A DNA stretch of 48,955 nt from Prochlorococcus sp. AG-402-N10 (GTDB lineage Bacteria; Cyanobacteriota; Cyanobacteriia; PCC-6307; Cyanobiaceae): positions 1-48,955 of the forward strand of contig QCIU01000011.1 of assembly GCA_003216465.1 (NCBI GenBank). The letters are read 5' to 3'. A program made the position numbers and the translations under genes. Position 1 is the stretch's first letter. Every line of letters begins with the position of its first letter. Under the pieces are notes generated by a model that worked only from the letters and a program-made list of their open reading frames with translations, was not told the origin of the DNA and ran no database searches. Shown in pieces: positions 1-48,955 of this stretch.

Positions 1-48
1 ATTAATTGCCCCGCTTTTTTATTGGCAGTTAGAAATTAATTATTAATT

Positions 49-174
49 ATGGGATTTTTTAAGATATTTTTTAAGGATCTTTGGCATGATCAATCAAATA
101 CAGTTATTTGTGCAGGTGTAGCAATATGCATTTTGTTGGGAATTTATATATGGTTACTCAATACATATAAGTAA
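49..174 (+). CDS. Small single-pass membrane protein, 41 aa
   Basis: ATG at 49, stop TAA at 172. The product begins MGFFKIFFKDLWHDQ and continues as one hydrophobic segment (about residues 17-38). I do not assign a function; the short amphipathic head (FFKDLWH) followed by one membrane helix is the whole protein. A frameshifted copy lies at 1366-1508 and shares the LWHxQ head and the same 3' flank, so this little gene has been duplicated within the island. It ends 8 bases before the pilin-nuclease gene and may be co-transcribed with it. Confidence 0.6.
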   Translation: MGFFKIFFKDLWHDQSNTVICAGVAICILLGIYIWLLNTYK

Positions 175-182
175 TTTTTAAA

Positions 183-1073
183 TTGTATTCATTTAAAAAA
201 TTAGTTAAATCAAACGAAGGCTTTAGTTTAATTGAGTTGATAACAGTTATTGGGGTATTTTCTATCCTTGGAATTATCGCTCTACCTAGATACCTAGAAG
301 TTATTCAAAAAGCAGAGAAAGTAATAGCCACAAATTCAATCTCAAGTATAAAAATCGAGTGCGAGAGTAATAATTCTCTGGGAAGAGAGTTAATATTTAA
401 TCCGTCAAATTTAATAGGTTATGAATTTGATAATGAAGGAGGTAATAAATGTACTGGGAATGAAAATTTCTCACTTGTATCAATAATTCCTGAAGATTTA
501 AAAACACAACCCTCTTTCTTGTATGACTTTACAAGTGGTGAAATATCCTGTATTTACGAAGGCGCTGAAGCCACTGAATTTCCTGAATGTAAGAAAATCT
601 CCTTAGCAGATAGAGAAAAGCAAAGATGTGGGGATATTGGTGATTGGTCAAAAGCTCAAAAATTTCTTCAAGCAGGACACTCATATCTCGATAGAGATAA
701 TGATGGGGAAGCCTGTGAAACTCTTGGGAGAAAATCTAACAGACCTGAGATTGGAGAAATTACAATCAAAGATTGCTATGACGGAGATACTTGTACTTCC
801 AGTGAAGGCGAAAAAATAAGACTAGCTTGTATTGATACTCCTGAAATAAAAGGGAAAAGAGCAAAACCAAATGAAGCAATAGCAGCCAAAAACTATTTAA
901 ATGAAATGATCAAGGGCGAGAAAGTATCAATTCGGAGAGTAACTGAGGATAAGTATGGAAGAACAGTTGGTGAATTAAGTTTTAATGGAGAAAACCTTCA
1001 ACAATTATTGGTCAAAGAGGGCCATGCTGTAATTTATAAAAAATACTCTAAACCTTGCGAATGGGCATCTTAG
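183..1073 (+). CDS. Type IV pilin-like / Excalibur / thermonuclease (SNase) fusion
   Basis: 296 residues from a TTG start; no ATG fits in front of the pilin motif. Residues 9-40 are a class III signal and pilin helix: the peptidase site is at G13 followed by FSLIE, with the conserved Glu at position +5, then a hydrophobic helix. A pilin-like globular part follows to about residue 140. Residues 147-180 match an Excalibur calcium-binding motif (DRDNDGEACE). Residues 192-290 are a staphylococcal-nuclease domain with the expected residues present: D200/D202 in YDGDT, R213, D218-T219 with E221 in IDTPE, and R260 in KYGR. Expected behaviour: processing by a prepilin peptidase and display of a Ca-dependent nuclease on the cell surface or pilus. 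Whether it is assembled into a pilus cannot be told from sequence. Pilin-nuclease fusions are unusual. The rest of the element is cut by the window start. Confidence 0.85.
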   Translation: MYSFKKLVKSNEGFSLIELITVIGVFSILGIIALPRYLEVIQKAEKVIATNSISSIKIECESNNSLGRELIFNPSNLIGYEFDNEGGNKCTGNENFSLVSIIPEDLKTQPSFLYDFTSGEISCIYEGAEATEFPECKKISLADREKQRCGDIGDWSKAQKFLQAGHSYLDRDNDGEACETLGRKSNRPEIGEITIKDCYDGDTCTSSEGEKIRLACIDTPEIKGKRAKPNEAIAAKNYLNEMIKGEKVSIRRVTEDKYGRTVGELSFNGENLQQLLVKEGHAVIYKKYSKPCEWAS

Positions 1074-1091
1074 ATAAATAAATATTAGTCA

Positions 1092-1110
1092 TTTGAGAGA
1101 ATTTTGAGGA
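1092..1110 (+). repeat. Arm-type tandem word, right end of E0 (TTTGAGR)
   Basis: TTTGAGAGAATTTTGAGGA, followed by a third copy (TTTTGAGGG) at about 1118. It lies about 54 bases left of the displaced tRNA half at 1164, the position where other elements carry their right-end repeat. The partner at the left end of E0 is outside the window. Confidence 0.5.
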
Positions 1111-1163
1111 AACACTTTTTTGAGGGCTAATTATTATTAGCTGAGACTTACAGCTATAACTGA

Positions 1164-1209
1164 TCTTGGCGACAGGATTCGAACCTGCGACTTGGTACTC
1201 CCAAAGCAC
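1164..1209 (-). repeat. Displaced tRNA-Pro 3' half (att site, E0/E1)
   Basis: Degenerate copy of the T arm, anticodon arm and acceptor 3' strand of the tRNA-Pro at 41082. The acceptor has decayed (TCTTGGC for TCGGGGC) and the anticodon-stem region carries two changes. It is followed by a tail, ending CTATAAC, that recurs after several att copies. It is the most decayed of the full-length copies and also one of the farthest from the tRNA, as expected for an old insertion. Confidence 0.8.
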
Positions 1210-1279
1210 TTGATGACCCTAGTGCAGCACTAGGTTTTAAGACTATAACTATTTTTTTGCTTATTTCTGCGAAGTTTGT

Positions 1280-1308
1280 TAAGACAAATTAAGCAATATT
1301 TGTCCGCA
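1280..1308 (+). repeat. Arm-type site, left end of E1 (TTGTCCGC)
   Basis: AGACAAATT followed by TTTGTCCGC. The TTGTCCGC word starts about 90 bases after the att core, the same distance as in E5, E8 and E11. E8 uses this same word. No partner is visible at the right end of E1 (before 4903), so that end is probably lost. Confidence 0.45.
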
Positions 1309-1365
1309 TAATTCAAACATAAAAATCTCTTACCCTAGCTCTCTTTTTTTGTCTATTATTGATTA

Positions 1366-1508
1366 ATGGATAAATTTTCTTTGGTTTTTTTCAGGAGCTT
1401 TGGCATAATCAACCAGCTACCTTTCTTGGTAAAGGTGTAGCAATATTAGTATTTTTCGAATTTTTATATTTTTACTCAATACATATAAGTAATTTTGTTG
1501 AAGATTAA
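1366..1508 (+). pseudogene. Frameshifted copy of the 41-aa membrane protein at 49
   Basis: Reading MDKFSLVFF then, after a shift in a T7 tract, QELWHNQPATFLGKGVAI followed by a hydrophobic run. The tail CTCAATACATATAAGTAATTTT is the same as after the intact gene at 49-174 but is read in another frame here, so at least two shifts separate it from an intact gene. It lies in E1, while the intact copy is in E0. Confidence 0.55.
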
Positions 1509-1599
1509 CTCGCGTGGCTGGAGCTTAATTTTTAGTATTGGAACTATATTGATGACTTTTTTGATTTTGGATAAAGAAGAAAGAAGGAAAAAAATATAA
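1498..1599 (+). CDS. Possible 33-aa membrane peptide
   Basis: TTG start; an alternative ATG at 1552 would leave only 15 residues. The product begins MKINSRGWSLIF and has one hydrophobic stretch followed by a charged tail (DKEERRKK). It ends 4 bases before the next small gene. Recognised only as a plausible one-helix peptide. Confidence 0.3.
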   Translation: MKINSRGWSLIFSIGTILMTFLILDKEERRKKI

Positions 1600-1603
1600 A
1601 TCA

Positions 1604-1765
1604 ATGTCTAGCAAAGAAAGACAAGAGCTTATCTTAAAGAAGATGAAAGCTAAAGGAATAGAAGTAGGTAGTGGCGTGCCAAATAAAAAATATTATAGTG
1701 AAGAGATTTATGAGTTAATCCATATTGCAAATTGCTTTCCTGAATTAAGTGAAAAGGGGAAATAA
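1604..1765 (+). CDS. Small hypothetical protein, 53 aa
   Basis: ATG start, stop TAA at 1763. The product begins MSSKERQELILKKMKAKG and is charged and helical, with YYSEEIYELIHIANCFPEL in the second half. No membrane segment or signal peptide. Function unknown. The short spacing to the preceding peptide suggests one transcript. Confidence 0.5.
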   Translation: MSSKERQELILKKMKAKGIEVGSGVPNKKYYSEEIYELIHIANCFPELSEKGK

Positions 1766-1817
1766 GAAATTCAATACTTGACAATCTATATTAAGTGCTC
1801 TTATATTAGTAGTACGT

Positions 1818-2132
1818 ATGTATTATAAGCAAATGACTCTAGGAGGAGCCAATGTTTGGTCTAATTTTTCTTATGGCAGTCGTGTTGACACCCCAAATGG
1901 TTGGTTACTTAACCCGCAAAGTAGCTTTTTAATTTTATTTGAAAAGTGTAAGAAATCTGCAAGGAATAACATTAAAGTCTATACCCATCTCTTCTATGCA
2001 AATCATCTAGGAGAACCTGCAGGACTTAAAAACAGGAGACTTCACGATCTCAACTCTGCGTTTGAAACATGGAATGAATTAATAGCTGGAGGATGGACTG
2101 AAGTAACAAACCAATTTCAAGAATCAGCATGA
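1818..2132 (+). CDS. DUF1651 family protein, 104 aa
   Basis: The order of motifs matches the picocyanobacterial DUF1651 family as I know it: GWLLNPQ near residue 28, a central LFEK segment, then LKNRRLHDLNSAFETWNEL and a final GGW. The family has no known biochemical function and is often found near mobile DNA in these genomes. Its TGA overlaps the ATG of the next gene (ATGA at 2129), so translation is probably coupled. The start is the only ATG near the first conserved residues. Confidence 0.7.
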   Translation: MYYKQMTLGGANVWSNFSYGSRVDTPNGWLLNPQSSFLILFEKCKKSARNNIKVYTHLFYANHLGEPAGLKNRRLHDLNSAFETWNELIAGGWTEVTNQFQESA

Positions 2133-2269
2133 CTAACTTAAATCCAATCAAAAAGAAACTTGCAAAAGAGGATAGAAAAGTTTCTGTTCAAGACCCGTCA
2201 AAACTATTAGCAGAATTTTTTAATGGTGTTGTAATTAAACTCGATGAAGAATACACATATGACGCATAA
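2129..2269 (+). CDS. Small hypothetical protein, 46 aa
   Basis: Starts inside the stop of the DUF1651 gene (ATGA overlap) and runs to TAA at 2267. It begins MTNLNPIKKKLAKEDRK; lysine-rich head, acidic tail ending DEEYTYDA. No known domain recognised. The coupled start is the main support for it being real. Confidence 0.5.
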   Translation: MTNLNPIKKKLAKEDRKVSVQDPSKLLAEFFNGVVIKLDEEYTYDA

Positions 2270-2411
2270 AGAATTAGTAGAACAAGTTTCCGCAAATTTA
2301 TTTAAGCAAAGTGGAAAAATAGAAAGCCAAAGATCTTGGCTAGCAATGAGAAATTATTTAGAGCAGCTAGATTGTGAGCAACTTAAGTTGATGCTAAAAA
2401 AAAATGCATAA
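2259..2411 (+). CDS. Small hypothetical protein, 50 aa
   Basis: ATG at 2259 lies inside the end of the preceding small gene in another frame (11-base overlap). The product begins MTHKELVEQVSANLFKQSG, predicted helical, with LEQLDCEQLKLMLKK near the end. Together with the two genes before it, this makes a tightly overlapping trio. Function unknown. Confidence 0.5.
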   Translation: MTHKELVEQVSANLFKQSGKIESQRSWLAMRNYLEQLDCEQLKLMLKKNA

Positions 2412-2464
2412 AATCCACATAAAAAAATTCAATGTTCCTATTATTAGGTAAATACAAAATCTTT

Positions 2465-2635
2465 ATGAAATCTCTATCTTCAAGCAAAAGATTAAAAGCA
2501 ATATTAGGTATTGGGATAGTAGCTATAGGTTTCGGTGCAATATCAAAAAAGGTTATTAGCTACCCAGCAGGAGGATGTATTAAGGGTGCTCAAGAAATGA
2601 CTTTTAATAAAGAAATAAACAATTACTTCATTTAA
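2465..2635 (+). CDS. Small membrane/exported protein, 56 aa
   Basis: I prefer the ATG at 2465 over an in-frame ATG 33 bases upstream because it places the basic segment KSLSSSKRLK directly before the hydrophobic helix (AILGIGIVAIGFGAI). After the helix come YPAGGCIKGAQ and a short polar tail. Could be a cleaved signal peptide or a one-helix membrane protein. No family recognised. Confidence 0.4.
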   Translation: MKSLSSSKRLKAILGIGIVAIGFGAISKKVISYPAGGCIKGAQEMTFNKEINNYFI

Positions 2636-2734
2636 GCTTAAGAGTTGAAATAAATAGATAAGATGAAACCCTTACTCCTCCCACTAAACTACTAGCAGCC
2701 TTCACTTTACCTGCGGCTATCTGTGTATTAGGAA

Positions 2735-2775
2735 AGTAGGTTCCTTTCTAATTACTTTACTATTCCTTTATAAAC
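2735..2775 (+). promoter_or_regulatory. Shared upstream element of exported-protein genes
   Basis: AGTAGGTTC-TTTCTAATTACTTT-CTAT-CC-TATAAACA, with a few differences, also occurs at 35565-35606, in each case 11-14 bases before an ATG with a signal peptide. The downstream TATAAA is a likely -10 region. Just before it (2664-2690) is a short reading frame beginning MKPLLLPL, which looks like the relic of a signal peptide. Confidence 0.5.
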
Positions 2776-2786
2776 ACTTTATTTAA

Positions 2787-3380
2787 ATGAAAATATTATC
2801 TCTACTATTTATATTGATAGTTATTTTTGCCCAAGATCCTTTACAGGCAAAGTCAAATTCTCAGCATCCTAATACAACTAATATTCTGATATCAGGTTGG
2901 AAACCTTCAAAAAATTTTAATAATGAAAACAAAGCAAATTTTAAAACAATTGAGGCTTTAAAAAAATTTAAAAGAATTGGGAGACTTAAACCTTACTTTA
3001 AAGAAGCAGCAGGTTTTGCTGTATTTCCTAATATTACAAAAGCAGGTTTGGGTTTAGGAGGAGCTAGAGGCAGTGGTGAGGTTTTTGAAGATGGAAAAGT
3101 TATAGGCTCTACAACCGTAACTCAATTATCCTTTGGGTTTCAATTGGGTGGACAAGCTTTTAGTCAAATAATCTTCTTCCAAAATAAAAGAGATCTTGAT
3201 AGATTTACTGATGGTAATTTTGAATTTGGAGCATCTGCTAGTGCTGCATTAATTACTGAAGGTGCTAATGCCTCTGTTGATTACACCAATGGAGTAGCTG
3301 TAATGACATTCTCTAAAGGTGGATTAATGTATGAAGCTAGTATTGGGGGCCAAAAGTTTACCTTTAAAGGCTATCGATAG
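2787..3380 (+). CDS. Exported SYLF (Ysc84-type) domain protein
   Basis: 197 residues. Residues 1-21 are a signal peptide (ending LQAKS). The remainder matches the SYLF/Ysc84 lipid-binding fold: AAGFAVFPNITKAGLGLGGARGSGEV, then STTVTQLSFGFQLGGQAFSQIIFF and a closing FGASASAALITEGANA block. In other organisms this domain binds acidic phospholipids; in bacteria it is usually a periplasmic or outer-membrane-associated protein of unknown role. Preceded by the upstream element shared with the gene at 35620. The start is supported by the signal peptide. Confidence 0.8.
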   Translation: MKILSLLFILIVIFAQDPLQAKSNSQHPNTTNILISGWKPSKNFNNENKANFKTIEALKKFKRIGRLKPYFKEAAGFAVFPNITKAGLGLGGARGSGEVFEDGKVIGSTTVTQLSFGFQLGGQAFSQIIFFQNKRDLDRFTDGNFEFGASASAALITEGANASVDYTNGVAVMTFSKGGLMYEASIGGQKFTFKGYR

Positions 3381-3417
3381 AACAATGAAACGTTTACAAC
3401 TACCAAAACATTAATAA

Positions 3418-3642
3418 CTAATTTTCTATAACACCCGCCACTTTTTGTTCCGCTAGTCGTTTTTTTAGAATTGAATAATTTTGTGAAGCCCATTTTCGAG
3501 AAATATCAAATTCAACATCTAACTTTTCTCTAAGTAATTTGCCTATTTTAAATAATTCTACAAAGCCTAGATAAATTATTACCAGCACTTTAGTAATGTT
3601 TACTGCAATTACTGCTATCTTTTCAATTCTTTGATCTTGCAT
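3418..3642 (-). CDS. Small membrane protein, 74 aa
   Basis: Begins MQDQRIEKIAVIAVNITK and has one hydrophobic helix (about residues 8-32), then a charged cytoplasmic-type tail with KLLREKLDVEFDISRKW and AEQKVAG. Function unknown. It is convergent with the SYLF gene, 38 bases between stops. Confidence 0.45.
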   Translation of the reverse strand: MQDQRIEKIAVIAVNITKVLVIIYLGFVELFKIGKLLREKLDVEFDISRKWASQNYSILKKRLAEQKVAGVIEN

Positions 3643-3703
3643 TTGAACTTATTTAAGCCCACTAAAATTACCAGTTATAAGAAATTATGCAATGGTCTAA
3701 AAA

Positions 3704-3945
3704 TTAAAAATAACTTCTAAAAATACTGGTTTTCTGCCAACTTTCTTTCAATAATTCTGCATATTCTTTTCTTGCAGCTTCAATAGTTTCTACCCTGCTA
3801 CCTGTCATAAATGGCTTACTTGATCTCTTATAGACGTAACCATAATTAAACTCTTGGAAGAATCTACACCTTAGTTCAAAAAATTTTTATATTTCCTCAT
3901 TAACATCAACAGATTCTTTAAGATCAAATGCTTAAACTTCATATG
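3704..3945 (-). pseudogene. Small conserved protein with in-frame stops
   Basis: On the minus strand one frame reads FDLKESVDVNEEI, stop, KFFELRCRFFQEFNYGYVY, then KPFMTGSRVETIEAARKEY and AELLKESWQ, ending TAA at 3704. The text reads on smoothly across the stop, and a second stop lies just before FDLKES, so this looks like a recently broken gene rather than random sequence. The TIEAARKEYAELLKxGW ending resembles small DUF1651-like proteins of these genomes. Confidence 0.5.
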
Positions 3946-3966
3946 TGCATATTTTGTTTGAAAAGT

Positions 3967-4425
3967 TTAATCCCAGGAAAGACCACCATTCTGAATTTTT
4001 TCTCCAGTACTTAAATTTAGCCAAAGTTCTCCTCCAGAATTATTACCTTTAACTTTTTTAACTCCAATTCTATGAGCTCCTAAGGGGCCAATACAGTTCC
4101 CAATAGTTGTGGGAGGGATATAGCCATCTTCCCTAGGGATATAATCATACTGTTGATAAAACTCATAAAAACCATTTGTTATATTTAGTCCATAATCAGG
4201 TGTAAAAGTGGATACTACTTCTTCTAAACTTATTCCGATTCTGCATTCTTTCCACGAATTAATCATGCTAACTTTTACAAGCGTATCTGCTGCTTTTTCT
4301 CTGATTCCTAAAAATGCAGGGATTGCTATTGCTGATAATATTGCTAAAACAGCTATAACTATGACTAATTCGATTAGTGAAAACCCACTGTTTATTTTAT
4401 TAAATAGATCTTTGTTATTAAGCAT
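3967..4425 (-). CDS. Type IV pilin-like protein, 152 aa
   Basis: Prepilin leader MLNNKDLFNKINSG followed by FSLIE and a hydrophobic helix to about residue 42 (IAIPAFLGIREKAADT), then a globular part of about 110 residues with two cysteines (C62 in SWKECRIG and one in IGNCIGP). The size is that of a minor pilin. Substrate for PilD peptidase; whether it forms part of a pilus is not visible. One of five pilin-type genes in the window, each in a different element or context. Confidence 0.8.
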   Translation of the reverse strand: MLNNKDLFNKINSGFSLIELVIVIAVLAILSAIAIPAFLGIREKAADTLVKVSMINSWKECRIGISLEEVVSTFTPDYGLNITNGFYEFYQQYDYIPREDGYIPPTTIGNCIGPLGAHRIGVKKVKGNNSGGELWLNLSTGEKIQNGGLSWD

Positions 4426-4443
4426 TAGCGAAATTTTTTTTAA

Positions 4444-4836
4444 TTATAAACCTGGATATAATCCGCTGCGTTTAGCCGAGTAAGGTGTTGGAACAATACA
4501 CAAGTCAAGACTACTTATTTTCCCCTTATCTACAGAAGCATAAGCAACTCCAAGGAGATTAGACTTATCCCCTTGAGCCATGATGAGGCAATCTTTATGA
4601 CCGTAGGCTGGGCAGACACCTAATTCGGCATAAACAGAACTCTTAGTTTTTTTTTATTATTTCCAGTCTTGGTCTTATATATTCAATGAATTCATCTTTT
4701 GAGTTCATATCTGTTAAGACTTTTTTTAGGAGTATGAGAAGTCTTCTGACAAAAACGATTCAAACTCAGACGAATCAAGAGTGTGTAGCATTTTCGCGTA
4801 GATACTCAAAGCTTGCTTTTCTGTTAGGAAGGTCAT
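4444..4836 (-). pseudogene. NTF2-like (SnoaL-type) protein broken by two frameshifts
   Basis: Three minus-strand pieces in different frames join smoothly: MTFLTEKQALSIYAKMLHTL to FLSEDFSYS; then KKVLTDMNSKDEFIEYIRP to LEIIKK; then SSVYAELGVCPAYGHKDC to YPGL, stop at 4444. Both breaks lie in long A tracts (A7 and A9), typical slippage sites. The order of elements suggests a small NTF2/SnoaL-like fold, but that call is weak. Sequencing error is a possible alternative explanation for the two indels. Confidence 0.5.
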
Positions 4837-4902
4837 TTTTTCTGAAATTCTTGGTTTTTTTTAAGTTATTCATATTTGGTAAATTAATCGCTGAGACTCT
4901 AA

Positions 4903-4947
4903 TCGGGGCGACAGGATTCGAACCTGCGACCTAGTACTCCCAGGCAC
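4903..4947 (-). repeat. Displaced tRNA-Pro 3' half (att site, E1/E2)
   Basis: TCGGGGCGACAGGATTCGAA and the T arm are intact; the anticodon arm is degenerate (GTACTCCCAGGCAC, one base missing). No clear arm-type repeat is found on either side of this copy, so the neighbouring ends have probably been rearranged. Confidence 0.8.
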
Positions 4948-5048
4948 TAAGTTAATGAACAAAGAATTTCTTTTTTTGATAACTTTTTAATAAGCAGATG
5001 TTCATAAAACAATAATCATTCTAAAATTTAAATAATTTATTGAGAAGA

Positions 5049-6065
5049 ATGTTCTCTTCTAAATCTATTAACTCAAATAAAAATAGTGGTTTTTCATTGA
5101 TAGAGTTAGTAATATCTATTTCTGTTTTATCTATATTAAGTGCCGTAGCAATACCAGCTTTCATTTGCTTTCTGAATAAATCAAAAGCAACTTCTGCGAT
5201 GTATTTAATGCAGGAAATTAAAAAAAACTGCACTATAGAAGAATCATTAGATATTAATGCCAACCTTTTGCAATTAAATGATATTATCGGTTACGAAATA
5301 AAGGGCATATCAAAAAATAATTGTGATGATCAAGTAATTCTAGCAAACGCAATTGAAGGCGATTTATTACCTTCTTTTGAATACAACAATAACGATAAGG
5401 AAGTTATTTTTAAATTTAAAGGTATGGAGGGGACAAATTTGTCAGGATGCATAGGACTAATTTGTGGTAATGGTATTTTTTCTAATAAAAATGATGAAAT
5501 GAAAAACAAATATAATATTCACGATTTTGTTGTTAAGAATGCTGCAATAAATAACGAATGTTCTGATTACGTAATTGTTGAGGCATCAAGCTGGGATGAG
5601 GCACAAAAAAGATCTCAAGATTTAGGAGGTAATTTAGTAACTATTAATAATAAAGAGGAATATTCGTGGTTACAGAATAAAGTTTGGGCTAAAAATAAAT
5701 TACTAAATGATTCTGGGGATAGTTCTGATGAAAGTACTTATTTCTTTACTGGTTTAAATGATGTTGAAGAGGAAGGTAAATATGTATGGGCCAGCGGCGA
5801 GGAATCGGAATTTAATAATAATGAAGATTTAATTCATCGTCAAAATTGGATAGCGCAACAAGGCATGGCAAGTTCAAAAGATTATTTTGTTATTGGAGGA
5901 ACGAACGATAAAGGGTTTACTGATTATGTTCAAGAAAATTATCGTCCTGATTTATACAATGGTTCTAGTGGTCATTTAACTTGGGTTGATAATAATAGTA
6001 GCTGGCTTAAAAATAATGGGAATCCAAGGCACTTTGGATTGGCTGAAATCCCCTCTTGCTCATAA
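5049..6065 (+). CDS. Type IV pilin-like / C-type lectin fusion
   Basis: I choose the ATG at 5049 (338 residues) over a TTG three codons earlier. The leader ends in NSG before FSLIE, and the pilin helix runs about 25 residues (VISISVLSILSAVAIPAF). A pilin-like middle follows. The last ~170 residues look like a C-type lectin fold: SSWDEAQKRSQDLGGNLVTI, then EEYSWLQNKVW, FTGLNDVEEEGKYVWASGE, and a closing WVDNNSSWL with LAEIP and Cys. This architecture suggests a surface ligand-binding or adhesion tip. Only gene of element E2. No partner pilus genes are in the window. Confidence 0.82.
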   Translation: MFSSKSINSNKNSGFSLIELVISISVLSILSAVAIPAFICFLNKSKATSAMYLMQEIKKNCTIEESLDINANLLQLNDIIGYEIKGISKNNCDDQVILANAIEGDLLPSFEYNNNDKEVIFKFKGMEGTNLSGCIGLICGNGIFSNKNDEMKNKYNIHDFVVKNAAINNECSDYVIVEASSWDEAQKRSQDLGGNLVTINNKEEYSWLQNKVWAKNKLLNDSGDSSDESTYFFTGLNDVEEEGKYVWASGEESEFNNNEDLIHRQNWIAQQGMASSKDYFVIGGTNDKGFTDYVQENYRPDLYNGSSGHLTWVDNNSSWLKNNGNPRHFGLAEIPSCS

Positions 6066-6109
6066 GAGCAGATATAAACCACTGACAAAAATTATATATT
6101 TTTTGGAAT

Positions 6110-6130
6110 TTGGGTGAATTTTGGGTGTAA
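6110..6130 (+). repeat. Arm-type tandem word, right end of E2 (TTTGGGTG)
   Basis: TTTGGGTGAATTTTGGGTGT: two direct copies 11 bases apart, 35 bases before the att copy at 6165. No matching word was seen near the left end of E2. Confidence 0.45.
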
Positions 6131-6164
6131 TTTATTATTAGCTTAGACTTACTGCAATAACTGA

Positions 6165-6209
6165 TCGGGGCGACAGGATTCGAACCTGCGACCTACTGCT
6201 CCCAAAGCA
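6165..6209 (-). repeat. Displaced tRNA-Pro 3' half (att site, E2/E3)
   Basis: Near-perfect copy of the tRNA 3' half, with GACCTACTGCTCCCAAAGCA in place of GACCTAGTGCTCCCAAAGCA. Preceded by CTGCAATAACTGA, as is the next copy at 7064. Confidence 0.88.
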
Positions 6210-6295
6210 ACTGCAAGAAAAGTTGTATTTTGAGACTTAAGTATTCGCAATAGGTTCGCTTTAAAGGTTTTAACTTAAGGTTGAAAAATAAGCTA

Positions 6296-6316
6296 TTTTT
6301 GCGTAATTTTGCGTGA
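6296..6316 (+). repeat. Arm-type tandem word, left end of E3 (TTTTGCGT)
   Basis: TTTTTGCGTAATTTTGCGTGA, two direct copies 11 bases apart. The same word occurs at the right end of E3 (7003-7026), which marks this 0.9 kb segment as one element. Confidence 0.65.
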
Positions 6317-6342
6317 GAGTTTAATGAATTTTTTATTTAATA

Positions 6343-6909
6343 TTATTCACCTACCCCACCAACCTGCCCACACATACTTAATCGCTCCCCATTATCACCT
6401 GTAATTCTTGTGTTTTCATCTGGCCATGCTGGTCCTTGAAAAAATAAATCATTATTCCAAGTGTAAATATTACCTCCTCTGTAGAGATTCAAACATCCCC
6501 ATACATGCAAATTTTTATCCTCTTTTTTTCTTCCCCATATACTTATTCTAATCTCATCAGGTCTTGTATAAAATTCAGTAATATAAGCACCACTAAGAAA
6601 AATAGTTTGGTTACCAGAACATCTGGAATTGTAAACAGAACAACTTTCTAACTGGCTTGCATCTATCGCTGTACTGTTTTGAGCAAATTCCAACCATGTA
6701 TTTGGCCATCTACTATTCTCAGAATGAAAAACTAATGCAGTTTTTAAAATATTATCCGCAAATGCTAAAGCAGCAGATTGCCTAGCTTTTCTCATTACTC
6801 CTGTAAATGCTGGAATTGCTACAGCTGTGAGAATTGCAATTACAGCAATTACAACAACCAATTCAACTAATGAAAATCCTTCATTTTTTAATTTATAAAA
6901 TTTCTTCAA
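6343..6909 (-). CDS. Type IV pilin-like protein, 188 aa
   Basis: Leader MKKFYKLKNEG, cleavage before FSLVE, then a hydrophobic helix (VVVIAVIAILTAVAIPAF). The globular part contains four cysteines (SCSVYNSRCSG, WGCLNLY, LSMCGQ) and tryptophan-rich segments, consistent with a disulfide-bonded minor pilin exposed outside the cell. It is the only gene in element E3, which has matched arm repeats at both ends, so a single pilin is the entire cargo. Confidence 0.8.
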   Translation of the reverse strand: MKKFYKLKNEGFSLVELVVVIAVIAILTAVAIPAFTGVMRKARQSAALAFADNILKTALVFHSENSRWPNTWLEFAQNSTAIDASQLESCSVYNSRCSGNQTIFLSGAYITEFYTRPDEIRISIWGRKKEDKNLHVWGCLNLYRGGNIYTWNNDLFFQGPAWPDENTRITGDNGERLSMCGQVGGVGE

Positions 6910-7002
6910 ATTAATAAGTTTTTATATTCTTTTTAGCAGAAAAAAATATTTTGTTTGAACAATTTAATTATTTTTGAAAAAGAAATTTCTAATTTCGTGA
7001 CA

Positions 7003-7026
7003 TTTGCGTGCTTACTTTTTTGCGTA
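7003..7026 (+). repeat. Arm-type tandem word, right end of E3 (TTTGCGT)
   Basis: TTTGCGTGCTTACTTTTTTGCGTA: two copies of TTTGCGT in the same orientation as the left-end pair at 6296, ending 38 bases before the att core at 7064. Confidence 0.6.
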
Positions 7027-7063
7027 TTTTAAATTATTAGCTGAGACTTACTGCAATAACTGA

Positions 7064-7109
7064 TCGGGGCGACAGGATTCGAACCTGCGACCTAGTGCTC
7101 CCAAAGCAC
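7064..7109 (-). repeat. Displaced tRNA-Pro 3' half (att site, E3/E4)
   Basis: Exact copy of the tRNA 3' half from TCGGGGC through GCTCCCAAAGCAC. Marks the left end of the arsenic element. It is followed by CATGAGAAC at 7136 and its inverted partner GTTCTCATG near 7190, a possible stem of unknown role. Confidence 0.92.
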
Positions 7110-7239
7110 TCGATCAGCAAATTGCGACAGAACCCATGAGAACGAAGTGAGGCTATGACTTTAGTTTGAAATATTTGTTATCAAAATGGTTCTCATGAAT
7201 TGTCTTATATGCAGCAAAGTGTTGCAAAGTTAAGCATTT

Positions 7240-7258
7240 GATCGCCCAGGGATCGCCC
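7240..7258 (+). repeat. Arm-type tandem word, left end of E4 (GATCGCCC)
   Basis: GATCGCCCAGGGATCGCCC, 131 bases right of the att core. The identical 19-base string is at 11226-11244, the right end of the element. Between here and pstS the sequence holds a small hairpin (AGTGTCATAAAGACACT, about 7270) and the two operators described below, but no gene. Confidence 0.8.
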
Positions 7259-7398
7259 GGCTATGACCTAGTGTCATAAAGACACTAATAATTTTTACGA
7301 GTCAATCATTGTCACAATGTGGCCTTAAGTAATAATTAATGCAGGCTCAGCTTTTTTATGCAATAAGTAAGCGTTTTAAATGAGTGGCTAGGCTATAT

Positions 7399-7433
7399 AT
7401 CAAGAATTATTGATTATATCAAAATAATTTGAT
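7399..7433 (+). promoter_or_regulatory. Two palindromic operator candidates upstream of pstS (ArsR-type)
   Basis: ATCAAGAATTATTGAT (7399-7414) and ATCAAAATAATTTGAT (7418-7433). The first is the exact reverse complement of the site at 10782-10797 in the arsR/GAPDH intergenic region, and the second is nearly the same as the site at 10764-10779. The two sites are 18-19 bases apart in both places. AT-rich dyads of this kind are typical ArsR-family operators. Shared sites imply that pstS here answers to the arsenic regulator; whether PhoB also acts cannot be seen. Confidence 0.7.
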
Positions 7434-7504
7434 GTATTTCTTAATCTTTGATTTTCGTCTTTTGTTTGATGCTATAAATGAATTGACTTTAATCTAAGTG
7501 GCTA

Positions 7505-8476
7505 ATGAGTATTTTCAAAAAAACTCTCATTTTATCTTCTGCAATTTCATTAATACTTTCTCCATCTGCGATGGCTTCAAAAAGATTGAGTGGAGCTGGT
7601 GCATCATTTCCTTCGAAAATTTATACCAGGTGGTTTTTTGACTTAGCTAAATCTGGAGGCCCTAGAGTTAATTATCAAGCAGTAGGTTCTGGATCTGGAA
7701 GAAAAGCTTTCATAGACGAAACTGTGAATTTTGGTGCATCAGATGATCCTATGAAAGATTCTGATATAGAGAAAGTTAAAAGAGGACTTGTTCAAATACC
7801 TATGGTTGGTGGAACTATTGCTTTCGGATATAACTATGATTGTGATTTGAAACTTACTCAAGAGCAAGCAGTACAAGTTGCTATGGGAATGATTAAAGAT
7901 TGGAAAGAATTAGGTTGTAAATCAGGGAAATTGACTTGGACTCATCGTTCTGATGGATCAGGTACAACTAAAGCTTTCACAAACTCTATGGAAGCGTTTT
8001 CAAAAACCTGGACAATAGGCACAGGTAAGTCTGTAAAATGGCCGGCAGGTGTTGGTGCTAAAGGTAATTCTGGTGTTGCAGGTGTTATTCAAAACACCCC
8101 TGGCGCAATTGGTTATGTAAACCAGTCATACATTAAAAGTAATGTTAAGGCTGCTGCAATTCAAAATCTTTCTGGTGAATTTGTTACTCCAAATACTGAA
8201 TCAGGTGCAATAGCTTTAAATGGAATAAATCTTGATGAAAACTTGGCTGGTAAAAATCCGAATCCTACTGCTAAAGGAGCTTATCCAATAGCAACCTTGA
8301 CTTGGATACTTGCTTATGAAACAGGTAATGGAAGAAATACTAAGGCAATTCAAGATACATTCTATAAATTGCTCAGCGATGAATACCAATCAAAAGCTCC
8401 CACCTTAGGTTTCGTTCCCTTGAAAGGAGAAATTTTAAAAAAGTCAATTGAGGCTGTTGGAAGAATAGGAAGGTAA
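7505..8476 (+). CDS. pstS: Phosphate ABC transporter, substrate-binding protein PstS
   Basis: 323 residues with a signal peptide ending at AMA-S (residue 24). PstS family features: LSGAGASFPSKIYTRWF at the start, VGSGSGRKAFID (phosphate loop), FGASDDPM with the Asp that selects protonated phosphate, and HRSDGSGTTKAFT. Binds phosphate in the periplasm for PstCAB; no pstCAB genes are in the window, so it must rely on those elsewhere. Placed in a four-gene arsenic element and preceded by ArsR-type operators, it probably supplies selective phosphate over arsenate uptake. Its last 33 bases overlap the end of the convergent arsJ gene. Confidence 0.93.
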   Translation: MSIFKKTLILSSAISLILSPSAMASKRLSGAGASFPSKIYTRWFFDLAKSGGPRVNYQAVGSGSGRKAFIDETVNFGASDDPMKDSDIEKVKRGLVQIPMVGGTIAFGYNYDCDLKLTQEQAVQVAMGMIKDWKELGCKSGKLTWTHRSDGSGTTKAFTNSMEAFSKTWTIGTGKSVKWPAGVGAKGNSGVAGVIQNTPGAIGYVNQSYIKSNVKAAAIQNLSGEFVTPNTESGAIALNGINLDENLAGKNPNPTAKGAYPIATLTWILAYETGNGRNTKAIQDTFYKLLSDEYQSKAPTLGFVPLKGEILKKSIEAVGRIGR

Positions 8477-9700
8477 TTTAGAACTAGTAAGCCAAGCAAT
8501 AAAAATCAAAATAGATGAAGTATATAAACAATACTGCATACCTATAGTGGCATTTTTACCGAGCATAAATAATAAGCCAGATAGTAAGGTTCCAAATAAT
8601 CTTCCCGCTGCATTCGCCATATAGTAATAACCAACATTTAAACTTACTTTCTCATTATCTGAATAAGCCAAAATCAAGTACGAATGAGTAGATGAATTCA
8701 TCGCAAAAATAAAGCCGAATATTATTAATCCAATAACGATAACAAGACCTAATGATTTATCTCCGTTTAATGCTCCAGCAATAAATAAAGGAATAACCGT
8801 CAAGATAAGTCCCCAAAATTGAACGGTAGTTTTTGTTGGGCTATTATTTTTTCCCCATACTTTTCTAAGTAATGGAGCTAATACTTGAAAGAAACCATAG
8901 ATTATTATCCATCCACCCAAGAACAGTCCTATTTTTAAATAATCCCATCCAAAAGAAATGTCTAAAAATACCGGAAGAGCTACTACAAACCAGACATCTC
9001 TTGCTCCAAACAAGAAAAACCTCGCGCTTGAGAGAATATTAATACCTTGAGACTTTGAATAAAGGTCTTTAAAAATTGGCTTTCTTTTCATTTTTCCTGA
9101 ATCTTTAGGAAGACATAAAGTTAAAAAGAATGCGAAGCATAGACCTAAACCCATTATTCCAACTGCATTATTAAAGCCCAATAGCTTGTATAAGAGACCC
9201 CCTAGGAAGAAGCCAACACCCTTAAGTGCATTTTTAGATCCTGTTAAAATTGAAACCCACTTAAATAATTGTTTTTGACTATTTTGATTATTCTCTTCTG
9301 AATCTGGAACTATTGATTTAACTGCACTTTTTGCACTCATTTTATTTAAATCTTTTGCTACCCCACTAAGCGCTTGGGCTAACATAACGTATGAGACGCT
9401 AAAGATTACTGACCAATTCTCTTTGACTGGAATCAGCATGAAAAGAGCAAGAATTTGCAGAATTGTTCCTATCCATAAAGTAAGTCTTAAACCATATCTT
9501 GCCCCTATCCAGCCTCCAAAAAGATTTGTAATTATTCCAAAAAATTCATAGAAAAGAAAAAGTAAAGCAATTTGCAGAGTTGAATAACCAAGTTCATGAA
9601 AATGACCAACAACTAGTATCCTCAATGCACCGTCAGTAAGAGTAAATGCCCAATAGTTTGCGGTAACGACACTATATTGTTGAAGGCTAGATAACTTCAT
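8444..9700 (-). CDS. arsJ: Organoarsenical efflux permease ArsJ (MFS)
   Basis: 418 residues, about 12 hydrophobic segments. The N terminus YSVVTANYWAFTLTDGALRILVVGHFH and FYEFFGIITNLFGGWIGAR are characteristic of ArsJ as I know it. ArsJ exports 1-arseno-3-phosphoglycerate, made by the partner GAPDH from arsenate and glyceraldehyde 3-phosphate; the product then breaks down outside to arsenate, giving net efflux. The gene follows the GAPDH gene by 5 bases in the same operon. The 3' end overlaps pstS by 33 bases (convergent), which may cause mutual interference. Confidence 0.88.
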   Translation of the reverse strand: MKLSSLQQYSVVTANYWAFTLTDGALRILVVGHFHELGYSTLQIALLFLFYEFFGIITNLFGGWIGARYGLRLTLWIGTILQILALFMLIPVKENWSVIFSVSYVMLAQALSGVAKDLNKMSAKSAVKSIVPDSEENNQNSQKQLFKWVSILTGSKNALKGVGFFLGGLLYKLLGFNNAVGIMGLGLCFAFFLTLCLPKDSGKMKRKPIFKDLYSKSQGINILSSARFFLFGARDVWFVVALPVFLDISFGWDYLKIGLFLGGWIIIYGFFQVLAPLLRKVWGKNNSPTKTTVQFWGLILTVIPLFIAGALNGDKSLGLVIVIGLIIFGFIFAMNSSTHSYLILAYSDNEKVSLNVGYYYMANAAGRLFGTLLSGLLFMLGKNATIGMQYCLYTSSILIFIAWLTSSKLPSYSSNSLN

Positions 9701-9705
9701 AAAAA

Positions 9706-10734
9706 CTAAAATTTATTTTCTTTCTCAATTACATAAGAAGTAAGATCTGCAAGCCTGCAACTATAACCCCACTCATTGTCATACCAAGCATAAATCTTTA
9801 ATAAATTTGAATTTACAACCATCGTTGAAAGTCCATCAATTATTGAACTTCTACAGTCATTTAAGTAATCAGCGGATACTAAGGGTTTCTCCTCGTATCC
9901 AAGAATACCTTTTAAGAATGTTTCAGATGCTTTTTTAAATTCATTATTTACTTGCTCTTCAGTTACTTCTTTATTTAATTCAAAAACTACATCGGTTAAT
10001 GAGGCGTTTAAAAGTGGAACCCTTACTGCATGACCATTTAGTTTTCCTTCTAATTCAGGGAAAATTTCAGCAATCGCCTTAGCTGATCCAGTTGTAGTAG
10101 GTATTAAGCTTTGCATGCATCCTCTCGCTCTTCTCAAGTCACTTTTGTAAAAATCTACTGGAGATTGTGTATTTGTAAGGTCATGAATAGTTGTTATAAC
10201 CCCATGTTTAATTGAGAAATTTTCATTAACAACTTTTACGATGGGAGCCAAGCAATTTGTAGTACATGATGCTGCTGTAATTAATTTATGTTTTTCAGGT
10301 TTATAAAGGGCTTGATTAATTCCATAAACAATATTAAGTGCTTGTTCCCCTCCAACAATTCCTTTTACAGGACAGGCAACTATTACTTTTTTTATTCCAA
10401 GAGAATCAAAGTATGGATTTAATTCTTTGGGAGCTTTATTTTTTCCTGTACATTCCAAAACAAGATCAACCGAAGATTTATTCCATGGAACGTCAAGATA
10501 GTTCTTTGTTGATGTAAAAGAAATTTTTTTGCCTTCAATTATTATTTCGTTGTCATTCGAAGTTATATTTTTATTCCATCTACCATGAACAGAATCAAAC
10601 TCTAATAGATGAGATGCAGTTAAAGAATCCCCACTTATTTCATTTATATGAGTTATTTCTATATCTTTTCTTTCCCATAAAATTCTTAAAACTAACCTAC
10701 CAATTCTTCCAAATCCGTTAATTCCAATTTTCAT
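9706..10734 (-). CDS. gap1: ArsJ-associated glyceraldehyde-3-phosphate dehydrogenase
   Basis: 342 residues. Rossmann motif [15 protein letters not shown] at the start, catalytic cysteine in [15 protein letters not shown], and the C-terminal WYDNEWGYS. First gene of the two-gene operon with arsJ, divergent from arsR. In arsenic operons this enzyme uses arsenate in place of phosphate to make 1-arseno-3-phosphoglycerate for ArsJ to export. Prochlorococcus often carries an extra gap1 in phosphate- and arsenate-related islands. It is not the main Calvin-cycle enzyme, judging by context; sequence alone cannot rule out a normal GAPDH activity. Confidence 0.9.
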
Positions 10735-10763
10735 AACAAATATTGAAAGCTGCTTTATTATAT

Positions 10764-10797
10764 ATCAAAAATATTTGATGCATCAATAATTCTTGAT
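10764..10797 (+). promoter_or_regulatory. Operator candidates between GAPDH-arsJ and arsR
   Basis: ATCAAAAATATTTGAT (10764-10779) and ATCAATAATTCTTGAT (10782-10797), imperfect dyads with centres 18 bases apart. They sit between the divergent GAPDH-arsJ and arsR genes, where an autoregulatory repressor is expected to bind. The same pair, in mirrored order, precedes pstS. Confidence 0.72.
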
Positions 10798-10845
10798 ATG
10801 TGTAATTAATTTTTTTAGGTTAATATTTAAGAAGTTAATGATCTT

Positions 10846-11169
10846 TTGATTTTGTTAGAACAACTTAAAAAGATTAATAGTGAGCAATTTATTGGGATAA
10901 TGGAGTCCCTTTCAGATCCGATCAGAATAAATATTCTTGAATTAATGATGGGTGGAGAGATATGCGTTTGCGACATAGTTAAAGTAACTGGATTATCTCA
11001 ATCTAAAATTTCTTATCACATAAAGATCCTAAAAGATTCAGGTCTTATCTCTGATAGACAAGAGGGTAGATGGGTTTACTACAAATTAGATTTGGAAGTA
11101 TTATCAGATATTAAAAATTGGATGGGTAATTTAATTCAGTCATCATCAAGTAAAAGATCTTGTGAATAA
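10846..11169 (+). CDS. arsR: ArsR-family arsenic-responsive repressor
   Basis: 107 residues from a TTG start; no ATG is available in frame. Winged HTH of the ArsR/SmtB type: LSDPIRINILELMMGGEICVCDIV, TGLSQSKISYHIKILKDSG, then the wing SDRQEGRWVYYKL. The CVCD pair lies where arsenite-sensing ArsR proteins have ELCVCDL, and there is a further Cys at the C-terminus (SCE), a possible third ligand. Expected to release DNA when As(III) binds. Divergent from GAPDH-arsJ, with the operators in between. Confidence 0.88.
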   Translation: MILLEQLKKINSEQFIGIMESLSDPIRINILELMMGGEICVCDIVKVTGLSQSKISYHIKILKDSGLISDRQEGRWVYYKLDLEVLSDIKNWMGNLIQSSSSKRSCE

Positions 11170-11225
11170 ATGGTTTTTACATAGCGGGCGATGCAGACAG
11201 CAAAGCTATGCAAGGTATTGCAAAT

Positions 11226-11244
11226 GATCGCCCAGGGATCGCCC
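11226..11244 (+). repeat. Arm-type tandem word, right end of E4 (GATCGCCC)
   Basis: GATCGCCCAGGGATCGCCC, identical to 7240-7258 and in the same orientation, 31 bases before the att core at 11275. A CAAAG/GCAAA-rich flank is also shared between the two ends (about 7193 and 11190). Confidence 0.8.
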
Positions 11245-11274
11245 AGAGGATATTTAAGAATCGTGAGAAGTCAA

Positions 11275-11320
11275 TCGGGGCGACAGGATTCGAACCTGCG
11301 ACCTAGTGCTCCCAAAGCAC
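11275..11320 (-). repeat. Displaced tRNA-Pro 3' half (att site, E4/E5)
   Basis: Exact copy of the tRNA 3' half. It ends the arsenic element and begins the 0.5 kb element E5. Confidence 0.92.
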
Positions 11321-11410
11321 TCGAAACCCCAAAGCGAGCACTACGATTTCGAACTATAACTATTCTTTTGCGTAGTATTGCGTTATTTGTCATATCTAAC
11401 ATCAATTAAA

Positions 11411-11430
11411 TTGACATCAATTTGACATCA
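11411..11430 (+). repeat. Arm-type tandem word, left end of E5 (TTGACATCA)
   Basis: TTGACATCAATTTGACATCA, two direct copies 10-11 bases apart, exactly 91 bases after the att core. A further half copy (ACATCAATTAAA) is just upstream. Partner at 11705. Confidence 0.75.
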
Positions 11431-11448
11431 TATAATTAAAGAAAGTAG

Positions 11449-11694
11449 ATGCTTACTATGAAATTATTTTTTCAAGAACAGTTTTCAAAAATTGCTTGGC
11501 GGAGAGTTTTCATAATTGCATTCGTTTGGACAGTTTTTTCAATGCAGTCTCAACGCTTCAGAAATTATAAATATGATGCAACCGGAGCCATAGCTTATGG
11601 TGTTGGTCATGGAGGTACTGCAATAATTTTGCTATCTGTTATTGGAGCGGCATCTACAAAAAAAGGAGATTTTGAGAAAGATATCGAATCTTGA
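11449..11694 (+). CDS. Small membrane protein, 81 aa, sole cargo of E5
   Basis: Begins MLTMKLFFQEQFSKIAWRR; a second ATG three codons in is equally possible. Two hydrophobic stretches: RVFIIAFVWTVFS (about 19-31) and GGTAIILLSVIGAAS near residues 56-70, separated by RFRNYKYDATGAIAYG. Acidic tail. Function unknown. It is the only gene between two matched arm repeats and two att copies, so a whole mobile unit has been kept for this one protein. Confidence 0.6.
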   Translation: MLTMKLFFQEQFSKIAWRRVFIIAFVWTVFSMQSQRFRNYKYDATGAIAYGVGHGGTAIILLSVIGAASTKKGDFEKDIES

Positions 11695-11704
11695 TAAAAA
11701 TTAA

Positions 11705-11724
11705 TTTGACATCAAACTGACATC
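11705..11724 (+). repeat. Arm-type tandem word, right end of E5 (TTGACATCA)
   Basis: TTTGACATCAAACTGACATCA, with an inverted TGATGTCAA at 11732. Ends 75 bases before the next att core, as in E8 and E11. Confidence 0.72.
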
Positions 11725-11745
11725 AAGAGAGTGATGTCAATTTTT

Positions 11746-11784
11746 ATCCAATAAAAAAGACAGAATGGGAAACCAATCTATAAC
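11746..11784 (-). terminator. Remnant of tRNA 3' terminator
   Basis: Related to the hairpins before 15195, 19726 and 33309 (AAAAAAGACAG, TGGGAAA loop, CAATCTATAAC) but the stem has decayed. In minus-strand sense it would have followed the tRNA this element once completed. Confidence 0.4.
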
Positions 11785-11798
11785 TTGGATTATAAGAG

Positions 11799-11844
11799 TC
11801 GGGGCGACAGGATTCGAACCTGCGACCTAGTGCTCCCAAAGCAC
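11799..11844 (-). repeat. Displaced tRNA-Pro 3' half (att site, E5/E6)
   Basis: Exact copy of the tRNA 3' half. The sequence from here to 12144 has no gene; it holds the arm word at 11970 and a partial copy of the GTCGATCTA regulatory motif at 12052. Confidence 0.92.
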
Positions 11845-11969
11845 TCAGTAATTTATTTGAGAATATCCAAAAAGTATTATTATGACTAGAGTTTAGGTTA
11901 GTAAGTGGAATGTATCTGAGACTCAATATCGTACAAAGTATGTACATTTATATACTTAATATATAACCC

Positions 11970-11990
11970 TAGCTCCCCCTTTAGCTCCCC
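11970..11990 (+). repeat. Arm-type tandem word, left end of E6 (TAGCTCCCC)
   Basis: TAGCTCCCCCTTTAGCTCCC plus C, two direct copies, 126 bases after the att core (compare 125 in E7, whose word TAGCGNCCCC is related). The right end of E6 carries a different word, so E6 is probably two elements fused. Confidence 0.55.
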
Positions 11991-12144
11991 ACCCTTTACG
12001 ACATAGTGTCCTCTGTTAACTAGCTCGGACTTTTGATAATTTTTTTAGGAAGTCGATCTACAAGAATGGGCAATTAAAACTATTTATTTTCAGTAATTAT
12101 TTTTTTTGCTAGTAATAGAAAGCCAATAAAAATTAAAAAATAAA

Positions 12145-12417
12145 ATGCTTTATGTTCAGCATTGGTCATTTAAGGCCGGATATCATCAAAAAGGTGCAGA
12201 AAAATTTCTTGGGGGTGGGGGAGATTATCCTGGAGTTGAGATGATTGGAAGATATCACGCACCTGGTTCTTTAGAGGGTTGGATAGTTTTAAAGACTGAT
12301 GATCCAAAAGCAATATATCAACATGCTGCTGAATGGGGTGAATTTCTAAATTGGGAAACCACACCTGTATTTACCGATGAAGAAGCTGGTCCAATGGTTG
12401 CCAAAGTCTACTCATAG
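12145..12417 (+). CDS. DUF3303 family protein, 90 aa
   Basis: MLYVQHWSFKAGYHQKGAEKF at the start, then a GGGG loop, MIGRYHAPGSLEGWIVLKTDD and AIYQHAAEWGEFLNWETTPVF: the small ferredoxin-like fold family DUF3303, widely found in marine picocyanobacteria. Function unknown. It is followed after 7 bases by the promoter-hairpin cassette of the next gene. Confidence 0.78.
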   Translation: MLYVQHWSFKAGYHQKGAEKFLGGGGDYPGVEMIGRYHAPGSLEGWIVLKTDDPKAIYQHAAEWGEFLNWETTPVFTDEEAGPMVAKVYS

Positions 12418-12424
12418 AGTGTTA

Positions 12425-12468
12425 TTGACAGTTGATCTAAAATTGGAGGGATAAAACCCTCTTTTTTT
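12425..12468 (+). promoter_or_regulatory. Promoter-hairpin cassette (copy a)
   Basis: TTGACAGTTGATCTA (12425-12439), then GAGGG-ATAAAA-CCCTC (12446-12461) and T7, directly followed by the ATG at 12469. Same layout as at 13217, 15433, 30218 and 34713. Either a short attenuated leader or a promoter whose -10 (ATAAAA) lies in the hairpin loop. Confidence 0.6.
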
Positions 12469-12636
12469 ATGGGAAAATTTTCTTCACAAGAAATAGAAAG
12501 TCAATACAATTTGATCAAAATGCTTTTAGCTGACCCTGAAAAGTATAAAGATGCCATTGAAGCAATTAAGAAAGATATTGCTTATATGCCTATAGAGCTT
12601 AAGAAAAAACTTGAAGAAGAAAATATTAACTTATAA
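12469..12636 (+). CDS. Small helical protein, 55 aa
   Basis: Begins MGKFSSQEIESQYNLIKMLL; no signal peptide or membrane segment; almost all predicted helix (LLADPEKYKDAIEAIKKDI, LKKKLEEENINL). The ATG directly follows the T-run of the regulatory cassette, which fixes the start. No family recognised. Convergent with the pilin gene, 22 bases apart. Confidence 0.6.
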   Translation: MGKFSSQEIESQYNLIKMLLADPEKYKDAIEAIKKDIAYMPIELKKKLEEENINL

Positions 12637-12658
12637 GCGTTTCATTTGACTTTAAAAT

Positions 12659-13216
12659 TCACCACATTACTCTCTTTGATTCTCCATTTATCCATCGGGG
12701 GGTATCACATGTTCCATTATTAAAAGTTCTTTCAGGATCATCAACAAAACAAAGTTTTTCAAAATGCATAGTACCCGCATTAAAACCTATATTAAAGTGT
12801 GGCAATTTTCCTATCGTAGTATTTTTAAAATATTCTGACCTTGAAGTTATACTTAAACAATTTCCATTAAAAGATAGTGGATTGTTAAAACCTGAATCAT
12901 GGAAGTAATAAGGATAACCTGGACTTCCAAGATCAATTCCTCCATTATCACTAAAGGAAGTATTCGCATTATTCCATTTAAATGCCGTCTTATAAGGAAG
13001 TCCATATTCGCTCGGGTTAACTAAAATATTTTGTATTAAACATTCCTCCACGATTTTCGTAATATTTTCTTTAACTGCTGCTATCATTGCTTTTTTTCTT
13101 AATGAATCAAAATAAGGAATAGCTATAGCGCCAAGTATTGATAAAACTGCTATTACAATTACTAATTCAATTAAGGAAAAGCCTTTATTGTTTCTATTCC
13201 TTATCCCTTTCACCAT
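12659..13216 (-). CDS. Type IV pilin-like protein, 185 aa
   Basis: Leader MVKGIRNRNNKG, cleavage before FSLIE, hydrophobic helix to IAIPYF at about residue 41. The globular part has cysteines at LVEECLIQ, NGNCLSI, EKLCFVDD and GTCDTP, which suggests two disulfides, and a C-terminal PRWINGESKRVMW. The ATG lies directly behind a promoter-hairpin cassette (13217-13261), unlike the other pilin genes of the window. Minor-pilin size. Confidence 0.8.
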   Translation of the reverse strand: MVKGIRNRNNKGFSLIELVIVIAVLSILGAIAIPYFDSLRKKAMIAAVKENITKIVEECLIQNILVNPSEYGLPYKTAFKWNNANTSFSDNGGIDLGSPGYPYYFHDSGFNNPLSFNGNCLSITSRSEYFKNTTIGKLPHFNIGFNAGTMHFEKLCFVDDPERTFNNGTCDTPRWINGESKRVMW

Positions 13217-13261
13217 AAAAAAAAGAGGGTGTTTACCCCTCTATGTTAGATCGACTGTCAA
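13217..13261 (-). promoter_or_regulatory. Promoter-hairpin cassette (copy b)
   Basis: Read on the minus strand: TTGACAGTCGATCTA (13261 to 13247), then GAGGGGTAAACACCCTC (13241 to 13225) and T8, ending at the ATG of the pilin gene. The best-kept hairpin of the group. Confidence 0.62.
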
Positions 13262-13450
13262 TCAATAAAAGTATAGGGTCGAGGGCAATAAACTACAGAC
13301 TCCAATTCTGCTTAACGATGGTTTTCTTGCTTTTTTCTTATATTTTCGTAAATATGCGTATATAGGCTCTAATTTGCTCTAAATAGCTCTATTACTGGCT
13401 TATTTAGGCTTATTTTCCTCTAAAAAACTGTCACATAGGTGTTGACGATT

Positions 13451-13720
13451 ATGAAAATTCCAATCGAAATGATGAAAGAAATTAGAGAAAGTGGGTACGA
13501 TAAAAAGCTTGTATATACCTACATAAGAGAGCTATTAGACAGCGATAAAGAAATTAAAGAAAATAACAATCTAGAGCTTTTAGACAATTACTTATTAGAA
13601 AAAAATCTACAAGAACCTGATGCTGAGATAGTGATGGCAGCAGAGCTTATAGACAACTACATGACAGATAAAAGATTTATGAGAGAGCTTGAAGATAGGG
13701 ATGAATTTGATGCTGCTTAA
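13451..13720 (+). CDS. Small acidic helical protein, 89 aa; paralogue at 30320
   Basis: I prefer the ATG at 13451; an in-frame GTG lies four codons upstream. MKIPIEMMKEIRESGYDKKL is near-identical to the start of the protein at 30320-30526 (E10), and both end in a DKRFMRELED block with EFDAA or EYDAA. This copy carries an extra ~25 residues with a second LxDNY unit (LLDNYLLEK and LIDNYMTDK), as if by internal duplication. Upstream DNA is related too (AT-rich CGTAAATATGCGTATATAGGC). Function unknown; it has no HTH that I can see. Confidence 0.6.
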   Translation: MKIPIEMMKEIRESGYDKKLVYTYIRELLDSDKEIKENNNLELLDNYLLEKNLQEPDAEIVMAAELIDNYMTDKRFMRELEDRDEFDAA

Positions 13721-13790
13721 TTAGATAAAGTACTTATTTTTTTTGATTTATTTAAAGGTTATTCTTTTGAGCAAATAACACTTTTAAAAA

Positions 13791-13913
13791 ATGATGAAAC
13801 TTGCAATCATTTTCTTACCAGTACTTTTTGCAGTTATTTGGGCTGCCTTTATTGGGTTAAGAATAACTAAAGTAGAAACTAGAGATGGAAAGAGAAAATT
13901 AATTAATTACTAA
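13791..13913 (+). CDS. Small membrane protein, 40 aa
   Basis: MMKLAIIFLPVLFAVIWAAF, a single membrane helix with Pro near its middle, then a charged tail (LRITKVETRDGKRKL). The layout is similar to PsbY-type photosystem II peptides, but the match is too short to claim it. The second ATG is equally possible. Confidence 0.5.
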   Translation: MMKLAIIFLPVLFAVIWAAFIGLRITKVETRDGKRKLINY

Positions 13914-13915
13914 TC

Positions 13916-13951
13916 GACTACACCTGACTACAGTTACTACACGACTACAGG
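13916..13951 (+). repeat. GACTACA short repeats inside E6
   Basis: Three copies of GACTACA and related words (TTACTACACGACTACAGG) in 36 bases, in a gene-free stretch (13914-14139). It resembles the arm-type words of element ends and could mark a lost junction inside E6, whose two outer ends carry different words. Confidence 0.35.
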
Positions 13952-14139
13952 AGTAGGAGAATAAATTTTTAAACAAAATTTGTTATCCCCCTAATATAAG
14001 TAAAACAAAATCAATAATAAAAGACCAAATATCGACTATCTTTCCACTCTTTTAATTTTTATCCTATTACTAAATAATGTTGTTGGTAATTTAATATACC
14101 GTATTAAGTTACTTTATAAGAAACTAATTAATTAGGCAG

Positions 14140-15081
14140 ATGCTTCAAAAAATAAAAAATAAACACCCATTCAAATTTTTTACTGGGATTTTTATCTTAA
14201 CTTTTTCTTTTTTATTTTTAGCCAACTATTTGAGAAATAATTCAACTTACTTTATGCCAAAAGAATATAAAATCATAAGAAAAGTTGTTAATAAAATAGC
14301 ATCAAACAATGATCTAGGGCTTAGAGATATTCGATTTTCTATAGGGAGTGGTTCATATATGAAATTTGAAGCAATTGATTTAGGGTTATGTCAAAATGAT
14401 ACATGTTGGTATTTCAGGAATTTAGACCCATATAAGAAATATAAAAAAATTAAAGGTGTGAATATTAATGAGCTTTTAAAACAAGCATATTTATACAACG
14501 GTATCGAGGCTTATGCATGGAACGACGTGGTCTGGCTTAGTAAATCAACGTTTCTTACTTATGCTAGAAAAACAGATTATTTAGGTTGCATAATTGGTCA
14601 TGAACTATCCCATATAGTTTTCAATGATTACATAAAACAATCAATCAAGTTATCAGAAAATTTAAAAAAAATAAAAGATAAAAATAAAGGTAAATTAGCT
14701 ATAGATTCAGAAAAACCAAAAGATAATGAAGAAAAAGTTAAAGATAAAATAGATGAGATTAAAGAAGGTTTGAAAAACGAGTTGAGTAGAGAGTCTGAAA
14801 TGATTGCTGATAATAATTCTGCAAAGATGCTTATAAATGTAGGTTTCCCGAAGGAAACATGTCTTAACGAGATGACTTTTGTTGCAGAAAAGTCTCAAAT
14901 GGATGCCGATACAGACTTAGAAAGCACACATCCTGGATATTTAGAACGCATTAAATCTTTGCAGAATTTCATCGCGAAATATGATAAGTCAAATGAATTA
15001 AAAGATTTTGAGCCATATAAATGGAAATGGAGTTACGACAGAAAATTGAATATTCTAATTTTCTCTCCTCAAAGATTTTAA
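14140..15081 (+). CDS. Membrane-anchored M48-type metallopeptidase, 313 aa
   Basis: Residues 14-30 are one membrane anchor (FKFFTGIFILTFSFLFLANYL). The zinc motif is HELSH at about residue 151 (IIGHELSHIVFNDYI), and the third ligand is likely Glu in LSRESEMIADNNSAKML (the ExxAD region of M48 enzymes). A lysine/glutamate-rich insert of about 40 residues separates the two motifs. The catalytic part would face the periplasm if the N-terminus is inside. It differs from the M48 enzyme at 18114, which has a zinc ribbon. Last gene of E6; 60 bases of AT-rich leader precede it. Confidence 0.8.
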   Translation: MLQKIKNKHPFKFFTGIFILTFSFLFLANYLRNNSTYFMPKEYKIIRKVVNKIASNNDLGLRDIRFSIGSGSYMKFEAIDLGLCQNDTCWYFRNLDPYKKYKKIKGVNINELLKQAYLYNGIEAYAWNDVVWLSKSTFLTYARKTDYLGCIIGHELSHIVFNDYIKQSIKLSENLKKIKDKNKGKLAIDSEKPKDNEEKVKDKIDEIKEGLKNELSRESEMIADNNSAKMLINVGFPKETCLNEMTFVAEKSQMDADTDLESTHPGYLERIKSLQNFIAKYDKSNELKDFEPYKWKWSYDRKLNILIFSPQRF

Positions 15082-15101
15082 CTACTTAGTTTTGTCCATT
15101 A

Positions 15102-15125
15102 TTTGTTCACTATCTGTTCACTTTT
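15102..15125 (+). repeat. Arm-type tandem word, right end of E6 (TGTTCAC)
   Basis: TTTGTTCACTATCTGTTCACTTTT, two direct copies 10 bases apart, with an inverted GGACAAA nearby, 70 bases before the att core at 15195. It does not match the left end of E6. Confidence 0.55.
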
Positions 15126-15146
15126 AGCGTGGACAAATTTCTTAAT

Positions 15147-15172
15147 AAAAAAGTGAGTCTGGGAAACTCGCT
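15147..15172 (-). terminator. Element-carried tRNA terminator (E6 right end)
   Basis: AAAAAAGTGAGTCTGGGAAACTCGC on the plus strand: on the minus strand a GCGAG/CTCAC stem with loop TTTCCCA and a T-run, 23 bases past the tRNA 3' half. Same loop as at 19676 and 33263 but a different stem. Confidence 0.55.
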
Positions 15173-15194
15173 AGTATAAATTGGTTTTTAAGAG

Positions 15195-15240
15195 TCGGGG
15201 CGACAGGATTCGAACCTGCGACCTAGTGCTCCCAAAGTAC
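15195..15240 (-). repeat. Displaced tRNA-Pro 3' half (att site, E6/E7)
   Basis: Copy of the tRNA 3' half with one change (AAAGTAC for AAAGCAC). Gene-free flank to 15475 holds the arm word and regulatory cassette of E7. Confidence 0.9.
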
Positions 15241-15364
15241 TTGTATGTAAAAATGAGAAAATCATAAGAACGTAAATTATAACTAAGGTCTTCTTTGTTA
15301 TTGGAACGTATTTGAGTCTTAATATCATGTCTTGCGATAGTATGAATCTGCTTGATATCGTCTC

Positions 15365-15385
15365 TTAGCGGCCCCCTTAGCCCCC
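15365..15385 (+). repeat. Arm-type tandem word, left end of E7 (TTAGCGGCCCC)
   Basis: TTAGCGGCCCCCTTAGCCCC, two direct copies, 125 bases after the att core. Partner CTAGCGACCCCTCTAGCGCC at 16525. Confidence 0.62.
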
Positions 15386-15432
15386 CTCAGATACAACCTA
15401 GTTCCTTCTTTTAATTATCGTAATTCAAAATA

Positions 15433-15474
15433 ATTGACAGTCGATCTAGAATAAGAGGCAATTAGCTACTCTTT
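15433..15474 (+). promoter_or_regulatory. Promoter-hairpin cassette (copy c)
   Basis: TTGACAGTCGATCTA (15433-15447), then AAGAG and CTCTT (15452-15471) around a 10-base loop, ending just before the ATG at 15476. The T-run is short here. A sixth partial copy, without the TTGACA part, is at 12052 (GTCGATCTA). Confidence 0.52.
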
Positions 15475-15475
15475 C

Positions 15476-15928
15476 ATGAGAAAAAATTTTCTTTATATAT
15501 TCACTGCCTTTACTTTTTTGCTAAACATCTCAAATAAACCGATTTTTGCAGGGCCATTTGGAGATGAGATGGCTAAGTGCTTGGTTACATCAACTAGCAA
15601 TAGAGATAGAACTAAATTATTAAAGTGGATGTTTAGAGTTTATGGAGAGCATCCGGAAGTTTCTTATATGGTTGATTTATCAGATAGAGAAAAAAAAGTT
15701 ATTGATAAAGATATTGCAGATGTATTTACTCGATTATTATCTGAAGATTGTGTAGATGAAACTAAAAAGGCTTTAGAATATGAGGGTGAAAATGTTATGT
15801 TCACAGCGTTTCAGACTTTGGGTCAAGTAGCTGCGCAAGGTTTTAATGTGAACCCTAGTGTGGAGAGATCGATTAATAAATTTACTGAACTTATTGAGTA
15901 TGAAAAACTAGATTATTTAGATAAATAA
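15476..15928 (+). CDS. Exported protein of unknown function, 150 aa
   Basis: Signal peptide (KNFLYIFTAFTFLLNISNKPIFAG), then a mature helical part with two cysteines (MAKCLVTSTSN and SEDCVDETKK), probably a disulfide. Central segment RTKLLKWMFRVYGEHPEVSYM and DREKKVIDKDIADVF. This resembles other short cyanobacterial periplasmic proteins without assigned function. The start follows directly on the regulatory cassette. 24 bases from the next exported protein, likely an operon. Confidence 0.65.
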   Translation: MRKNFLYIFTAFTFLLNISNKPIFAGPFGDEMAKCLVTSTSNRDRTKLLKWMFRVYGEHPEVSYMVDLSDREKKVIDKDIADVFTRLLSEDCVDETKKALEYEGENVMFTAFQTLGQVAAQGFNVNPSVERSINKFTELIEYEKLDYLDK

Positions 15929-15952
15929 TTAGTTCTGACAAATAACCTACAA

Positions 15953-16405
15953 ATGAAACGCTTATTACTCCCTCTACTAGCTTCTATTGCTTTACCTAGT
16001 TCTATTTTTGCAAAACCTATTCCAAAAATTTCTGATTATGAATTATCAGCTGATATTACAGAAAAAATAGAATTTAAATGTCCTGTAAAAAGAGAGAGGG
16101 ATAAAAAAGAGAAAAGGACGAAAGTCACTAAGCTCTATAAGGAATGTTGGTTTCAATTAAATGATGATCATATTAATTTAATGGATATGCAAAAGATTAA
16201 TAAAAAAGATATCATCTCTTATTCTCATATGATTGATACCAATGGTGAAGGAGATGCAATTGGAGCTCACTTTTTTATATATAAAGCAAATGATGGCACG
16301 TTAAAAAGGATAGAAATTAATACTAAAACAAAACTGTTTGCTAGAAACTGGTGGAAGGAACATAAAAAAATAAATGAAGTGATAAATATTTGGATGAATA
16401 ATTAA
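15953..16405 (+). CDS. Exported protein of unknown function, 150 aa
   Basis: Signal peptide MKRLLLPLLASIALPSSIFA, then a mature part with IEFKCPVKRERDKK and YKECWFQLNDDHINLMD (two cysteines) and a C-terminal FARNWWKEHKK. No recognised domain. Its stop (TAA at 16403) overlaps an ATG that opens a 17-residue reading frame (MTSQAELKDKF), perhaps the start of a lost gene. Confidence 0.62.
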   Translation: MKRLLLPLLASIALPSSIFAKPIPKISDYELSADITEKIEFKCPVKRERDKKEKRTKVTKLYKECWFQLNDDHINLMDMQKINKKDIISYSHMIDTNGEGDAIGAHFFIYKANDGTLKRIEINTKTKLFARNWWKEHKKINEVINIWMNN

Positions 16406-16524
16406 TGACATCTCAAGCTGAGTTAAAAGATAAATTTATCAAGGTAAAGCAAGTTTAATTTCCTATCAAAATTACCCCATACCACAGGTACTAGAAAAGT
16501 ATCCACGATCGCATTGGTTGAACT

Positions 16525-16546
16525 CTAGCGACCCCTCTAGCGCCCC
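16525..16546 (+). repeat. Arm-type tandem word, right end of E7 (CTAGCGNCCCC)
   Basis: CTAGCGACCCCTCTAGCGCC plus CC, two direct copies 11 bases apart, 51 bases before the att core at 16597. Related to the left-end word at 15365 but not identical. Confidence 0.62.
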
Positions 16547-16596
16547 TTTCGCAATATGAGACAAGCATATTATTTCTAATCTATTGCTATGACTGA

Positions 16597-16642
16597 TCGG
16601 GGCTACAGGATTCGAACCTGCGACCTAGTGCTCCCAAAGCAC
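16597..16642 (-). repeat. Displaced tRNA-Pro 3' half (att site, E7/E8)
   Basis: Copy of the tRNA 3' half with one change (GGGGCTACAGG for GGGGCGACAGG), in the acceptor/T-stem junction. Left end of the zinc-ribbon element. Confidence 0.9.
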
Positions 16643-16732
16643 CGCACACCTCATTAGCATCACTAGGTTTTTAAGCTATAACTTATTTCTTTCGTGGTGT
16701 TGCGTATTTTGTCAGGACAAATTAGGTAGGTT

Positions 16733-16750
16733 TTGTCCGCAATTTGTCCG
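16733..16750 (+). repeat. Arm-type tandem word, left end of E8 (TTGTCCGC)
   Basis: TTGTCCGCAATTTGTCCG starts exactly 91 bases after the att core; the identical 18-base string is at 19634. An inverted AGGACAAA precedes it. Confidence 0.78.
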
Positions 16751-16777
16751 AAAAAAAGATTTTGGATAATTATTTAA

Positions 16778-17146
16778 TTAACGACCCATACCGAAAAGTA
16801 CAAAAAAGAAAATTACAGAGAATAAGCCCATTACAAAATTTCTAAGGTTTTTATTTGGTATGCCTGTTGAGGCTAACAATATTATCCAAGGTACAAAAGC
16901 TGCTCCAACAGCATAAGGTAACCCATTCATTGGCGTGAGGACCAAGATATAAAAGAGACCGTATCCAAAAGAATATAAAATGCTATTTTTTTTACCTGAT
17001 TTTTTGGTTGTATTTTTGGCTTCTTTTGTCGTATTAATAGTTTTTACTGGTTCTTTTTTTTCTGTTGAAAAATTTATTGGAGAACCACAGTTTTTGCAGA
17101 ATTTTTGACCAATATCTAATTTTGTTCCACATTCAATACAAAACAT
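16778..17146 (-). CDS. Zinc-ribbon membrane protein, 122 aa
   Basis: N-terminal zinc ribbon with CIEC and CKNC pairs (residues 3-20), a lysine/threonine-rich linker, then two or three hydrophobic segments (LFYILVLTPMNGLPYAVGA, FVPWIILLAS, NFVMGLFSVIFFFVLF). The ribbon would be cytoplasmic. Divergent from the three-gene zinc-ribbon run that begins at 17222, with about 75 bases between starts, a likely shared promoter region. Confidence 0.72.
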   Translation of the reverse strand: MFCIECGTKLDIGQKFCKNCGSPINFSTEKKEPVKTINTTKEAKNTTKKSGKKNSILYSFGYGLFYILVLTPMNGLPYAVGAAFVPWIILLASTGIPNKNLRNFVMGLFSVIFFFVLFGMGR

Positions 17147-17221
17147 AGTATTAAAAAAGTATTAATTTCATGATTGCAATATAATTTGATTTAGCACATT
17201 TATGTTTTTAATTAAAAGTAA

Positions 17222-18112
17222 ATGAAAGAAAGTAATAAATATGATCCATTAGAAGATCAAAAAAGACTTTTTGGGACAATAAAAAATATTGGGAGAAAAG
17301 TTTCATCTAAGAATCGTAATGGTTCATCTTCAAATGCATATGATCCTGCATATGATCCTGCATATAAATTTATAAAAAATAAAAGCCGTCCTGTAGAGGA
17401 TGACTGGTCTTCTAAATTCAAAAAAAATTTGAATAGAAATCAATTAGAAGTTATTAATGAAGCTAAACAAAATGAACAAGCTAAAGAATCAGATGCAAGC
17501 ATTAAAAAGAAAGAAGGTAAATTAAAGCTTAAGAAAGGATCATCATTAAGTAAAAAAAATTTTATTAAAGATGATATTAAAAAAGTAGTAAGAGCGTCCG
17601 TCTGCCCAAAATGCGGAGCCCCAATTAAAGAGCAAGATTTATTTTGTGGAGAATGCGGATATAAATTAGAGGGGATAAATTTCTCTCATGATATTGAAGA
17701 AGAATCTCCTAAGGAATTGGAGAATGATAAAAAAGAAAATTTAGAAGTAAGTATTGATGCAAAAAATATAGATTCAAAAGAAGAAGAATTGATAATTAAC
17801 GAAAACAAAAATAAGAAGATAACCACCAAAAAACAAAGTCATAACAATTTACCAATTGAAACTCTAGAAATATTAAAGTCATTTTTTGATGATCAGCTTA
17901 TAAGCGAAAGCGAATACAATACCCTTAGAAAGTCAGCTTTAAATCTTTCTAATAATTTGGATTCGGATTCTTCAAATAAAAAAGAATTAATTCCATCTAT
18001 CAAATCTATTTCTAGAGAAAAATTAACTGAATTAAAAGTTCTTTTTGATAAAGAATTAATTGATAAAGAAGAATATGATCTCTTGAGAAGAAATTTATTA
18101 TTCACTAAATAA
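17222..18112 (+). CDS. Zinc-ribbon protein with paired SHOCT-like segments, 296 aa
   Basis: Long charged N-terminal region with a short repeat (AYDPAYDPAYKF), then a zinc ribbon at about residues 128-146 (CPKCGAP and CGECG). The C-terminal third holds two copies of a short helical motif, LEILKSFFDDQLISESEYNTL and LTELKVLFDKELIDKEEYDL, which resemble the SHOCT motif (LxxLxxLxxxGxIxxEEF) that usually mediates oligomerisation. No membrane segment. The stop is 1 base before the ATG of the M48 gene, so translation is probably coupled. Role unknown. Confidence 0.72.
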   Translation: MKESNKYDPLEDQKRLFGTIKNIGRKVSSKNRNGSSSNAYDPAYDPAYKFIKNKSRPVEDDWSSKFKKNLNRNQLEVINEAKQNEQAKESDASIKKKEGKLKLKKGSSLSKKNFIKDDIKKVVRASVCPKCGAPIKEQDLFCGECGYKLEGINFSHDIEEESPKELENDKKENLEVSIDAKNIDSKEEELIINENKNKKITTKKQSHNNLPIETLEILKSFFDDQLISESEYNTLRKSALNLSNNLDSDSSNKKELIPSIKSISREKLTELKVLFDKELIDKEEYDLLRRNLLFTK

Positions 18113-18113
18113 T

Positions 18114-19061
18114 ATGGACAAAATTATTCTTGAGGATTTAGAAGCAACTGAATATGAACATCCTTTAGACAGAGCTGCTCTTCAAAAGCTTGAAGCAATT
18201 CCAGGAACAAGAAGACTAGTACAAAAGATTTGGAAAGAATATTTTGATAAGGTTTTGTATTTTGAAACTACCGGTTCAAATGTTGAAGTGACTAAGGATA
18301 ATTACCCTTATCTTTATGATCTTTTGCTTGAAGCATGTTCAATTTTGAATATAAAGGATATTCCTCCCCTATATTTAGAAAATAGTCCAGTTATTAATGC
18401 TTTCGCTAAGGGAGTTAATAGACCAGTAATAGTACTTACTTATGCCGCTATAGAAAGATTAGATCGTTATGAGTTACTTTATGTGATTGCACATGAATTA
18501 GGACATATTAAAAGCGGACATGTCCTTTATTACTACTTGGCATATAACTTAGGCGATTTTCTTCAGATTGCAGGGCAACTAAGTTTGGGACTTGGGGCTT
18601 TAGCGGGAAATGGAATAAAATATGCTTTGTTTTATTGGCGTCGAATGTCAGAATTTACTGCAGATCGTGCAGGATTACTAGTTTGTCAGGATACTAAGGT
18701 TTGTATTAGAAGCTTTATAAAATTATCAGGATTGCCTTTGGATAACGTTAACATCGAAGATTTTGAAAAGTCGTTTACAAAACAAGCAAAAGATTTTGAA
18801 GATTTTGATTATGGTGCTTTAAATAAGTTAATTAGACTTCAACTAACTGTGGATAATAGTCACCCATGGTCTGTTTTAAGAGCTTCAGAACTTTTGAAAT
18901 GGGCTGAATCAGATGAATATAAAAGTATCTTAAAGAGAGAGACTAAGCAGATTGATGACTTAAATCCTAATAGTTTTAAATTCTGTGCTCAATGTGGAAA
19001 CAAATTAGAAGAATCTCAGAAATTTTGCGGTAATTGTGGAACTCAGGTCGAAATAAAATAA
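18114..19061 (+). CDS. M48-type metallopeptidase with C-terminal zinc ribbon, 315 aa
   Basis: No signal peptide. The catalytic core has HELGHIKSGH (about residues 123-132, in VIAHELGHIKSG) and the third ligand Glu in RRMSEFTADRAGLL. One or two hydrophobic stretches (LAYNLGDFLQIAGQLSLGLGAL) lie between, as in M48 enzymes with a cytosolic or membrane-bound active site. The C-terminus is a zinc ribbon (CAQCG and CGNCG), the same type of tag as on the three neighbours. M48 enzymes act on membrane or exported proteins; the target here is unknown. Confidence 0.85.
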   Translation: MDKIILEDLEATEYEHPLDRAALQKLEAIPGTRRLVQKIWKEYFDKVLYFETTGSNVEVTKDNYPYLYDLLLEACSILNIKDIPPLYLENSPVINAFAKGVNRPVIVLTYAAIERLDRYELLYVIAHELGHIKSGHVLYYYLAYNLGDFLQIAGQLSLGLGALAGNGIKYALFYWRRMSEFTADRAGLLVCQDTKVCIRSFIKLSGLPLDNVNIEDFEKSFTKQAKDFEDFDYGALNKLIRLQLTVDNSHPWSVLRASELLKWAESDEYKSILKRETKQIDDLNPNSFKFCAQCGNKLEESQKFCGNCGTQVEIK

Positions 19062-19079
19062 ATTTAAATTTCCAATTTT

Positions 19080-19607
19080 ATGTTTTGTACTCAATGCGGT
19101 CAGAAATGTTCACCTAACGATCATTTTTGTACCAAATGTGGAGTATCAATTAAACCTTTAAAAGAGAAGAAAGTCCCCTCACCTATTAAAGAAAAAACTA
19201 GAAATAGAGAGTTTAGTGAAAATGTAGAAAGAGCATCATTCTTCCATGACAGAGGGATAGAAAGAATGCTTGCCAAAAACTACAAAGGGGCGAAAGAAGA
19301 TTTTGAGAAAGTTATTGAAATATATCCAAATGCACCATTAATTGAAGAGACTTATCTTAATCTTGGGGTGATGCATCTTAGACTTGGAAATGAATCAGAA
19401 GCCTTAGTAGCAACAAATAAGGCACTTGAGATTAATCCAAATTATTTAGATGCAAAGAATAACCGTAAAAAATTGCTAAATCATAAAAAATATGATTCTG
19501 GAATAAATTTTATAAGTAGGATATTTGCTGTGCCTGCAGGGATAGTTTTATTTTCTCTTTTCAGAGTTGTTCTGAAAGAACTAGTTCAAGCTTTAACCAA
19601 CCAATAA
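19080..19607 (+). CDS. Zinc-ribbon / TPR / membrane protein, 175 aa
   Basis: N-terminal zinc ribbon (CTQCG and CTKCG, residues 3-20), then two or three TPR-like repeats (about residues 55-135: RGIERMLAKNYKGAKEDFEK, LNLGVMHLRLGNESEALVAT) and a C-terminal hydrophobic helix (FAVPAGIVLFSLFRVV). Follows the M48 gene by 18 bases, same strand. It could act as an adapter that tethers or scaffolds the protease; that is inference from architecture and order. Confidence 0.75.
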   Translation: MFCTQCGQKCSPNDHFCTKCGVSIKPLKEKKVPSPIKEKTRNREFSENVERASFFHDRGIERMLAKNYKGAKEDFEKVIEIYPNAPLIEETYLNLGVMHLRLGNESEALVATNKALEINPNYLDAKNNRKKLLNHKKYDSGINFISRIFAVPAGIVLFSLFRVVLKELVQALTNQ

Positions 19608-19633
19608 TAACCCGCTAGTTATGAACTATGCAT

Positions 19634-19651
19634 TTGTCCGCAATTTGTCCG
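19634..19651 (+). repeat. Arm-type tandem word, right end of E8 (TTGTCCGC)
   Basis: TTGTCCGCAATTTGTCCG, identical to 16733-16750, plus an inverted GCGGACA at about 19660. Ends 75 bases before the att core at 19726. Confidence 0.78.
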
Positions 19652-19675
19652 CTTTTGTTGCGGACAGAATTTAGC

Positions 19676-19710
19676 TAAAAAAAAAGACAGGCAGGGGAAC
19701 CTGTCTATAA
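19676..19710 (-). terminator. Element-carried tRNA terminator (E8 right end)
   Basis: GACAGGCAGGGGAACCTGTC preceded by A8 on the plus strand: on the minus strand a GACAGG/CCTGTC stem and T8, shortly after the tRNA 3' half. It would end transcription of the tRNA that E8 completes. Confidence 0.68.
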
Positions 19711-19725
19711 CGTGGATTATTAGAG

Positions 19726-19771
19726 TCGGGGCGACAGGATTCGAAGCTGCGACCTAGTGCTCCCAAAGCAC
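19726..19771 (-). repeat. Displaced tRNA-Pro 3' half (att site, E8/E9)
   Basis: Copy of the tRNA 3' half with one change (GAAGCTGCG for GAACCTGCG). Left end of the first capsid-carrying satellite. Confidence 0.9.
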
Positions 19772-19873
19772 TAACCCAAAACAAGTGAGAATCTAGGATC
19801 TCAGTCATAACAATAGATATAAGCTAATTTCTCTGTCTGCTAGTGTCCAGCTTTGTTTACATAAGGTTGTTTC

Positions 19874-19892
19874 TTTCGTACATCATTCGTAC
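19874..19892 (+). repeat. Arm-type tandem word, left end of E9 (TTCGTAC)
   Basis: TTTCGTACATCATTCGTAC, 103 bases after the att core and directly before the recombinase gene. The partner pair is at 27961. Confidence 0.75.
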
Positions 19893-19920
19893 AATAGGAC
19901 TAAGAAATGACCTAGTGCTC

Positions 19921-21111
19921 ATGCCAAAAAAAGTTCATACAGAAGATTGGGTAAAGTCTGCCAGAGATGCGATGAGAGTTGATATGGCGGCTGATGCTAA
20001 GTGGTATATGACAAATAGAAGAGGTTCAGTTCAGTTAGAAGTTAGAGACAACGGGCAATCTCAATCAGTAATGTTGAATTATGAATGGTCAAAGAATGAT
20101 CTATTTAAAGCAGCTAGAAGAATACAAAAAATATATGAGAACTTTTATTCAGATATAGGAAAAGGAAATTTAAAGAAATCTTGTAAGGTTGTCGAAAGTA
20201 TAAGTAATAAGGGAAAAATAGATTTTGACGAAATATTTAAAGAATTTAGAAAATTTTGCGTTACCGCCTCGGATAAAACATGGAATAAATCCTACGTCCC
20301 AGTACTCCATAAATGCCAAGAGCTATTAGAAAAACAGAAAGGTAAACCATCAGGCGGTGAAGAATTAATGATATCTTGCCTTGAACAATGGGAGGAGGGA
20401 AGTAGGTCGAGACAAATTGCAAAAAGAGTTATTTATAAATTTCTTGAGTGGGCAGTTCTTAGAGCAAAACTTTCTAATTTATATGCACCTGTAAAAATAC
20501 AAGAGACTTTAAAAGAAAAGAGGGTTGGTTATGCCTTAGAAGATGAACAAGTTCTCCAATTAATAGCTTTAGAGAAAGATCAATCTTGGCAATTTGCTTT
20601 TCAATTATTAGCTGTTTATGGATTACGTCCAGAGGAACTTAGACACCTTGTTATAAAGAAAGGAATTAACGGAAAAGAATTATGGTGTATTTACAGGAAA
20701 TCTATGGGAGGAACTAAAGGACAAAAAACAGAACCTAGACAACTTGCTCCTTTATTAATCAAAGACGGAAAAGGTTTTATTGATTGGAAATTACAAGAAA
20801 GAATAGAGAAAGGAGAAGAACTTCCATCATTAGGAAATAGTGCAGCTAATGGATTAAGGAAGCATTTAGAAAGAAATAAAAACTGGATATTATTTAAAAA
20901 ACAAGCAGAAATTCAAGGAGAATCCTTAGTGCCTTATGCCTTCCGTCATAGGTTCGCAAAAGAAGCTCATACAAGATCAGTTGAACTAGGTTTAACTTTG
21001 AAGGATATTGCTTTCGTTATGGGTCATACAACAGAAGTTCATCAACAAAATTATGGAAGGTTTATTCCTACAGGAACATTCGCTAAGTTCAATAAACAGT
21101 TAGCAGCATGA
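19921..21111 (+). CDS. int: Tyrosine recombinase (integrase) of satellite E9, 396 aa
   Basis: I start at the ATG (MPKKVHTEDW) because it matches the start of the E12 homologue; an in-frame ATG-like start 26 codons earlier is not supported. Catalytic set: Arg in AVYGLRPEELRHL, a Lys in the strand after it (KSMGGTKGQKTE region), box II PYAFRHRF (the usual first His is Tyr), and MGHTTEVHQQNYGRF with the last His and the nucleophilic Tyr. The N-terminal ~190 residues hold the DNA-arm and core-binding parts. It is expected to recombine the tRNA-Pro anticodon arm. Its stop overlaps the ligase start (ATGA). GACCTAGTGCTC, a piece of the att sequence, lies directly before the ATG. Confidence 0.9.
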   Translation: MPKKVHTEDWVKSARDAMRVDMAADAKWYMTNRRGSVQLEVRDNGQSQSVMLNYEWSKNDLFKAARRIQKIYENFYSDIGKGNLKKSCKVVESISNKGKIDFDEIFKEFRKFCVTASDKTWNKSYVPVLHKCQELLEKQKGKPSGGEELMISCLEQWEEGSRSRQIAKRVIYKFLEWAVLRAKLSNLYAPVKIQETLKEKRVGYALEDEQVLQLIALEKDQSWQFAFQLLAVYGLRPEELRHLVIKKGINGKELWCIYRKSMGGTKGQKTEPRQLAPLLIKDGKGFIDWKLQERIEKGEELPSLGNSAANGLRKHLERNKNWILFKKQAEIQGESLVPYAFRHRFAKEAHTRSVELGLTLKDIAFVMGHTTEVHQQNYGRFIPTGTFAKFNKQLAA

Positions 21112-21863
21112 GCAGTTATTTAGAAGAGAGAATTGAATGGTATGACCATAATTACAGGATGGGAACTCCATTAATTACTGATGAGCAGTTCGATAAGTTA
21201 GAAGCAAATTTATTTAGAGTAGATCCAGAAGCTAATTATTTTTCTAAAAAAACTATATTGCCATTACCTTCATTAGCTAAAGATTCTATTGATGATTTTT
21301 TAAATGGATTACTTCCTGATACTCGATTAATTATCGAACCAAAAATAGATGGTTGTGCTATTGCTATTCAATATATTGATGGAGAGTTAGTTAAGGCAAT
21401 CGCAAGAAAAGGAGGAGATGTTACCAACAAAATAAAAGATATTCCTGACGTACCTAATAAGATAAAAGTACAAGGCTTAATCCAAATAAGAGGAGAACTA
21501 TTTAATCCTTCTGAACATGAAAGACCAACTTATTCTCAAAGACAATCAGGGGCTTATCTTAGGGCTGCTGCTAGTAAAAGCGATCATCTTAGCTTTTGTT
21601 CTTTCCAGATAATTAACGGACGATTAAACCAACACGACTCCCTTCAGTATTTAAAAAAGTTAGGCTTTACGATTCCAGAATATAAGAGCTTAAACTTTAC
21701 AACTCAAGTAGAGATGTATAGAAAACAATGGACTGATAAAAAGCTATTTAATAATTATCCGACTGATGGAATAGTAGTAAAAATAAACAGTAGAAAACTT
21801 CAACTAATAAGAGAGAAATCATTAGACTCTTATCCTCATTGGCAGATGGCGATCAAGTATTAA
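21108..21863 (+). CDS. Minimal NAD-dependent DNA ligase (adenylation domain only)
   Basis: 251 residues against about 670 for LigA. Residues 1-40 look like the Ia segment that binds NMN (YDHNYRMGTPLITDEQFDKLE); then the active-site lysine in EPKIDGCAIA (KxDG), IRGELF, YPTDGIVVKIN and the closing WQMAIKY. The OB-fold, zinc finger, HhH and BRCT parts are missing, so nick sealing on its own is doubtful unless another protein supplies DNA binding. ATGA overlap with the integrase suggests a shared task, for example joining ends of the excised circle. E12 lacks it. Confidence 0.82.
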   Translation: MSSYLEERIEWYDHNYRMGTPLITDEQFDKLEANLFRVDPEANYFSKKTILPLPSLAKDSIDDFLNGLLPDTRLIIEPKIDGCAIAIQYIDGELVKAIARKGGDVTNKIKDIPDVPNKIKVQGLIQIRGELFNPSEHERPTYSQRQSGAYLRAAASKSDHLSFCSFQIINGRLNQHDSLQYLKKLGFTIPEYKSLNFTTQVEMYRKQWTDKKLFNNYPTDGIVVKINSRKLQLIREKSLDSYPHWQMAIKY

Positions 21864-21878
21864 GAGCAAAGGTTCTTT

Positions 21879-21922
21879 CTGAGAAATTTCTCAGGAGGGT
21901 TATTCTCGCCTCGATATTTTTT
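21879..21922 (+). terminator. Palindrome and terminator after the integrase-ligase operon
   Basis: CTGAGAAATTTCTCAG (21879-21894) is a perfect 16-base palindrome; it is followed by GAGG and CCTC around a 10-base loop and ATATTTTTTT. A related stretch (GGTTCTTTCT, GGGTTATTC, TTTAGCGTG) follows the cargo genes in E12 at about 35818-35868, so the region is conserved. Confidence 0.5.
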
Positions 21923-22027
21923 TAGCGTGTGAAAAATCTAATCGGGAAAAGTTAAGGCAGTAATAAGAGAATATAACCAGTAATAGGAAGAGATAAGAGC
22001 AGTAAACCCCTTTATTCAATCTTTACT

Positions 22028-22300
22028 TTATTTTTTCCCAATAGAATATAAGGCTCTCTGTTCTTCTATCCATTTTTGAGGTGTAAAGTTGATCTTACAA
22101 GGAGCTCCGTCATACCATTTGCAAATAGTATTTATATAAGCCGCCAGATATTGCCCTCCTACCTTTTTATCCAGAGAAATATACATCTTTCCGTCTATTT
22201 CGCTTAAAAATTGAGTGATTTGCCCTTCTTTGGCTAATCGGTACAAAGTTGTTTTAGAAACTCCTAAAAGTTCACAAGTTTCTTTGAATGTAGCTTCCAT
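22028..22300 (-). CDS. Small HTH protein, 90 aa, downstream of the capsid gene (E9)
   Basis: I start at the ATG at 22300 (MEATFKETCELLGVSKTTLY) because the upstream extension overlaps a likely -10 (TATTATACC). MerR/excisionase-type HTH (ETCELLGVSKTTLYRLAKEG), then a beta-hairpin region and IDGKMYISLDK, followed by a basic tail (CKINFTPQKWIEEQRALYSIGKK). Likely a regulator or recombination directionality factor. A related protein holds the same place in E12 (35919-36170), with the same NGQKHLYMKE-like wing. Confidence 0.68.
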   Translation of the reverse strand: MEATFKETCELLGVSKTTLYRLAKEGQITQFLSEIDGKMYISLDKKVGGQYLAAYINTICKWYDGAPCKINFTPQKWIEEQRALYSIGKK

Positions 22301-22438
22301 AAAATGATTGAAATAACTAGGTTTTGACGGTATAATATGCCGTTTTCCCAATAGGAAAGGCGTTGACGCTAATTAAATTTTGGGCTACGAAAACCCCCTT
22401 GTCGGAATCGCTGGAAAGAACCTTTGAGAAAAACAAAT

Positions 22439-22588
22439 GGGAGGGAAACTATTTAGGACTATGGAATCCTGAACCCTATCCCAAAACCTCCCAAATGTTT
22501 TAAAAGCGGGGAGTGATTACACCCCTGAATGAGGAGGAAATTTAGGGCAACGACTCCTATATCCTTGCTCAAGTGAACCAAACCCCGC
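22439..22588 (-). ncRNA. Conserved two-stem element beside the capsid gene (E9)
   Basis: Stem 1: GGGAGG (22439-22444) with CCTCCC (22487-22492), both beside CAAATG. Stem 2: GCGGGG (22506-22511) with CCCCGC (22583-22588), enclosing GATGAGGAGGAAAT-like and ATCCTTGCTCA sequence. The E12 copy at 36197-36332 has other bases in both stems but keeps pairing, so the structure is selected. It directly follows the capsid stop. It could be an RNA element, or a packaging (cos/pac) site. Strand not certain. Confidence 0.6.
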
Positions 22589-22618
22589 TAGATACTATGC
22601 TGATTTACTGCTCAGTAT

Positions 22619-24259
22619 TTATGCAGCAATAGCATCCTTCATAGCTGCGAAAGATTGAGGGTGAGCAACATTAATATCTAATGATTGAATAGCTCTTAAT
22701 CCTGTTGTACCTTTTGCGAAATCTGTATAAGGATCAACTAATATCTCAAGTTCTGAGAATAAGCCGATATATAAATCAGAGAAGTTTCCATAAAGGATTG
22801 CAGATAAGTTAGAGCCTGATCCTTTAGACAAATTAGAAGGAATGTTGTTTGTTACTTCCATCTTTCTTGAAAGGATTTGCTGAGAACCAACTTCAGCACC
22901 GTAAGGACTGAGGATATAGTCTCCGTTTGAATCCTTTAATTTATGGATTGCAGCTTCTACCTTTGCGTTAGTGACATAAGCACAACTTGAAAGATCGGCA
23001 TTGTCTACAGATACCTCTTTCTTTAAGTCGATAAAGTCGTCTAAATCGGCTGCCGCACCGTTAGTTCCTCCAGCTACAGATCCAATTCCACTTACATTTA
23101 ATATTCCTGTGGGTTGGTTAGAACTTCCAGAACCGTTTAAAGCTGCTGCATCTATAGCGTTTGCAATGATGGCAACAAAACCATTTCTGATAATTTGCTC
23201 AATTTCTGGAGTAGCTTGGAGCTTCATCAAATGAGAGAACTTAGTATATGCAGCAACGGTCTTAGGACTCATTGTTACTTGATCTACTGTTCCTGTTGAT
23301 TCTGTTATGGTGTCGCCATTGTCGCCAGCGATCCAATAAGCGGTATTGTCTCCAGACCTTCTCGGAATTGCAACATTGCCAACTAGTCCAGGGAGATAAG
23401 TTGCTCCGAGTTCTCCAACAACTGTTCTATTTCTTAGAGCTTCGATAAAGTTATCAGCTAAAAGATCAGTAGCAATTAAGTTACCGCCAGCACTTGCAGT
23501 TCCAGCTACATAAGCACGTTTACTCCATCCAGTTTTAGGAACAAAAAACCCTTGAGTTCTCTTTCCTGTTTGGATTTCTATTTCTCTGTTTACTTCAGCT
23601 TCTCTTCCTGTAAGTCCTCGACCCGATGCGATTCCTTTTGCTGCTTCGATAACTGAAAAATCTAAAGCTGCTGCTCTGTACTCTCTTTCTTCCCAGTTGT
23701 TACCAATCGCTTGGATATTTTCTGGATCTGGGATTTGTTTTAATGGTTCTGCCATTTTGTCTCCTTTAGGTGTTTGATAAGAACGAAAACCAACGGACGG
23801 ATCTGCTGGCACACTCACTAGGCTCAACTCCATTGGAGTGAACTTAGTTACAACCATTCGTCCTTCTTCGTCCTCTTTTAAATCCTCAATTACATATCCA
23901 ATAGATGCGTTTTTGATTATTCCTTTTTCTACGTCTTTTCTTATTTGTTCTGCTTTTTCTGAACTACCGAATTGAATATCTGCTTTTAATTTCTTTCCAT
24001 CTAAATAAGATCTAACAACTGTTCCTATCATTTCATCAGGATTATGATTCCAAAGAACAGGAGCTTTACCTCCAGAAAATCTTTCTAAATTAATAGATTC
24101 TTTTGTATGTAATAAAATCTCTTGTCCGTATTCTCTACTTACTGGATATTCAGAAGAAACAGAAAGAGTAAAAACATCATCTTTAATCGCTAAATTATCG
24201 TCTAAATCTAGAAACCTTCTTTTGATCTCCTTAATCGCTGTATTCGTTTTCATCATCAC
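22619..24259 (-). CDS. HK97-type prohead protease / major capsid protein fusion (E9)
   Basis: 546 residues. About 20-160: caudoviral prohead protease (U35-like), with His72 in VLWNHNP and Ser119 in NASIGYVIED. About 170-240: helical delta-like scaffold (NNWEEREYRAAALDFSVIEA). From about 250: HK97-fold capsid (TASAGGNLIATDLLADNFIE, AIPRRSGDNTAYWIAGDNG, NGSGSSNQPTGILN, LEILVDPYTDFAKG). A strong ribosome site, AAAGGAGAC, lies six bases before the in-frame ATG of M169 (23755), so a separate 378-residue capsid could also be made. No portal, terminase or tail gene is nearby, so a helper phage would have to package the element. The first start is GTG at 24259, followed by two ATGs. Confidence 0.88.
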   Translation of the reverse strand: MMMKTNTAIKEIKRRFLDLDDNLAIKDDVFTLSVSSEYPVSREYGQEILLHTKESINLERFSGGKAPVLWNHNPDEMIGTVVRSYLDGKKLKADIQFGSSEKAEQIRKDVEKGIIKNASIGYVIEDLKEDEEGRMVVTKFTPMELSLVSVPADPSVGFRSYQTPKGDKMAEPLKQIPDPENIQAIGNNWEEREYRAAALDFSVIEAAKGIASGRGLTGREAEVNREIEIQTGKRTQGFFVPKTGWSKRAYVAGTASAGGNLIATDLLADNFIEALRNRTVVGELGATYLPGLVGNVAIPRRSGDNTAYWIAGDNGDTITESTGTVDQVTMSPKTVAAYTKFSHLMKLQATPEIEQIIRNGFVAIIANAIDAAALNGSGSSNQPTGILNVSGIGSVAGGTNGAAADLDDFIDLKKEVSVDNADLSSCAYVTNAKVEAAIHKLKDSNGDYILSPYGAEVGSQQILSRKMEVTNNIPSNLSKGSGSNLSAILYGNFSDLYIGLFSELEILVDPYTDFAKGTTGLRAIQSLDINVAHPQSFAAMKDAIAA

Positions 24260-24380
24260 TATTAATAAAGGACTTTAAATACCTTCTTGATTGAGAAGAT
24301 TTAAGAGCGTCATTAATAGGATCAGGACGGCTAGAAACGTCATCATCAACAGGCTCTAAATAAGGGTTTCGACTAACCAC
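24231..24380 (-). CDS. Possible small ORF overlapping the capsid start (E9 only)
   Basis: From GTG at 24380, about 49 residues: VVSRNPYLEPVDDDVSSRPD, then a helical end (LKSSQSRRYLKSFINSDDEN), overlapping the capsid start by 29 bases. The DNA just upstream (GTAGTAATAGCAATA) is shared with E12, where the capsid gene begins at once, so this insert is specific to E9. An acidic, proline-containing tail like this could belong to a portal or scaffold protein; weak call. Confidence 0.3.
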   Translation of the reverse strand: MVSRNPYLEPVDDDVSSRPDPINDALKSSQSRRYLKSFINSDDENEYSD

Positions 24381-24552
24381 AAGAAGTATTGCTATTACTA
24401 CAATTCTAGGAAAGCTGCATGATATTTCTGTATTTCAAAAGGTACTAATTTTCCTGTTTTTACTAATTCGCACTAATTAGCGATAAATCGCCTTAAAATC
24501 GCCTAAATCTTCATAAAATTGGCTTTTTTTGGCTTTATTTTGCACTATTTGA
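24381..24552 (+). other. AT-rich iteron-like region (possible origin), E9
   Basis: Short repeats ATCGCC (twice, 13 bases apart), CGATAAATCGCC and GGCTTTTTTGGCTTTATTTTGCACTATTTGAATGT. The homologous spot in E12 (37980-38151) keeps the last part, GGCTTTTTTTGCC and CGCACTATTTGAATGTATATA. Between the capsid gene and the small plus-strand gene; either a replication origin for the ATPase or a promoter region. Confidence 0.42.
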
Positions 24553-24801
24553 ATGTATATATTTACAACTCAAATGCTAGATTTCATCAAGAAATATCCA
24601 ATGAGTATCTTATTGGCGATAATTGCTCTTAATTTATTTTCTATTGCAGGGAGTTTAAGTAAAGAAGCAAAATTAAATCAGATGAAATTAGATTGTGCAA
24701 AATGGAAACTTGGTCATGGAGTTGAGTTGATTCAGAAGTATCTAGGGGATAAAGGAGGGGCAACTTCTTATGATGCTTGGTGCAGTAGATACCTTAATTA
24801 G
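24553..24801 (+). CDS. Small membrane protein of the satellites, 82 aa (E9)
   Basis: MYIFTTQMLDFIKKYPMSIL, then a single membrane helix (LAIIALNLFSIAGSL) and a polar tail with two cysteines. The E12 homologue (38152-38382) is nearly identical up to the end of the helix and different after it. Strict conservation of the head suggests that the membrane part matters. Transcribed against the ATPase and capsid genes, with its own upstream region. Function unknown. Confidence 0.65.
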   Translation: MYIFTTQMLDFIKKYPMSILLAIIALNLFSIAGSLSKEAKLNQMKLDCAKWKLGHGVELIQKYLGDKGGATSYDAWCSRYLN

Positions 24802-24863
24802 TTCCCAAAGGTTACTGGGAATAAAAGCTGGGAACAACTAAACCCATTGATATAACTTGCATT

Positions 24864-24908
24864 AACCCTATGAGTTCCCGATAGATAGAGATAGGGGTCT
24901 TTTTTTAT
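24864..24908 (+). terminator. Terminator after the small membrane protein gene (E9)
   Basis: ACCCTAT and ATAGGGGT pair around a loop of about 19 bases, followed by CTTTTTTTAT. Placed between the plus-strand gene and the convergent ATPase gene. Confidence 0.55.
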
Positions 24909-24951
24909 AGTTTTTAGAGGGGTGTCTATTACTCTAGGGAAGGAATTTTAG

Positions 24952-26274
24952 TTAATTCATTGATATAACTGACGTTTGATGAGTTCCCGACAGTATTTCC
25001 CTTTTTTGATCGGGAATAAGCTCTAATCTTTGAATATCTTTAGGACTTAAAGAATAGACCCCTTTTCTAGGTCGAGTTAGGCTTCTACTATTAACCATAT
25101 TTCCGAGTGTATTATCTACGGTTTTTCTAGCTGCGGAAGCTGTATTAAATGCAGTAGTGACAATATCAGCCCTCCTTACTTCTTTTTGTCCTTGTTTATA
25201 GAAATCGCTCATAATTTCCATAATTACATCATTACAACTACCGACTATTTTCTTTTGATCGTCTAGAACCATTTCACACTCATCTAATTTATAAATAACC
25301 TTTCTTCTAGGTTCAACATTTGCTGCTCTATCTTTTTTAAATTCAGCAATAACTCCAGTTTGTGCCTTTGTATCTTCATCAATAATTGGATTTAAACTAA
25401 TAACCATTGAAGGTTCTTCAGCCCAACTTTTCGCCCCTGCATGAGCACCTCTAGCAGTTCCGTCATGGCTCAAAATTTCAATATGTACATTATTAGGTAC
25501 GGCAATAACATCCCTTATAACCCTTATAAATTCTCTTACTTGAACATTATCTAAGTAGTTAAAAGCTCCAGAACTTACACTCTTTGCACTATCAATTACG
25601 ACATAATCTATTCCTTTATATTGAACAAAATTTTCTAATTTTATTATTCCGTTTATATTGCCAAACCAAGCCTGTTGACCCTGACTAGATTCATAACCCC
25701 AGACAAAAATTTTCTGTTCTTCTCCTTCTTTAAAAACTGGATCATCTTCAATGCCTAAATCGTACATGGCTTTTTTAAAGGTAGTTACACCTCCATCCGT
25801 ACAAATAAATAAGCTTTTACCTTTTTTACATTTAGCATCCCTATCTAAAATATTTTCCCCTTTTGCAAAATTAAAGGCTTTATATAATGCATGAGTTGTT
25901 TTACCAGAACCATAAGAACCATAAGTCAAAGAAACATCCCCTTTTAATAACCAGCCATCCATTAAATAGGTAAGTGGTTTAACAGTAGAAAGATCAACAG
26001 ATTCTTTTAAAGCTGGTCTGAAATCTGACTTTTGTTGATAAAAAAAGTTCAATACTTTTCTAGTTATTTGATCATCAGTTAATTTGAATTGATACTTTAA
26101 TTCCTTTTGTATTCTCATCTCTTCGTCTTCATCTAATTGTTTTACGGCTTCTATATAGTCCGAAATTAAATTGGTGAAAAACTCTTCTTTTTTCTGCCTT
26201 TGTTTATAGGCAAAATCTTCCTTAAAGGCTTCTTGATCTTCATAAAAAGAATGACTGATTTTGTATCTAGACAT
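24952..26274 (-). CDS. RecA-like P-loop ATPase (RepA/DnaB-type), 440 aa (E9)
   Basis: Helical N-terminus of about 100 residues, then a RecA-like core: Walker A GSYGSGKTT (about 121-129), Walker B YVVIDSAKS, a sensor segment HIEILSHDGTARGAHAG. The C-terminus (about 350-410) looks like a winged helix (RADIVTTAFNTASAARKTVD). This matches phage and plasmid replicative helicase-type ATPases, so it probably drives replication of the excised element. Start overlaps the previous gene (ATGA). The E12 counterpart is a different RecA-like protein in the same slot. Confidence 0.78.
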   Translation of the reverse strand: MSRYKISHSFYEDQEAFKEDFAYKQRQKKEEFFTNLISDYIEAVKQLDEDEEMRIQKELKYQFKLTDDQITRKVLNFFYQQKSDFRPALKESVDLSTVKPLTYLMDGWLLKGDVSLTYGSYGSGKTTHALYKAFNFAKGENILDRDAKCKKGKSLFICTDGGVTTFKKAMYDLGIEDDPVFKEGEEQKIFVWGYESSQGQQAWFGNINGIIKLENFVQYKGIDYVVIDSAKSVSSGAFNYLDNVQVREFIRVIRDVIAVPNNVHIEILSHDGTARGAHAGAKSWAEEPSMVISLNPIIDEDTKAQTGVIAEFKKDRAANVEPRRKVIYKLDECEMVLDDQKKIVGSCNDVIMEIMSDFYKQGQKEVRRADIVTTAFNTASAARKTVDNTLGNMVNSRSLTRPRKGVYSLSPKDIQRLELIPDQKREILSGTHQTSVISMN

Positions 26275-26510
26275 TATCTAGCCCCCGCTTTTATTAAATC
26301 CCTGGTATTTTCCATAGCTTTAATAGTTGAGCCAAGAAACCACGCTAAAGGGTGAGCTTTTGCAATTTCTATCCGTTCATTCCAGATAAAAACTTTCATT
26401 TTTTGAACTTTTACTTTTTGGGCATTGAGACTTATAGGCTTTTGAATTATCTTGTTAATAGATAAATTTTTTGTTCTATAAGTCACCCTCCTACAGGTGG
26501 CTTTTTTCAT
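26274..26510 (-). CDS. Conserved satellite early protein, 78 aa (E9)
   Basis: MKKATCRRVTYRTKNLSINK to IIQKPISLN, then FIWNERIEIAKAHPLAWFLG and TIKAMENTRDLIKAG. The E12 homologue (39551-39787) is about 80% identical, the best conserved of the small early proteins. Basic head, helical tail, no known domain. Sits directly before the replication ATPase with a 1-base overlap in both elements, so a helper role in replication is a fair inference. Confidence 0.66.
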   Translation of the reverse strand: MKKATCRRVTYRTKNLSINKIIQKPISLNAQKVKVQKMKVFIWNERIEIAKAHPLAWFLGSTIKAMENTRDLIKAGAR

Positions 26511-26745
26511 TGAGTTTTTTAGGTAATTTGGATACGTTTTGGTAATAATTTCGATATAAAATCCCTTCTAGGTGATCTAACTTTCTAGTGATCAACTTCA
26601 TTTGTTCTTGTAAGTGTCTTACCGTTTCTAGAGCTCTATTAGTCTTTTTTAGGATTAACTCTTTTGTTAATTGATCCCAATATCGACTATTCCCTAAACG
26701 ATAAACTTCAAGTCTGACAATTTTAGAAATAGCATTATTTTTCAT
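26491..26745 (-). CDS. Small helical satellite protein, 84 aa (E9)
   Basis: ATG at 26745 chosen over an upstream TTG. MKNNAISKIVRLEVYRLGNS, then a coiled-coil-like middle (LILKKTNRALETVRHLQEQM) and KLDHLEGILYRNYYQN. The E12 homologue (39753-40028) keeps the order LILNKTSQAREIV and LDLIDGILYRLYYRN. Overlaps the next gene by 20 bases. Function unknown. Confidence 0.6.
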   Translation of the reverse strand: MKNNAISKIVRLEVYRLGNSRYWDQLTKELILKKTNRALETVRHLQEQMKLITRKLDHLEGILYRNYYQNVSKLPKKLNEKSHL

Positions 26746-27052
26746 AGCCCTCAAGTGTTTCCAATCGTTTAGAAAATGAACTTGTAGAAGTTCTATAACT
26801 GCCTTCTAATTGTTGAAACTTTTCAACAGCAATATGAGAATTTTTAAAAGCTCCAGAGGAAACTTTGTGGTTTTCTTTAAATGCTTCTTGTAATTGAAGG
26901 ACAGTACATTGAAGGATACAAAATTCTCTAAGAATCATAGAAAATCCAATTTGAGGATCTTGATCTATAGCCTTTGAGAACATTTCATAGAGTTTTTCTG
27001 CACTTTCGTCTAAATGCTTTTGAGTCCAGATAGGTTCTTTATTTGATTCCAT
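26735..27052 (-). CDS. Small helical satellite protein, 105 aa (E9)
   Basis: ATG at 27052 (MESNKEPIWTQKHLDESAEK) follows a GGAGGAAT ribosome site, so I prefer it to an upstream frame start. Fully helical; central LQLQEAFKENHKVSSGAFKN and IAVEKFQQLEGSYRTSTSSF with FSKRLETLE at the end. The E12 homologue (40015-40338) keeps QLKEAFYHNHKVSKGAFDNS and VELYQQLESS. Function unknown. Confidence 0.62.
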   Translation of the reverse strand: MESNKEPIWTQKHLDESAEKLYEMFSKAIDQDPQIGFSMILREFCILQCTVLQLQEAFKENHKVSSGAFKNSHIAVEKFQQLEGSYRTSTSSFSKRLETLEGYEK

Positions 27053-27242
27053 ATTCCTCCTCCGTAACAATATTAAAAAGTTCGTTTAAAACAGGAGAAG
27101 GGAGGTCAAACCATAAACGCATAGTCTTTTTAACTATTGATTTTTGGTTTTGAAATCCGTTATGGGTTTTTTTAGCTAAATAGAAGAGCTCTCTACAAGT
27201 CTCTTTTCTTTGTGCGTAATGATCAGTTAAATCTATATCCAT
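27039..27242 (-). CDS. Small satellite protein, 67 aa, E9 only
   Basis: MDIDLTDHYAQRKETCRELF, then basic NGFQNQKSIVKKTMRLWFDL and an acidic end. It lies between the HTH gene (2-base gap) and the next small gene (14-base overlap). No homologue in the same place in E12. Function unknown. Confidence 0.55.
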   Translation of the reverse strand: MDIDLTDHYAQRKETCRELFYLAKKTHNGFQNQKSIVKKTMRLWFDLPSPVLNELFNIVTEEEYGIK

Positions 27243-27244
27243 TT

Positions 27245-27511
27245 TTAAACTCCTACTTCTGCGAAAGTTTCCATCTGGGCGATTGCTTCAGAAGGATTAT
27301 TTAATTCCTTTTTTGTCTGTTCAACCATCCAGCTATGGATTTGTTCAATATCCCAACCAAGTTTTGATCTAGGAGTACCGCCTAAATAAACGTAATGTTT
27401 ACCAGCTTGGAAATCGCCTGATTGTTTTAACTCCATCAAGCGAGAGCGACTTAAATTAGTAAGTTCTAAAGTTTCTGCGGTCGTAAAGAACCGCTTTCTA
27501 TTAATAGGCAT
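27245..27511 (-). CDS. HTH regulator/excisionase-like protein, 88 aa (E9)
   Basis: First gene of the minus-strand early run. AlpA/MerR-type HTH: FFTTAETLELTNLSRSRLME, then the wing AGKHYVYLGGTPRSKLGWDI and EQIHSWM. The E12 homologue (40341-40607) has the same plan (FYTTSEILKLTNLSRTILM; HYVYLGGKPRS) and the same FAEVGV/FAEMGV end. AlpA-like proteins act as excisionases or activators in satellite elements. Preceded by a long conserved leader. Confidence 0.72.
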   Translation of the reverse strand: MPINRKRFFTTAETLELTNLSRSRLMELKQSGDFQAGKHYVYLGGTPRSKLGWDIEQIHSWMVEQTKKELNNPSEAIAQMETFAEVGV

Positions 27512-27525
27512 GGAAAATCAAGGTG

Positions 27526-27900
27526 TTAAAGAAGTTTTAAATTCGATAACTACACCTGATCAGCAAGCCCCATAAAACAATGGTATTTCCCTTGCACAAA
27601 TTTCTTTGCTTAGTTGTTGTTCGTACGGCTAGGGATGGTCAACTCCGAATAGCGTCATCAGGAATTCAAAAATCAGTAGCAATCTGATTTAGAGGGGAGT
27701 ACTATTACCCTTCCTTCAGCTAAGTCCTCCAAGTAAGTACGCAACTAAAGATCTTGTTGATCTATACACCCGACCTTCTATTAAAGTGATCATTCGGGCG
27801 GATCGGTAGCGAACTCATTAGCTTTTATAGGCTTTCACCGTGCTAAGAGATACTGTTGTAAATACTATATAGTCAACTTCTCTGGACTGCAATAGATCCT
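27526..27900 (-). ncRNA. Conserved leader/RNA upstream of the satellite early genes (E9)
   Basis: Gene-free. The block AGCAAGCCCCATAAAACAAT to GGTATTTCCCTT-CAAATTTCTTTG (27570-27610) is nearly identical in E12 (40648-40694). Farther up, a stem GATC-CCCGA with TCGGG-GATC (about 27765-27803) is mirrored in E12 by TGTCCA/TGGACA. A -10-like TATAGT on the minus strand (about 27865) and GATACTGTTG are at equivalent positions. It may be a long structured leader, an RNA gene or the origin region. Confidence 0.5.
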
Positions 27901-27960
27901 TCTAAACTTGTACGAAAACAAGCCCTGACTAAATTTATTGTCCATTTGAGTGATTTTCTA

Positions 27961-27978
27961 TTCGTACCCCTTTCGTAC
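27961..27978 (+). repeat. Arm-type tandem word, right end of E9 (TTCGTAC)
   Basis: TTCGTACCCCTTTCGTAC, same orientation as the left-end pair at 19874, 53 bases before the att core. A single inverted GTACGAAAACAAGC lies at about 27909; E12 has the equivalent GTGTAAAAACAAGC at 40981. Confidence 0.72.
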
Positions 27979-28030
27979 TGTAATATTTCAAGGCGATTAG
28001 TCAATATCCCAAACCTACTGCTATAACTGA

Positions 28031-28076
28031 TCGGGGCGACAGGATTCGAACCTGCGACCTAGTGCTCCCAAAGCAC
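28031..28076 (-). repeat. Displaced tRNA-Pro 3' half (att site, E9/E10)
   Basis: Exact copy of the tRNA 3' half. Preceded by CTATAACTGA. Confidence 0.92.
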
Positions 28077-28200
28077 TGGGCGTTATTTTTAAGAAAACCT
28101 TGAGACTTTAGTTATAGCCTAGATTAACTATAGATTGTGGAACGAGTTTGAGACAGCTTATTGCTAAATCTTCGAAGATTATGAAATATGTTTATAGAAC

Positions 28201-28225
28201 TTAGAGCCTTCTCTAGAGCCCCTTT
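28201..28225 (+). repeat. Arm-type word, left end of E10 (TAGAGCC)
   Basis: TTAGAGCCTTCTCTAGAGCC then CCTTT, two direct copies 12 bases apart, 125 bases after the att core as in E7. No partner found before 30617. Confidence 0.42.
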
Positions 28226-28263
28226 GGTTTAACTTAATGCTTTAGATTTTTGATACTTAGATT

Positions 28264-28446
28264 TTATCTTTTAGCCAAGAAAATTATTGCTGTCATGGTA
28301 CTCATTGCGATAATACCGAAATTCCAAAAAGTTGAACTTTTGCTACTTAATTTTTGAAGTCTGACTGGAATACCATCAGACATGAAAAGAAAAGTTAATC
28401 CAACTAAAAAAACTATTGGTAAACCTAATGCGATAAATAATTCCAT
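28264..28446 (-). CDS. Small membrane protein, 60 aa
   Basis: Two hydrophobic helices: LFIALGLPIVFLVGLTFLFM (residues 3-22) and FWNFGIIAMSTMTAIIFL near the end, joined by SDGIPVRLQKLSSKSST. Similar in layout to the small membrane proteins of E11. No family assigned. Confidence 0.55.
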   Translation of the reverse strand: MELFIALGLPIVFLVGLTFLFMSDGIPVRLQKLSSKSSTFWNFGIIAMSTMTAIIFLAKR

Positions 28447-28631
28447 GATTAATTTTTTAAATATAAAAAATATTTGTTATTAAATAATTTATTAAAAGCA
28501 TATTAAATGAGTAAGATTATTACAACTAATTGTTAAGCACCTATAAGGAAGAGAGGAAGTCGATTTACATAAAGTAACAATAGTCGAAAAAAAATTATTT
28601 AATGCTTAAATAATAAAAATTTGTTTAAATA

Positions 28632-29018
28632 ATGGCTAGATATAGTTTTGGTAAATCAGAAGAATTAAAATGTCTTGATGGTATTGAAAAATTTAATATA
28701 GATACTCAAGAAGGAAATACTGAAGTTTGCTTTGCTGCAAAAATTGTCACCCAGAATGTCATTGCCCCAATAAATATAAAAGTTGATAGTTATGTTTTAG
28801 CTACAGAAAATAAAACTTATTACGATCTAAGTAAAGATGACATATCTTATTTTCAAATGACAGGTGAACTACCTGATCCATTACCAAAATACGAGCTATC
28901 TAGTTCAGAACTTTTTTGGGGATATTTTGGGATAATAATATTTTTATTCATTGGCGCTGGAACTCTTAAACAAATAATTGAAACTTTCTTAGATAAAAAA
29001 AGGATGTCAAAAAAGTAA
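28632..29018 (+). CDS. Membrane-anchored protein of unknown function, 128 aa
   Basis: MARYSFGKSEELKCLDGIEK, then a beta-rich soluble part of about 90 residues with two cysteines (LKCLDG and TEVCFAAK) and one C-terminal membrane helix (FWGYFGIIIFLFIGAGTL) with a basic tail (DKKRMSKK). No signal peptide, so the soluble part is probably cytoplasmic. 39 bases before the next gene, possibly one operon. No domain recognised. Confidence 0.55.
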   Translation: MARYSFGKSEELKCLDGIEKFNIDTQEGNTEVCFAAKIVTQNVIAPINIKVDSYVLATENKTYYDLSKDDISYFQMTGELPDPLPKYELSSSELFWGYFGIIIFLFIGAGTLKQIIETFLDKKRMSKK

Positions 29019-29057
29019 ATATTTTCAGTTTAAATATTTCATTCTTCTCAAATATAA

Positions 29058-29639
29058 ATGTTATTAACTTTTTTATTATCTTCATTACCAATAACGCCAT
29101 TCTCAGCACCAAGTGAAATTTTTATACCTGAAGGCCTACCTTCACAAACTGTACCTTCTCAAGTTTTTAAAAAGGTAAATTGGTTAAATACTTCTCCTCA
29201 GGATTACAAGGATTTTAGAGTTGATAAGTATGTTGGTCTGACAAGGAGAAGAGGCAACATAGTAAGTTTATATGTCTTAAAAAGAACTCTCAGAAGAAAC
29301 ACTTATAAAAAATCTTCCTATATTCCAAGGCATGGGATTAAGATTTTCCGATATGATTGTGCGAATGATCGTTATCAATATGAAAATGTAGTATGGATAA
29401 CTGATGCTATTGGTGATGGGCCTGAAGTTAAAGGAGGTTTTAACTATCCTCTTGATCCCAATGAAACAAAATGGAGAACAACTCCTGGTCAGGTAAGAAT
29501 TGATATAGAGGGGTATCCTTATTGGGCGATGAAACCTAGTTCAGATCCTAGATACGAAGAAAAATCTATCGATTGGAAATCAATTACATTAGGAACTTAT
29601 GGTGCTAGCCATATTGATTATGCATGTAAAAATTTCTAA
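29058..29639 (+). CDS. Exported protein of unknown function, 193 aa
   Basis: Short signal peptide (MLLTFLLSSLPITPFSA), then a mature part rich in Tyr and charged residues: VDKYVGLTRRRGNIVSLYVL, IKIFRYDCANDRYQYENVVW and GTYGASHIDYACKNF, with two cysteines near both ends of the mature half, a likely disulfide. Resembles periplasmic proteins of marine cyanobacteria without assigned function. The stop codon lies in a 56-base perfect palindrome. Confidence 0.58.
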   Translation: MLLTFLLSSLPITPFSAPSEIFIPEGLPSQTVPSQVFKKVNWLNTSPQDYKDFRVDKYVGLTRRRGNIVSLYVLKRTLRRNTYKKSSYIPRHGIKIFRYDCANDRYQYENVVWITDAIGDGPEVKGGFNYPLDPNETKWRTTPGQVRIDIEGYPYWAMKPSSDPRYEEKSIDWKSITLGTYGASHIDYACKNF

Positions 29640-29690
29640 TAATATTCATTTAGTGAATCTTCGAAGATTCACTAAATGAATATTATTAGA
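29635..29690 (+). repeat. 56-base perfect palindrome
   Basis: 28-base arms meeting at TTC|GAA (29660-29665); the arm begins TCTAATAATATTCATTTAGT and continues GAATCTTC, with no mismatch. It contains the stop codon of the upstream gene and ends 19 bases before the next ATG. No T-run, so not a standard terminator; in RNA it would form a very stable hairpin. The inner part AATCTTCGAAGATT recurs at about 28167. Confidence 0.85.
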
Positions 29691-29708
29691 GCAAAGTAAA
29701 GTTAAAAA

Positions 29709-30209
29709 ATGAAACGCTTACTACTAGCATCAATATTTTTTTTATTACCTGCAACAGCATTTGCAGTACCAACTAAACCAGAGCAATTTGAAAAATTAGA
29801 AAATAAATTAAGTTTGGAATGTCAGAAATATGGTGCAGAAAGTTGTGCTGCAAGATTTATTTCTATGGCTGCTTGTACTTATGTATTTGCTGTTAATCAA
29901 GGCAAACACCCTGATGAAGCAAAGGATATTGCAGATGAATTATTTGTAAGAATTATGAGAGGAAATAAAATCAAACCTGCAATTATGTTTACTGAAGAAG
30001 AAAATATAAAGCCAACAATTGTAAATGAAGTTGCAGAAAGAACTGCTCTTTGCAAAGAAGCAACTGAAAAAGCAGTACCTCAATTATTTAAAGCTAGAGG
30101 GATGGAAGAGCCCACTCCAGAAATTCAAAAAAGATTAACTAATAGCTTTGGATATTGGTGGGTATCAACGATAGAAACTATTTATAAGGAGGGTAAAAAA
30201 ACTAAATAA
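29709..30209 (+). CDS. Exported protein of unknown function, 166 aa
   Basis: Signal peptide MKRLLLASIFFLLPATAFA, then a helical mature part with cysteines at LECQKYGAESCAARF, MAACTYVF and TALCKEAT, suggesting two disulfides. Similar in style to the exported proteins of E7. The start follows the palindrome; the gene is probably expressed from a separate promoter or regulated through the hairpin. Confidence 0.6.
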   Translation: MKRLLLASIFFLLPATAFAVPTKPEQFEKLENKLSLECQKYGAESCAARFISMAACTYVFAVNQGKHPDEAKDIADELFVRIMRGNKIKPAIMFTEEENIKPTIVNEVAERTALCKEATEKAVPQLFKARGMEEPTPEIQKRLTNSFGYWWVSTIETIYKEGKKTK

Positions 30210-30217
30210 AAGAATGA

Positions 30218-30260
30218 TTGACAGTCGATCTAACATATAGGGATAAAATCCTATTTTTTT
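30218..30260 (+). promoter_or_regulatory. Promoter-hairpin cassette (copy d, orphan)
   Basis: TTGACAGTCGATCTA (30218-30232), then TAGGGATAAAATCCTA (30238-30253) and T7. No open frame begins after it (the next ATG is followed at once by TAA), so the gene it drove has been lost, unless the cassette makes a short RNA itself. Confidence 0.55.
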
Positions 30261-30319
30261 AAGGAAAATAGAGAATGTAAACCAATTCTTTGGAATCAAT
30301 AAATGGAGAAATAGTTATT

Positions 30320-30526
30320 TTAAGCAGCATCATATTCATTCATATCTTCAAGCTCTCTCATAAATCTTTTATCTAATAAGTAATTGTCTATAAGCTCTAG
30401 ATTGTTATTTTCTTTAGGAAATTTTCTTTTCTCGCTATCTAATAGCTCTCTTATGTAGTTATATACAAGCTCTTGATCGTATCCACTTTCTCTAATTTCT
30501 TTCAACATTTCGTCTGGAATTTGCAT
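30320..30526 (-). CDS. Small acidic helical protein, 68 aa; paralogue of 13451
   Basis: ATG at 30526 (MQIPDEMLKEIRESGYDQEL), matching the start of the E6 paralogue, and both share TTGACGATT just before the ATG. Ends in LLDKRFMRELEDMNEYDAA. It is shorter than the E6 copy by the second LxDNY unit. No function recognised. Upstream DNA (AAAGCCTATATACGCATAC) is related to the E6 copy, so gene and promoter moved together. Confidence 0.6.
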   Translation of the reverse strand: MQIPDEMLKEIRESGYDQELVYNYIRELLDSEKRKFPKENNNLELIDNYLLDKRFMRELEDMNEYDAA

Positions 30527-30616
30527 AATCGTCAACCCCAAATTAAAGCCTATATACGCATACTTACGAATAAATAATGAAAAAGCAAGAAAAGAAGAAG
30601 GGACTAGAAAAAGTAA

Positions 30617-30660
30617 TCCACGATAGGATTAGAACCTGCGACCTAGTGTTCCCAAAACAC
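30617..30660 (-). repeat. Displaced tRNA-Pro 3' half, decayed (att site, E10/E11)
   Basis: GATAGGATTAGAACCTGCGA then CCTAGTGTTCCCAAAACAC: a weaker copy with a 2-base deletion in the acceptor and several changes, but aligned along its length. Followed by CTAGTGCAGCACTAGG and CAAGCTATAAC, like the copy at 1164; the tail (to about 30740) is shared between these two. Confidence 0.75.
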
Positions 30661-30750
30661 TTAACAGCTCTAGTGCAGCACTAGGTTCTCAAGCTATAAC
30701 TATTTTTTTGCTTATTTCTGCGAAGTTTGTTAGGACCAATCAAGTAATAT

Positions 30751-30769
30751 TTGACCGCAAATTGACCGC
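30751..30769 (+). repeat. Arm-type tandem word, left end of E11 (TTGACCGC)
   Basis: TTGACCGCAAATTGACCGC, starting exactly 91 bases after the att core. From here to 31102 the sequence is AT-rich with no gene seen. Partner at 33218. Confidence 0.75.
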
Positions 30770-31102
30770 AAATTCTTTTAAAACAATTTTTACTTGCATT
30801 TTATACATTGAGTTGCTTTATTTAAATCAGTTAAATATAAGAATGTGAGATAGAGTCATTAGATAAATATTTGTAGAATCATTGGAAAACTTTAGTTATT
30901 ACGACTATTTAAATTCGATATCATTTCATCCCCCCGTAATGATAATAACTACATTGGTATTCTTTTTTATAAGAAGAAAATTCTTATTAGATGGTAAAAA
31001 AAATTAGTGTATCTTCTTTTATTTAATATTGAAATCTTTGAATGAATTAAGGATTAAATAAAGGAAAGAAGTTAAAAAAACTAATGTATATATTGATTCC
31101 AT

Positions 31103-31471
31103 TTAACTTGCCGTTGTAATAGAACTGCTTAATCCGTAGGTCAGAAAAATAAAAGTGGTAAATGAAACCCCAATCATTACTGTGGTATAAAGTTTATTCA
31201 ATTTAAAATTATTTTGATTAGATGAAAAGTCAGCTATTACAAAGTTTTTCATTGAATATTTTTGTCTACTTGTAAAATTATTGCTGTTTACCAAATTACC
31301 AAGAATTGGTTCTGAGGTAAGAGAATTTTCTTGAGGAATAAAAGACTTAAAAGCTTTATCTTCATTAAAGAAAGTTGGGAACATATATGTGTGCCACAAA
31401 GCAATTACCGCAACCCAAAAGATTAAACTTAAACCTGCAAAACCAAAAAGTAAGAATCTAAATATCTCCAT
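31103..31471 (-). CDS. Membrane protein of unknown function, 122 aa
   Basis: N-terminal hydrophobic segment (RFLLFGFAGLSLIFWVAVIA), a soluble loop of about 60 residues (FFNEDKAFKSFIPQENSLTS to SSNQNNFKLN) and a C-terminal helix (VMIGVSFTTFIFLTYGLSS). Divergent from the small plus-strand genes at 31682. No family recognised. Confidence 0.55.
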   Translation of the reverse strand: MEIFRFLLFGFAGLSLIFWVAVIALWHTYMFPTFFNEDKAFKSFIPQENSLTSEPILGNLVNSNNFTSRQKYSMKNFVIADFSSNQNNFKLNKLYTTVMIGVSFTTFIFLTYGLSSSITTAS

Positions 31472-31681
31472 TAAAATTATTGAGATTAATTTAAATCTAC
31501 ATTAAATTTAAATATCAAAGTTTAAAAAATATACTTTAGCCAAACCAATAAATCATTCTCTATGGTGACTAATGATCAAAGAGAATGTTAATAGGAGTTT
31601 TTAATTAAATATAACTTAAAGATTTGATTTTTAAATTTTTTAAAAAGGTCAAAATAAATAACAAATTAACTATTTATAAAA

Positions 31682-31975
31682 ATGGACTTTAGAGTTTTAC
31701 TCGTAATTGCACCTATTGTTTTCGCATGGATATTTACTGTCTTTTGGTTAGGCAAATGGGATGTATTCAGACTAACTCCTTTAGGATTACCTAAAAAGGA
31801 CTTGGCTCCTTTTAAAAACTATCAAGTATGGGAAGATTCCTCGATTATCAATAAAAATAGACCTGAGGAAGGATACCCGGTATTCACTGTAAGAACTGCA
31901 GCTGTAAATGCCTTAGGAATACCAACTGTTTTCTTTCTTGGGGCAATTTTTGCAATGCAGTTTAAATCTTATTAA
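31682..31975 (+). CDS. Small membrane protein with PsbY-like head, 97 aa
   Basis: [20 protein letters not shown] is close in layout to PsbY peptides (MDxRVxxVxxPxxxA), but the protein continues with about 60 polar residues ([19 protein letters not shown]) and a second helix ([16 protein letters not shown]). I treat the PsbY resemblance as weak. Followed after 14 bases by a paralogous head at 31990. Confidence 0.55.
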
Positions 31976-31989
31976 TTAAGGGAGTTTGA

Positions 31990-32175
31990 ATGGATATTAG
32001 ATACTTAGTTGTAGGGGCTCCTTTTATCATTGCTTTTTTCTATACTCTTTTTTGGCTTCAAAGATGGGGAGCTTTTAATTCATCCTCTAAAAATAATTCA
32101 AAAAAAATGATTATAAAAGATGAAGGGTCAAGCAAAGGTTTGATACTAGAAAACATCTTCCTCACAAAAAACTAA
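31990..32175 (+). CDS. Small membrane protein with PsbY-like head, 61 aa
   Basis: MDIRYLVVGAPFIIAFFYTL and FWLQRW resemble the head of the gene before it; the rest is a short charged tail (SSKNNSKKMIIKDEGSS). GGGAG eight bases before the ATG is a fair ribosome site. The pair looks like a local duplication with divergent tails. Confidence 0.55.
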   Translation: MDIRYLVVGAPFIIAFFYTLFWLQRWGAFNSSSKNNSKKMIIKDEGSSKGLILENIFLTKN

Positions 32176-32211
32176 TTTACTAAGAAAATCTTAAACAATT
32201 TATCAGTTATT

Positions 32212-32310
32212 ATGATTCCTCTAGAACAATTTTTGTTTTTAGCAGTTTCTCTTTATGCTTTTTTTTATCTTTCAATGAGTCTTGTAAATATATTAATTTA
32301 TTTACAATAA
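32212..32310 (+). CDS. Tiny membrane peptide, 32 aa
   Basis: MIPLEQFLFLAVSLYAFFYL then SMSLVNILIYLQ: nearly the whole peptide is one hydrophobic helix. Photosystem subunits of this size exist, but I cannot assign this one. Third member of the E11 run of small membrane proteins. Confidence 0.45.
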   Translation: MIPLEQFLFLAVSLYAFFYLSMSLVNILIYLQ

Positions 32311-32639
32311 AACTAATTTAATATAAAAATTACCTCTGAATGTATAAAATAAATCTTCCTAAATTAAGGAACTCAATGTATAAATATAAAAGTAGAAATT
32401 AGAGAAATCTACTAACCGCGAGCTTTGATATTCTCGGTTTAATGAGAACCTCTCTTTGACCTCATTTTCTTTTTCGCAATCTTAGAAAATGAGGTTTAAA
32501 TTTGTTTAAATCCCATTTAAAATAATATTTTATTAAAAGGCTGTATGAAAAATAACTTTTATAATTAAATATTATTCAGAAGTTTGTATATTATTTACTT
32601 TAAAAAAAATAGTTTTTTATCTATAAATTAAATGTAGAT

Positions 32640-32742
32640 ATTTGGCGAATCTGCAACGGAATAAAACCCGTCTTTATGAACCAAGCCAAAGAAAATATTC
32701 TTAACTGCTTTTTAGTTATTTTAGTAGTTAGGAATATTTTTA
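32640..32742 (+). ncRNA. Candidate structured RNA with terminator
   Basis: TTTGGC (32641-32646) pairs with GCCAAA (32685-32690) and encloses ACGG/CCGT (32656-32671). It is followed by a terminator-type hairpin, AATATTCTTAACT (32694-32706) with AGTTAGGAATATT (32725-32737) and a T-run. The gene at 32787 starts 45 bases later. Could be a small RNA or an attenuator; no known riboswitch motif recognised. A second hairpin, CCTCATTTTC/GAAAATGAGG, lies at 32461-32495. Confidence 0.42.
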
Positions 32743-32786
32743 TTAAAGATTTAAATTCATAAAATATTCATCATTTGGAAATTTAA

Positions 32787-33200
32787 ATGACAAGTAATTT
32801 GAGCAAAGAAAAGACTTTAGAAAATATTTACAAGGATTTAGAATCTGGAATACCAGAAAATAAATCTATCAAAGAGTATTCTCTCCCTAATGCAAGACAG
32901 TGGTTAGGCGGTAGATTTGTTGCTATTTGGGTTTTGCCTATTTTTTTTATAAATAAAATTTCAAAGTTATTTGCATCATCTGCTTTTATAAAACCTTATT
33001 CACCATCAAAAACTGGTCCCACTTATAAGCAACCAGAAACTCTGTACACTTCTTTAAAAAATGTTTTTAAAGGTAATGATCATTTAAGATTTTTTGATCA
33101 TAGGTTTATTGGTATCTGGGTATTACCAATAGCCTTAACTGGAATTGTCTTTGAAATACTATTCATAGCTCCTACGAATAACACTTCACCTTTTAATTAA
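32787..33200 (+). CDS. Membrane protein with internal repeat, 137 aa
   Basis: Two membrane segments with a repeated lead-in: GGRFVAIWVLPIFFINKI (about 47-64) and DHRFIGIWVLPIALTGIVFE (about 103-122). The loop between them carries PYSPSKTGPTYKQPE. This looks like an internal duplication of a one-helix unit RFxxIWVLPI. No family recognised. It may be controlled by the structured region before it. Confidence 0.6.
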   Translation: MTSNLSKEKTLENIYKDLESGIPENKSIKEYSLPNARQWLGGRFVAIWVLPIFFINKISKLFASSAFIKPYSPSKTGPTYKQPETLYTSLKNVFKGNDHLRFFDHRFIGIWVLPIALTGIVFEILFIAPTNNTSPFN

Positions 33201-33217
33201 TTATTTTAATAAATAAA

Positions 33218-33235
33218 TGACCGCAATTTGACCGC
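33218..33235 (+). repeat. Arm-type tandem word, right end of E11 (TGACCGC)
   Basis: TGACCGCAATTTGACCGC, then an inverted GCGGTC at 33245. Ends 74 bases before the att core at 33309. Same word and orientation as 30751. Confidence 0.75.
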
Positions 33236-33257
33236 AGATCATTGCGGTCTTAATTTG

Positions 33258-33292
33258 TCAATAAAAAAGATAGGCTGGGAAACCTATCTATG
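33258..33292 (-). terminator. Element-carried tRNA terminator (E11 right end)
   Basis: GATAGGCTGGGAAACCTATC preceded by A6 on the plus strand: on the minus strand a GATAGG/CCTATC stem and T6. Stem bases differ from the E8 copy (GACAGG/CCTGTC) in a compensating way while the loop is nearly the same. Confidence 0.7.
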
Positions 33293-33308
33293 ACTTGGAT
33301 TATTAGAG

Positions 33309-33353
33309 TCGGGGCGACAGGATTCGAACCTGCGACCTAGTGCTCCCAAAGCA
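33309..33353 (-). repeat. Displaced tRNA-Pro 3' half (att site, E11/E12)
   Basis: Exact copy up to AAAGCA, then AACC instead of CACC. The last displaced copy before the intact tRNA, so E12 is the newest insertion on this side. Confidence 0.92.
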
Positions 33354-33458
33354 ACCGTGCAGATTTAGTGATATCAAGAGTTTTCAGTCATAACAATAGA
33401 TATAGCCTAATTTGCTAATTCCACTAAGTGTCGAATTGTTCAGATAAGGTTGACTTTT

Positions 33459-33476
33459 TTACACGTTTTTTACACA
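33459..33476 (+). repeat. Arm-type tandem word, left end of E12 (TTTACACG)
   Basis: TTTACACGTTTTTTACACA (two direct copies 11 bases apart), about 106 bases after the att core, 29 bases before the recombinase gene. Partner at 41033. Confidence 0.75.
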
Positions 33477-33504
33477 ATATAGATAACAAGTGTACGGGTG
33501 CTCT

Positions 33505-34701
33505 ATGCCAGTTAAGACAAAAACAGAATCATGGGTTCAACATTTTAGAGATCAACTAAAGACTTTTATGGCTCCTAAAGCTTCTTGGTATGTTCAAGAA
33601 AGTAGAGGAAAAATTAGATTATTAGTTAAAGAAGATGGAAGAACTCAAACCTTAACTCTTGAGAATGATTGGTCAGTTAAAGGATCAACTGAAGCAATAA
33701 AAAGAATATCTCTTATATATAAAAACTTTTATTCAGATTTAGGAAATAGATCATTAGAAAAGTCATCAATCGTTGTTGATAAATCATCTTCTAATAGCGA
33801 AATAGATTTTAAAGAATTATTTGAACAATTTAGAGCCTTTTGCCCATCTGCTTCCGATACAACATGGAGTAAATCCTACGAGCCAGTACTCCATACAGCC
33901 CAAGAACTATTAGAAAGATCGAAAGGTAAACCACAAAACGGAGAAGAATTAATGACATCTTCCCTAAAGAAATGGGAACAGGGTAGTAGGTCAAGACAAA
34001 TTGCTAGAAGAGCGTTACAAAAATTTCTAGATTGGGCAGTTTTTAGAGGAAAATTACCAACACAATATGCACCTGTAAAAATCAAAGAAACTTTGAAAAA
34101 GAAGCGTGTAGGTTATGCACTTACTGATAGTCAGATATTGCAATTGATAGCATCAGAAAAAGATCCTAAATGGCAATTTAATTATCAACTATTAGCTGTT
34201 TACGGACTAAGACCAGAAGAACTACGTTTTCTTGTTATTAAAGATGGGGTTAGAGGTAAAGAGTTATGGACTACTTATGAGAAATCTATGGGTGGAACTA
34301 AAGGTCAAAAGACTGAACCAAGAAAGTTAGCTCCCTTATTACTTAAAGATGGTAAAGGTTTTATTAATTGGAACTTACAAGAAAGATTAGAAAAAGGAGA
34401 ACAAACTGGATCTGTTGGGAAATTAGGAAAAGGTAGTGATGCTTTAAGAACAAAACTAATTAGAAATCCTATATGGAATAAATTTAAAAAAGAAGCTGAT
34501 AAACAAAAAGAAGTATTAGTGCCTTATGCCTTCCGCCATAGATATGCAAAAGTAGCTCATCAAAGATCAGTTGAAATGAATCTAACTATTAAAGATATTG
34601 CTTTTGTTATGGGTCATACAGTTGAAGTACACCAGCAAAACTATGCAAGATTTATGCCAGAAGATACCTTTGCTAAATTCGAGAAACAGTTAGCAGCGTA
34701 A
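33505..34701 (+). CDS. int: Tyrosine recombinase (integrase) of satellite E12, 398 aa
   Basis: ATG at 33505 (MPVKTKTESWVQHF) chosen to match the E9 homologue; a GTG five codons upstream is possible. Catalytic set as in E9: LAVYGLRPEELRFLV, box II PYAFRHRYAK (Tyr in place of the usual His), MGHTVEVHQQNYARF with the nucleophile. Roughly two thirds of residues match the E9 protein over the catalytic half, less in the N-terminal half, in line with the two elements having different arm-site words. Followed by a regulatory cassette and two secreted-protein genes. Confidence 0.9.
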   Translation: MPVKTKTESWVQHFRDQLKTFMAPKASWYVQESRGKIRLLVKEDGRTQTLTLENDWSVKGSTEAIKRISLIYKNFYSDLGNRSLEKSSIVVDKSSSNSEIDFKELFEQFRAFCPSASDTTWSKSYEPVLHTAQELLERSKGKPQNGEELMTSSLKKWEQGSRSRQIARRALQKFLDWAVFRGKLPTQYAPVKIKETLKKKRVGYALTDSQILQLIASEKDPKWQFNYQLLAVYGLRPEELRFLVIKDGVRGKELWTTYEKSMGGTKGQKTEPRKLAPLLLKDGKGFINWNLQERLEKGEQTGSVGKLGKGSDALRTKLIRNPIWNKFKKEADKQKEVLVPYAFRHRYAKVAHQRSVEMNLTIKDIAFVMGHTVEVHQQNYARFMPEDTFAKFEKQLAA

Positions 34702-34712
34702 AATATATTTGA

Positions 34713-34756
34713 TTGACAGTCGATCTACATTAGAGGGTATAACAACCCTCTTTTTT
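34713..34756 (+). promoter_or_regulatory. Promoter-hairpin cassette (copy e)
   Basis: TTGACAGTCGATCTA (34713-34727), GAGGGTATAACAACCCTC (34733-34750), T6, then ATG at 34759. The loop contains TATAAC at a 19-base spacing from TTGACA, so the hairpin could also be read as the -10 region. Confidence 0.62.
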
Positions 34757-34758
34757 AT

Positions 34759-35538
34759 ATGAAAAAATTATTAGTACTTCCTTTGTTATTAGGGTCATTT
34801 TTTATTACTTCAAATGTTGACTCATCTGTAATTGACTTATATGAAAATAAAAATAGTAATAACAACCTTTTAATTGCTGATTGCGGCGGCGGCGGTGGTG
34901 GTGGTGGTATGTCTCCAAAAGCAAGAGCCGAACAAGAAGCAAAACGACAAAAGTCTAAGGATGCGGCAAAAAAAAGAATAATTCAATCCAAGAGAGCTGC
35001 TGGTAAATCTTTAACTGATGAAGAGAAGAAAATTATTTGTACTTCAGGAGATGATTGTAATTTTGAGATAGATTTATTTCCAGATAATTTTAGATACTCC
35101 ATGTTTTTAAATAAAGAAAAAGAAGTTAAAAAGTTCTTAATTGAAAACAATATGTTTGCTCCTGCAATTTGGAATATATTCCAAAATTATCGTTATGAAA
35201 TCATAAAAGAATATCTAAATAACAAAAAACATTCAGGATTTATTAATGAAACTATATCTGCCTTAGAAGAAAAGTTACCACTACATGATTTTGAGAGTTT
35301 CCCAAAAATAAGCGAACCATATACTTACGAAAAATATATGAATAATTTTGAACCACTTGATGAAGATGATGATGGTGAAAGAAAGTTTTCTTCTGTTCTT
35401 TTAAGAGCATTTGCTGAAAATACTGAGGAATTAACTAAAGAAACAAATACTATGAATGAGGCAATGTCGTTTACAATCAATGGAATTTTGGATTTACTAA
35501 GTTCACTTATGGAATTAACCCATAAGGAAAAATTGTAG
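34759..35538 (+). CDS. Exported protein with Gly8 tract, 259 aa
   Basis: Signal peptide (KKLLVLPLLLGSFFITSNV), then LIADCGGGGGGGGMSPKARA: a single cysteine followed by eight glycines. The mature region is charged and helical (EQEAKRQKSKDAAKKRIIQS and a C-terminal amphipathic end). The Cys could be a lipid site only if the signal ended there, which is too late in the chain, so I do not call it a lipoprotein. No known domain. Placed between integrase and capsid region in E12, where E9 has the ligase. Confidence 0.6.
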   Translation: MKKLLVLPLLLGSFFITSNVDSSVIDLYENKNSNNNLLIADCGGGGGGGGMSPKARAEQEAKRQKSKDAAKKRIIQSKRAAGKSLTDEEKKIICTSGDDCNFEIDLFPDNFRYSMFLNKEKEVKKFLIENNMFAPAIWNIFQNYRYEIIKEYLNNKKHSGFINETISALEEKLPLHDFESFPKISEPYTYEKYMNNFEPLDEDDDGERKFSSVLLRAFAENTEELTKETNTMNEAMSFTINGILDLLSSLMELTHKEKL

Positions 35539-35564
35539 AAGAGATGAAGATCCGAAAAATTGGT

Positions 35565-35606
35565 AAGTAGGTTCGTTTCTAATTACTTTGCTATACCTGT
35601 ATAAAC
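35565..35606 (+). promoter_or_regulatory. Shared upstream element (second copy)
   Basis: AGTAGGTTCGTTTCTAATTA and CTTTGCTATACCTGTATAAAC, the counterpart of 2735-2775. TATAAA lies 14-20 bases before the ATG at 35620. Confidence 0.5.
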
Positions 35607-35619
35607 AATTAATTTTTAA

Positions 35620-35805
35620 ATGAAAATATTATTATTGCTTCCATTGTTATTAGGTTTCTCAGTTCCAGCTATTGCTCATAATGATGCTAATGGTGGATGC
35701 GGAAATCATTGTAATAGACCACTTTCTATGACTGAAGAGGGAGAAGGTGCTGAGACTGAAGTGGATTTACCGAGTAAAAGTGGGTGTGGAGATTTGTGGT
35801 GTTAA
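35620..35805 (+). CDS. Small secreted cysteine-rich peptide, 61 aa
   Basis: Signal peptide MKILLLLPLLLGFSVPAIA, predicted cleavage before HNDANGG, leaving a mature peptide of about 42 residues with Cys at GGCGNHCNR and at GCGDLWC: four cysteines with His and Asp nearby, and an acidic middle (EEGEGAETEVDLP). It could be a disulfide peptide or a metal-binding peptide; toxin or bacteriocin is possible but unproven. Shares its upstream element with the SYLF gene at 2787. Confidence 0.6.
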   Translation: MKILLLLPLLLGFSVPAIAHNDANGGCGNHCNRPLSMTEEGEGAETEVDLPSKSGCGDLWC

Positions 35806-35918
35806 GAGAGAGACTAGGTTCTTTCTAGCAAGTTCACTGTGGGTTATTCGCACGGACGAAATTTGTTTAGCGTGAAGAAACAATCTATATGACAGGTGTC
35901 ATTTGTAAGCAAGCCAAA

Positions 35919-36170
35919 TTAACGGCTATTAGCGAGTTTTATATATAAATGAAGGTCATAATCGTTAACTTCTACCCAATTATTAGACGTTAAGTGGTTT
36001 CTTATATGTTGAGCTAGTGTTTTGCCTTTTATTTCCTTCATATAGAGGTGTTTTTGGCCATTTATTGTCGATAAATAGGGTTTTAAAGCCCCTTTTTCTT
36101 CTAATTGATAAAGAGAATTTCTAGATTTGAAGCCCAAACATTTTGCGGCCTCGGAAAAATTGCAAAGCAT
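35919..36170 (-). CDS. Small HTH protein, 83 aa, downstream of the capsid gene (E12)
   Basis: ATG at 36170 (MLCNFSEAAKCLGFKSRNSL) matches the E9 homologue at 22028-22300 in place and plan: HTH (SEAAKCLGFKSRNSLYQLEEKG), wing NGQKHLYMKEIKG, then a variable C-terminus. Only moderately similar. Likely regulator or directionality factor. Its start is just before the conserved two-stem element. Confidence 0.65.
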   Translation of the reverse strand: MLCNFSEAAKCLGFKSRNSLYQLEEKGALKPYLSTINGQKHLYMKEIKGKTLAQHIRNHLTSNNWVEVNDYDLHLYIKLANSR

Positions 36171-36196
36171 GGAAAATATAGAGAATAAAAACAAAT

Positions 36197-36332
36197 GAGA
36201 GAGGACTAACTATGAAGGAAAGCACCACTTAACCTAAAAAACCTCTCTCAAATGTTTAAAAAACGGAGTTTCGGATGAGGAGGAAATCAGGCGATGCATA
36301 CCTTTATCCTTGCTCATATACACCTAACTCCG
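36197..36332 (-). ncRNA. Conserved two-stem element beside the capsid gene (E12)
   Basis: Stem 1: GAGAGAGG (36197-36204) with CCTCTCTC (36242-36249). Stem 2: CGGAG (36264-36268) with CTCCG (36328-36332), with GATGAGGAGGAAAT and ATCCTTGCTCA conserved inside. Pairing is kept against the E9 copy (GGGAGG/CCTCCC; GCGGGG/CCCCGC) although the bases differ. Confidence 0.6.
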
Positions 36333-36338
36333 CTATTA

Positions 36339-37979
36339 CTACGCAGCGATAGCGTCTTTCATTGCTGCAAAACTCTCAGGATGAGCAACATTGATGTCTA
36401 GAGATTGAATAACTCTTAGAGAAGTAGAACCTTTTGCGAAATTTGAATAAGGATCGACTAAAATTTCTAGCTCAGAAAATAAGCCGATATATAAATCAGC
36501 AAAGTTTCCATAAAGGATTGCAGATAAGTTAGATCCTGAACCTTTAGACAAGTTTGAAGGTATGTTGTTTGTTACCATCATTTTCCTTGAAAGGATTTGT
36601 TGAGAACCTAGTTCAGAACCATAAGGATCAAGGATGTAATCGCCATTTGAATCCTTTAATTTGTGAACTGCTGCTTCTACTTTTGAGTTAGTGACAAAAG
36701 AACAATTTGGAAGATCAGCATTGTCTACTGATACTGCTTTTTTAAGATCAATAAAATCATCTAAATCTGCTGCTGCTCCATTAGTTCCACCTGCAACTGA
36801 CCCAATTCCAGATACGTTTAATACACCTGTGGGCTGATTGCTTGATCCAGAACCATTTAAAGCTGCTGCATCAATAGCGTTAGCAATAATAGAAACAAAA
36901 CCATTTCTAATAACTTGCTCAATTTCTGGAGTGCTTTGAAGCTTCATCAAATGAGAGTAAGTAGTAACTGCTCCAACAGTTTTAGGAGACATTGTCACTT
37001 GATCTACTGTTCCTGTTGAATCTGTAAGAGTGTCGCCATTGTCGCCAGCGATCCAATAAGCGGTATTGTCAGTAGCTCTTCTAGGAATTGCAACATTGCC
37101 AACTAAGCCAGGGAGATAAGTTGCTCCTAATTCTCCAACAACTGTTCTATTTCTTAGGGCTTCGATAAAGTTATCTGCTAAAAGATCAGTAGCAATTAAA
37201 TTACCGCCAGCAGATGCGGTTCCAGCGACATAAGCCCTTTTCTTCCATCCATTTTTAGGTACGAAGAAACCTGCTGTTCTCTTACCTGTTTGGATTTCAA
37301 TTTCCCTGTTTACTTCAGCTTCTCTACCTGTTAAACCTCTACCTGATTGAATACCTTTAGCGGCTTCAATAATAGAGAAATCTGCTGCTGCTGATCTGTA
37401 TTCTCTTTCTTCCCAATTATTTGTAATTGCTTGAATTTCTTCAGGCTCGTTAATTTGGGGTGTTAATGGTTCGGCCATTGATTTAGGTTGTGAATGTACT
37501 TTTGGATGTGAACGCATGACTCCGATTGTGGGGTCACTAGCCACCGAAACAAATGAGGCTTCAAGAGGCTCCCATTTGGTCGCCAACATATAGTCATCTT
37601 TCTCTTCCATTTCGTGAACTTGATAGCCAATACTTACGTTTCTAATTACTCCAGCAGCTACATCGGCTTGTACTTCTCTTGCTTTTTCAGAATTACCAAA
37701 TTTAATATCAACTTTTAATTTTTTATCTTGTAAATATGCTCTTCTAATTACTCCTACTTGAATAGTTGGATCATGTGACCAAAGGACAGGAGCAGAATCA
37801 TTAAATCTTTTTAGGTCTATTGCTCCAATTGCATGAGATAAGACTTCTTTTCCAAAACCACGCTCAACAGGATATTCAGAACTAACAGACATTGTTAATT
37901 GATTATCTTCAATTAGTTCATCATCAATTTGTAGAAACCTTCTTTGGATTTCTGGTTTTACTTTTGCACTTGATGCCAT
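36339..37979 (-). CDS. HK97-type prohead protease / major capsid protein fusion (E12)
   Basis: 546 residues, same length as the E9 fusion and very similar from about residue 180 on (AGGNLIATDLLADNFIEALR and the rest), less so in the protease part. Protease residues: His in VLWSHDP and Ser in NVSIGYQVHE. The Met of MAEPLTPQ (equal to M169 in E9) is kept, but no strong ribosome site precedes it here. Delta-like and capsid parts are complete (LEILVDPYSNFAKG). Without portal, terminase and tail genes, this fits a capsid-forming satellite. Confidence 0.88.
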   Translation of the reverse strand: MASSAKVKPEIQRRFLQIDDELIEDNQLTMSVSSEYPVERGFGKEVLSHAIGAIDLKRFNDSAPVLWSHDPTIQVGVIRRAYLQDKKLKVDIKFGNSEKAREVQADVAAGVIRNVSIGYQVHEMEEKDDYMLATKWEPLEASFVSVASDPTIGVMRSHPKVHSQPKSMAEPLTPQINEPEEIQAITNNWEEREYRSAAADFSIIEAAKGIQSGRGLTGREAEVNREIEIQTGKRTAGFFVPKNGWKKRAYVAGTASAGGNLIATDLLADNFIEALRNRTVVGELGATYLPGLVGNVAIPRRATDNTAYWIAGDNGDTLTDSTGTVDQVTMSPKTVGAVTTYSHLMKLQSTPEIEQVIRNGFVSIIANAIDAAALNGSGSSNQPTGVLNVSGIGSVAGGTNGAAADLDDFIDLKKAVSVDNADLPNCSFVTNSKVEAAVHKLKDSNGDYILDPYGSELGSQQILSRKMMVTNNIPSNLSKGSGSNLSAILYGNFADLYIGLFSELEILVDPYSNFAKGSTSLRVIQSLDINVAHPESFAAMKDAIAA

Positions 37980-38151
37980 CAGAACTATTGCTATTACTAC
38001 TATTTTAAAATTTGTCTATAAATAAGCTCAAAAAAAAGTACTACCAAAATTGCTGTTTTTACTAATTTCCGTTATTTGCCCTTATTTCGTAAAAAATTGG
38101 CAATAAATCGCATTATTTTGGCTTTTTTTGCCTTTATATCGCACTATTTGA
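37980..38151 (+). other. AT-rich region with short repeats (possible origin), E12
   Basis: Counterpart of 24381-24552: TTTCGTAAAAAATTGGCAAT, AAATCGCATTATTTTGGC, TTTTTTTGCC and CGCACTATTTGAATGTATATA. The sequence just before the small plus-strand gene is nearly identical in both elements; the part nearer the capsid gene is not. Confidence 0.4.
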
Positions 38152-38382
38152 ATGTATATATTTGCAACTCAAATGCTTAATTTCATCAAGAAATATCCAA
38201 TGTCTATCTTGTTAGCGATAATTGCTCTTAATTTGTTCTCTATTGCAGGGAGTTTAAAGACTTCAGCAAAACTTGATCAACAGAAACTAATTTGTTTAGA
38301 AAAAGATTTATATACATCAAAACAACTTGAAAAGAAACTAGGGAGATTTTTTTATCAAAAATGCAATATCTTGACTAATTAG
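38152..38382 (+). CDS. Small membrane protein of the satellites, 76 aa (E12)
   Basis: MYIFATQMLNFIKKYPMSIL and LAIIALNLFSIAGSL are nearly identical to the E9 protein; the tail (LKTSAKLDQQKLICLEKDLY to FYQKCNILTN) differs, with two cysteines again. A conserved membrane head with a variable tail. Function unknown. Confidence 0.65.
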   Translation: MYIFATQMLNFIKKYPMSILLAIIALNLFSIAGSLKTSAKLDQQKLICLEKDLYTSKQLEKKLGRFFYQKCNILTN

Positions 38383-38416
38383 TTCCCAAAACACACGCCT
38401 CCCCCATGTCCATTAA

Positions 38417-39550
38417 TTAAATGACGTGCTTATAAAACCAAGTAGGTCGACCAACTCCTTGTATTTGTTCAAACCTATTTAACTTATTTGTTAAAACTAA
38501 ATCTCGGCATACTCTCCTGACTTGTTTCTCTGAGAATTTAACCTCGTTTGCTATTTGATAAACATTCAATGCACTGTCTTGTTCATAAAACAATTTCAAT
38601 ACTTTAGCTGTACAACTTCTTTCTTCATCAGGTGTTAACTGTCCATCCCCTGCTGAATGGATATACCACTTATAAGCTTCGTCATCGCCTTGCAAATTAT
38701 AAAAAGCATCATCTTGGCAGTTTCTACCTTTTAAACAATGAAAGTAGTAATGATCTTCTAATTGTGAATCAATAGCTTTATGCAAACTCCAAACATCACT
38801 AGCAGAACTAAATATTGCACCACTTCCCATAACATCATGTTTAGTAACTCTCTTTCTTTCCCCCTTTTCTGGTTTTCTTAAATGACAAGTAAAAACAATA
38901 AGAATATTTTTTTTGCTGGCAATATTATTTAAAAAATAAAGTGGTGCTGAAAATTCAGCGTCTTTCATTGTATGTTTACCGCCAGTTAATAACGTAGTTA
39001 TTGAGTCTAGAAATACTGCTCCATAATTCTTACCTTCTAATAAATGTTCAAATTTATTTAAATCGTTAACTGTTAACCGATTAAAACCATCTTCGGCAAA
39101 GATGAAATCTATATCACTTGTTATTGCCATCGTTGTTAACTTCTCACTACAGTTACTAGACGATTCATCGGCTTGAATAAATAACACGTTTTGTTTTTTG
39201 GCTTGAAACGTATTAAGAAATAATCCACCTGTAGCGACAGCATCCGCCATCGAATAACAAAGAGAAGTTTTACCGCTCCCAGACTCGCCAGCTAATAACA
39301 TCAAATTTCCTTTTGCTCCTATCTGTTCAATTAACCAATTTTTAGGCTTTTTATCCTTAATTAATTCGCTAACTTTTTTAGGTTTAGGTAATTGATGGAC
39401 ATTCGGGAGGTGTGACTTTTTGACCTCGACGGATTTTACATCCGCCGCGTCCGTAGATTCCGCTACAACCTTTAAAGCCCTATTTTTGTTCATATAGGCT
39501 TCGTTGTCGGCTTTTTCTTGAGCGTCAATGTCATATCCAAATTCAGCCAT
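38417..39550 (-). CDS. RecA-like ATPase (AAA_25/RepA type), 377 aa (E12)
   Basis: Walker A GESGSGKTS (about residues 87-95), an acidic segment QADESSSN, Walker B AVFLDSITTL, then LIVFTCHLRKP and the DVMGSGAIFSSASDVWSLH sensor: the RepA-like hexameric helicase family common in plasmids and phages. A C-terminal winged-helix-type region ends the protein (VYQIANEVKFSEKQVRRVCR). It holds the same slot as the unrelated-looking ATPase in E9. Directly follows the conserved 78-aa gene. Confidence 0.82.
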   Translation of the reverse strand: MAEFGYDIDAQEKADNEAYMNKNRALKVVAESTDAADVKSVEVKKSHLPNVHQLPKPKKVSELIKDKKPKNWLIEQIGAKGNLMLLAGESGSGKTSLCYSMADAVATGGLFLNTFQAKKQNVLFIQADESSSNCSEKLTTMAITSDIDFIFAEDGFNRLTVNDLNKFEHLLEGKNYGAVFLDSITTLLTGGKHTMKDAEFSAPLYFLNNIASKKNILIVFTCHLRKPEKGERKRVTKHDVMGSGAIFSSASDVWSLHKAIDSQLEDHYYFHCLKGRNCQDDAFYNLQGDDEAYKWYIHSAGDGQLTPDEERSCTAKVLKLFYEQDSALNVYQIANEVKFSEKQVRRVCRDLVLTNKLNRFEQIQGVGRPTWFYKHVI

Positions 39551-39787
39551 CTATCCAACTCCCGCTTTTATTAAATCCCTAGTGGTTTCCAAAGCTTTAA
39601 TAGTTGAGCCAAGAAACCAAGCTAAAGGATGAGCCTTTGCAATTTCTATACGTTCATTCCATACAGAAATTTTAATTTTTTTAATTTTTTGTTCTTTAAG
39701 ATTGAGCCTTATAGGTTTTTGGATTATCTTATTAATAGATAATTTTTTTGTTCTATAGGTCACTCCCCCCAGAGTGGCTTTTTTCAT
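39551..39787 (-). CDS. Conserved satellite early protein, 78 aa (E12)
   Basis: MKKATLGGVTYRTKKLSINK to IIQKPIRLN, then SVWNERIEIAKAHPLAWFLG and IKALETTRDLIKAGVG. Same length as and close match to the E9 copy (26274-26510). It overlaps the preceding gene by 35 bases and is directly followed by the ATPase. The strong conservation beside two different ATPases suggests a function not tied to one helicase. Confidence 0.66.
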   Translation of the reverse strand: MKKATLGGVTYRTKKLSINKIIQKPIRLNLKEQKIKKIKISVWNERIEIAKAHPLAWFLGSTIKALETTRDLIKAGVG

Positions 39788-40028
39788 TTTTAATCATTGA
39801 ATTGGTTGAGTTACGGTAATAAAGGCGATATAAAATTCCATCTATCAAATCTAATTTTCTAGTTATTCTTAAATTCTCTTCTTTTAACGCAATTACTATT
39901 TCTCTTGCCTGAGAAGTCTTATTAAGGATTAGATCTTTATTTAGAACTTTCCATTTATTAGATTCTGCAAGCTTTAGAAATTTTAATTTTATGCGTGATA
40001 CTTCTGTCCTTAATTTATTGTTGTCCAT
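39753..40028 (-). CDS. Small helical satellite protein, 91 aa (E12)
   Basis: Begins MDNNKLRTEVSRIKLKFLKL; helical, with LILNKTSQAREIVIALKEEN and LDLIDGILYRLYYRN matching the E9 protein at 26491-26745. Overlaps its neighbours on both sides. Confidence 0.6.
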   Translation of the reverse strand: MDNNKLRTEVSRIKLKFLKLAESNKWKVLNKDLILNKTSQAREIVIALKEENLRITRKLDLIDGILYRLYYRNSTNSMIKNEKSHSGGSDL

Positions 40029-40338
40029 TTTCCAACTTCTCTAGCCGTTTACTAAAACAACCAGCTTGTATTTTTTGTGAGCTTTCTAATTGTTGGTACA
40101 ACTCAACAGCCTTATGACTATTATCAAAAGCTCCTTTAGATACTTTGTGGTTATGGTAAAAAGCTTCTTTTAATTGCTGAACCTGTCCTGATAAAAGGGC
40201 TACATGAGATAACAATTCTGAAATTGCTTCATCAGGTTTTTCTTTTATCTTTTTTATATAGACGTTAAAAAAGCTTTCAGCATATTCAAGATGCTTTTTG
40301 TCAGTCCATTCGATTTCTTTTTCAAATTGATTAGACAT
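40015..40338 (-). CDS. Small helical satellite protein, 107 aa (E12)
   Basis: Begins MSNQFEKEIEWTDKKHLEYA; QVQQLKEAFYHNHKVSKGAF and AVELYQQLESSQKIQAGCFS match the E9 protein at 26735-27052 in order. Helical, no known domain. 2 bases after the HTH gene. Confidence 0.62.
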   Translation of the reverse strand: MSNQFEKEIEWTDKKHLEYAESFFNVYIKKIKEKPDEAISELLSHVALLSGQVQQLKEAFYHNHKVSKGAFDNSHKAVELYQQLESSQKIQAGCFSKRLEKLENGQQ

Positions 40339-40340
40339 AA

Positions 40341-40607
40341 TTAAACCCCCATTTCAGCGAAGGTTTCTATTTTTTCAGCAGCTTTATATGGTGCATTTTT
40401 AGCGTTCATCGCTGACTGACGCATCCATAAACAAATAGCCTCTAAATCCCAACCAATATTCGATCTAGGTTTACCACCGAGATAAACATAATGAATACCA
40501 GCCTGTAATTTTCCAGAGGACTTTAATCCCATGAGGATAGTTCGACTTAAATTAGTTAATTTAAGAATTTCTGAGGTTGTATAAAACCTTTTATTAGTAG
40601 TAGACAT
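40341..40607 (-). CDS. HTH regulator/excisionase-like protein, 88 aa (E12)
   Basis: ATG at 40607 (MSTTNKRFYTTSEILKLTNL) chosen because it matches the E9 homologue in length; upstream in-frame starts exist. HTH, then the wing AGIHYVYLGGKPRSNIGWDL and EAICLWM, ending FAEMGV. First gene of the minus-strand early run of E12. Confidence 0.72.
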   Translation of the reverse strand: MSTTNKRFYTTSEILKLTNLSRTILMGLKSSGKLQAGIHYVYLGGKPRSNIGWDLEAICLWMRQSAMNAKNAPYKAAEKIETFAEMGV

Positions 40608-40635
40608 ACTGATTCTGTGAGTTCGTTGTTCTTGA

Positions 40636-40945
40636 ACTACACCCAATCAGCAAGCCCCATAAAACAATGGTATTTCCCTTACGCAAATTTCTTTGCCTAG
40701 TCTTATGCCCGCCCTTTAAGGCTCTATTTTGTCAGCAGCTAGAGATTTATGTCGGACTAAATCAAAGATTTAATCGGTAGCGATCAGCCCAGCATTTACA
40801 GGGAAGTGGCATCTTAGAGAAGCGGTCTGTCCATACATCCATAAAAGGGTGGACAAGTCTTTAACACATTCAAAGCTGGAGTACCGCACGCAGTCAGAGA
40901 AATGATTCCAAAAGGGCGACTGATACTGTTGCTATTAATTATATA
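40636..40945 (-). ncRNA. Conserved leader/RNA upstream of the satellite early genes (E12)
   Basis: AATCAGCAAGCCCCATAAAA and CAATGGTATTTCCCTTACGC match E9 (27559-27600). TGTCCA and TGGACA pair at about 40828-40855. On the minus strand a TATAAT at about 40937 would start a transcript of about 300 bases before the HTH gene. No open frame of note inside. Confidence 0.5.
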
Positions 40946-41032
40946 TTGGATTTTTTAGAACTCAATAGGATTTTTAAAGTCGTGTAAAAACAAGCTTTTA
41001 CTGTCCAAATAAGTACTGTTAATGTCTAAATC

Positions 41033-41052
41033 TTTTACACGTTTTTTACACG
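41033..41052 (+). repeat. Arm-type tandem word, right end of E12 (TTTACACG)
   Basis: TTTTACACGTTTTTTACACG, matching the left-end pair at 33459 in sequence and orientation, 30 bases before the intact tRNA. An inverted single CGTGTAAA is at 40980. Confidence 0.78.
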
Positions 41053-41081
41053 ACCTATTTTGTCATTCGCTGAGATCCCAA

Positions 41082-41155
41082 TCGGGGCGACAGGATTCGA
41101 ACCTGCGACCTAGTGCTCCCAAAGCACCCGCGCTACCAAGCTGCGCCACGCCCCG
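41082..41155 (-). tRNA. tRNA-Pro(UGG), intact; insertion site of the island
   Basis: On the minus strand the 7-base acceptor CGGGGCG pairs with CGCCCCG, D arm GCGC/GCGC, anticodon arm with loop TTTGGGA (anticodon TGG), T arm GCAGGTTCGAATCCTGT. Discriminator A, CCA not encoded. All fourteen or so partial copies in the window derive from this gene, split at the anticodon arm. The only complete copy, so the only functional one here. Confidence 0.96.
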
Positions 41156-41245
41156 CTCATAAGATCTTAGTTCATAACAGACATCTATTAAAGACCAAAT
41201 TTATAAATATTTTATAAAAGATTACTTTTCTGGCTAGAAAATTAG

Positions 41246-41267
41246 TTTTGTCGCTATTTTGTCGCTA
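41246..41267 (+). repeat. Arm-type tandem word, left end of E13 (TTTTGTCGCT)
   Basis: TTTTGTCGCTATTTTGTCGCTA, with a third TTTTGTCGCT at 41280. It starts 119 bases after the anticodon-arm core of the intact tRNA; the same distance separates core and arm in E14. Partner at 45743. Confidence 0.72.
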
Positions 41268-41313
41268 GAGATATATGTGTTTTGTCGCTAAAAAAATATA
41301 ATTACTTCGGCCA

Positions 41314-41667
41314 TTAGTCACTTAATAAATTTTTCAGTGCTTCAATTTTTTCTGCATTAATTTTGTTACCATCTTTCATCCAAGTAAGAAATTGATAAAT
41401 TTCTTGATCACTTAACTTAAACCATTCTTTGCCCCCTCTCTCTGGAGAATGTTTTAATTTAAATTTTTCATGAAATTGTGACTCCCAATTCAATGCCTCT
41501 TTTCGTGAAAAAAACCACGTAATAGATAAACCTCTTACTTTTCCAACATTATATTTTTGTTCGACTTCTTTTTTTCTTTCTTTTGGATTATTAGTTATTC
41601 CTATTTTTGTATCACCACTTAATGTATCTTGCATTAGATATAGGGCGCACATTTCGTTGTTACGCAT
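41314..41667 (-). CDS. GIY-YIG-like protein (T5orf172/MUG113 type), 117 aa
   Basis: ALYLMQDTLSGDTKIGITNN and PKERKKEVEQKY give the start of a GIY-YIG-type fold (here LYL and KIGIT in place of GIY and YIG) with a likely Arg/Lys helix and Glu in WESQFHEKF. The C-terminal part (GGKEWFKLSDQEIYQFLTWM) is typical of the T5orf172/MUG113 group of small phage and bacterial proteins. Nuclease activity is probable, not shown. Divergent from the helicase gene, with 90 bases between, perhaps one system. Confidence 0.72.
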   Translation of the reverse strand: MRNNEMCALYLMQDTLSGDTKIGITNNPKERKKEVEQKYNVGKVRGLSITWFFSRKEALNWESQFHEKFKLKHSPERGGKEWFKLSDQEIYQFLTWMKDGNKINAEKIEALKNLLSD

Positions 41668-41757
41668 AGTTTTTATGAATTTTTGAACTAATATGCAATT
41701 AAATTTATCTCAAATTCTTTTATTTTTCTCGAATTATTAAATTCTATTATTTGAAAC

Positions 41758-44700
41758 ATGAACCTAAAAGATAGTGAAAATAAATTTTCGAATTTCTCAA
41801 ATCAAAATGAAGATAATTTAAAAGAAAAATTCTTAATTCTCAAAATCTCTTTTGACAAATTAGGCTTTGAAGAATCTATTATTAAAATTCTCCAAAACAA
41901 CGGTTTCGATTTCTTAAGCGATTTAATAGGTTTTGATAAAGAGGACTTTCTTCAATTTTCTGGTTTCGACTTAGAGAAATTTGATACTTTAACTTCTCGT
42001 TTTAATAAAAATAATTTAAAAATTCCACTTACCTTTGATCAAGCATCAAATATCCATGGGAGGGAAAAATTTAAATCAATCACCAAAGATTCTCATATTA
42101 GTTTTCAAGAGATTAAAAATAAGTTCTTAACGAAAGAAATTGATATTGATAATTTTGAAAATGCTTTTAAACATATATATATAAAAGGCTATGATCCAGA
42201 ATTCGTACTTATATTCAATATTCTAAAAATTATTGAAAGTGCAGACTCTGGATTTAATAAAGAAAATAAAGATTTTACTTTTGAAAAGCGATTTATAAAA
42301 TTCTACTTTTTAAAAAATGTATTTGATGAACAGTCAACTATTAATATTCAATCTTTAGAAAAAATATTTAATACATTCTCTTCTTCCCCTAATTCAGTTG
42401 ATAGGCTTTACTTTCTATTTTGCAAGCTTTCTGGCATGACACTTCAATCTATAGGAGATCAAAAAGGTTGTTCACGTGAAAATATAAGGAGCCGAATTAA
42501 AACAATTTCAATAATGTTTGGCTTAGAGGGAATTGATCTCGAGGAATTATTTAGAAAATTTAAGGAAAATTCAAAATATAATTCAACAAAAATAATGATT
42601 GATCAATTACTTGATGAATTCAATAGGCTTCCGAATAAAAATGACGCTTCAGAAAAATTTAATGCAGATGATCCAATATACAAAAGTATTATTGAACTTA
42701 ATTTAAAAGATAGATTAGTTTGCTACGAAGAATTTAAAAAAGAAATCCCCAATTCTGAATATGATTTTCACTTTGAATCGATTATTAATAAAGTCGAAAT
42801 TGATAAAGGATTTGGATATTGGTTGAATTTTGAGAATTTAGAACAATTTCTGAAAAGATTTGCATCTTATTTAGGAGAACCAGATTATATGCCTATGCAA
42901 AAAGATAGTCCTGATTGGATAAGAGGAATTATCCAGAGGCATGGAGGTCAAAGTGTTGTTGCTAAGAAGACAGGTTTAAAATACCAGGGTCAACTTGTAA
43001 GTGAATCAGGTAAGAGAAGGTTTTGGACATACGAACAAATGTCAGATCTGATCGATAAAGTCAATATTTTCTACTCTCAAGTAAATAATAAAATGCCAAG
43101 CTTTAGTCAAATTAAAGACTTTTTGAAAAATACCGATAATGAATTATATAAAAATAAAAAATCAGGCTCCCTTTTATCTGCCATGACAAGCATGGGCAAT
43201 TTAACTTGGACTGAAACTGCCGAAAAATTTAATAGAAGAATAATTCTGGATAAATCCGTGAGGGTAAATACAAATTTTGTAAAAGCATTTGTTAGAGATC
43301 TTGGGGAACATTTAGCTGTATTAACTCCCTCGGAATTATATGTTTTGTTTCAGGCACAAGGTATTTCAAAGGATAAAAGTAGGCATAGTAGAACCTTCGA
43401 TATTCTTATTGAGGCAGTTCAAAGTGGTGAAGTCGATAAAAAAGACTTGGTAGATTGGTCTAATAACATAGAAGTCCCATCAATTGTAAATCTACTCAAT
43501 TTAGGAAGTGAATTATCTTCAAGGAATACAAATAAAGAAGAAAGAGAATTAGTTTTATTAAATAGAAGATCCAGAAGAATTGAAGCAAATAAAATAAAAC
43601 CAAAGATTATTGATCTCAACAAAGTTACTTCAGAGGATCTTCCTGCTCTAGATCCCATAAAATCTCTAAGTGCTCTTGATAAAGCTGCAAGCATAATTAC
43701 AGAATCAAATAGCGATTTAGAACTTATAGAATTTTTAAAAGCGAAAGCAACAGCTAAGTTATGGGATAGTTGTTTCTCTGATGAGAATCTTTTGATAAAA
43801 AACCTTAAATCTAGTTTTTTTGAAAAGGATGAATATAGTTCAAGAGTTAAAGAAGCATTCCTTGAGGAATATAATGGAGCTAATAATTTAGAGATACCGC
43901 AAACTTATAAGTTTAGAGATTTAAAAGGTATTGAAAGGCAACCTAAATTGATGCAGAAACTTGTTGCTTTTAGACTACTCAGGGATAAACGCCTCTTGAA
44001 TTTGAGTGGTACTGGTACGGGTAAAACATTATCAGCAATACTCTCAGCACAAATTTGCTCTAGCCAGAGAATATTTATTTCATGTCCTAATGGAGTAGTT
44101 GATAGTTGGGAAAGGTCTTTTCAATCTGCTTATCCATCAGCGGTAATTCATATAAAACCTGAGAATTGGGAGATTAATCTTATTGAAAATAAAACTAATG
44201 TGGTTGTGGTTAATCATGAAAGATTTCAAAATCGTTTTAGTGAAAATTTACTAAGGTTTTGCGTTGAGTTTCAACCAGATTTAATTGTTATAGATGAAAT
44301 ACATCAATCAAAAAGTCGTGAAGAAAAAATTTCAAGTCAAAGAAGATCTTTACTTGGAGAATTAATAAGGATTTCGTCAAATATTAATCAAGAACTTAGA
44401 GTTCTTGGATTGTCTGCGACACCAGTAATAAATAATTTATATGAAGGGGCATCATTAATTGAGTTGATTACACAGAAAAAATTTGAAGGAATTAAAGAAA
44501 ATAATATTAATTCATGTATGCATCTCTACCAAAATTTTATACTTCATGGAATTCGAATGAATCCCGGAAGTCTATCTAGAACTAAATTGATCCCAATTCA
44601 GATAGATTCTTCAGCTCTTCTTCCTGAAGTAATTGAAATAACTAATTCGAGAAGACATACTAGCTATCATGAAATTGAGAAAATTTTAGTTAAACCAAAA

Positions 44701-45273
44701 CTGCAAATATTAAAGAGAATACTATCAGAAAATTCAAAAACTATTATTTTTATTACTTACATAAAGGGTACATTAATACCAATAACTGATTTCCTTTCTC
44801 ATGAAAGAATTAGTTACTCTGTATATACAGGAGAAGATAAAGAAGCGACAGATTCAGGATTTAAAGATTCTTTGGATGAATTTATAAATGGAAACACAAA
44901 AGTTTTAGTGGCTTCTATACAGTGTGCTGGTACTGGAATAGATGGCTTACAGTCCGTTTGTAGTAACGCAATTTTCTTTCAATTGCCTTGGACATCTACA
45001 GAGTTTGAACAGTCTATAGGTCGACTAGACAGAGATGGTACGGAGTTTGATTCAATTAATGTTTTTATGCCAATAACAAATATTAAATTGCCTAATGGGG
45101 AGAATTGGAGTTGGTGCCAATCAAAATTGGAGAGGATTGAATCAAAAAAAGATATTGCAAAGGCCGCTGTAGATGGAGATCTTCCTGACAGTGGGGCAAT
45201 ACTCTCTCCCCAAGATGCAACTAAATTATGGTTAAAGTGGCTTAAAAGGCTGGAAAATAGCCCTAATGATTAA
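41758..45273 (+). CDS. SF2 helicase with transcription-like N-terminal segments, 1171 aa
   Basis: C-terminal helicase (about 740-1130): Walker A GTGTGKT, DEAH-type box IDEIHQS, motif III GLSATPV, and the second RecA domain with IIFITY, VLVASIQCAGTGIDGLQ and QSIGRLDRDG. N-terminus (about 25-90) looks like an RNA polymerase alpha-CTD-like HhH (LGFEESIIKILQNNGFDFLS, DLIGFDKEDFL). About 215-250: sigma-region-4-like HTH (SGMTLQSIGDQKGCSRENIR). A region around 385-420 (WIRGIIQRHGGQSVVAKKTG) is of a type seen in plant and cyanobacterial proteins. It could remodel transcription complexes or act as defence on phage DNA; neither is shown. Neighbour of a GIY-YIG-like gene and an LprI-like gene in E13. 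Confidence 0.75.
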   Translation: MNLKDSENKFSNFSNQNEDNLKEKFLILKISFDKLGFEESIIKILQNNGFDFLSDLIGFDKEDFLQFSGFDLEKFDTLTSRFNKNNLKIPLTFDQASNIHGREKFKSITKDSHISFQEIKNKFLTKEIDIDNFENAFKHIYIKGYDPEFVLIFNILKIIESADSGFNKENKDFTFEKRFIKFYFLKNVFDEQSTINIQSLEKIFNTFSSSPNSVDRLYFLFCKLSGMTLQSIGDQKGCSRENIRSRIKTISIMFGLEGIDLEELFRKFKENSKYNSTKIMIDQLLDEFNRLPNKNDASEKFNADDPIYKSIIELNLKDRLVCYEEFKKEIPNSEYDFHFESIINKVEIDKGFGYWLNFENLEQFLKRFASYLGEPDYMPMQKDSPDWIRGIIQRHGGQSVVAKKTGLKYQGQLVSESGKRRFWTYEQMSDLIDKVNIFYSQVNNKMPSFSQIKDFLKNTDNELYKNKKSGSLLSAMTSMGNLTWTETAEKFNRRIILDKSVRVNTNFVKAFVRDLGEHLAVLTPSELYVLFQAQGISKDKSRHSRTFDILIEAVQSGEVDKKDLVDWSNNIEVPSIVNLLNLGSELSSRNTNKEERELVLLNRRSRRIEANKIKPKIIDLNKVTSEDLPALDPIKSLSALDKAASIITESNSDLELIEFLKAKATAKLWDSCFSDENLLIKNLKSSFFEKDEYSSRVKEAFLEEYNGANNLEIPQTYKFRDLKGIERQPKLMQKLVAFRLLRDKRLLNLSGTGTGKTLSAILSAQICSSQRIFISCPNGVVDSWERSFQSAYPSAVIHIKPENWEINLIENKTNVVVVNHERFQNRFSENLLRFCVEFQPDLIVIDEIHQSKSREEKISSQRRSLLGELIRISSNINQELRVLGLSATPVINNLYEGASLIELITQKKFEGIKENNINSCMHLYQNFILHGIRMNPGSLSRTKLIPIQIDSSALLPEVIEITNSRRHTSYHEIEKILVKPKLQILKRILSENSKTIIFITYIKGTLIPITDFLSHERISYSVYTGEDKEATDSGFKDSLDEFINGNTKVLVASIQCAGTGIDGLQSVCSNAIFFQLPWTSTEFEQSIGRLDRDGTEFDSINVFMPITNIKLPNGENWSWCQSKLERIESKKDIAKAAVDGDLPDSGAILSPQDATKLWLKWLKRLENSPND

Positions 45274-45283
45274 TTCTTTATTA

Positions 45284-45667
45284 TTAACCACAGCTTGGAT
45301 CTCCAGTGATGCAATATTTTTGGATTTCTTTGTTAACTCTTAACCCACATCCAGGTCTAGTTATTTGTTTAACTGTTCCTCCACCATACATTTTTTCTTG
45401 AAAGTGATTACAAATTTTACTTCTTACCTCTACCCAGTTAGAGAATAAATCTGGGTTATTTAATTCTTTTCTTAATTTTCTATCACTTTTTATAAGATCT
45501 ATCCAAATGCACGCTGCTATTTCTGGTGTTGAACCCTCTGGATTGCATTTGAAAGGATAGTCAGTAAAAGCCTCTTTTATTTCATCTTCTAATGAAAGCT
45601 CATTAGAAAAAACTGGCGTTTTTAATTGTGATATTAATAATGTGCCAAGAATAAGTATGTAATTCAC
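45284..45667 (-). CDS. LprI-like exported protein, 127 aa
   Basis: Signal peptide (NYILILGTLLISQLKTPVFS), then an LprI/DUF1311-like pattern: FKCNPEGSTPEIAACIWIDL, SDRKLRKELNN, VRSKICNHF, GGGTVKQITRPGCG and a final CITGDPSCG, with six cysteines in disulfide-compatible positions. LprI-type proteins inhibit lysozymes in some bacteria; the role here is not known. Convergent with the helicase gene (10 bases between stops). Confidence 0.6.
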   Translation of the reverse strand: MNYILILGTLLISQLKTPVFSNELSLEDEIKEAFTDYPFKCNPEGSTPEIAACIWIDLIKSDRKLRKELNNPDLFSNWVEVRSKICNHFQEKMYGGGTVKQITRPGCGLRVNKEIQKYCITGDPSCG

Positions 45668-45721
45668 TTGAATTTATATTCTACTAAAGATTATAAATCG
45701 AAAAAAAGTAATAGACTTTAG

Positions 45722-45738
45722 AAAGCACCCGCGCTACT
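45722..45738 (-). repeat. Fragment of tRNA-Pro 5' half
   Basis: AAAGCACCCGCGCTAC, 16 bases identical to the anticodon-to-D-arm part of the intact tRNA, ending at CTAC then diverging. Directly followed by the E13 right arm word. With the copy at 45826, it shows that two junctions lie close together here. Confidence 0.65.
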
Positions 45739-45742
45739 AAAG

Positions 45743-45762
45743 TTTTGTCGCTTTCCCTCGCT
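45743..45762 (+). repeat. Arm-type word, right end of E13 (TTTTGTCGCT)
   Basis: TTTTGTCGCTTTCCCTCGCT: one full copy and one changed copy (CCCTCGCT), 64 bases before the tRNA 5'-half copy at 45826. Confidence 0.6.
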
Positions 45763-45825
45763 TTTTAGTCTGTAACAAAAGTAAGAAAGTCAGTTATTGC
45801 AACTAGTCTCGTTAGTAAAAAGGTA

Positions 45826-45867
45826 TGCTCCCAAAGCACCCGCGCTACCAAGCTGCGCCACGCCCCG
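45826..45867 (-). repeat. Displaced tRNA-Pro 5' half with its upstream flank (E13/E14)
   Basis: TGCTCCCAAAGCACCCGCGC then TACCAAGCTGCGCCACGCCC CG: anticodon arm, D arm and acceptor 5' strand, exact. Homology to the intact gene's upstream flank continues for about 35 bases more (CTCATAAGATCTTAGTTCAT, AACAG, CATCTAT), so the promoter side was carried too. The tRNA 3' half is absent. Confidence 0.92.
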
Positions 45868-45957
45868 CTCATAAGATCTTAGTTCATAACAGTCATCTAT
45901 AAAAGAGTAAATAGTAAAAATTTTTGTAATAAAAATTTTTTAGGCATAAATATGCTT

Positions 45958-45979
45958 TCTCTCACTAATCTCTCACTAA
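45958..45979 (+). repeat. Arm-type tandem word, left end of E14 (TCTCACTAA)
   Basis: TCTCTCACTAATCTCTCACT AAT, two direct copies, 119 bases after the tRNA core at 45839, as in E13. Between here and the apt gene a hairpin AGGGTG/CACCCT lies at about 46009-46030. Confidence 0.72.
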
Positions 45980-46198
45980 TTTTTTAAACTTATTTTTACG
46001 TAAATAAAGAGGGTGCCTTTAAATCACCCTTGCCATTAATGGTAGTTAAATATGACTTCTAAAAATATCTATCCTTTATTTGTTATTCGATTGAGGTGTA
46101 ATTTAAATTTTTTTAGGTATATTTAGAAAAAAAATTTCATTTAGCTAGAATTAAGAAAATGTGAGACAGATGTTTAAAACTAATATCAGAAAAAAGGA

Positions 46199-46711
46199 AT
46201 GACAAATCTTAAAGAATTTATTGATACTTACAAAGATTATCCAAAGAAAGGAATTGAGTTCAAAGATGTTCTTGGAATTATTCAGGAACCAAGAATATTC
46301 AAAGAACTTATTTTAAAGATGTCTTCCAGTCAAATTATAAAAAATGCGGAAGCAATAATTTCCATAGATGCTAGAGGCTTTATTTTTGGTTCTGCGATCT
46401 CTTTGGAAGCTTCAAAGCCAATGATTGTCGCAAGAAAACCTGGGAAGCTCCCAGGAGAACTTGTAGAAAAGAACTACAGCTTAGAATATGGTGAAAATAG
46501 ACTTTCTATTCAAAAAAAGGCCCTACAGAAATATAGATCTTATGCCATTGTTGATGATTTATTAGCTACTGGCGGAACGGTTAATTGTGTTTCGAAGATT
46601 CTTGAGAGTAACAATAAAGAAGTCGTAGGAGTTCTAGTTGTTGTTGAATTAATTAAATTAGAAGGGAAATTAAAACTGAATTGTCCTATTGAATCATCTA
46701 TAACTTTTTGA
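46199..46711 (+). CDS. apt: Adenine phosphoribosyltransferase
   Basis: 170 residues, the usual length. MTNLKEFIDTYKDYPKKGIE with FKDV, then SIDARGFIFGSAIS, ARKPGKLPGELVEKNYSLEY and the PRPP loop YAIVDDLLATGGT. Makes AMP from adenine and PRPP (purine salvage). The only gene in element E14, with arm words on both sides, so it has been mobile. Prochlorococcus has small purine-salvage sets; whether another apt exists elsewhere cannot be seen. Confidence 0.93.
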   Translation: MTNLKEFIDTYKDYPKKGIEFKDVLGIIQEPRIFKELILKMSSSQIIKNAEAIISIDARGFIFGSAISLEASKPMIVARKPGKLPGELVEKNYSLEYGENRLSIQKKALQKYRSYAIVDDLLATGGTVNCVSKILESNNKEVVGVLVVVELIKLEGKLKLNCPIESSITF

Positions 46712-46788
46712 AAATAAAATTACATTTAAATATCAAAATTATAAAAAATTAAATTGGATTCTTCTAAACATCCGCTCTATTGAATTTT

Positions 46789-46809
46789 CCCTCACTAACT
46801 CTCACTAAA
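46789..46809 (+). repeat. Arm-type tandem word, right end of E14 (CTCACTAA)
   Basis: CCCTCACTAACTCTCACTAA AT, same word as at 45958. 66 bases before the tRNA fragment at 46875. Nothing else is seen between 46712 and 46875. Confidence 0.7.
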
Positions 46810-46874
46810 TGGATTGTAATATTTAATCTTAATATTGTTATTGCAATACATTTGGTTTGTATATTCGGTTTCTC

Positions 46875-46900
46875 TGCGCTACCAAGCTGCGCCACGACCC
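46875..46900 (-). repeat. Displaced tRNA-Pro 5' half, decayed (right end of E14)
   Basis: TGCGCTACCAAGCTGCGCCA CGACCC: D arm and acceptor 5' strand with decay in the acceptor (ACGACCC for ACGCCCC); anticodon arm lost. The following TAATTCATAA is a faded form of the tRNA upstream flank. Outermost mark of the island on this side; from here to 47395 I see only a 31-residue frame (47042-47137, beginning MKPIEPAVYP) that looks like a gene fragment. Confidence 0.8.
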
Positions 46901-47395
46901 ATTGTTAAAGTTATTAATTCATAATATATGACTATAAACATTAAGTTATAAAATTCTTATAGATTTGTGCAGGGTCTTAAACTTTACTTTTAAAAACTTA
47001 AGTAATATGTATGAAGTTAGATTAAGAAATTCAATAATTAGATGAAGCCCATTGAACCTGCCGTGTATCCAATTATTAAAAAGAATGAAAATTCTGCGAG
47101 ATCTCTAGGCAGAGAATTAATGATTAATTTTATTTGAGTCATTTGACCTTGTGCTCCTCAGGTTTTTATAAATTTTTCAAAAATATAACTAAATAATTTT
47201 TATCTTGAGGCGAAATTTGTATTTATTTTCTTTTTTCTAAAGAATTTAAGTTTTTTTATTTATTTTTCGTTTCAGAAAAACATAAAATTTCAAAATATTC
47301 ATATATTTATCAAGCTAAATCTTACATATATAAAAATATATAAACTAAAGAATTTTTTTTGGCTATAGTTGATTTAACGTAATTAATCTTTTTTG

Positions 47396-47560
47396 ATGGA
47401 TTATAAAAAAAAATCTCTAAAAAAACTCAATCTCACCAAAACTTACGAAGAAATTGATTCGAGGTTAGCAACTGGATGGTATGTAGAATCTGAAGGGAAA
47501 AACAAAAATAAAAAATATAAGACAAAACAAGTTTCTTTCAAAATTTCAAAAAAGATTTGA
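47396..47560 (+). CDS. Small basic protein, 54 aa
   Basis: MDYKKKSLKKLNLTKTYEEI, then DSRLATGWYVESEGKN and a lysine-rich tail. No membrane segment. Outside the island by position. The tail (KNKNKKYKTKQVSF) is low-complexity. Function unknown. Followed by a clear terminator. Confidence 0.5.
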   Translation: MDYKKKSLKKLNLTKTYEEIDSRLATGWYVESEGKNKNKKYKTKQVSFKISKKI

Positions 47561-47618
47561 CTATACATTATTCAGTTTCTAAATTTATTAACTTAATTTA
47601 GATAATCTTACACACATA

Positions 47619-47646
47619 AAAAGGTCCGTTTTAATACGGACCTTTT
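47619..47646. terminator. Bidirectional terminator hairpin
   Basis: AAAAGGTCCGT (47619-47629) and ACGGACCTTTT (47636-47646) around a TTTAAT loop, with A-run and T-run, so usable on both strands. Separates the small basic gene from the porin gene. Confidence 0.85.
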
Positions 47647-47784
47647 CAGATATTTTTAAGAAATAGACTGTCTAGATTCATAAAGTGGCACAAATTTCTT
47701 TTAAAAAGGTATACGTTTACACTTGATTTTAAAAAAAATATACTATATTTTAAGATGTACTTTAAATTTCGTGTGAGGAAATTT

Positions 47785-48955
47785 ATGAAGCTTTTCAAAA
47801 GCTTACTCGTAGCTCCTGCAACATTAGGCTTACTAGCCCCAATGTCTGCAACAGCTAATGAGCTCAATATCACTGATGTTTCAGGTTATTCTTCTTCTGA
47901 AGAAGTTCAAAACATAAGTGAATTCTATCCAAAAGCACTTGCTGTCACAAACGGTCGTGTGGATGGTTTAGAAGCAAGAATGAACGATTTTGAAGCAGCC
48001 GGTTTCTCAGAAACAACAACTGCATCATTTTCTGTAGATTTCGCAGTTGGTGCTGTTGATGGTTTAGGCGTCGACACAACCACTACCGACAACACAACTG
48101 AAGAAGGTGTATTTGCTGTTTACGGTTTTCAAATCGATTTAAACACAAGTTTCACTGGTGAAGATTCACTAGATGTTTCTATTGATGCAGGTAATGCAAC
48201 TTCAGTTGCCACATCTCCAGAAGCAGAATTTGATCTTAATGGAACAGGTGACGCCCTCCAAATTGATGGAGTTTCTTACTCTTTCCCATTAGGCCCAGTT
48301 GCTGCATTCGTTGGTATGCAAGGTACTGATGGAAGCAATGCTTTCACAACTGCTTGTACTTACGGTGGACCATCTAATACATTAGATGATTGCGGTAATG
48401 TGAACTCTGGTTTTGGTGCTCAATCTGGATCTAGTTTCGGAGGAAGTTATTCAATTTCTGACGAATGGTCTGTCGCTGTTGGTTATGCAGGTGATGGTGT
48501 AACTGATGCTTCTGGTCTTATGAGTGCAGAAGGTGCTGATGCTTATGGTGTTAACACTGCTTATACAACTGATAGTTGGGGTCTATCTGCAACTTATTCA
48601 GTAGTAGAACAAGCCAACGCTGTTTATGCTGATACTCATTTAGCAGTTAACGGCTTCTTTGCTCCAGAGCAATTCCCTGGATCATTTAGTGCTGGTTACG
48701 AATGGAATACTATCGGTTTAAATCCAGTAGCTAGTGATGAGAGTTCTTCTTACTTCATCGGTGTTCAAATTGATGAACTAGGACCAGGATCAGCTGGAAT
48801 AGCATTGGGTACTGTAGGTTCTATGAACGAAAACCTTGCAGAAGATCAGATGATGTACGAAGCTTATTATGCTTATCCACTTAACGATGGCATGACAATT
48901 ACTCCACTTATCTTTTCTAAAGAAGGAGCTGCAGCTACTGATGAAGATCAAACCG
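47785..48955 (+). CDS. Outer-membrane porin, 5' part (cut by window end)
   Basis: The frame is open from ATG at 47785 to the end of the window, 390 residues. GAGGAA lies eight bases before the ATG. Signal peptide MKLFKSLLVAPATLGLLAPM with SATA, then ISEFYPKALAVTNGRVDGLE (coiled linker as in picocyanobacterial porins) and beta-strand repeats rich in Gly, Ser, Asp (SFGGSYSISDEWSVAVGYAG, SFSAGYEWNTIGLNP). No SLH motif of full length, but the leader before VDGLEARMNDFEA is of the short Prochlorococcus type. -10-like TATACTATATTT at about 47740. Probably carbohydrate- or ion-permeable; substrate unknown. Confidence 0.85.
   Translation, partial: MKLFKSLLVAPATLGLLAPMSATANELNITDVSGYSSSEEVQNISEFYPKALAVTNGRVDGLEARMNDFEAAGFSETTTASFSVDFAVGAVDGLGVDTTTTDNTTEEGVFAVYGFQIDLNTSFTGEDSLDVSIDAGNATSVATSPEAEFDLNGTGDALQIDGVSYSFPLGPVAAFVGMQGTDGSNAFTTACTYGGPSNTLDDCGNVNSGFGAQSGSSFGGSYSISDEWSVAVGYAGDGVTDASGLMSAEGADAYGVNTAYTTDSWGLSATYSVVEQANAVYADTHLAVNGFFAPEQFPGSFSAGYEWNTIGLNPVASDESSSYFIGVQIDELGPGSAGIALGTVGSMNENLAEDQMMYEAYYAYPLNDGMTITPLIFSKEGAAATDEDQT

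Follow-up and report, generated by a model that had tools for sequence, protein, structure and literature searches.

Tycheposons (Hackl et al. 2023) are said to combine a deep-branching tyrosine recombinase with hallmark genes, next to any of seven tRNAs, and the element of Zhao & Williams 2002 reportedly recombines at the 5′ region. In the Islander report (PMC4383910), 159 of 3919 islands leave a 5′ fragment, displaced upstream in the same orientation; an integrase inside the island is required, and the crossover classes include an anticodon-centred one. The pTN3-like archaeal integrases are described (PMC8371274) as using the 5′ half of a tRNA gene for attB, with expression of the reconstituted tRNA attributed to the integrase promoter. 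Accounts of tycheposons (PMC10872708, PMC11389934) describe tRNA-bordered elements of Prochlorococcus with a tyrosine recombinase, cargo, and satellite-like members, and a report on the picocyanobacterial integrases of tRNA-Phe and tRNA-Cys (PMC10187409), stated there to be distinct from tycheposon integrases, puts the recombinase in variable islands, upstream of one particular tRNA.

Here, we analysed a window of 48,955 nucleotides (the whole stretch examined, from Prochlorococcus sp. AG-402-N10) around a tRNA-Pro(TGG) gene. The locus shares with tycheposons the Prochlorococcus host, the tRNA border, a tyrosine recombinase, cargo, and satellite-like members, and, with another tRNA, the upstream recombinase of the tRNA-Phe/tRNA-Cys integrases, as well as the displaced 5′ fragment and anticodon-centred crossover of the Islander islands. 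It differs from the islands of the Islander report in that its right-hand elements hold no integrase and a single gene serves insertion from either side, in arrays, and from the pTN3-like archaeal group in that related enzymes use either half. We are highly confident that the best explanation as a whole is one site in the anticodon arm, used by elements of two kinds with a common family of tyrosine recombinases, and the original prediction is supported in outline. The capture of a 5′ half, which it had called unusual, is rare but known, given the Islander fraction cited above; two-sided use and side switching look new, as no published description was found in the open-licence literature, where side switching is not directly nameable in a search.

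The intact gene (41082..41155, minus strand) is the only full-length match in the genome. Twelve displaced 3′ halves, as predicted for twelve left-hand elements, lie on its 3′ side (minus strand, between 1168 and 33360), most of them covering tRNA positions 29-74, and the nearest (33309..33360, minus strand) adjoins a recombinase gene at 33490-34701. On the 5′ side there are one perfect displaced 5′ half with its flank (45826-45867, positions 1-42) and one worn one (46876-46900, positions 2-26), which confirms that the right-hand elements replace the 5′ half of the tRNA. They had been given no separate coordinates as E13 and E14 and are here called inner (about 41117-45835) and outer (about 45835-46870). 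The 5′ half of the intact gene would be borne by the inner element and the 3′ half by the last left-hand element, and the overlap of 5′-type and 3′-type matches places the probable crossover at 41117-41123, the anticodon loop (positions 33-39). The proposal that one crossover is used from both sides holds to within the 10 bases at positions 31-40 around this loop.

The perfect displaced half of the inner element (minus strand, 100% identity, E 1.8e-12 with 26 stretches searched together) sits within a 155-base match of 81% that includes about 110 bases of flank, and 41 of 45 bases of the adjoining displaced flank equal the current tRNA flank. The inner P arm (41156..41293, minus strand) consists of an ordinary-type promoter adjoining the tRNA and then three TAGCGACAAAA repeats (41244-41293), and is identical at 46/50 positions to the P arm of an autonomous element in the relative G209. 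This tandem TAGCGACAAAA motif was found in 11 of 151 genomes at 12 sites, and in every case a tRNA-Pro 5′ half follows 111-125 bp downstream. The P′ arm (45718..45825, minus strand) carries AGCGAG/AGCGACAAAA repeats and agrees with the P′ arm of G209's element at 93/108 positions. It also holds a GCGCGGGTGC half-core copy at 45722-45740 (tRNA positions 17-35), a third short match that was rejected as a separate insertion because it is part of the inner arm and other elements have it in their arms too. The cargo between the arms comprises a GIY-YIG (T5orf172/MUG113) protein of 117 aa (41314..41667, minus strand; Pfam), a DEAD/SNF2-like helicase of 1171 aa (41758..45273, plus strand; Pfam), and a small protein of 127 aa without a Pfam match (45284..45667, minus strand) that is 76% identical in the equivalent element of G108, which has the same three-gene set and no recombinase.

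The displaced promoter flank next to the perfect half (45868..45984, minus strand) is the P arm of the outer element, carries TTAGTGAGAG repeats, and matches the current tRNA flank of G016; it has a repeat in common with the outer P′ arm (46790..46859, minus strand; AGTGAGAGTTAGTGAGG), which agrees with its counterpart in G204's element at 63 of 70 positions. Between the outer junctions lies an adenine phosphoribosyltransferase-like gene, apt (46199..46711, plus strand; Pfam PF00156), present at the equivalent place in most relatives whose stretch extends that far. The worn relic beyond it (ending at 46900 or 46901, minus strand; 96%, E 2.6e-4 with 26 stretches together) is accompanied by a worn promoter flank to about 46961. 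The right-hand pieces were predicted to span the anticodon arm to the 5′ end plus flank, as the perfect half does; the outer piece reaches only position 26 and does not preserve its crossover point. Among the strains listed, a relic between apt and its usual neighbour occurs only in the window and is absent from the other relatives with the same apt type; remnants of the arm are present in G016. The outer element's apt is a candidate replacement for an older apt.

The relative G016 provides the empty site. It matches the window (89.8% over 1006 bp) through apt, the promoter, and tRNA position 42, where the inner element starts, and there the outer element's arm, the ordinary promoter, and tRNA 1-42 are joined directly to tRNA 43-74. 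The comparison of flanks between strains with and without the inner element came out as proposed: the strain without it carries the flank of the displaced half and runs into tRNA 43-74. In eight genomes with autonomous elements, i.e., those in which the displaced half was located (the displaced halves of G193, G207, G219, and G060 were left out), the displaced 5′ half retains the ordinary promoter and the intact tRNA has another. Against the displaced half of G034, the eighth genome, as reference, the displaced-half promoters agree at 34-38 of 40 bases in the other seven, and the intact-tRNA promoters of the eight at 11-15 of 40. Among recombinase-less elements, both copies have ordinary promoters in the window and G108 (38-39/40), and the current promoter of G026 is partly changed (21/40, displaced 35/40). 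The claim that the inner element brought a new 5′ half with its promoter side thus agrees with G016 and the eight pairs, with the reservation that the promoter captured in the window is nearly the same as the old one (4 of 45 bases differ). Promoter prediction by consensus was rejected, as scores of 8-10 out of 12 were no better than those of shuffles (63% reach at least 8 and 19% at least 9), and for this reason only an exchange of promoter sequence is claimed; the tRNA would presumably be transcribed from the captured promoter.

Autonomous relatives were sought among the best 30 matches from each of two recombinase searches. The G209 element spans 8.4 kb, with a tyrosine recombinase 196 bp upstream of the intact tRNA-Pro and a displaced 5′ half at the far end. 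Four of the five recombinases of its clade (P0004) lie at the same 196 bp, each paired with a displaced 5′ half at a distance of 8.3-8.6 kb, and the fifth (G254) is at a contig end (best 30 loci); gene content was judged by profile search for G209 and by open reading frames for the others. In the P0001 clade, 16/16 full-length genes (a 54-aa remnant in G036 being left out) are located 213 bp upstream of the intact tRNA-Pro among the best-match loci, and a displaced 5′ half falls within the fetched stretch (2.7-19.9 kb, several ending at contig ends) in 3 of 14 genomes (G034, G172, and G255); G195 has none between apt and tRNA. P0004 matches Phage_integrase below the Pfam cut-off, and P0001 gave no Phage_integrase match in Pfam. 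The 17 other best-match loci of the first search show a displaced 3′ half in 16 cases and none in one, and the 25 others among the best 30 of the second search (L106-L135) in 22 cases (including the nearly whole worn copy at L117) and none in three. A second intact tRNA-Pro in G193 was dropped, one copy ending 17 bases from a contig end.

Two phage contigs (L173 and L176) hold a free 5′-type attP, both arms of which carry the same repeat; a 36-base tRNA stretch occurs without mismatch in three IMG/VR contigs, as attP in L173 and as part of a whole tRNA in L172 and L174. The attP of the window's elements probably likewise carries the tRNA 5′ half, judging from G016. Among the phage contigs, integrases 63-69% identical come with opposite tRNA halves in attP; L173 is a carrier of the 5′ half and L178 of the 3′ half. 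The side can therefore change without any change in gene order or in the anticodon-loop core, and this suggests that the attachment site, rather than the enzyme, would determine it. The 5′-type recombinases do not form one clade (p-AU 1.2e-5), and the tree including phage rows has three changes of side. The two trees come from quick searches and have long branches, and the second AU test used a clade chosen with the tree already in view. Two rows without a readable tRNA part were unlabelled, L107 was counted as 5′-type on the strength of its clade and a half-core copy, and the tree with phage rows was built after dropping five near-identical P0001 rows. No relative of P0001 or P0004 turned up in IMG/VR, and none of P0001 in the phage collection.

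The anticodon arm of tRNA-Pro very probably serves as the single attachment site of 3′-type and 5′-type elements, both drawing on one family of tyrosine recombinases. Autonomous elements have the recombinase gene just upstream of the core, pointing away from the tRNA, from which position and direction the same integration polarity would follow. In 3′-type elements the arm past the core copies the tRNA 3′ half, in 5′-type elements the recombinase-side arm copies the promoter and 5′ half, and a crossover in the anticodon loop would push away whichever host half the arm copies, i.e., the 3′ half or the promoter with the 5′ half. The window's right-hand elements would be 5′-type cassettes brought in by a helper enzyme reading the arm repeats, G209-like for the inner and G204-like for the outer element. 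We consider it probable that polarity on the one tRNA loop is fixed while the half flips repeatedly, that the array grows both ways, that the tRNA alternates between host and element promoters, and that helper-less cassettes ride on shared arm repeats.

The direct orientation and common flank of the 5′ copies would also be expected from a segmental or tandem duplication of the tRNA 5′ part and its flank with later gene insertions and no site-specific recombination, which had been named as the refuting case. Such a duplication is extremely improbable: it does not fit, since the inner segment is bounded by both arms of an autonomous element and the site occurs un-integrated on phage contigs, and the break after position 42 in G016 and the same anatomy with different cargo in other genomes also speak against it. 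Hardly any probability falls to the idea that the right-hand segments are remains of ordinary 3′-type insertions rearranged by inversion or recombination between arrays. Arrays may rearrange, since several P0001 genomes and G035 carry 3′ halves on the 5′ side; such halves, which one clean insertion does not explain, lie upstream of the intact tRNA in G123, G060, G219, G083, G193, G249, and G035. However, every upstream 5′-half match with E < 0.001 in the 26 stretches runs the same way as the tRNA, the promoter of displaced halves is the ordinary one, and in the window 5′-type arms follow the displaced halves.

Within the two-sided site, the inner and outer elements look like passenger cassettes, as open reading frames, Pfam, and recombinase searches revealed no recombinase in 41156-46876 and, by open reading frames and Pfam, no capsid or packaging gene in either. 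The inner element could instead have been autonomous and lost its recombinase by deletion, as the close match of its arms to G209's element might indicate, but this is unlikely in view of the recombinase-less G108 set and of 14 other segments of at least 1.1 kb, from apt (or contig end) to tRNA, in which the window's two recombinases gave no tblastn match (G034 and G014, both with P0001, set aside). A helper acting in trans on passenger cassettes is only inferred: this genome (97.6% complete) yielded no P0004-like recombinase, both matches being the window's own 3′-type enzymes, and a chromosomal tyrosine recombinase on C2 could fill the role. By Islander standards, the window has the intact tDNA and a displaced fragment on the correct side and in the correct orientation, the inner element (4.7 kb) is within the 2-200 kb length range and the outer (about 1.0 kb) below it, and an integrase inside the island is present in the elements of G209, G075, G204, G242, G034, and G255, not in the window's right-hand ones. 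Own-arm repeat pairing exceeded permuted pairing (75 of 20000 permutations as high, related elements treated as independent), with only 7 of 15 elements ranking first or second by virtue of an arm repeat.

If this holds, the rare 5′-fragment islands are explained by a change of attP, not of enzyme, and the integrases with opposite halves are natural pairs for testing what fixes the side. A mobile element could then own the promoter of a single-copy, probably essential tRNA in a phototroph that is among the commonest in the ocean, and at tRNA-Pro small gene cassettes may move by matching their arm sequences to helper elements.

The genes in G255's element include those for a capsid protease, a VapE-like protein, and a ligase. 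The 1171-aa helicase, with partial PADLOC matches to the helicase parts of DrmD/BrxH/DpdE, is possibly a defence gene; relatives occur in 7 genomes besides its own (200 searched), and a displaced 5′ half lies beside it in four of the eight (window, G108, G026, and G030) and is absent in the other four.

The 48,955 bases studied are the whole of contig G000:C11, from a genome that is probably Prochlorococcus, judging by gene content and relatives. On this contig the tRNA-Pro(TGG) gene at 41082–41155 (minus strand) is intact and the sole full-length match in a search of the genome. Its 3′ side holds twelve copies of the 3′ half alone. The displaced 5′ halves predicted on its 5′ side are real, one perfect (45826–45867) and one worn (46876–46900), and the original reading of the right-hand elements is correct in outline. 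The inner element (about 41117–45835) encodes a GIY-YIG protein, a 1171-aa helicase and a 127-aa protein, and the outer element (about 45835–46870) holds apt; no recombinase was found in either segment. Takeover of the tRNA 5′ half had been called unusual; it is rare but already known, with 159 of 3919 islands of this kind (PMC4383910). The two-sided array at tRNA-Pro is new, as far as the open-licence literature shows.

The inner element is absent from the related genome G016, which is 89.8% identical to the window over 1006 bp spanning apt, the TTAGTGAGAG flank, the promoter and tRNA positions 1–42; beyond position 42, G016 runs on into the tRNA while the window runs into the inner element. 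Since the match extends through positions 1–42, the displaced half, together with its flank, marks the site of the complete gene in a strain that lacks the inner element, in agreement with the original reading. The order small gene, apt, tRNA-Pro is common to most relatives with a long enough stretch, the distance from apt to tRNA-Pro varying. Upstream sequence was retrieved for 24 relatives, several of the stretches being short at contig ends: besides the window, 8 of these carry a 5′ half on that side at E < 0.001, and one (G035, locus L055) has a displaced 3′ half there, ahead of the intact tRNA-Pro, the reverse of the usual layout. The worn tRNA relic of the window is found between apt and the gene that usually adjoins it (46199–47396), so that apt may have been replaced by the outer element. 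The apt genes of relatives are of two types, about 80–92% or 63–71% identical to that of the window, and the matches are broken in G008 and G009.

Matches of 5′-type elements (carrying the tRNA 5′ half and promoter) end at position 40 at the earliest (G204 and the farther copy in G075), and those of 3′-type elements (carrying the 3′ half) start at position 31 at the latest (phage contigs L178–L180), so that the crossover in the anticodon arm, predicted to be common to both sides, would be confined to tRNA positions 31–40. These include the seven-base anticodon loop (33–39) flanked by the inverted repeat of the stem, which agrees with the usual core described for tRNA-targeting tyrosine recombinases (PMC8371274).

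A short repeat occurs near both ends of the elements: TAGCGACAAAA in the inner, TTAGTGAGAG in the outer and GTGTAAAAAACGTGTAAAA in the last left-hand element. Among 15 5′-type elements, the two ends of one element pair better with each other than after permutation (75 of 20,000 permutations as high); only 7 of the 15 rank first or second through the arm repeat, and none is visible in worn elements. Allowing up to 2 mismatches, the tandem TAGCGACAAAATAGCGACAAAA was detected at 12 sites in 11 of 151 genomes, and the reversed motif, used as control, had no match in the 151. All 12 sites start 111–125 bp upstream of a tRNA-Pro 5′ half (10 intact, 2 displaced), and one, in G075, adjoins the tyrosine recombinase P0004.

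Four of the five P0004-clade genes (G075, G209, G204 and G242) lie 196 bp upstream of an intact tRNA-Pro, the fifth (G254) being cut off by a contig end. All four have a displaced 5′ half at a distance of 8.3–8.6 kb, followed by apt in three; apt was not found in the stretch of G209. Among the genes of the G209 element are those for a DUF3987 helicase-primase-like protein, for an endonuclease VII-like protein and for a small tyrosine integrase (L157:3875–4498, 207 aa, Phage_integrase E 2e-21) additional to the one beside the tRNA; similar open frames occur in G075, G204 and G242. The arms of the inner element are identical to those of G209 at 46/50 and 93/108 positions, and the P′ arm of the outer element to that of G204 at 63/70, its P arm matching weakly. 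Such helper-less 5′-type cassettes with arms common to autonomous elements are new, as far as the open-licence literature shows.

P0001 (445 aa) belongs to a second clade, distant from P0004, in which all 16 full-length genes lie 213 bp upstream of an intact tRNA-Pro; the element of G255 contains capsid-protease, VapE-like and ligase genes. The stretches retrieved include a displaced 5′ half in only 3 of 14 P0001 genomes, and in G123, G060, G219, G083, G193 and G249 (L145, L148–L151, L153) displaced 3′ halves occur upstream of the P0001 gene and of the intact tRNA-Pro, contrary to the usual layout. Both could result from integration at a 3′ half that had been displaced, or from rearrangement; in principle, a 5′-type element could rebuild a whole tRNA at such a half. 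Of 17 other recombinase loci inspected with this clade, 16 have a displaced 3′ half and one has none. Overall, 41 of 44 recombinase genes have a readable tRNA-Pro sequence, half or complete, at most 420 bp from the start codon and on the side opposite to the direction of the gene, and an 8-base copy from the anticodon-arm region is near the start in 17 of the 44 versus 24 of 616 control windows. A half anticodon-arm copy at this position may be an autoregulatory site. The P0004 clade (L106–L110) has an extra left half (GCGGGTGCTT and similar) beside the arm repeats, directly before the start codon, and many 3′-type genes have the right half (AGCACTAGG) near the start; an extra left half is also present at 45722–45740 of the window.

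The displaced 5′ halves of eight genomes with autonomous elements keep the ordinary promoter (34–38 of 40 bases in seven, relative to the displaced half of the eighth, G034), whereas the promoter of the intact tRNA-Pro differs (11–15 of 40 bases). In G083 the displaced 5′ half is 27.7 kb away, with 3′ halves in between. The inner element of the window does bear a presumed promoter for the tRNA, in line with the original reading, but this is hardly a new one: with 39 of 40 bases shared, it belongs to the ordinary type, so that capture would have altered ownership more than sequence. In an arm of the G003 element (L053:1812–1855, minus), a short tRNA-like piece folds, as judged by eye, into a hairpin followed by a T run (GCGGGTGC..GCACCCGC-TTTTTTTTT), which would resemble a terminator behind the displaced promoter. 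The 5′-type element of G034 (L038:7432–12022) holds versions of pstS, an MFS (arsJ-like) gene and gap that are 77–83% identical to those that the window has beyond the 3′ end of tRNA-Pro (7505–10734); similar cargo has thus used both sides of the tRNA.

Flanked by phage genes, the site on phage contig L173 (IMG/VR 3300030450_002913) consists of an integrase gene, GCGGCCTA repeats, tRNA-Pro positions 1–45 and GCGGCCTA repeats again, which is the layout of an un-integrated 5′-type attP; an RNA polymerase sigma factor gene (L173:7510–8403) adjoins it. L176 has the same layout and an integrase 81% identical. L177–L180, with integrases 63–69% identical to those of L173 and L176, share this order, but their tRNA part is positions 31–74 (21–74 at 93% in L177), and another repeat is present in both arms. 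The 5′-type enzymes are scattered over separate tree groups; a single clade is rejected (p-AU 1.2e-5), as is one uniting P0001 with the phage 5′-types (p-AU 0.009). With the phage sequences included, the tree needs three changes of side, the root and hence the direction of change not being fixed. As far as the open-licence literature shows, the use of opposite tRNA halves among close integrases is new.
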